This document shows positions 1-64,000 of a stretch of 64,000 bases of DNA, piece by piece. Every line of letters starts with the position of its first letter. The stretch's first letter is position 1. The stretch lies in NCBI GenBank assembly GCA_011033025.1, contig WFMF01000295.1:158455-222454 (forward strand). The letters are read 5' to 3'. A program made the position numbers and the translations under genes. The notes below the pieces were generated by a model. That model was not told where the DNA came from. It saw only the letters and a list, made by a program, of their open reading frames with translations, and ran no database searches. The stretch is from Beroe forskalii (taxonomy: Eukaryota; Ctenophora; Nuda; Beroida; Beroidae).

Positions 1-36
1 ACAATTTTCACACAGGTTTAAGGTTGTGGAATCATC

Positions 37-2025
37 ATGACATCAGTAGCTCTCATCACGGGAATAACGGGACAAGATGGCTCCTACCTCCTCGATTTCC
101 TCCTGGAGAAAGGTTACTATGTTCATGGCATGACCCGAAGAGTCTCCAGTATCAATACTAAGCGAATTGACCACGTGTTTGGGCATGAGAGACTGAGTCT
201 GCACTTTGGTGATCTGAGTGATACAGTATCCATGGTGGGGATACTTCACCACATTCAGGAGAAGTATGATGATCTAAAAATACTGGAGGTGTACAACCTG
301 GGCGCTCAGTCTCATGTCAAAGTCTCGTTTGAAGTTCCTGAGTTTACTGCCAATGTTAGTGGGTTGGGCACCCTTAGGATGCTGGAATCAATCAGGATGT
401 GTGGACTGAAAAACAAGACAAGATTCTACCAAGCCTCTACATCGGAGATCTATGGACTGGTACAGGAAACTCCTCAAACTGAAACTACACCTTTCTACCC
501 CAGATCTCCGTATGGGGCTGCCAAGCTCTATGCTCACTGGATTACTAAGAACTACCGAGAGTCCTATGGCATCCATGCCTCCAATGGCATTCTGTTTAAC
601 CACGAGTCCCCACGACGAGGAGAGACCTTTGTGACAAGGAAAATCACAAGAGCAATAGCTGCCATCTCAAAGGGTACACAAGATTTTCTGGTGCTGGGCA
701 ACCTGGATTCCCTTCGTGACTGGGGTGATGCTAGGGACTATGTCAGAGCCATGTGGATGATGCTTCAAAGAGAGGAGCCAGATGATTATGTCATTGCTAC
801 AGGAAAACAGTACAGTGTTCGTAACTTTGTGGAGAGGTGCTGCTCTGCCATGGGCTGGACTATCCGGTGGGAGGGAGAAGGAGTGGAAGAGGTTGGGATA
901 AGAGAGGAAACTGGTAAAGTGATAGTGAAAGTGTCTCCAAGGTACTTCAGGCCTGCTGAAGTTGATACCCTGCTTGGAGACCCAACCAAAGCCAAGAAAA
1001 CGTTCGGGTGGGAACCAGAATACACTCTTGATGATACAATCCATGACATGCTTGTCTCTGATGGGGCACTTGTAGCAAGTCCATCCAAAGTCTCTGAACG
1101 TAAAGGAATCAGGGTTCTGGTTACAGGTGGTTCTGGTTTAGTTGGAAATGCCATTAAATCCCTCCACCCAGAGTGGTATTATCCAACATCCAAAGAATGC
1201 AATCTTCTGGATGAAGAGTCTGTCTTTAGACTATTCAAAGAACTTAGACCAACACATGTCTTACACTTAGCAGCAAAAGTAGGGGGATTGTACAAAAATA
1301 TGAGGGAACCAGTGGAAATGCTTGAAGAAAATGTGATGATGAACACCAACATCATTAGGGCATGTCACAAGTTTGAAACCAAGCAGCTAGTCATGTGCCT
1401 GTCAACATGCATCTTCCCAGATGGTCTGGTGCCATTTACTGAAGCTGACCTTCACAGTGGTCCACCTCATGATAGCAACTTTGCTTATGCATATGGGAAA
1501 CGTATGGCTGAGATACAAGCTCGAGCTTACAGACAGAAGTACAACACGAATATCAAGTTCATCATTCCAACCAATATCTATGGAACTCATGATAACTTCA
1601 GTCTTGAGGACTCTCATGTGATTCCAGGACTCATCCACAAAGCTCTGATAGCTAAACAAGCTGGAGAGAAGTCACTCCAGATAATGGGGACAGGGAAACC
1701 TCTCCGCCAGTTCATTTTTGTGGAAGACTTGGCTCAAATAATGTCCATGGTTATGCAGGATGAGGAAGCTCCAGATATGATGATAGCTGCACCCCCAGAT
1801 GGAGAAGTGAGCATCTTGGAGGTCGCCAACAATATTGCTACCTGCATGAACTTGAGCAATGTGAAGTGTGATGAGAGTAAGTCTGATGGACAGTTCAAAA
1901 AGACAGCTGATACCAGCGTACTCCAGCAATATTTGAGTGGAAAAAACTTCAACTGGACCCCTCTTCAAGAAGGAATAAAGAAAGTATGTGACTGGGTCCA
2001 GCATGTAGAACATTTCAGAAAGTAA
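37..2025 (+). CDS. Bifunctional GDP-mannose 4,6-dehydratase / GDP-L-fucose synthase fusion, single exon
   Basis: This 662-residue open frame joins the two cytosolic enzymes that turn GDP-mannose into GDP-L-fucose. Residues 1-340 match GDP-mannose 4,6-dehydratase (GMDS): an N-terminal NADP-binding motif ([14 protein letters not shown]), the active-site STSE at 134-137 with Thr135 and Glu137, and Tyr159-xxx-Lys163 in SPYGAAK. Residues 358-662 match GDP-L-fucose synthase (GFUS/TSTA3, epimerase-reductase): a second Rossmann motif GGSGLVG at 364-370, LSTCIFP with Ser456 and Cys458, Tyr484-xxx-Lys488, and His527 in HVIP. The linker at about 340-357 is short and no stop interrupts it. Both catalytic sets look intact, so I infer a bifunctional enzyme. 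Each half is close to its normal stand-alone length. A pyrimidine-rich TTTTCACACAG ends at base 15, so the exon may begin at a 3' splice site (cis, or trans-spliced leader). AATAAA at 2039-2044 is only 14 bases past the stop. Confidence 0.95.
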
Positions 2026-2038
2026 GAAATTGTATTGA

Positions 2039-2044
2039 AATAAA
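2039..2044 (+). terminator. Poly(A) signal AATAAA of the GMD-GFS fusion gene
   Basis: AATAAA starts 14 bases after the TAA stop at 2023-2025. It implies a very short 3' UTR if used. Confidence 0.55.
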
Positions 2045-2406
2045 TTTGATTGCTTACATTCAGATGAATGCTCATTAGCAGAATTCCCATATTACATTAT
2101 CGCATATTATGACTCCATATGCAGTATTATTCTTAACACTTTTTCAGGGGCTGGGGCCCTAGTAAGACTTAGATATTAAGCAATCTTTAAGCAATTATTA
2201 TTTTTCAATACATTAATTATATCCCCTGATATTCCAGTGCAATTTCCGTGAAACATTGAATTGATTTTTCTTCATCTTCAACAAATCAGTTTTTCAATGT
2301 TCTTTGAATTCCAGGGATAAAGATCATGAGCTTCATTTCAAGGAGACTGAAACACTTAGATTTTCAGTTACAAAAATTGTTCATGCCAACTTTGGCATCG
2401 GACATT

Positions 2407-2990
2407 GCTAAACAAGTATATCCCTGTCTGCGCGCTTCCTCAGGTAGCGCTGCGCGATCGCGAGTACGCACACCTATGCGGGCTTAGGAACATCGGACAT
2501 GCAGCGCGCTATTCAACTAACAGTGAAACAACTGATTAACGCCGATCGGCAAAGTTTTGCGGAATAGAACGGCGGCGCGCGCCGCGCGCTTCTAAAGCCC
2601 GAATAGGTGTACGCGCCGCGCGCTTGCTCTAACATCTAACCAGATCCCTAGTTGCTAATAGGTTCACGCGCGCGGCGCTTCCCTGTGGAAGTGCACCGCA
2701 CAACGCAAACAGGAATATACGTGTTTAGAAAGCCGCGCACGAAGGACTAAAAGAAGAAGGCTCTGGTTATGTAAACGTTTTTTACAAAGTGTTTGTACGT
2801 GTATGCACGCCGAGCAGCGCTTATACAATTCGGTGCCGCGCCGCGCGTTTCCATTTTCCTCATTTCCTGCACGGTGTATGGGTACGGTTCGGTTCCCTTA
2901 ATCAGGGGCGCGAAACCAGGGCGCAGGTTAAGGCAAGTACGCGCCGCACGCATCCCTACGGGACACACTGTGTACCTTTTTTAGATGATT
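2407..2990. repeat. GC-rich dispersed element, nested inverted copies
   Basis: This island is rich in GCGCGC and CGCGCG strings within AT-rich DNA. One copy (about 2408-2492) begins GCTAAACAAGTATATCCCTG and ends near ATGCGGGCTTAGGAAC. A second, inverted copy spans about 2588-2732 and ends AGGAATATACGTGTTTAG. The same end sequences recur at about 47820-47960 and 48310-48470, so this is a repeat family. Short open frames here (for example 2747-2992) have no recognisable product and are by-products of the composition. Confidence 0.6.
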
Positions 2991-3341
2991 AGCAACACAC
3001 AGATATATACCTGTTTACTGTTTGGTGCTTTCTCAACATATAGCTTTTTACTTTTTAATTGTTATATGTTCTGTGGCTTGACTACAAAGATGACTGCATT
3101 TGTTCTACAAAGAAGATAATTTTTATATGTAATATTTTACTCTCTTGAGAGATTTTTCACACAAATGTGGCTAGGTATCCCATATAGCTGCACTAGATTT
3201 TGCTACCTTGCTGTTAGACTTGATGCTATCTTTGACAGACTGTGCTACATCACTGTAAGACTTCCAGCTCTTTTGCTAAACATGTATACCCCTGTTTGTG
3301 CTGTATGGCATGTACTCACCTAATTCTACACATCTATGCAG

Positions 3342-3550
3342 GCTTACTGCTTAGGAATAAGCTGTATCAGACTGGTAAGGCAGATGTGACAGGAGGTAAA
3401 ATTGTATCAGTTGTAAAGAAAGTTGTTGAAGATGAAGACCAAAGCTGCAACATCATGGTGTTCAGGCTTGCAGAGGATGACCTCAAGGAACTCAAAGAAG
3501 AGATTTTGGATGCAATAGAGTTTATCAGAGAAAATCCTAAGATATTTCTA
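3342..3550 (+). mobile_element. Possible LINE ORF1-like remnant
   Basis: An open frame reads ...VVEDEDQSCNIMVFRLAEDDLKELKEEI.... This resembles the segment 'EEDRSRNVMVFGLPE' followed by a Leu/Glu-rich helix in ORF1-type proteins of invertebrate non-LTR retrotransposons. Only about 65 residues are recognisable, with no reverse transcriptase nearby, so it would be a fossil. The match is from memory of the family pattern, and an exon of an unrelated gene cannot be excluded. Confidence 0.35.
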
Positions 3551-3640
3551 GAGGGGGCCTTTTGAAAACCAGGGGGCATGGCCCTCCCTAAGGGGGGTGC
3601 GTTGTCCCATGCTCATAGATTCTTCCCCTGTTTAGTAGCT
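3548..3640 (+). repeat. Direct repeat flanking the GGGATCGT element, copy 1
   Basis: A segment beginning TTCTAGAGGGGGCCTTTTGA and running to CTGTTTAGTA recurs at 5217-5310 with small differences. The pair lies outside both ends of the inverted-repeat element at 3889-5183. Confidence 0.6.
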
Positions 3641-3888
3641 AGTGGGGCCAAGCCCCTCCCCCTAGATTTTTTTCCTAGACAGAGCTTTTGAAAACTAAGG
3701 GGGTCTAAAATCTATGTAAGTAAATTTTCATTTTTCATAGCCCTTATTTTCCCTATTTTGCATAAACATGCAACTAAAATCATGTTTTATTGATTGATTT
3801 AACTCTGAAGAGGGTGAATTTTAGGAAAATGTATGTTTAACTAAACTTAATCTTAACTTCCTTTTGATGTTCAAATTTTTGAGAATAT

Positions 3889-5183
3889 GGGATCGTCCAC
3901 ATATTACATAATCACCTAGGGGGAGGGGGGCTGTTTTCAAATGATAACATTTGATTACAGGGAGGGGGAGGGGGTTTGGTGGTTGATTACGTAATCAAAA
4001 TATCCAATTTTAGACACAATTTTTGAAATTTTTGCCACAAATTCTTGATATTTTTAGCAAAATTTTCAGAAAATCAACTCAAAAGCACTAATTTTCAGCA
4101 ACATTTTTTAAAACTTACCTCAATATTTTCTTAAACTTTTCCAAAGAAACATAATCAATTTTAAAGTATTTACAATGTTTGAATTAAAAAGAAATCTTTC
4201 TTCAAGACATCAATCTGGTGGGGTTTTCTTCAACTGCACCATGTGAACAATCAACATGATTCCTTTAGGTAATGCAATGTGGAGACAGTAGGATCTTAAT
4301 GAGTCACACCAAGATGAGTGGTGTGCAGGCATCTTCAGTCCAGAATTGCGAGCTTTTGTAACCTCATCCCCCAGCAGTCACCCCTGGTACCAGGGTAGCA
4401 CTGTCAAGTGCAGTGACCTGCCTGAATGAATCTGAAATTTGCTCTTTGGTCTTTGTCTTTCACTCCAAGCACCAAGGAATTAAGCAACACAGTGGAAGAG
4501 AAGTAGAGGACTGAGGATCATTGGGTCATTTGTTTTTCTTTTCTATTTAATGGATGCATCCTGATCCAATACTTCATTTTAATTAATCTTCCTAAAATCA
4601 TGTTTAAAATTGATTGATTTAAAACTCTGAACAGGGTGAATTTTAGGAAAATGTATGTTAAACTAAACTTAATCTTAACTTCCTTTTGATGTTCAAATTT
4701 TTGAGAATATGGGATCATCCACATATTATGTAATCACCTAGGGGGAGGGAGGCTGTTTTCAAATGATTACATTTTTATGGGAGGGGAGGGGTTTGGTGGT
4801 TGATTGTCAATCAAAGTGACCAATTGAATGAATTTGAAATTTGCTCTTTGGTCTTTTCTTTTCCAAGCACCAAGTATTTTTAGCAAAATTTTCAGTGAAG
4901 AGAAGTAGAGGACTGGTGGATGGATCCGGTCATTTGTGTCATTTTTAAACTTGCACATTAATGAAATTAAACTTTTCAAAGAAACATCATCAATTTTAAA
5001 TGTTGATTTACAATGTTGATTTTCTTCACTTTCTACTCAAAAAGGTGGGGGGGGGGTAAAGCCATGATTACGTAATATTCTCCTCAAGAGAGGGGGGTTG
5101 GGCTTTGATTAAGTTTGATTATGAGGGGGAGGAAGGGGTGTTGAAAATGGTTAAAATTGATTACATAATATGTGGAGGATCCC
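3889..5183. mobile_element. Non-autonomous DNA element with GGGATCGT ends, internally duplicated
   Basis: The left end GGGATCGTCCACATATTAC and right end TAATATGTGGAGGATCCC are inverted repeats. TAT lies immediately outside each end (3886-3888 and 5184-5186), consistent with a 3 bp target duplication. Inside, the stretch about 3780-3980, including the left end, is repeated at about 4600-4790, so part of the element has been duplicated. No transposase frame is visible. A second element with the same ends and flanks lies at 37690-38873. The GGG start and 3 bp duplication suggest PIF/Harbinger-like, but that class is inferred. Confidence 0.65.
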
Positions 5184-5216
5184 TATCCTAGGTAGGGCCA
5201 TGGGCCCCCTAAGATT

Positions 5217-5310
5217 TTTCTAGAGGGGGCCTTTTGAAAACCAGGGGGCCTGCCACCCCCCCCCCCAGGGGGGCTGTGTAGTCCCATGCTCATAGATCCA
5301 TCCCTGTTTA
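5217..5310 (+). repeat. Direct repeat flanking the GGGATCGT element, copy 2
   Basis: Second copy of the segment at 3548-3640, with a longer C run in the middle. Confidence 0.6.
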
Positions 5311-8187
5311 GTACCCTAGTAGTAGCAGTAGACTTTCATAATAACTTAATAAACAGTCAACAATTCAGATCTATACAGTTTCATGTATTTGTGATCTGCA
5401 GACTATGTTACATGCATTGCTAGTGCTGTGCTCTACAATCTACAAATGTTAATGTACCTGGCAGATGATCATGATGTAGGTAACTGGCAGATGATGTTAC
5501 TGGCTGATTACTAATGTGGGGGGGGGGGGATGTCACTGTCCCAATTGCCCCAAACTCAAGAAAAAGTGGATTGGGGCAGGGACAAATGGTACAATTAGGA
5601 CAAATGAGACAGAGAGAAATGGGCTCTTTAAGTGAATTGGGATTGGGAAAATGGGACATTTGGAACATTTTGGATAATTAGGACAAAGGTGACAGAGGTC
5701 TTAGTCTTAGTAAAACAGCCAGGGTCGTTTTAATCGACCAGGCGGGTGGCAGCCATGCTGAGCATGGAGACTATCCATAATACTTTTTAGGGTCAAGGGT
5801 GTGAACTCCTGGGTGGTTTTTTAGGCCACCCGACTGCCGGGGATATCCTGAGCTGAGAGCAGCTAACTTTCCAGGACCTCTCTGGATCAGCAAGCTGCCA
5901 ATGCCCATGGCATCAATCAGACTGCAAAGCAAGACAAGGCTTGCCTGCAGATTAAGTCAGAGATCTGCCAAAGGTGGCTATGTACCACCTCCCTTCGTCT
6001 AGATGAGTCACTGGGAGGTCTGACCCAGCCAGACTGTGTAAATAATATTCCATCAATTGGGATTTAACTGGACTCAATGGGCAAAGCCCAGTTCCAGGAT
6101 ACTGCCTGGAACAACAGAGAAGTAATGAGGTGGTATTTTTGTTTGGTTTATCTTCTTATTGAGGAAGCCTCAGTTAGTTTCGATGAAAAAACATTACTAG
6201 TTTGTAGTGGTTAGTGAGAGTTGATAATTTTGCCAAGATTAGGTAATTTTGAAGTGGTATATTCTCTGTAAGGAGAATGCTGGACAGTGTTATTCTATTG
6301 TATTGCTGTTTCGTCTGGACAGAATACAGGGTCTATTTCAGCATTTTTAACTTGTAGGTCACAGGATCTGAAAAGATGTTAGAAGTTTCCTGTTTAGGGT
6401 AAGTTTAGAGTAAGTTTATTATTTATTTTCAAATTCAAATTCAAGTTCATGACTGTTGTTCATTAATCATGATAATGTTGCTAAATCAGATTTATTGGGA
6501 GAGGACATCATTTTCATAAGGGCAGCAGTTTATAGTATTTATTTCTAAGGGTCTAGATGTACAGAAATTTGTTGCTTGACAGAGTGGGTGAGGTAATGGG
6601 ACTTAGCTGGTTTGAAGTATGGAGTACCCAGCAGGTGAGGGTGATGAAAGTGGGGGAAGATAACGAAATAAAATGTCGTTTATTAATTGGATATAATATG
6701 GGAGAGTTGGACAGTGGGATAAGTTTTATAGCAGTAAGATGGTTGATAATCCAACCAGGGATCGCCAATGTAACTGCTGCTTCCAGAATGAAACAGAAAT
6801 TATTCTGGCTGATGGTGCTGAGGAACCTTGGAGGGTCTGAACTTGTGAGAAGGGGTTTGGGGACCCCTTTAACAAGTTGATTGTGGTTAAAATCTTATCA
6901 GGGGTTCTTGAGTGGCCTTTGAAAGTTTGATTTACTTGTTTCACTGGTTTACTTGTTTCACTGAGGGAGGAAGCCATATTGGATGTTTTGTTGTACAATA
7001 TTGGGCTGCGCCCATGTTGTTACAATATATAATATGTACCTATCGGTTGATCATTCCTTTGAGGACAGTCTTCAAGTTAATGTACCTGGATTATGATGAA
7101 TTAAGTAAAAAGATTAAATATTAATATAGGTATAGAAAGAGGGGGCTAGGGTGGTTATATAAATGTAATATTGTAAGTTAATATAACATGAGGGGTTGGA
7201 TAGTGAGGTTATGATACTTAGCTGGTGAGTGGTACTAGAGAGTACCCAGCAGGTTGAAGGTGTGGATGACACCTGACTGCATGGGGAAGTGCAGCTGGCA
7301 CACTTGGGTGGGCCCAGTTGGAAAGAACCAGGTCCCTGCCCATAGGTGACAGGTATCTGGGGCTCAAATGATTGTGTTTTTGAGCAGCAGTTATATTGTT
7401 TTTGTCTCATAGCCTGTGACATAGCCGCACTTGCTGTGTTGCAACTGCCACTGTGTTTTTCCTATCATAGATTTTGGGATAGGGAAGTGGGAACACTGAA
7501 CCACTGCAAACAAACACAACCAAAATATGTACTTTGTATGGTAGTGTGATTTTTAATTTAATTTCAAAAATCAAACTAAAATTTTTCCAATCAAACTAAA
7601 ATTTTATTGTTCTCGACACAATCAATTCATATGCAATATATCCCTTACAACACTTCATAAATCTTAGCTATATATTAAGTATCCGACTCATGAGAGAAGT
7701 ATGGGTCTGTTTTAATCCTGTCAGCAAAGTGTCAAATCGTTATTCATCTTCACAGCCTACTCACTACTAGTTACATGGGGGAATGTGTCGAAGGTCACCC
7801 AAAATAAATGACTGATTTTTTTCAACTCTTTATTTGTCCCAAATGTCCCAGTTGTCCCAATTTTCCCAATTGTTCCAAAAACCAGTCCCAAACTAAAAAA
7901 AAAGTAAATTGGGACAGTGAAACTGGCCCCGATATGGAAAGTATAATATTCAGAGTCTATATGAATTATACCTCGAGGTTTAGATAGATTCAGACAAACC
8001 TCTAAATTTAATATTATGAATGATGCATTTTCTACAAAGTGAAACATGTGGTTTGAGACCAATATTGTGGCAGTTGGCACACTCAGTTAAGAAACACCCA
8101 GATCAATGCCAACAGTCTCCCTGTTCATGGGCTCAGTTCGTTAATTTAATGTGCTGTGTTGTAAGTTTAAAATTTATCTGGGTCATA
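5311..8187. other. Repeat-rich intergenic region
   Basis: No gene recognised. A GGGACA/TGTCCC-rich stretch at about 5520-5690 has an inverted relative at about 7830-7925. The phrase GAGTACCCAGCAGGT, preceded by ACTTAGCTGG, occurs at about 6600-6635 and again at about 7215-7250, another repeat pair. Open frames of about 60-107 codons, such as 6557-6880, have repeat-like sequence and no recognised product. Confidence 0.5.
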
Positions 8188-8282
8188 GTATACTAATGAC
8201 CCCCTGCTGACCCCCTACTGACCCCCGGCTGACCCCCTACTGACCCCTGCAGTAGGGGGTCAGCAGGGGGTCATTGGTATAC
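8188..8282. repeat. 95 bp perfect-ended hairpin just upstream of the zinc-finger gene
   Basis: GTATAC at both ends encloses arms built from the decamer-like unit CTGACCCCCT and its complement AGGGGGTCAG. The structure ends 85 bases before the ATG of the zinc-finger gene. It is either a short palindromic mobile element or a promoter or 5' leader structure. The sequence alone cannot decide. Confidence 0.7.
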
Positions 8283-8367
8283 CTATACGACCCTTATCTG
8301 ATTTGTTCTTTTTGCTTTTGTTTGGTTGAAAGAGAAAAATGTTTGCTGTTCAGGTAATTAAGATACT

Positions 8368-10680
8368 ATGTCTAATGGGGCTTTACTGGCCACCCTTACA
8401 CCTTCTCAAGTGATGGTTTCAGACATGAATGAACCCACTTATGATAGAGTACTTTGTAATATCTGTGTTGAGGAATTCAAGAACAAAGCAGTTCTCAAAG
8501 AACATATCCAATCAGTTCATTTTGGCATAAAAAGTTATAGATGTGCTATGTGTTCAGAATCATTTCAAAGTAGGGTCTTAGTAATAAAACATTACAATGA
8601 GTGTAAAGGCCAATCAGCTGAGTTAGATTTTGGAGAGAAAAAAACAAATGTCAGTAATGTGAAGTCTGGATCAAATGCAAATGATTCAAGTGAGCCAAAA
8701 GCTCTAGATTCTACTGAACCAAAATCCATAGAAAACACAAAGAGGAAAAGGAGCAAGAAAACAACTGCATGTACCAAAAAATCTGTCACGAAAGTCAAAA
8801 GATTCAACAAAAAAGGAAAGCAAAAATCTCAATCTAATATCAACAAAAGAAGATCATCCAGATTGAAATGTGTGAAAAATGAGAGCAATCATTTTTCAAA
8901 GAGCCAAGCTGAGCAGTCTGGATCAAACAAAAGTGCTTTAGGTAAGCCAAAAGGTCTAATATCATCTAAAACAAAATCCATTAAAAACAGTAAAAATAAA
9001 GCGCGTCAGAACAAGCCTGTGTATGCCACAAAATCAATCAGAAGAACCAGAAAATGCCGTAAAAAAGTTGAGCAGTCAAAGAAAAATAATACTGACACTA
9101 ATGATATCAAGGTTACAAATGATTGCACAGCTGCCTGCGTTTGCTACATATGCCAAGAAGGAGGCCTTAATGAATTGTCTGATTATGTTTCCCATATGGA
9201 AGATAAACATTCTTGGTCACAGCAAGAATTAGATTCAGAGTTGCTTCTTTTACAAAATCTTATTAATAAGCATGATGATGACCTTTTTATAGCTCAAAAA
9301 TGCTTGAGATGTGGAGTTGAAGTGCTTCTCAAGTATGAATCTGAACATGATATAACCTCAGAGCTAAAAGATCAGCTCCTCGAAATACAACTTCATCTAC
9401 AGTTTGAGTGTATAAGAAAGCCCTTCAATGATAAATTTATTCTCTTAAAGGAATCGTACTGCACAATCTGTGGTGAATTCTTCGAAAATACTCAAGCTCA
9501 TGATGTTCATGTTGCTTCAGTTCACTATCCTGATTTATTTGACAGTAAAAACTGTGAAAGAGCTATCCACTGGCCTCACATTCTCCATTTCAATATTGCA
9601 AGAGAGGGACTTCTAAGATATGGGCAATATGTATGCCCTTACAAATGCTTAGCCAAACCATACTCTTCAATTGATGGTATGCTAGAGCACAGTAGATTCT
9701 GCCACAAACGATTTGGTATCCTTGCTTTGCAATGCAATTATTGCTTTAAGATGATCTTGAGTGATAACAGTTCAGAACAGATAAATCAGCTAAGTTTATT
9801 GATTGCATGTAAGAATTTACAATGTTGTGATGATACAAATAAGACATTCAAGTGTTATTGCTGTAAATGTGATTACAGTTGGGATGTTGTTTCTACTCAG
9901 CTTCGAGAATCAATTAAATGTATTAACATGATGCGATCAGGGATCAGTATTGTTCGATATTCTGCCAAAATTTGTTCAGATTTCAGAAGACATCCAACTA
10001 TTCACAATAGATTATCCCATACCCCATTTCGTGGATCAATACAAAATTCTCCTTTTCTGAGTGATCATCAAAAGTGGCTAAAATTTAAAGGTAATAAAAA
10101 CTTTGCGAACATCCGGAATTTAAGAGAAAAATCTGCTTTTGATTTTTCCATTGATGTACCAATTGTTGAAGAAAAAACAAAAGTTGCAGAAGTTAAGGAA
10201 ACTTTTACCAAAGAACCAGTGGCCAAGACTACATCAAGTAGAGAATGTAAGTCTACATGTTCTGTGTCATGTTTTGTTGATGCTGGTCTTGTTTGCTTTC
10301 AGTGTGATCACCGAATTCCTGCAAAGCTCAGAGTTTTTACCTGCAAGGAAGCTTACATTCAACATATGACTCGTCATGAATCTAGAAAATCTACTAAGTT
10401 ACATGGTGTAGCTAAACTTCAATGCTTTGATTGCAAGTTGTCTTTCAGGGGTTTTACTAATTGGAGAAGTCATATCATGAATGAACACCCAAGCTGTACT
10501 CTACTGAAATGTGGTGCAGCACATTGCTTCATGGAATTTCAGCGCCCAATTGATTTACAAAGTCATATCTTGAAGGTTCATTCAACAATTAATGAAATAT
10601 ATGAATGCAGTTTTTGTTTCTCAAAGTTTAGTTCAGAGGACGACCTGCTCGTGCACATGTCTACTTCTCATAATTGTTAG
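8368..10680 (+). CDS. Intronless multi-C2H2 zinc-finger protein, probable nuclear DNA-binding protein
   Basis: This is a 770-residue open frame. The N-terminus has two fingers: CNIC...HIQSVH and CAMC...HYNEC, the latter ending in Cys instead of the usual second His. A strongly basic, Ser/Lys-rich segment follows (about 80-235, for example KRKRSKK and RFNKKGKQK), likely nuclear localisation and DNA contact. The middle carries divergent fingers (CYIC...HMEDKH, CTICGEFF...HVASVH, CPYKC...HSRFCH) plus Cys pairs (CYCCKC). The C-terminus has four more fingers, ending CSFC...HMSTSH. Fingers are widely spaced without TGEKP linkers, so it is not a KRAB-type array. A likely 3' splice site (TTGCTGTTCAG) at about 8343-8353 suggests a 5' UTR intron. 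The codons are AT-rich. I do not recognise an orthologue. AATAAA at 11271 is a possible end. Confidence 0.9.
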   Translation: MSNGALLATLTPSQVMVSDMNEPTYDRVLCNICVEEFKNKAVLKEHIQSVHFGIKSYRCAMCSESFQSRVLVIKHYNECKGQSAELDFGEKKTNVSNVKSGSNANDSSEPKALDSTEPKSIENTKRKRSKKTTACTKKSVTKVKRFNKKGKQKSQSNINKRRSSRLKCVKNESNHFSKSQAEQSGSNKSALGKPKGLISSKTKSIKNSKNKARQNKPVYATKSIRRTRKCRKKVEQSKKNNTDTNDIKVTNDCTAACVCYICQEGGLNELSDYVSHMEDKHSWSQQELDSELLLLQNLINKHDDDLFIAQKCLRCGVEVLLKYESEHDITSELKDQLLEIQLHLQFECIRKPFNDKFILLKESYCTICGEFFENTQAHDVHVASVHYPDLFDSKNCERAIHWPHILHFNIAREGLLRYGQYVCPYKCLAKPYSSIDGMLEHSRFCHKRFGILALQCNYCFKMILSDNSSEQINQLSLLIACKNLQCCDDTNKTFKCYCCKCDYSWDVVSTQLRESIKCINMMRSGISIVRYSAKICSDFRRHPTIHNRLSHTPFRGSIQNSPFLSDHQKWLKFKGNKNFANIRNLREKSAFDFSIDVPIVEEKTKVAEVKETFTKEPVAKTTSSRECKSTCSVSCFVDAGLVCFQCDHRIPAKLRVFTCKEAYIQHMTRHESRKSTKLHGVAKLQCFDCKLSFRGFTNWRSHIMNEHPSCTLLKCGAAHCFMEFQRPIDLQSHILKVHSTINEIYECSFCFSKFSSEDDLLVHMSTSHNC

Positions 10681-11909
10681 TTTTCATTTACAGTAATTGT
10701 GAAAAGATACTGAGATCAGATTATGTAGTCTGCTTCCTGGCCCATCTGTTGCAAATTATTAAATTAAGGCATAGCTAGTGAAAGTGGTTAGCAGTAAAAT
10801 TTGGAAAGATGACACATTGGATAATTGATGAACTGGAAGAATGACATCTGTACAGTGGGCAGCTGCATTCACCAGATATTTATGCTGCATTCACAAACCA
10901 GATACTTACCTATGTTTTAACTTTTTAAACATTTTATATTTTTAATATAATTTCCTATTTTAATCATTTTTACTGTAGGATGTTTCATATTGTTTCAGAG
11001 GTTTTTTATCTAACTTAATTCTGATTATTACAAGTACCAAATTTTAGCGTTAATCAATGTAAATCGAGGTTTTCTATATTGGTATCAAGACTGTATAGTA
11101 TATTTTCCTTTTTGGGAACTTTGGGATTTGATTATGTTTCATTACGAGAGAGAGGTTGAAAATTGCCAAAGATTGACTATTATGTACTTTGTGAACGATT
11201 CCTCACAAGCCGTTATCAGTTATTCATAACCATGTATAATAGCAAATATAATAGTAAATAGTGATAGCTCAATAAATCCCATGCTGTCGGGATTTATTGA
11301 TTAACCTCTCGGAAGTACAGTCCAACATGAGGGAAAGTTCTTTTAACATGCAGGATGCCAGCACTCTTATCTACATTTTAATGCAGAGAACCAATTGTGT
11401 TCACTTAGTGTACCTGAGAGAGGTAGAGAGGGATTGCAATAATTTTCATTTTGTGACATCAACGGACAGCAATCTCGACTAGGCTTATACAGAATACATC
11501 CTATTTTGATGTCTTATATACCTCTTGTAGTTGAATTGTTATAGTTTTTTATTATTATAATCTAATTAAGTCATTAAATTGTACTGTGAATACAATGCCG
11601 TACCATGATTTGACTGTAATCAATTATCTTCCACCTTATCACTCAGTGATATCAAACAAAACGTGTCTTCTGATCATACATCGATGCGATTCATTTTGAA
11701 TGACCTATCGTTTCCTCCATTCATATATATTTTTCTTTATTCTATAAGTTCCAATCGTTCTTCTCACAGTGGAAATCCACTTTTGAGAAACGGACGACAC
11801 CTGCAAGTTCATATGTCTGCTTCTGGATCAAAAAGTGGCCGTCCGCTTTTGGGGTTCGAACTTCCTCCAGTATGCATGTTCTAACCCATTTAATACCCCT
11901 AGCTATAGG
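10681..11909. other. Intergenic region between the zinc-finger gene and RAD23
   Basis: AT-rich with no further exon recognised. It contains the AATAAATCCC/GGGATTTATT hairpin at 11271-11300. The frame at 11663-11884 overlaps the region before the RAD23 ATG and shows no conserved features. Confidence 0.5.
11271..11300. terminator. Hairpin carrying an AATAAA on each strand
   Basis: AATAAATCCC, an 8-base loop, then GGGATTTATT form an inverted repeat. AATAAA therefore occurs on both strands. On + it is the best poly(A) signal seen after the zinc-finger gene, though almost 600 bases from the stop. Confidence 0.4.
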
Positions 11910-14628
11910 ATGAAAGTCACGCTCAAAACGCTAAGTAGGGAAACGTTTGAAGTTGAGATCGATGAGAACCTCACGGTGTCAGATCTGAAGAAGAAGGTCG
12001 AGGAGGTGAAGGGGGCTGGATATGTTGCCGAGAACCTCAAACTTATATACGCAGGTGGGTTGTCTTTGATCTTAAAGTAGACACGGGTGATAGAATAGGT
12101 GGGAGGGTCAATTCCCCAACTGTTGGTGGATTTAGAAAATTCAAATGATGATTATAGGGGCCTAATTCCTTAATTTAGAAACCATACCAATCATTTTTTC
12201 GATCCATAATTTGTTCTGATGACTGATTTCTTATTTTTCAATGATGGGGTCAAAATGTTGAAATAGATTTAGAAATTGGGATAAATTTTCATATGCTCGG
12301 AGCCAATTTTGTTCTAATTTCAAAGAAACATCTGCGGATTCTGAGGATTTGTATAAGATTCGTATCAGCTGCCATTGCGCGGCTCAATTAGACTAAAAAC
12401 TGTTAGCATTTAGCATAATTTCTTGTGAAAAGCCAATTTAATTGGTCGAATGCGCGTCACGTACCGCGCGCGCGTAGCCTATTACCGAACGCGCGTTTGT
12501 AGAAATTATGCAAGATGTGGTTATTATCGTGAAAGTCATGTGCTCCGATTTCAACACAAGATGCCGGAAAAGAGACAGCCTCAGATGAATGATCACGCAT
12601 TTTACTCAATGATTTTAACATTATGACGTCGCTGCCTCGATTGTTAACGTCAAATTCTCACCGTTACAGGTAAAATACTGAGCGATGAGAAAACAATAAA
12701 GGAGTACGAAATCAGTGCCTTCATTGTTGTGATGGTGTCTAAGCCCAAGCCACCGACTAACCCTGAGGTAACACACTGCAATTATTAGAAATGTTTATTG
12801 AATCATGCTGTTTTTGATGGATTCATATTTCATTGAATATATTTGTTGGACAAATCGCCATACGGACATTAAACGACCGTTGTGCTGCTCGAACGGGCTC
12901 AGTAGTCCCCAACTATTAAAAAACGAAATTTTGCCACACGGTCTATTTCCCACTCCTCAGTCCTCGTTTGACCATTTCCTCCGATATTTGACCCTACTCC
13001 GCCCCTGAGCAGTCGACATCAGCGGCTGCAGCACCTGCTGCTCCAGCCCCCGCTCCTGCTCCAGTAGCCACCCAGCCACCTGCTGGCACCACACCAACTA
13101 CTCCAGCCACCCCTGCAGAGACCACGACCCCTGCAGCCCCGCCCCCCACCGCCACGCCCACCACCGCCCCCGCCGCCACTGCGGGCAGCGACAGTCTGTT
13201 CGTGTCAGGGCCGCAGTACGATGCTGTCATTGCGGACATGGAGAGCATGGGCTTCGAGAAGGCGGCGGTTAGTACTCTTACATTCATTCCAGTCGAACTG
13301 ACATGATTCTTCATATCATGTCAAGGGTGATGAGCCCTTCATCTCATCACGTCACAAGATCATCCTCCAATTCTTCTGCAGATTCAGAGAGCGATGGAAG
13401 CCAGTTACAACAACCCTCACCGAGCTATTGAGTACCTCTGCAACCCTGGCTCGATGCCCGCTGTCCGGCCTGCCCCACAAGCCACTCCCCCGGCTGCTGC
13501 CCCCGGCGGCGGCACCCCCACTGCCCCTCCCCCCGCTGCGACGCCCCCAGTGGACGTGGTCGCACCGCCTGCCGCCACCCCTCAGGCTGGGGCTGGCAAC
13601 CTGGACTTCCTCCGCAACCACGCGCAGGTAGGACCCCAAATATAGTCGGCCCTCGTCACCTACCGCGGTACATACTGTGTTGCATTTCAAACTGCACGTC
13701 TTTAACTCTTTTTACTCGAAAATTTTGTCCGCCTTGTGCGATAATATCGACGTTTTGAAATTTACTCTGTGTGAATCACACAGAGTAAATCACAGTGTGT
13801 GATTTTTGAATTTTGACGTGATACCAATCCTTTCATGTAATAAACCCCCCATTTCCTGCAGTTCCAGACTCTGAGGACCATGATTGAGAGAGATCCTGGT
13901 ATGCTGCAAAGTGTGCTTCAAGAACTCGGGCAAGCCAACCCAGAACTTCTTCAGGTATAATACAGCAGTTGTAGGAGTTGTATTGTCGTAGTTCTTTATG
14001 TGCGATTTCAATGATCCGACGAAACTCTACGTGATAGAAAAATTTTCAATAGCTGGGACAGTTCTACAGTTTTATTTGCGCGGCGTTAACTGTTAAGATA
14101 TATAATTATAAATATTTAACATGTCTGTACGCCGCGCAAACAAAACTGCAGTTCGAACTGCCACTGTACGCTTCATCCCGTCAATAAATTAAGTACCTTC
14201 CTCTCTATTGAATGAATCCTTCAGGCGATCCAGGAGAACCCGCAGCAGTTCATCAACCTGTTGGGAGAAGGAGGGGGCGGGGGTGCGGAACCCCCCGCAG
14301 CCGGGGGCGCCGCCCCACCTCCCGCCACCACTGTGCACATAACTCCCGAGGAGAAGGCCGCTATTGACAGGGTCAGTGGAGGAATTGCATCAATTTCTGT
14401 GATGCGTAATTTCTTGAATATCATTTAATGTTTGTCACCGAATAGCTTTAAACCATTCTCGTTTTGTTCTTGTGATCTGTCTCTTACAGTTGAATATCGT
14501 TTCAGATAAAGGAGCTCGGATACCCGGAACATCTCTGTATCCAGGCTTACTTTGCGTGCGACAAAAACGAGAACTTAGCAGCAGAGTTCCTATTTTCAGA
14601 GCCGCAAGGCGACGACAACAACTCATAA
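11910..14628 (+). CDS. RAD23: UV excision repair protein RAD23 (ubiquitin/proteasome shuttle), 7 exons
   Basis: Exons 11910-12054, 12670-12767, 13013-13267, 13382-13627, 13862-13954, 14225-14371 and 14506-14628 join in frame with GT-AG borders to 368 residues, close to human RAD23A (363). The order is classical: ubiquitin-like domain ([18 protein letters not shown]...LKLIYAGKIL), a Pro/Ala/Thr linker, UBA1 ([13 protein letters not shown]...RAIEYL), an XPC-binding segment ([20 protein letters not shown]...NPELLQ) and C-terminal UBA2 ([19 protein letters not shown]). Family role: delivers ubiquitinated proteins to the 26S proteasome and stabilises XPC in nucleotide-excision repair. Exons 3, 4 and 6 are very GC-rich compared with their AT-rich introns. 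The Gly-rich loop after INLLGEG is typical. The start is the first ATG that opens the ubiquitin-like fold. Confidence 0.95.
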
Positions 14629-16193
14629 ACACTCAATTCAAATCCGCTAATCCGCGTGTTTCTGGAAATTATATACTGGCGATCTGGCTGGGCGCGCCAA
14701 TCGCAACACAATACTTAATTTGGTCTCGCGGAGTTGTAGTGAAACTTTAAATTACAGACTTGAATTTTCAAATAATTTCATATAGACACCTGATGATCAA
14801 AACCTTTAAATAATAACAATATTAATGATATTAGAGGGCTAATAACACAGTTTAAGATTTCTATGTGGAGCTTATCGTATTTGTGAATATTATCTAACTA
14901 TGGATATGAGTTATACAATATACAACCGTTTCCAAGTGATACTGTTCAAGATATTGAACAGAATGTTGTTGAGTAACAATAATTTCATTAATAGAACTTT
15001 TCTCGAAAATAAGTGGTGATTGATTTTCTCAGTGTTTACTGTTTGATCATTGATCATTTCTGTATCTATTTTTCAGCGGGCAGTATTCATTTTAAAAGTT
15101 TATAGCTCTTTTCGCATTGAAGATTTTGTACAATCCGAGAGTAGCATATAAAAGCTTTTTTTTCATCAATATAAATAACCTTTCCATTATCTGTTACTTT
15201 TGATTGATCACTTGATGTGGCATAATACCCATATGTCAATGTGCTCAAATGGACGATCAAATGAGGGATTGATAAAGACGCACAAATTGGTTTGTGCGTT
15301 TACTTTCTATAGAAGTAGAATTTCTATGTTCGACGAAAGTAGACGCGCGAACGGCGAAATTGCACGTCTTCATCCATCCCTTCTTTTATTGATCCGTCTA
15401 CCAACATATGCGTACTAGACACGCTATTGATTCCTGCATTTCACGCTGATCGGTATCTAAACCAATTTCTCGATTCTCCTGCTGGTGATATTATATCAGG
15501 TTGAAAATTATTGCAAAATCATGTCTATAAACAACAATTTTCACAACTATACGTTCGTGTTTTAATATCGATTTAATTTAACAGTTGAAGGATGCAAATT
15601 GCAAGTTGGCGATTTCAATCTATATCAAAATAAAATGGTTTCCCAGCACACCCAACGGTAATTAGGCGAACATCCGCTCTTACTTTTTTAAGCCAAATTT
15701 AGAATTTTCCGGGTTTTATGAAAATTATTCAATGAAACAGGAATAAAGTGGTGGATTATCGTAATCAGCATTTTTTCGTTATATACACTATTCACAATAA
15801 AACTGATATTGATAAATCTCAAGCTTACAGATCCAGGGTTTCTTTGACCTCGGTCAGACGTTGCCTGGCCCATTATTTTAAATTTAAATCCTTTCAAATA
15901 AGGCCAGATGTTTTATAGTGCTACGGAATGGTGCGGTATACGGATTCTGACTGCGAGTTGGAGATCGTGCTAAGGGTTGTAAGGGACAGACAACGTCTGG
16001 CAAGTGTTTCAATGGACAAACAATGTAATCTTTTCCTCTTATTCTTCCATTGTGCAACACAGCTACTTGCCTTGTCAATTGCAATTTTATGAGTCAATGC
16101 GTGTCGATAGCTGCACAGAATTACAAGGAATGATTGAAACAAACTTAAGGAAAAGCGTGCCAATGTCAGCGCTCTAGAGAGGAGAGCTCTGCA
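14629..16193. other. Convergent intergenic region, RAD23 (+) and PRKX (-)
   Basis: The two genes end facing each other 1.56 kb apart. The sequence is AT-rich and I recognise no gene, repeat or RNA in it. Confidence 0.4.
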
Positions 16194-46012
<29,819 letters not shown>

Positions 46013-47249
46013 CTCTTTCTGATAAAGAAACCAACATTTAGGTACAGCAAGTAAATTTGTAAGAAAGGTGTTACCTTATTGGCCTTTATTTAACATGCCC
46101 TAAAGGACAAAAACGACTTTTAGATTTTGTCCAAAGGGCTGGTTAAAGTGGGCAGAACAAATTAAAGGTCAGTTAATTGTGACTGGGCCTATATAGAGTT
46201 CAATTCACTGGAACATCTTTATAAACACAACAATGACCTAAATTATGATGTTAGAACCGGATTTGGGTCTTTTGATGCAAATTGTTTAGTATTAATGGGG
46301 TTTAGTGGTAATTTCAAAGCATAAGCTCAAAAGATCCTTGATCTGGCAACCACTAATAACTACCAAAACTTTTCTGAGGCTCCACTCTGAGACCCCTGTC
46401 TGAGCCAATGTCTTATCTATAGATAAAACATTGGCTTTATCTATAAAGGTGCATGGGTACACCACAAACATAACAAAATACTCCATATCGATTTTATAAT
46501 TCAATGATTGACATCAGAGGTGGAAGAGACTAAACTGTGAATCATCAGCTCTGTTACCCTACAGTTTAAAGGTTTCCCTGTCATCTGCGATATTGATGTC
46601 CCATCAGCAGGTGGCAAAAGGAAACAGAGGAGTATCAGCCCACTATACCCCCTCACAACTTACAACTGCAAGACTGGGCCACCCAGCTACCCAGGACTCC
46701 AAAATCCTGAGCATCACAGTTTAGGGTGGAAGGAGAGGAAAGAGAAAAGTTCAGTAGAGGTAAAAGATCAATGAGTGCTTAAATCATGGGAGAAATCTAA
46801 TATATTAAGCTATCAAAACCTGAAAGTGAAAGTTAGAATTTATGGGAGGTTGCAGGCAACTACCTGTCCAGCCCCATATTCAGTCCCATGCTAATCATAA
46901 AATGAGTTGAGCTCGAGGTCAGCAACAAGCTGCACAACAAGCAAGAACAGAATGTGAAGAACCTCACAGGCAAATATCTCAACAAATTGATCTAATTACC
47001 TAAAGGGATAATGTTGGTGTTCAAGTACAGAATTGGAGAAAAGAATTGCAGATTGATGTCTTGAAGAAAGATTTCTTTTTAATTCAAATATGCTTCAATC
47101 CTGATTTTCAGGAGAAGCATCTCTCAAGATGGAGTATTGGATCAGGGAGCATGCCACTCGTATTAATTTTATTAATGTGCAACGTAAAAGATCATAAATA
47201 ACCCAGATCTGTACTAAATGTGTTGTCCTACGTTGTAGGGACACATAGC

Positions 47250-47625
47250 ATGTGGCAATAAATGTGTTGCTTAATTTCTTGGTGCTTGGAGTTCAAACAA
47301 AGACCAAAGAGCAAGTTTCAGTTCCATTCAGGCAGGTGGTTAGTGCACTTGACGGTGCTATACCCTGGTACCAGGGGGTGACTGCTGGGGGCCTACCTCA
47401 TAAAACCTCTCACAATTTAAACACCCCCAAAGCTGAGGTAAGTATTAAACTGAAGATGCTTAAGCACACCACTCATCTTGGTGTGACTCACTTGGATCCT
47501 ACTGCTCTCCACATTGTATTACCTAAAGGGATCATGTTGCAGGTGTTCAAATACGGAGTTGGAGAAAAGTCTTGCAGATTGATGTCTTGAAGAAAGATTT
47601 CTTTTTAATTCAAATAAAATTATAC
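47250..47625 (+). repeat. Dispersed repeat, inverted relative of 4150-4500
   Basis: Shares in reverse orientation the phrases CTTGGTGCTTGGAGT, ACCCTGGTACCAGGGGGTGA, CACACCACTCATCTTGGTGT and TGATGTCTTGAAGAAAGATT with the 4.2-4.5 kb region. A partial direct copy is at about 46990-47100. The 112-codon frame across it is repeat-derived. Confidence 0.6.
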
Positions 47626-47819
47626 TGCTATCTAAAATGTCATATTTTTGAAAAATTAATTAGCTATTCCTATTAAGGCAGCGTTTAATAATGCTATAAT
47701 GTCTATTAGATCGGAGTTATCTTGCCTGGTGATACCACTACCAGGCCTGCTGACGCAGCCGCGAAGCGGCTGCACGTCAGCAGGCTGATCATGATTGAGC
47801 AGTGCACAGGGCGAGCGCG

Positions 47820-47960
47820 TCGCTTTGCTAAATACGTATATCCCTGTGTGGCTCGCGCGTTGCCCTCGCGGCGTTACGTTGCGCCGCGCGCGCGAGGGTA
47901 GGGTAACATCCTACGATGTCGTATCGACACCCCTGGTTAGGGGAACACTATGCGGGCTTC
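47820..47960. repeat. GC-rich dispersed element, copy left of the 251 bp MITE
   Basis: Begins TTTGCTAAATACGTATATCC, is packed with CGCGCG, and ends near TATGCGGGCTTCC. Same family as 2407-2990. Confidence 0.6.
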
Positions 47961-47986
47961 CAGAATTTTGATTTATTCAGAATTAA

Positions 47987-48237
47987 GGTATCTCTCCCAT
48001 ATAAACGGCTCTGAGTGACGTCACAGATCTAAACGTCAATTTTTCTGTATCCTAAACCTTACCATAGCCCTAACCAAAACCCTAACCATAATCCTAACCC
48101 TAACCCTAACAAATCCTGACCCTAATCCTGACCCTAACCCTAGTCCTTAAAGCGCTAGGTGCGCTTAATTATATTTTTCTGAGTGACGTCATTGTCATAG
48201 ATAATGAAGGAGCTCCCGTTTATATGGGAGACGTACC
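47987..48237. mobile_element. 251 bp MITE with 8 bp target duplication and internal telomere-like repeats
   Basis: The left end GGTATCTCTCCCATATAAAC and right end GTTTATATGGGAGACGTACC are inverted repeats with two mismatches over 22 bases. AGAATTAA stands perfectly duplicated at 47979-47986 and 48238-48245. The interior (about 48050-48145) is a degenerate CCCTAA array with variants such as CCCTAACCAAAA. TGACGTCA-like sites lie just inside each arm. An 8 bp duplication suits hAT-, P- or Merlin-like transposases. Confidence 0.85.
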
Positions 48238-48309
48238 AGAATTAACTTTGATAATTCAGATTTTTGACATTGAGTCAAATAGATATAATAAAGTTGATTT
48301 TGTCACCAT

Positions 48310-48470
48310 ATGCATAATGGTTCCTAAGCCCGCATAGGTGTGCGTACGCGCGCCGCACTACCCTACGGGACCCTGAGGAAGCGCGCCCTACGCTACCCTA
48401 CGGGATCGGACCCTGAGGAAGCGCGCCGCGCAACGCAGACAGGGATATACGTGTTTAGCAAGCATAATGG
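48310..48470. repeat. GC-rich dispersed element, inverted copy right of the MITE
   Basis: Reads CTAAGCCCGCATAGGTGTGC through two repeats of CCCTACGGGA...CCTGAGGAAGCGCGCC to AGGGATATACGTGTTTAGC. It is the inverted counterpart of 2407-2490 and of 47820-47960. Confidence 0.65.
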
Positions 48471-49631
48471 AGAAAACGGGCCTATAAATGATGACCCAAA
48501 CGATTTTGAATGAAACTTCTTATTTTCAGTCGTCGGTAATGTTATTTCAGCTTGCGGACGTTTGTGGACAAGGGGGGGTGGAGGGTCTAAAAGTAGCCAA
48601 AGTTTTGCGGACATCCTTTACGGAGAGGGCCCCTTAAGTTTATGGATGGCCCCTATATAAAAAATTATTGACGCGAATTTGCCATTGCCATCAGCTTTTT
48701 ATTTTTAGTGATTAAAATTGATAGAACATATATGATTATGAAGAACAGAGTCAAATATACCAGTCTAGTTCAACAAGTTTTTATCTTAATTTAATTTTAT
48801 GCTGTGAATCTTTGACTTATCAAAAATCAAAATGGAATTATCAAGTGCAGTGTAATCTGATGTAATTAACAAAAATGTTTGTCATGAAATTAACTATAAA
48901 AAGTTTGATGGTACGAGTCATACTATTACTAAGGAATTCATAATCATATTTCATCAGACATGTGAATTTAACTTAAACTTTAAGTTGATTTCTAACGAAT
49001 ATTAAATCATAAGAATCCGATATCAAAGAATTCATAGAATTAGAATCCATTAATTAAGAATCCATATTCTCAGAAATCGAAGAAAACCTTATCCGTTATC
49101 AAGAATGAGCCAGTAAAGACTTCCTCATGTGGTTATTAAAGAGACACATTATAATTCAGAGCGTTGCAACAGATAGTTTTAGGGCACTGGCTTTAGCAAC
49201 ACCCCAGCAGGTCAGGGAAAATAAAAGTATAGCTTCGGTCAATCCATCATTTAAATAAGGTGTAGTAGTGTTCGAAAACATCCAATTCCGATCAGAGCCG
49301 CAACTGATAGTGTTGAGAAGAAAGAAGGGTCAACTTGCAATCATTTCATATCACTCGACATGTCGCCTCTTTCGTATATCTGAAAGTGAAACGTCTGTAA
49401 TTATTTCATAACTTTTCTGAGCAAAATCAATTATCAAACCCTACGACAATCAAGCGATCTGCACACATATGTGTTATAGCAGAGTAATAAAAACAAGCGA
49501 CAAAATGAAAATATGGTTCGATTGAAAATAGGTCTTTCAAATTCCCTGGATAATATCGACTTAAAACAATAAAACATGTGCGATCAAAAATATATACCTC
49601 AAAAATACAGATAGATACTTTATCATAAGAA

Positions 49632-50508
49632 CTATATGTTCTGTAAGGTTAATGGATTCGTACCAACCTGGATGTATGACTCTGATAAGGTTATCATTTC
49701 TGGTTGGAGTTTTGTAACGTGTAAATCCTGCACGTCAAACCACTGACCAGCGCTGAAAGTGAAGTTAGCTGTAGTTAGGTAATTTATTATTGGAAGGTGA
49801 GGCATTCTAAGTTTTAGTAGGTGGCTAAGTTCATAATTTGGTCACATTTAGTGAACGTTAAAAAATTATAAGCCCTAACAACTTTTTCAATTTGTTAGTG
49901 GCAAAAGTTGAGGAGACTATTTTGATGTTGAAGTGTGAAAATCTCAGGAATTCAGGGAAAATTGGCACATTGGGGTTTAAAAGGGGCCCTGTCCTAAACT
50001 TTTAAACTTGTATGTGTATAGGTCGAAAGCAACAGGAAGGAATTGTAGAAGGAACCGAGCTTCCCCGAAGCCCCAGTTGGGATGGTTTTCCCAAAAGGAA
50101 CTTTACCATTAACTTTTCGCCTTATTTCTTGAACATTGAAACCATAATAATATGCAATTGCCAAGTCATGAAGGGTCTTCGTTGAGCCTACATGATATCA
50201 TTTTTACCAATCTTTCTGTCGGAGTTTTCGACCTGTTGCTTTCGATCTATGAGCACACATACCACTATACCAGGTACCTGACAAGGTGAAGGTGGGTTGA
50301 GTAAGTGATTTACCTGACAAGGTGAAGGTGGGTTGAGTAGGTTCCCCCGTCCGGGGGTCCATCGTGGCAGATGTTGCTCAGCAAGTTGTACTCCGTGTTG
50401 GGGTACTGGTCCGATACCCGGGTCTCTATGTACTCGGCCATGTCGAATGAGATGGGGAAGTTGACGATAGTCGGGTTCTTCTCCACGAAAAACCGGTTTT
50501 CTGTGAAT
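49632..50508 (-). CDS. USP39: USP39 / SNUT2 (tri-snRNP-associated ubiquitin-hydrolase-like protein), C-terminal exons only
   Basis: Exon 50508-50314 encodes FTENRFFVEKNPTIVNFPIS...NICHDG and matches FTKNNFFVEKNPTIVNFPIT of human USP39. It splices (AG|C, Ser) to 49752, encoding AGQWFDVQDLHVTKLQPEM and ITLSESYIQ (human ...ITLSEAYIQ). The frame then either runs to TAG at 49632-49634 or splices at CAG|GTTGGT (49668) to a small last exon I could not find. Family role: a catalytically inactive USP needed for U4/U6.U5 tri-snRNP integrity and splicing in the nucleus. About 450 N-terminal residues (zf-UBP and most of the USP fold) are not recognisable upstream. They are either spread over distant exons beyond the MARCH gene, or this is a fragment. 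The exon end and donor are tandemly duplicated. Confidence 0.8.
50276..50338. repeat. 36 bp direct duplication of a USP39 exon end and donor site
   Basis: ACCTGACAAGGTGAAGGTGG followed by GTTGAGTA occurs at 50276 and 50312. On the minus strand each copy ends CTTGTCAG|GTA, so two donors lie 36 bases apart. The first (GTAAAT) fits the reading frame. The second would read through AGG TAA, a stop. Confidence 0.85.
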
Positions 50509-52699
50509 CTGCAGGGTTAAAAGTGAGGGTTAAGTGGGCTGTGGAGGAGATTAGATAGCAGGCTTAAACTTAAAGTTGGGTTTCGAGTTGGCTGATGGCT
50601 AAAGAAGGGGTTAGAGAGAGGGTTCAGAGTAGAGGTCTGGATCAGGGTTCCTAGAGTGGGGCTTTAAGAGAGGTTGAGATTTCGACTAGTTAAGGGGATA
50701 TTAAACAATGTGGGATTTTAAACTTCCAGCTGCTTGCCAAAGTAATGGAAGACACAGGTCTTTCGCAAACAAAAGCATACCTATTATCAACAAAAGAACA
50801 AACATTGAGTTCAATTTAGGGGGTCAAAAGAAAATAAATAGATTTAACAAATAGATAAAACTTCGAAAAATATTTTACAGTACAAATTTTCAAAAAAGAA
50901 AAAAAAGGCTAAAGAATCATTCATTTTCATGCGTGCTAGGCCATCAAAATGAGCTCATCATTCCCGTAACAAACATACACGCTACCTCATCAAACATACA
51001 AACTCATGCGATGAGCTCATTTCTGATTGGCACCTACCTATATAATTAAAATTAGTTCTTCAGTTCAATACTTCAATGAAATACAAAAAAATCTAATCTG
51101 ATGATAAACTGCACTGCTAATGGTATTTTCCTAGCTTTTCTGAATTCTGAAATATTGTAAGGATAATGGCGTCACAATTTCAGCAAAATAAGGTACAGAT
51201 TTTTGCCAGGCACAGCTATCAATTAAATGAGTAATTAATAGGGTTTCCATTATCTACTTGAAATTTTTTATCTAGATAAATAGATAATTTTTTCGCAATT
51301 ATCTAGATTAGATTATCTAGATAATTTTTACATCCCGAATTCAGTCGAATTAGACTTAATTTTTAATGTAAGACATCTAAAACTGTTCCATGGATTGCTT
51401 AGTATTGTTATTGGATCTAAGGTCACAAAGGTTGTGGTGATATTGCGTGAATTTTTGGACAGTTAGGACATTCACCATGATTATTGATTAAGTTGAAATC
51501 AAGTTAATCAAATGGCCTGTATCAAGGACCTTGCCTACCAATAAGATAATAAGATAGAAGGTACGGCTCTTGGCAGTGAGAACAAATAAAGTAAGAACAC
51601 TCACAGAGGTCACATTTTTGAAAAAAAGTCGCCGAATAAAATAAGGTAGGTACATTTTTGACCGAAGTCCTGGAGTGAAGAGTTCTCAGTCCTAGGATTT
51701 GCTGTTAATTTGAGAACTGAGAGTATGAAAATTGAAAAATAATCTATGAAAAATACCTCTTACTTTACCAATATGACCAACCATAATGCTTTACCGATTC
51801 CGAGATGATTGCTTTAATAATGCTTGCAAAAAATAGCATGTCATATCTGAAAGGTATTGTCGACTATGTTTTAATCTTATTCCCGACTCTTTATCGAAAA
51901 GGTAGGTAGCAATTTAATGAATAACATCATACATGAATGGTGAGTAGAACATCGCGAGTGTGGAACTTTTATTAGTTGATTTGTATTAACATGATATGGA
52001 TACGATGATAAAGCTTCTTCTTATTGGGACGGAACTTATTCGACACAGTTCAATTTGTGCCCATTTGGCCATTTACAGATTGTAGATCATAAACAGTCTG
52101 ACCGTGTATCTGGAAACAGGTATGAATATATCAGTTGCTCTTTGAATATAGGCATCTAGGCAAAGATATAATATCATTGTGCTCTCCCGATACCTACTTA
52201 AGTTCCCAAAATCGAATAGGGGCATTCGACATGAGCAGACCAGGTACTTCCAGTGCCTGAGATCAAGTTATTTTTGGGAAAATTTCAGAAAAAAATGGTA
52301 TCTTCAGCCCATTTTGGGCAATTTTTTCTGTAATTTCTCGACATCAGGGACTTAAAAATTATCTAGATATCTAGTAAAAATTATCTAGATAAGTAGACAA
52401 AGAAATTTTGCAAATTATCTAGATAATCCTATCTAGATAATATCTAGATGGAAACCCTAGTAATTAAGTGTTTCCATCTAGTACTGAGTTCCAAAATTCC
52501 TAGTAGAGCACATGGAAGATTAAATGAAGATAATCTATGTTGATAAACCAGGTGTTCCCATGAGGTCATGGAGCACAGAAGAAAGGCTGTTATAACTGCG
52601 CCGCCTAAAGCACAGAAGAAAGTTCTTCTGTGATCAATGATCATGGTAAATTCACCTGAGGGGAATTCACCACCTACATCACACTATGCAGGGTAACCC
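50509..52699. other. Region between USP39 exons and the MARCH gene
   Basis: I looked for further USP39 exons on the minus strand and recognised none. Most of it is the inverted-repeat element at 51241-52457. Confidence 0.45.
51241..52457. mobile_element. 1.2 kb TA-flanked element with GGGTTTCCAT ends
   Basis: GGGTTTCCATTATCTA at the left is mirrored by ATCTAGATGGAAACCC at the right, with TA outside both (51239-51240, 52458-52459). Subterminal regions are saturated with ATTATCTAGATAAT palindromes. No transposase frame, so non-autonomous. Confidence 0.7.
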
Positions 52700-53806
52700 C
52701 TACACCTGCGGGATTTTAGGAGCACTTTTACTTTTAGGAAGTTTAGAGGAACCAGTTGGTATCCCTGATACAAACACCACCTCATTGGAATCCCTCCACC
52801 GGGACAAGTAACTGAGGTACAGTGAGCACTGGGACCCAATGAGGTACAGACCACCGAGGAACAGGAAGCAGATAACCCCCGTTTTGATTGCCAGAGTCAG
52901 ATCAACCTCCCGTTTACTGTCCTTTACGTCCATGAGGAGCTTGGTGAGCAGTGCCACTGTCGTGGAAACAACGGAAAAGAGCGCGAGGAAGGTAAAGGTC
53001 AAGGAACAGAGCAGCTTGTGGCGTTCTGATCGGGTTAGTTCGAGTGGTTTCCACTGTCGGAGAGGCTTGCGGACGCTCTTGAAGAGGTAGTCAAAGCCAC
53101 AGAGCTCACACTGTCTCTTGTTCTCCTTGATGGACATGTTGAGCCAGGTGTTAAGACAGGACTGGTGGACAAACTGGAGGGTCCCGGTGCACTTGCAAGG
53201 CGATATGAGGTCATCCTCCTCCTCCTCTTCTGTACCGCAGTGGCAGATCCGACAGTAGTCCTGAGAGTTGCTGTAGGTCAGGGAAAGGATGGAACTGCTG
53301 TCTGTACCGAAACTGGAATGGTGATCACAATAAGCATCACCAGGGGCGACATCAGAGCTGCTGCAATCACAACCTGAAGCATCAGTAAGAGCAGCAGTTT
53401 TACTGCAATCACAATCAGTCTTATCAGGAGCAACAGCAGCACTTTTATTGCAATCACATTGAGTATTACAGCTGCTATCAGCCGCTGTGTTTTCTTCTGC
53501 TGAAGTCAGGGAATCGTTTCCAACAGTTACGAGAGTGACACATTGCTGAGGGAGCCCATTCTCTGCCACTGAATTTGTGCCATCAATCTTCTGATTACCA
53601 TCACCGTCCCCCTGTTCATCATCTGCAGCAATCCTCTGATCACTCAAAGTTCTCTGATTGTTGTCAGCTGACGAATTAGAAATAACGATAACCCGACTTC
53701 TCCTGATGTTCCGGGTCCTTTCCAGGGCGAACTTTGGCAGGGTGGAGGTGAGCGAGATCGGAAAGATGATTACATCTTTAAAGGACATCGTACTTTCAAG
53801 AGACAC
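52700..53806 (-). CDS. Membrane RING-CH E3 ubiquitin ligase, MARCH1/8-like
   Basis: 368 residues in one exon. A C4HC3 RING-CH spans 185-236: Cys185/188, Cys204/206, His214/Cys217, Cys233/236, with acidic EEEEEDD inside. It is followed by KPLRQWKPLELTRSERHKLL, similar to the post-RING segment of MARCH8. Two membrane helices lie at about 266-290 and 305-330. Family role: E2-dependent ubiquitination of transmembrane cargo in endosomes and the plasma membrane. The N-terminal region has an unusual Cys/Asp repeat at about 113-160 (CDCNKSAAVAPDKTDCDC...). The final codons CCG CAG GTG TAG could also be a splice donor (CAG|GTGTAG), so a further 3' exon is possible. The first ATG of the frame is used. 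Confidence 0.9.
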   Translation of the reverse strand: MSLESTMSFKDVIIFPISLTSTLPKFALERTRNIRRSRVIVISNSSADNNQRTLSDQRIAADDEQGDGDGNQKIDGTNSVAENGLPQQCVTLVTVGNDSLTSAEENTAADSSCNTQCDCNKSAAVAPDKTDCDCSKTAALTDASGCDCSSSDVAPGDAYCDHHSSFGTDSSSILSLTYSNSQDYCRICHCGTEEEEEDDLISPCKCTGTLQFVHQSCLNTWLNMSIKENKRQCELCGFDYLFKSVRKPLRQWKPLELTRSERHKLLCSLTFTFLALFSVVSTTVALLTKLLMDVKDSKREVDLTLAIKTGVICFLFLGGLYLIGSQCSLYLSYLSRWRDSNEVVFVSGIPTGSSKLPKSKSAPKIPQV

Positions 53807-54644
53807 GGTTATGTAGAGGCACAGTGCATTAATTGGAGCTTCATGTCACCTGTTCGTTATAGAGGTTTGTAATAATAATAATACCCACTCAATAACCCGA
53901 CCTTAACAGACATATTTATGTGGGACAAAAATTCTGGGCATCGAAATTTTTGGAGTTGGAAAATATGGCGATTTTTTTTCGTAAAATCCCCAAATTCCAT
54001 TCCAGACATAAATATGTCTCGTAAGGTAATTAAGAAACGGAAATACTGAATTCTCTCATTAATTTGCACGGGCACACCCTATTACCTAATTCTGGGCACC
54101 ATGATGCGTGCGTGTCGCACAGACATAATAGAACACACAATGCAAAACTATAATCAGGGAAGACTGTCGTCTGTCAATCGAAAATAAAACCAGGCATGAT
54201 GCAATGCATGAACGTCAAACTGTTGCATAACCACATAATGATAGTATTACACGTATTATTGTGAAAGTCGCAACCTGTCAAACCGCGTTGGGAATTTAGT
54301 TATCAAATTCAATTTCAAATTATTGGATTATTGGGACATAAGCAGCGTCGGATAATGTAAGCATTATCCTATGATGAGTGGACAATGATTAATGAGAATA
54401 ATGAGTTCCGCTTTTTGGTGCAAAATTTTATTGATATGTTATTCATCATTAATTAGACATTCATAAAATACATAGACACGAGCATATCGCGTCCATTTTG
54501 GGATACTTCCCGAGGATGTTATTTATCTATTTATTTTATCATTAATTAGACATCTATAAAATACATAGACACGATCCTATCGCGTCCGCCGTCCATTTTC
54601 TCATTTTGGGATACTTCCCGCGGGCGTTTATCCAGTTTTGGTAC

Positions 54645-54739
54645 GAACCCGTAGGGCGAGAGTCAGGCAAGTGTCTGAACCCGTAAGGCGAGGGTCAGGC
54701 AAGTGTCTGAACCCGTAAGGCGAGGATCAGGCAAGTGTC
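54645..54739. repeat. 32 bp minisatellite, 3 copies
   Basis: GAACCCGTAAGGCGAGGGTC followed by AGGCAAGTGTCT starts at 54645, 54677 and 54709. Confidence 0.8.
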
Positions 54740-54919
54740 GATATAATATCATAGACCGCATGAAAACGTCACACGGTTCTATAAAAGAATACATGAAATA
54801 CTGAAAAGTTCCCCAAAAATCAAATTTTCCTAATAAGAATCCTAATAAAGAATCCTTCTAAAAAATCAAAGATTCACTGACGCTAATCTATCATTAGGTG
54901 ACCGCCATGCAAACAACTA

Positions 54920-55460
54920 CCTTAGTACACTTAAGAACGGCGTCACTTAATTAGTGCGGTTTGGAAAAAACCGCACTAATTAAGTGTACAGTATTTGATT
55001 GCGCATAAAATGAAGTGTATGCTAATTAAGTGAACAATTTTGTGAATTTCGCGTTTTTTTCGATTTTGTTTTTTTCGGACATGAATTAATGAATGACTAT
55101 ACAACCGGATTTGAATGTATGGGTACTCGATAAGTTTATAGTGGCCAAAACAATTTAGTACAATTACAAAACGAGCTGTATATCGTGACCGTTAGCTAAA
55201 ACTTAAATAGCTTAAAGAAAGAAATTGTATTGGACACTATAGGTAACTTAATATTACTGTAGAAAATGTGATTTATTTTCATTATTGCAAAATTTTCGAT
55301 TGTTGGTCCTATGAATATGATGTCTTCCAATAAAGAGGAACATTCCAAATTTATTCAAATTTCCACATCGTTTTCTGACTCATAAAAAACCGCACTATTA
55401 AAGTGCCCCGATCTTAAAGTGCGCGCAAATTACGTGATGCCGTTCTTAAGTGTACTAAGG
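54920..55460. mobile_element. TA-flanked inverted-repeat element, CCTTAGTAC family, second member
   Basis: CCTTAGTACACTTAAGAACG is mirrored by CGTTCTTAAGTGTACTAAGG, with TA outside both ends (54918-54919, 55461-55462). The interior has hairpins of AACCGCACTAATTAAGTG type. It shares only the outermost CCTTAGTAC with the element at 20072-20560, so the two are different families likely mobilised by related enzymes. Confidence 0.75.
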
Positions 55461-56489
55461 TATCATGAAACCTTCAATTTATGATACCTTCCTAATGATA
55501 TATGATTACATGTGAAAATACCATGAATATTCAGGCACAAATAACCAATTTGCTCGGGAAGAGACCGATAATGATTTTCTCACGAACATTTAAAAGCTTG
55601 TGTAAATACTCTGGGAACTGCAAGATGGTGATAAGTGCCACACACTAATATAAGCGATCAAGGAACTATCATTGAAAAAGCATGATTAAGCTTAGGTTGC
55701 AGGCAAGCTGACATTACGCAATACAATATAAAACTATAAAAGGCTCCTCGGACATTATCAGGCCTCAAAGTGAGATGATTTTATATTTATAGCAATTATA
55801 ATTAAACATCTGCTCAAATGCATGTCATGAAATTCAGCTGCCAGGTTACTGGTTAGCTTGATGGGTTAAATAAGTTAATGATGAGTTCAAGGAAACATGC
55901 TGAGTTGGTATATCATGGCCTTAAATTTGACATTGGAGCAAATTCCGTGTTCGGTCATTTCGTACCCCCTCGGCCCCTACCTCCTTTTTATCAGTATTTT
56001 AAAGTCCTCTCATTACTGTTTACGACATGTTATAAGCATAATGGCCAACCTCCCACTTGAAATAAAACGGTAATCAGCTACACTTCGGGCATTTATACAG
56101 GTTCTATGGAACAATAAACTGAAATATTGCAGGGAAGAAAGATGGAAGTAATGTTTATAAATAAGCTACGCGGCGTGGTGGGTTATAAAATTATATGTGG
56201 TCGAGGAAAACATCTTGGCTTCCTTTACAATATAGAGCGACTAAATCCCTCGAATAGGTTAAACCACTAGCTAAGTAGTCTCACGACAGGTTAAGAGAGA
56301 TTTAGGAGGCACATTAGATCTGCTCAAACGCAAAACAGGAATGGTTTAGAGTGCTCGGCTCACTGGCTCAGCTTCGCCGTGCGTCGCAGTCGCATGATCA
56401 TAATTCGATAATATAAATCGATAATATAAATCATTTAATTTCTAAATGTCTCCAGCTGTGTTGTCGAATGTCGACATTACAGCATTAAG

Positions 56490-57129
56490 TGGGGGGATCA
56501 CCCCTCATATTTTGGGAATCACGAATTTGACATATGAGTTGGCCAGGATGGCCAGCGCGTGTTCCAAAATTTCGACGGCGGTCTTTAGTCCATAGGTCCA
56601 ACATTGCCAACTGAGGCCTCGGAGCAGAAATGGCGTCAAAAAATCGAAATTTTACCAGAAGAAGATAGAGCTTAGTTTCTGCATCAAATTTTCAGAATAG
56701 CTTTGAAACCAAATTGTAACTAAACGCAGTACAGGAACATCGCTGTTCGAGATTCTGAGCGAAATTTTAAATTAGGACTCCCAAAAATTCTTAAGCCATC
56801 GGAGCATAAAATCCCCGGGAATTTTGCTCGGACAACCATAACTTTTGGCCGAAAAGGACATTTTTAGGCCCGGAATAGGCACGCACTTTGCAAGACCATA
56901 TAAGCTTGGCCATTTTGCATCCGATTTTGATAAACAAATACACTAAAAAATGATCAGCTCTATCTTCTTCTGGTGAAATTTCGGTTTTTGGGCGCCATCT
57001 TTGCTCCGAGGCCTCACATGGGTAATGTTGGACCTATGGACTCAAGACAACCGTCAAAAAGTTGGTACACGCCGTTGCCAACTCATATCTGAAATCCGTG
57101 TTTTCCAAAATATGAGGGTTGACCCCCCC
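56490..57129. mobile_element. 640 bp fold-back element with long inverted arms
   Basis: Left arm TGGGGGGATCACCCCTCATA and right arm TATGAGGGTTGACCCCCCCA, with matching blocks deep inside (AGCTCTATCTTCTTCTGGTG; TCCATAGGTCCAACATT and complements). The arms are each about 190 bases and moderately diverged. No coding frame. Confidence 0.75.
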
Positions 57130-58593
57130 ATTTAAAATAGATTATATTGCCTTCTCCTGTCGGTGTTTATAAGTTAATAAGTTAATATTTCTAGAACGAT
57201 CGCCTAACGCGTCTACTTTACGTAAAAAGGAAATTTATTTATTCTCAGCCTAAGGGTTCAGAAGGAGCGGCGGGGGAATTTCCCGTTGGGCGTTGGTGGT
57301 TATTTGTCAACTATTTTATACCATCGCAGTGGAATTGGATTTTGCTAACCATCGAGCGCACAATAATTTTATGAGGGAAAACTACGGGATTATTAAACAG
57401 GATTTGACAACAGGAGCAAGGGTTACAATTTACAACAAATATTCCCCAATATTTGCGGGGAAAAATCTGGGACTCAGCTCACTTCAGAAGTATAATTCCA
57501 GGTGATGAATGATGATAGTCTCGATCATCGTGTCTTACTAGAAGTTAGAATTCGGAAGTTAAGGCACCCTTTAACTTTTTACGAAAATTAACAATGTCGA
57601 TTAATGATAATTTTCGAAACCACGGTCGTCATTCGTAAGTTGATGGTTCAAATAAAAAGCTACGCGAGCGTAAACAACAATGAAAAAAGTGCAAAAACTG
57701 AAGGGCTAAAAACCCAGACTTATATAATAGCTCTACTGACATCAAAGCTATTGATAGGGTATTGCGTAATTATTGTGCAATTTACAACGCTATGACGTAA
57801 TTAATTAGTTAGTATACTAATAATCCGGTGATTTTAGCTATTATATAGAAGCAAAACTAGTGACCAGAAATCCAAATCGGCAAGAACGCATTAATTTCCT
57901 CATGATATTTTAACACTAATTCAGGTAGAATTTAAGTCATAAACCTTGCGGATTTTAGTCATTAAAATAATATGTTTTGAATATCAGCTCCGAATATTTA
58001 ATTTTTCAACTCAACAGTAGGAGTCATATTGCAGAAGCAGACAACAGTAATTAAGCAATTATCCTACAACAGGAAATTAAGAATAGGAAATCCGCACTTA
58101 AGCCCTCCTTTCTTAAAACTGCAGGTGGGCACAAGTTATTGTGCGTGACCAGACAAACTAAATACTTTGCTATTTTTTCATAAACGCAATTTGAGACATA
58201 AGCTACTTATTATATTGATAATAATTCTAGGAACCAACACTCATACAACAATCGCTATAAATTATACAGTCACATCCTGCAACGTGAGAAAAGTTTTTGC
58301 AATCGTGGCAAAGATGGCGGCAAATAGTTTGATAGAGCGAGGAAAATAAACACTTTGATGAGATCAACAATTTGCTTTGGCGTCCTCTACATCCGTATTT
58401 CCATTCGGATCCGTATTTCCATTCGTAATTTTATTTGTTTTCATGCGTAATTTGATTAATCAAACGCATCTCATACGGTAAGTATCTTTACAGAGTGACC
58501 TACATACATCACTTTTTTTACGATTTACAAACGTTTTTATAAGAACCAAGATAGCACATAGCATCATTTCTCATACTCCCTGTCTCTCCTACA

Positions 58594-60330
58594 TTACAAA
58601 TCCTCTGCCATTTCCCTACAGTCCCATCTATTTGGCATGTTTCCAACCTCCAATCCCTCCCCCTCTAAGTGAACTCCTAGCTGTCCTGCTAGCTGCCTCG
58701 CCTGCTCCAACACATCCTCCGCAATACTTTCACTTCCTACCCTGCTCAGAGCACTTCTACTCACCGGACTGTTTTCCTGGGAGTCCCGCTTCATGGCCCG
58801 CAGCCCCTCCCCCACCCACTCCTCTCCCAACCCCACGTCTCTGAAGAACCTCACGCAGAACTGCTCCGGGTCACGCGTGAGGGACTCGTAGTCGTAGGCC
58901 CGTACGTCACGCCTGTCACGCGCGTGATGCACAAACGTGCACAGGTTGGAGACGTAGTTCAGTACCAGACACGTGTCGTAGGAGTGAGGCGAGGAAATGT
59001 CCCAGGATTCTCGCAGACGGGGGTTATGGATGGGATACAGCTCATTCACTGCGATATGTGGGACGTTTGCCAGGAGAATCCTCTTGAAGGAAGTCACCGC
59101 TGCTCTGACACCGCGGAAAAGGAACACTTCCTTTACTGCGGGAAGACTGGAGTGGATCAGGGGGAATATGTTCATTCCGAAACTAGGGGCTTTTATAAGG
59201 TAACGTTTCTGTGGGTCCCTTGCTAGGAGCAGTAGCGTACTTTTAACCAGCTGAATCAATCTGAAGGGCAGCAGATGATTCAACAAACGATTCAAGAAGA
59301 AATTAGTGATCTGATGCCGGAAGCAACCAGTTTTCGAATTGATCCACCGATGATAAACGAAATAAGAGATGTATATAGCTCACGTTGGAAATGGAAATAA
59401 CAAATTATTATGCAGAACTTGAAACATATTCCGTGCCGTCTTAAAGAACATGTCTGTGTGATTTGCAAGCTCAAAGTCTGGTTGAATTCGATAAAAGTGG
59501 TGTCTCGTGAGGAAAGATTAAATAAAAATCAATCATAAGTAATATGCAATAAGTATGCGATAGTTTATGTAAATGAATTAAGTACCTGAGAGGAATTCAT
59601 TTGGTGCTCGTCGGATAAGAAGACAAGGTCGTATAGAGGCCAGGGGTGTGCTAGCACAGTACACTGACCAGTAGCGTGGATTATGGAAGAGAGCAGGGTG
59701 CCACCACACCGACCTACTGAGTGCAGGTAGATGATATTACTGCCATCTCCCGAGAATAAGGCGCCACTTGCTGCACCTTCAGGAAACAAGGTGCCACTTG
59801 CAGCATCAGCAGACAACTTGGTGCCATCTTTTTGTAGGCCTGGTGCCACCTTTTCTGCGTTTTAGAGAAGCTTTTGCCACTTTCCCTCTTCGCATCTCTA
59901 AGAACCGGTGAACGGCTTGATGGGGCACCCTGAACAACTCCGTAGCAGTCTCATGTTGAGAAGCAAAGGAGAAGGGATGCCGGACTATGTCAGTCAAATC
60001 CAACGGACACCGAACAAAAACGAAATCCTTGGGAGTGACCGAGTGCAGAGTGACAGTTTCCTCTTCTAATATCCTGATATCTCTTATCCCCGTGTAGAGG
60101 AGGGTGTACTTTTCCGGACAGTTCCGCTGTGTTAACCAGGCAGATTTCCACCACCAGATCCTCATTTCCCGCCAGTCACAGAGTATTTTGTAGGAGAAAA
60201 CAGCGTCCTGGTCCGCAAGATCGGCTGCAGAGGGGTGGAAGACTAAATCGAGCAGAAACTGGAGAAACCACGAGATACGTTCGAGTAGGACCATTTTTAG
60301 GATCCTCAAATTGAACAGGAGTGCTTCCAT
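58594..60330 (-). CDS. Sulfotransferase-like protein, 3 exons (460 aa)
   Basis: Exons 60330-59850, 59770-59586 and 59310-58594 join in phase to 460 residues. The N-terminal part (about 1-150, ending DIVRHPFSFASQHETATELF...) precedes IIYLHSVGRCGGTLLSSII, the PAPS 5'-phosphosulfate-binding loop. Next come the acceptor region LAHPWPLYDLVFL, then RYLIKAPSFGMN, VKEVFLFRGV (the usual ...FLYRD strand) and DYESLTRDPE. This layout matches an uncharacterised sulfotransferase family I know from lancelets and corals, in which the loop reads NTGRCGSTLL. The substrate is unknown. The first intron is only 79 bp, with a weak donor (AAAAG|GTGGCA), inside short GCAAGTGGCRCC repeats. It may instead be one contiguous exon with a frameshift. 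Second intron: CAG|GTACTT to GGCATCAG. Confidence 0.8.
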
Positions 60331-63300
60331 CCCAACAATAGTGAAAGATTTTTCGCCTAGAAGCTCGAAAATTATAGCAAAACGTTTAAATTTATTGAAT
60401 GCGGTAAAAGAATCGCTTCACAGCGTTTGAAATCTGAGAAGAAATTTTCAGACTGAGCAGAACGAAAAGACATATTGCAAATGATACTGATAGCCACAAT
60501 CGGGGTTTCACGTGATCTAGAAGTGAGATAATGATATGGATTGATCAGACTGCAGCACTTCTGCACTGTGGTTTGTAGATGAAAATACCGGTCAGTTTTG
60601 AGGAACATCATTAATTAATTTACGTTTTCATAGGAACAATTTTCACTTCCATCGATAGATAAAGTGGAAAGAACTATGTACAACTATACTCGCACCATAA
60701 CAATTTGTTCAGTGAATCAAACAAGCCAAATATGTATTAATAGCATAAATTCAATTAATGTATGTGTTTAAAGGGGTTATTCATAAACTGCTCCGAATTA
60801 ATCTGAGATATCAGAACATTATATCCAGGTCAGCAAAATAAATTTAACAACCTGCTCAGTATTACTTAATGGCCTTGTGTGTTTAGATTAATTGATGATT
60901 TATGGATTAGGCTAAGCAAAGCATATAATTCGAATCATGATGATTGAATATACTTAGAACCGGCGTGCTAAGTGATCAATTTGAGGCGTAACGGGTACTA
61001 AGAATCTGATAGAAAGATACGAGTGTTCGCAGCGGACGAGCTTTCTTTCTTTACGTAACCCCGAGACGAGATCCCTAAGTGGTGGCGGAATTTTTGAAAA
61101 ATGCAAAACTTTCATTCATGGAGTGTAAGTAATGAAAGGGTTAACTCAATGACTTTTGCACTGATGATGATCTGAAGGTACTTCGCATTGAAAAGTCAGC
61201 TCGGTGAATTCGTGTTGTGGAACAGGTCAATTGCAGTGTTTCATAGTTCTTTCATTTTATTTTCATTTTACCTGAAGTTTGATTTAACTTTGATTTAACT
61301 ATGTTTTTGATTTGATTTGTCTTTGATTTGTCTTTGATTTTAACTTGATTCTATTTTCAGTTTGTTTTGAATTAAATTTTGATTTTATTCTGATTTCGAT
61401 TTTTATTAGCACATTTTTAATTTCTATCATAGTGTATAATATTTAATGCAGCTCCTACTTTAACCACGTTTTTTAATTTCATCCTGTAATTTCATCATTG
61501 CCGTGAGGGGTATTTGACAAACCGTATAATGGTCTTGGTGATGTTAAATGGTGCGGTTATTTCAGGAAGTGTTGAGCTGATGCCTCAGATAGTCATTGTG
61601 AAAAAACTTGAAAACATCTGTTGGCCCTAATCACTAATAATTAGGGTTGTTGGTATTCCACGATATCAAGTAACCTATCTAAGAGATATTATCAAAAAAT
61701 AAGTCTCTTGGGTTACTTTATCTCATCGCCAAATAATGCCACTGGTACAAGGTTTTGATGCGAAGTTGAATAGATTATAGCTCATTTCAAAAAATAGCTC
61801 GGGGGTCTATCCTGAAACGGAATGGTCAGAGAACCAACTTAAGTGAAAAACTACTAATTACAAAAATATATGCATTAAAATTTACAGAAAGGACCCAAAT
61901 TGGGCTAGAGCAGGACAACACCCGACAAAGGTACACGCAAAACATGTTGAGAAGTATAAGCTTTTATGAGACCAAACTCAAAGCTTTTAAGAGTTGTTGA
62001 TTCCACTTGTTGACAATTATCATAATTTACCATAGCTTAGTAGGAATGAAAGAGATTACTGCGTTACTTTTCGTTATTTACCTTTATAAAAGGCTGCATC
62101 AGACCATACCTGGCGAGTCCATTAAAATAGAATTTTAACGGCTCGCAGGACAAAAAGAACATATGAGTAATATTTCAGAATATTCAGTGCTTCAGATTTT
62201 ATTGATTTTGTAATTGATGTTGGTAACAAAATGCCCTGAAGTCACGAAATGAGTGAAAGGAAAAAGTAAAGTTGCGGCATCACAATACTCCCCGGGTGTT
62301 ACAATAGATAAATACTTTCTCACTTTGAGGAGCTGTCCATGTAACCAACGAGGCGAAGCCGAGGCAGTTAAACAGCTCTCAAGTGAGACAGAATGAGAAG
62401 ACAGTGAGAAGAGAAGAACAATGCAATTCTTATTCAACGACCTGAAATCCGTGAAATCAATAACTCAATCTCTCAAGTGAGAAGCAAGTAATTCATTATA
62501 ATACTAGGTACCTACTGTGTTCAAATGGATTTTAAGAATTTCAACTCTCAATCGTACGATGGAGATCAGTTAACTCCCTAACCGTATAGTTAAGTAGTAA
62601 CACAGATAGTTATATATTGAATATGAAGCTTCCAGCCAACACGGTCTGGAACAGCTATTTACTATCAGGTTAAAGTGTTACAGAGCTGTGTCGCCACATT
62701 TGAGATCGGTGCCTGAAATTTCCAAAAACTGTCATTTGTACGTGCGTGATACTGATTCAACAGTATATTCACGTGCGTATATGGTCCCGCGCGATCGGAA
62801 ATTTCAGAATGGATATCATTTCTCGAAGTTAGAAAACTTTTAAAAACCCAGAGGAGACTGGCGATGTTCCACATTGTAAGAAACCACTAAGAAAGAATTG
62901 ACAAAGTTCATACTATGTATCATTAGAATTTCCAATGTGGAATATATTCTGGTTAGTAACCATACAAAACTTGATATCTCCCAGAAGAATAGTTATCAAA
63001 AACTTTTTTGGATGAAAGATTTTAAAATAACAAAATTTTCTGTGATTAAATAAATATGTTCTGAGAGCAAATGATTGGAACCGTCATGGTACAAATCTAA
63101 AATATATAAACTCAAACAACGGGACAACATTATTGAAAAAATACAAAATGTACTGGACGTCACTGAATAAGGGCCAAGGGGGATGCTGAGTAAATTTGAG
63201 ACATTTATCCCTGGAGGCTTTTATCAGAGTTATTAAATCCGGACTACCTAAAAAGCACTACCGGTACGGTGTCGCTCCGGAATGAATTCAAGAATTTAGA

Positions 63301-64000
63301 TAAATGGAATCGCAAACGCAGACTGGAATAATTATGTAGACCCATAATAATTGCTTAAACTGTACGGTATGTGCAACGTTTTTTAGCTCAACGAGTATTC
63401 TCCTGATCCAGAAACATTGGAATTATAGAAATCACTGCGTTAATTGGGACAATAATAGTTATAACGATCTAAAAACCGGAGCACGGCAAATAAAGTTTAG
63501 AGGAGCGGGCAGCATGGAATCTGTATAGACACAACATGACATTTTAGTAAAATGGTGGTCGCCGTTCGCATAACGTCAGGCACTAATAATAAAAAATATA
63601 AATATGCAGCAGGCAGATTTAATAATATCGTGCCAGAATAAAAGCTGTTTCTGCGAATTATCAAATTTAATTTAGGAATTTGATCAAAATAACGCGGAAA
63701 TTATGTTTATTTGTGTCTAATCAAGCTAGGTAGATATACCGTACATACAAGCATAAATGGAGATTCTAGACCATATTTTGTCCGACACCTGAAGATGAAT
63801 TATTCGGACAGATGTCAATGTCCGACTATAGAGTCTGAATACAGAAATTTGTCCGAAAATCGAAAACAATAATTTAACTCTGCGGAAAGGCGACGATATG
63901 AAAGGTTTCCAGATATTGTGATCTGTACGAGATCTTATGTTACACCATGCAAGGCATTGGGATTGCTTCAACAAGTTAGCAGGAACACTGGAGTATAAAA
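60331..64000. other. No recognisable gene or structured repeat
   Basis: AT-rich DNA upstream of the sulfotransferase gene. A TTTGATTTGTC/TTTGATTTTAAC-like T-rich stretch at about 61265-61400 is low complexity. Frames at 62192-62437, 62665-62874 and 63726-63974 have no recognisable motif. Confidence 0.5.

Follow-up and report, generated by a model that had tools for sequence, protein, structure and literature searches.

A putative bifunctional GDP-fucose enzyme in Beroe forskalii, encoded by a single frame that joins GMD and GFUS

The supply of GDP-fucose usually comes from two separate gene products, and the locus described here raises the question whether a single polypeptide of a comb jelly could do the work of both, and from where its two parts came. 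The window, as we call the whole analysed stretch of 64,000 nucleotides (C353:158455-222454), lies in a Beroe forskalii genome of 216,145,372 bases in 1134 contigs, an assembly from which a second GFUS or a salvage gene may be absent. The original prediction placed a dehydratase and an epimerase-reductase in one frame, and such a frame is indeed present: it runs unbroken over positions 37-2025 of the plus strand (the strand of all features below unless marked otherwise) with 662 codons, an ATG at 37 and a stop at 2023-2025. The order of its parts is a GDP-mannose 4,6-dehydratase (GMD) half of residues 1-347 (37..1077), a linker of residues 348-357 (1078..1107), and a human-type GDP-L-fucose synthase (GFUS) half, the epimerase-reductase, of residues 358-662 (1108..2022). 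We consider it quite probable that this is a working bifunctional GDP-fucose enzyme, made from an intron-free copy of the genome's own GMD and a GFUS sequence. It would then probably supply most or all of the GDP-fucose; expression, both activities, co-assembly and channelling are what we infer in this reading.

Both halves are matched by their families. The GDP-mannose 4,6-dehydratase model TIGR01472 aligns in full length to residues 4-342 with 539.7 bits (cut-off 415), and PF16363 matches the same half with 544.7 bits (cut-off 27). Residues 357-655 score 281 bits against chain 4e5y and 128 bits against chain 1bsv, which we take to be the human and the E. coli-type GDP-L-fucose synthase chain, respectively; the bacterial Fcl equivalog NF047922 reaches 198.6 bits, which is below its cut-off of 500 bits, and the fusion is not assignable to it. 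The eight catalytic residues that had been named for the two halves were all checked and stand as stated, being T135, E137, Y159 and K163 in the GMD half (439..525) and S456, C458, Y484 and K488 in the GFUS half, where the conserved H527 is found as well (1402..1617 for these five). The first four are presumably the catalytic residues of GMD, and S456/Y484/K488 together with the Cys/His pair C458/H527 presumably those of GFUS. Chance does not account for two full-length enzyme domains that share one frame and keep their residues. Upstream of the ATG, by 21 bases, ends a candidate splice-acceptor-like sequence, TTTTCACACAG (1..15, ending at base 15), slightly altered versions of which precede two further copies of the gene on the same contig. 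The gene may therefore have a 5' UTR intron or receive a trans-spliced leader, and the fusion is intronless with respect to its coding part. AATAAA, a candidate poly-A signal, starts 14 bases past the stop (2039..2044).

Scans of the window with Rfam and for tRNAs found nothing. Its other frames with family matches comprise a C2H2 zinc-finger frame, an LDLR-class-A / rhodopsin-type receptor in two frames, and a RINGv protein. By eye we further noted Rad23-like exons at 11609-14425 (plus strand) and carbohydrate-sulfotransferase-like frames at 58597-60417 (minus strand), the latter with no Pfam match. Elsewhere in the assembly, C1134:40-1344 (L297) holds a cytochrome oxidase I frame with a fast-changing look in a locus of 20% G+C, where TGA stands for Trp, AGA for Arg and ATA for Ile. 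This fits mitochondrial code 4, which among animals is used by comb jellies, sponges and cnidarians, and also by many protists; the fast-changing look is a hint of a comb jelly or some other animal of an early branch.

The linker deserves a closer look, as it is here that an error could join what is separate. Its length had been given as about 15 residues and is corrected to about 10, since the alignment of a separate GMD gene on contig C691 (discussed below) ends at residue 347 and the synthase model starts at 358. The two further copies lie upstream on contig C353. The more distant one (C353:124174-126380) is situated 34 kb upstream of the fusion and is 84% identical to it over window positions -78 to 2341, the junction included; its coding part shows 60 indels, 44 of them frame-shifting, differences of 13.3, 11.0 and 14.8% at the three codon positions, and, apart from the natural stop, further ones where codons 350, 394, 404 and 620 would be. 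The other (C353:151555-152828) is partial and is 96.5% identical over window positions -377 to 901; 14 substitutions and 9 indels lie in its coding part. Judging from these patterns, the small indels of both copies may partly be assembly error, and we do not take the broken copies to prove that decay was neutral. The stretch from C353:149396 to 158455 also contains recurring local repeats of 0.5-2 kb.

Within the linker of the more distant copy a TAA is aligned to codon 350 (TCC in the fusion) with a 2-base gap beside it. This TAA speaks for an open join that is itself an assembly or base error, by which two neighbouring or two-cistron frames would be read as one; so does the abundance of small indels in both copies, a sign that the contig may be imperfectly polished. 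Against such an error, the upstream linker otherwise agrees with that of the fusion base by base and holds no intergenic stretch; its TAA falls one codon before the place (codon 351) where the stop of the separate GMD would come; and a synthase that started past the linker would find no methionine until residue 422. The fusion in fact holds none between residues 338 and 422, so that the synthase half could not easily start alone, and a later start would lose its first strands. We therefore rate an erroneous join as very improbable. The possibility had already been raised that a base error removed a stop in the linker; the frame is open in the fusion itself, and the TAA of the broken copy keeps this objection alive. 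From its position near the stop of the separate GMD, that codon may be decay, an error or a trace of the unfused state, and together with the 2-base gap it means that the more distant copy gives no evidence of having been one open frame in the past.

The origin of the GMD half is best read from the separate GMD gene, C691:1087577-1089071, whose three exons are separated by GT-AG introns of 171 and 271 bases and encode 350 residues. Over the GMD half of the fusion (306 of 347 residues) the two proteins are 88% identical with no gaps. Both coding introns of the C691 gene, two out of two, are precisely absent from the fusion, as in a retrogene: intron 1 (171 bp, phase 0) would lie at the junction 192..193 and intron 2 (271 bp, phase 2) at 377..378. 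Synonymous differences between the two are saturated (pS 0.848) at a dN of 0.089, and third-position G+C amounts to 49% in the fusion GMD half versus 70% in the C691 GMD. From the saturated pS and the low dN it follows that the two GMDs have long been apart and that their proteins have been under purifying selection, a reading that covers the GMDs only, the GFUS half being without a close intact relative for such a measurement. Inspection of the flanks by eye, with no dedicated search, revealed neither a target-site duplication nor a poly-A tract; with synonymous sites saturated, no such remnant is expected. The identity, the two absent introns and the saturated synonymous sites together indicate that the GMD half is related to the genome's own gene in the manner of a retrocopy, of old date and kept by selection, and is not a recent lateral import. 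Of the two origins that the original prediction had offered for a single-exon gene, retro-copying thus gains from the clean loss of both introns, while a lateral one is unsupported for the GMD half by its likeness to the spliced gene. The comparison favours copying of the organism's own GMD through RNA over a separate import from bacteria.

Lateral origin of the GMD half had been a candidate of our own, drawn from bit scores and from the first large tree, in which this half stands near E. coli (91/70); the spliced gene overturned it. The GMD half is 67% identical to E. coli and 59% to human, and the C691 GMD 68% and 58%; the C691 lineage could be fast-evolving or an old replacement. The trees hold 86 rows for GMD and 64 rows for GFUS after thinning of near-copies (32, 41, 34 and 42 chosen rows in the others), and their eukaryotes are two species only, taken from PDB. 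A clade of the window GMD with human and Naegleria is not rejected by the AU test (p 0.237, 0.126 and 0.084, the last with the C691 gene added). Sixteen sites split human and Naegleria from the E. coli-type rows; at 6 of them the window agrees with the eukaryotes and at 8 with the E. coli type.

A different source would be a bacterium or phage that delivered a ready gmd-gfus cassette, which then lost its stop. The place of the GMD half in the first large tree fits such a history, and so does the gmd-then-gfus order, which is common in bacteria and phages. In at least six bacterial places (G001, G017, G120, G232, G369 and G393, of which G001, G232 and G393 were read individually) the gmd and the synthase even share one frame, interrupted between the halves by one or two stops; G001 (C15:4219-6060) is the same place as L073 2026-3897. 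The search from which these come covered 395 genomes of one bacterial phylum, of which 253 gave a match, with three candidates scored per genome; among the matches listed, none spans both halves without a stop. Nor did any of the 250 loci that were fetched, among which several share one contig, hold both domains in one frame (0/250), and five bacterial loci picked for their long frames all contain separate genes (0/5 fused). The suggested search for the same domain order elsewhere therefore returned no second case among these loci and matches. We did not find a report of a natural GMD-GFUS fusion in the open-access literature (PMC); a table of multifunctional proteins includes the GDP-L-fucose synthase of Phytophthora sojae and names no partner there (PMC2705460).

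The phage side of the cassette begins with a stretch of the GMD half (253..294) that carries a 7-residue insertion before the E[IV]YNL strand and is common to the C691 gene and five phage contigs (L120, L167, L168, L252 and L254), whose inserts resemble that of the window in make-up. The insertion was present in 5 of 232 measured ORFs, from three contigs (six further ORFs were unmeasurable), and in five contigs by pattern; a GFUS of the window type adjoins the GMD in four of the five. We tried the insertion as a sign of kinship with these phages and rejected it: trees built without those columns put the phage group elsewhere, and a clade of the window with the insertion-bearing phages is rejected with a p-AU of 0.025 (0.040 with the C691 gene added). 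The shared insertion is probably convergent, as far as these alignments tell. Two phage arrangements were seen along the way. Contig L120 (392-3421) shows a row of a PhoH-like frame, a cupin resembling a mannose-phosphate isomerase domain (these two by eye), GMD and a human-type GFUS, while in L071 (3001-4968) an insert of some hundreds of residues, intein-like by eye, splits a GMD after NHE and leaves it in frame.

The GFUS half is 46% identical to the human enzyme over aligned columns and has the human-type residue at 29 of 53 diagnostic GFUS sites and the bacterial one at 8. It falls within a clade of human, Naegleria and phage sequences (97/89, and 98/93 in a second tree), and the best plasmid-borne bacterial synthases are only about 33-35% alike to it. 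By sequence, this half matches the eukaryotic (GFUS/TSTA3) type rather than the bacterial Fcl branch; phages also carry human-type GFUS, so the type is no proof of a eukaryotic origin. Of 7 sites that separate human and Naegleria from three phage GFUS, the window sides with the phages at 4 and with the eukaryotes at none, a point in favour of the cassette, and the grouping of the window with the phages has a support of 60/19. A clade of the window GFUS with human and Naegleria is not rejected (p-AU 0.482), which counts against the cassette together with the 88% identity between the GMD half and the genome's spliced GMD and the rejected clade with the insertion-bearing phages. We regard a ready-made cassette as improbable, only slightly less so than an error at the join, and retain an origin within the lineage. 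The separate phylogeny of each half, which had been proposed as a check, thus decided against a joint GMD clade with these phages and allows either a eukaryotic or a phage kinship of the GFUS.

Whether the organism relies on the fusion depends on what else its genome encodes. Searches of the own genome with the GFUS half of the fusion and with a phage GFUS (47% identical) returned only the fusion and pieces of one broken upstream copy. The motif STC[IV]FPD occurs at three places, namely the fusion, the upstream copy and a site on C527 with no protein-search support (the reversed pattern occurs at five). The same kind of search recovered the spliced C691 GMD in three pieces. No second intact GFUS was found in the assembly; a gene that is absent from it or cut into very small or many exons could be missed. 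It had been argued that separate orthologues of both enzymes elsewhere would make the fusion a non-expressed copy; such an orthologue exists for GMD, on C691, and for GFUS no other intact copy was found. The fusion might still be a spare or dying copy, with the true GFUS absent from the assembly or divided too finely for detection. The broken copies on the same contig and a genome in 1134 contigs with no completeness figure lend this some weight, whereas the 662 intact codons, a GMD half that keeps 88% of its residues despite saturated synonymous sites, and two protein queries and a motif that show no other intact GFUS speak against it. We hold it to be unlikely, if less so than either the cassette or a faulty join.

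PF07959, a family of the salvage pathway, has no match in the own genome, where three frames for GT10 fucosyltransferases are open. According to a passage in PMC12295658, Drosophila and C. elegans are likewise reported to have no salvage pathway. With the only intact GFUS found in the fusion and no match to PF07959, the one family by which the salvage arm was judged, the organism probably draws its GDP-fucose mainly or entirely from this enzyme.

In the mechanism that we propose, the N-terminal GMD half would convert GDP-mannose to GDP-4-keto-6-deoxymannose, which the tethered C-terminal GFUS half would epimerise and reduce to GDP-L-fucose. Direct passage of the intermediate between the active sites is possible. 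The gene would have arisen within the lineage when an intron-free copy of its own GMD came to be read in one frame with a GFUS coding sequence. The separate spliced GMD is still there, and its possible mixing with fusion subunits in GMD oligomers would tune the ratio of the two activities. GMDs form oligomers, and the separate GMD is 88% identical to the fused one; mixed assemblies are therefore a reasonable guess by analogy. A tetramer is mentioned for a chlorovirus GMD (PMC9614988). Tethering would fix a one-to-one supply of the two activities and may stabilise the dehydratase, as with MUR1 and GER1 in Arabidopsis, where the MUR1 dehydratase complexes with GER1 and is active in yeast only in its presence (PMC11501016, citing Nakayama 2003). 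The likeness lies in a dehydratase that is physically attached to its epimerase-reductase partner; the attachment is non-covalent in Arabidopsis and covalent in the fusion.

Compared with animal GMDS and GFUS (TSTA3/FX), the fusion has both chemical steps, both families by sequence and the catalytic residues in common. It differs in being one polypeptide from one coding exon, with a GMD half nearer to E. coli than to human, where those enzymes are separate; the earlier statement that known animals have separate genes agrees with what is described for Drosophila and C. elegans (PMC12295658) and for Schistosoma (PMC3718619). The bacterial and phage gmd-fcl pairs resemble it in the gmd-first order of many of them and in the occasional shared frame, and depart from it in that the loci examined have separate frames. 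A natural fusion of two consecutive GDP-fucose steps is found in FKP/FKGP of Bacteroides, Arabidopsis and some brown algae, which is described as a fused fucokinase and GDP-fucose pyrophosphorylase (PMC12732313, PMC3718619, PMC6418280). That enzyme belongs to the salvage arm and is built from other domains, unlike the GMD and GFUS joined here in a genome with no match to PF07959.

On the present sequence evidence, then, the fusion joins two known enzymes, with a GMD half that is old and selected and with the only intact GFUS found in its genome. It shows clearly how a metabolic gene, copied without its introns, can be taken into a new domain pair while its spliced relative is still present for comparison. 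As a natural and selected fusion it also offers a means to test whether tethering increases flux or, as the plant complex suggests, does no more than stabilise the dehydratase. A further step would be that this animal lineage has replaced a separate GFUS by the old fusion, so that all its fucosylation would depend on a single polypeptide, which through its GMD half would still mix with the separate GMD; we give this close to an even chance, with the balance just on the side of doubt. If true, a two-enzyme pathway that is otherwise loose would be covalently coupled here by nature.
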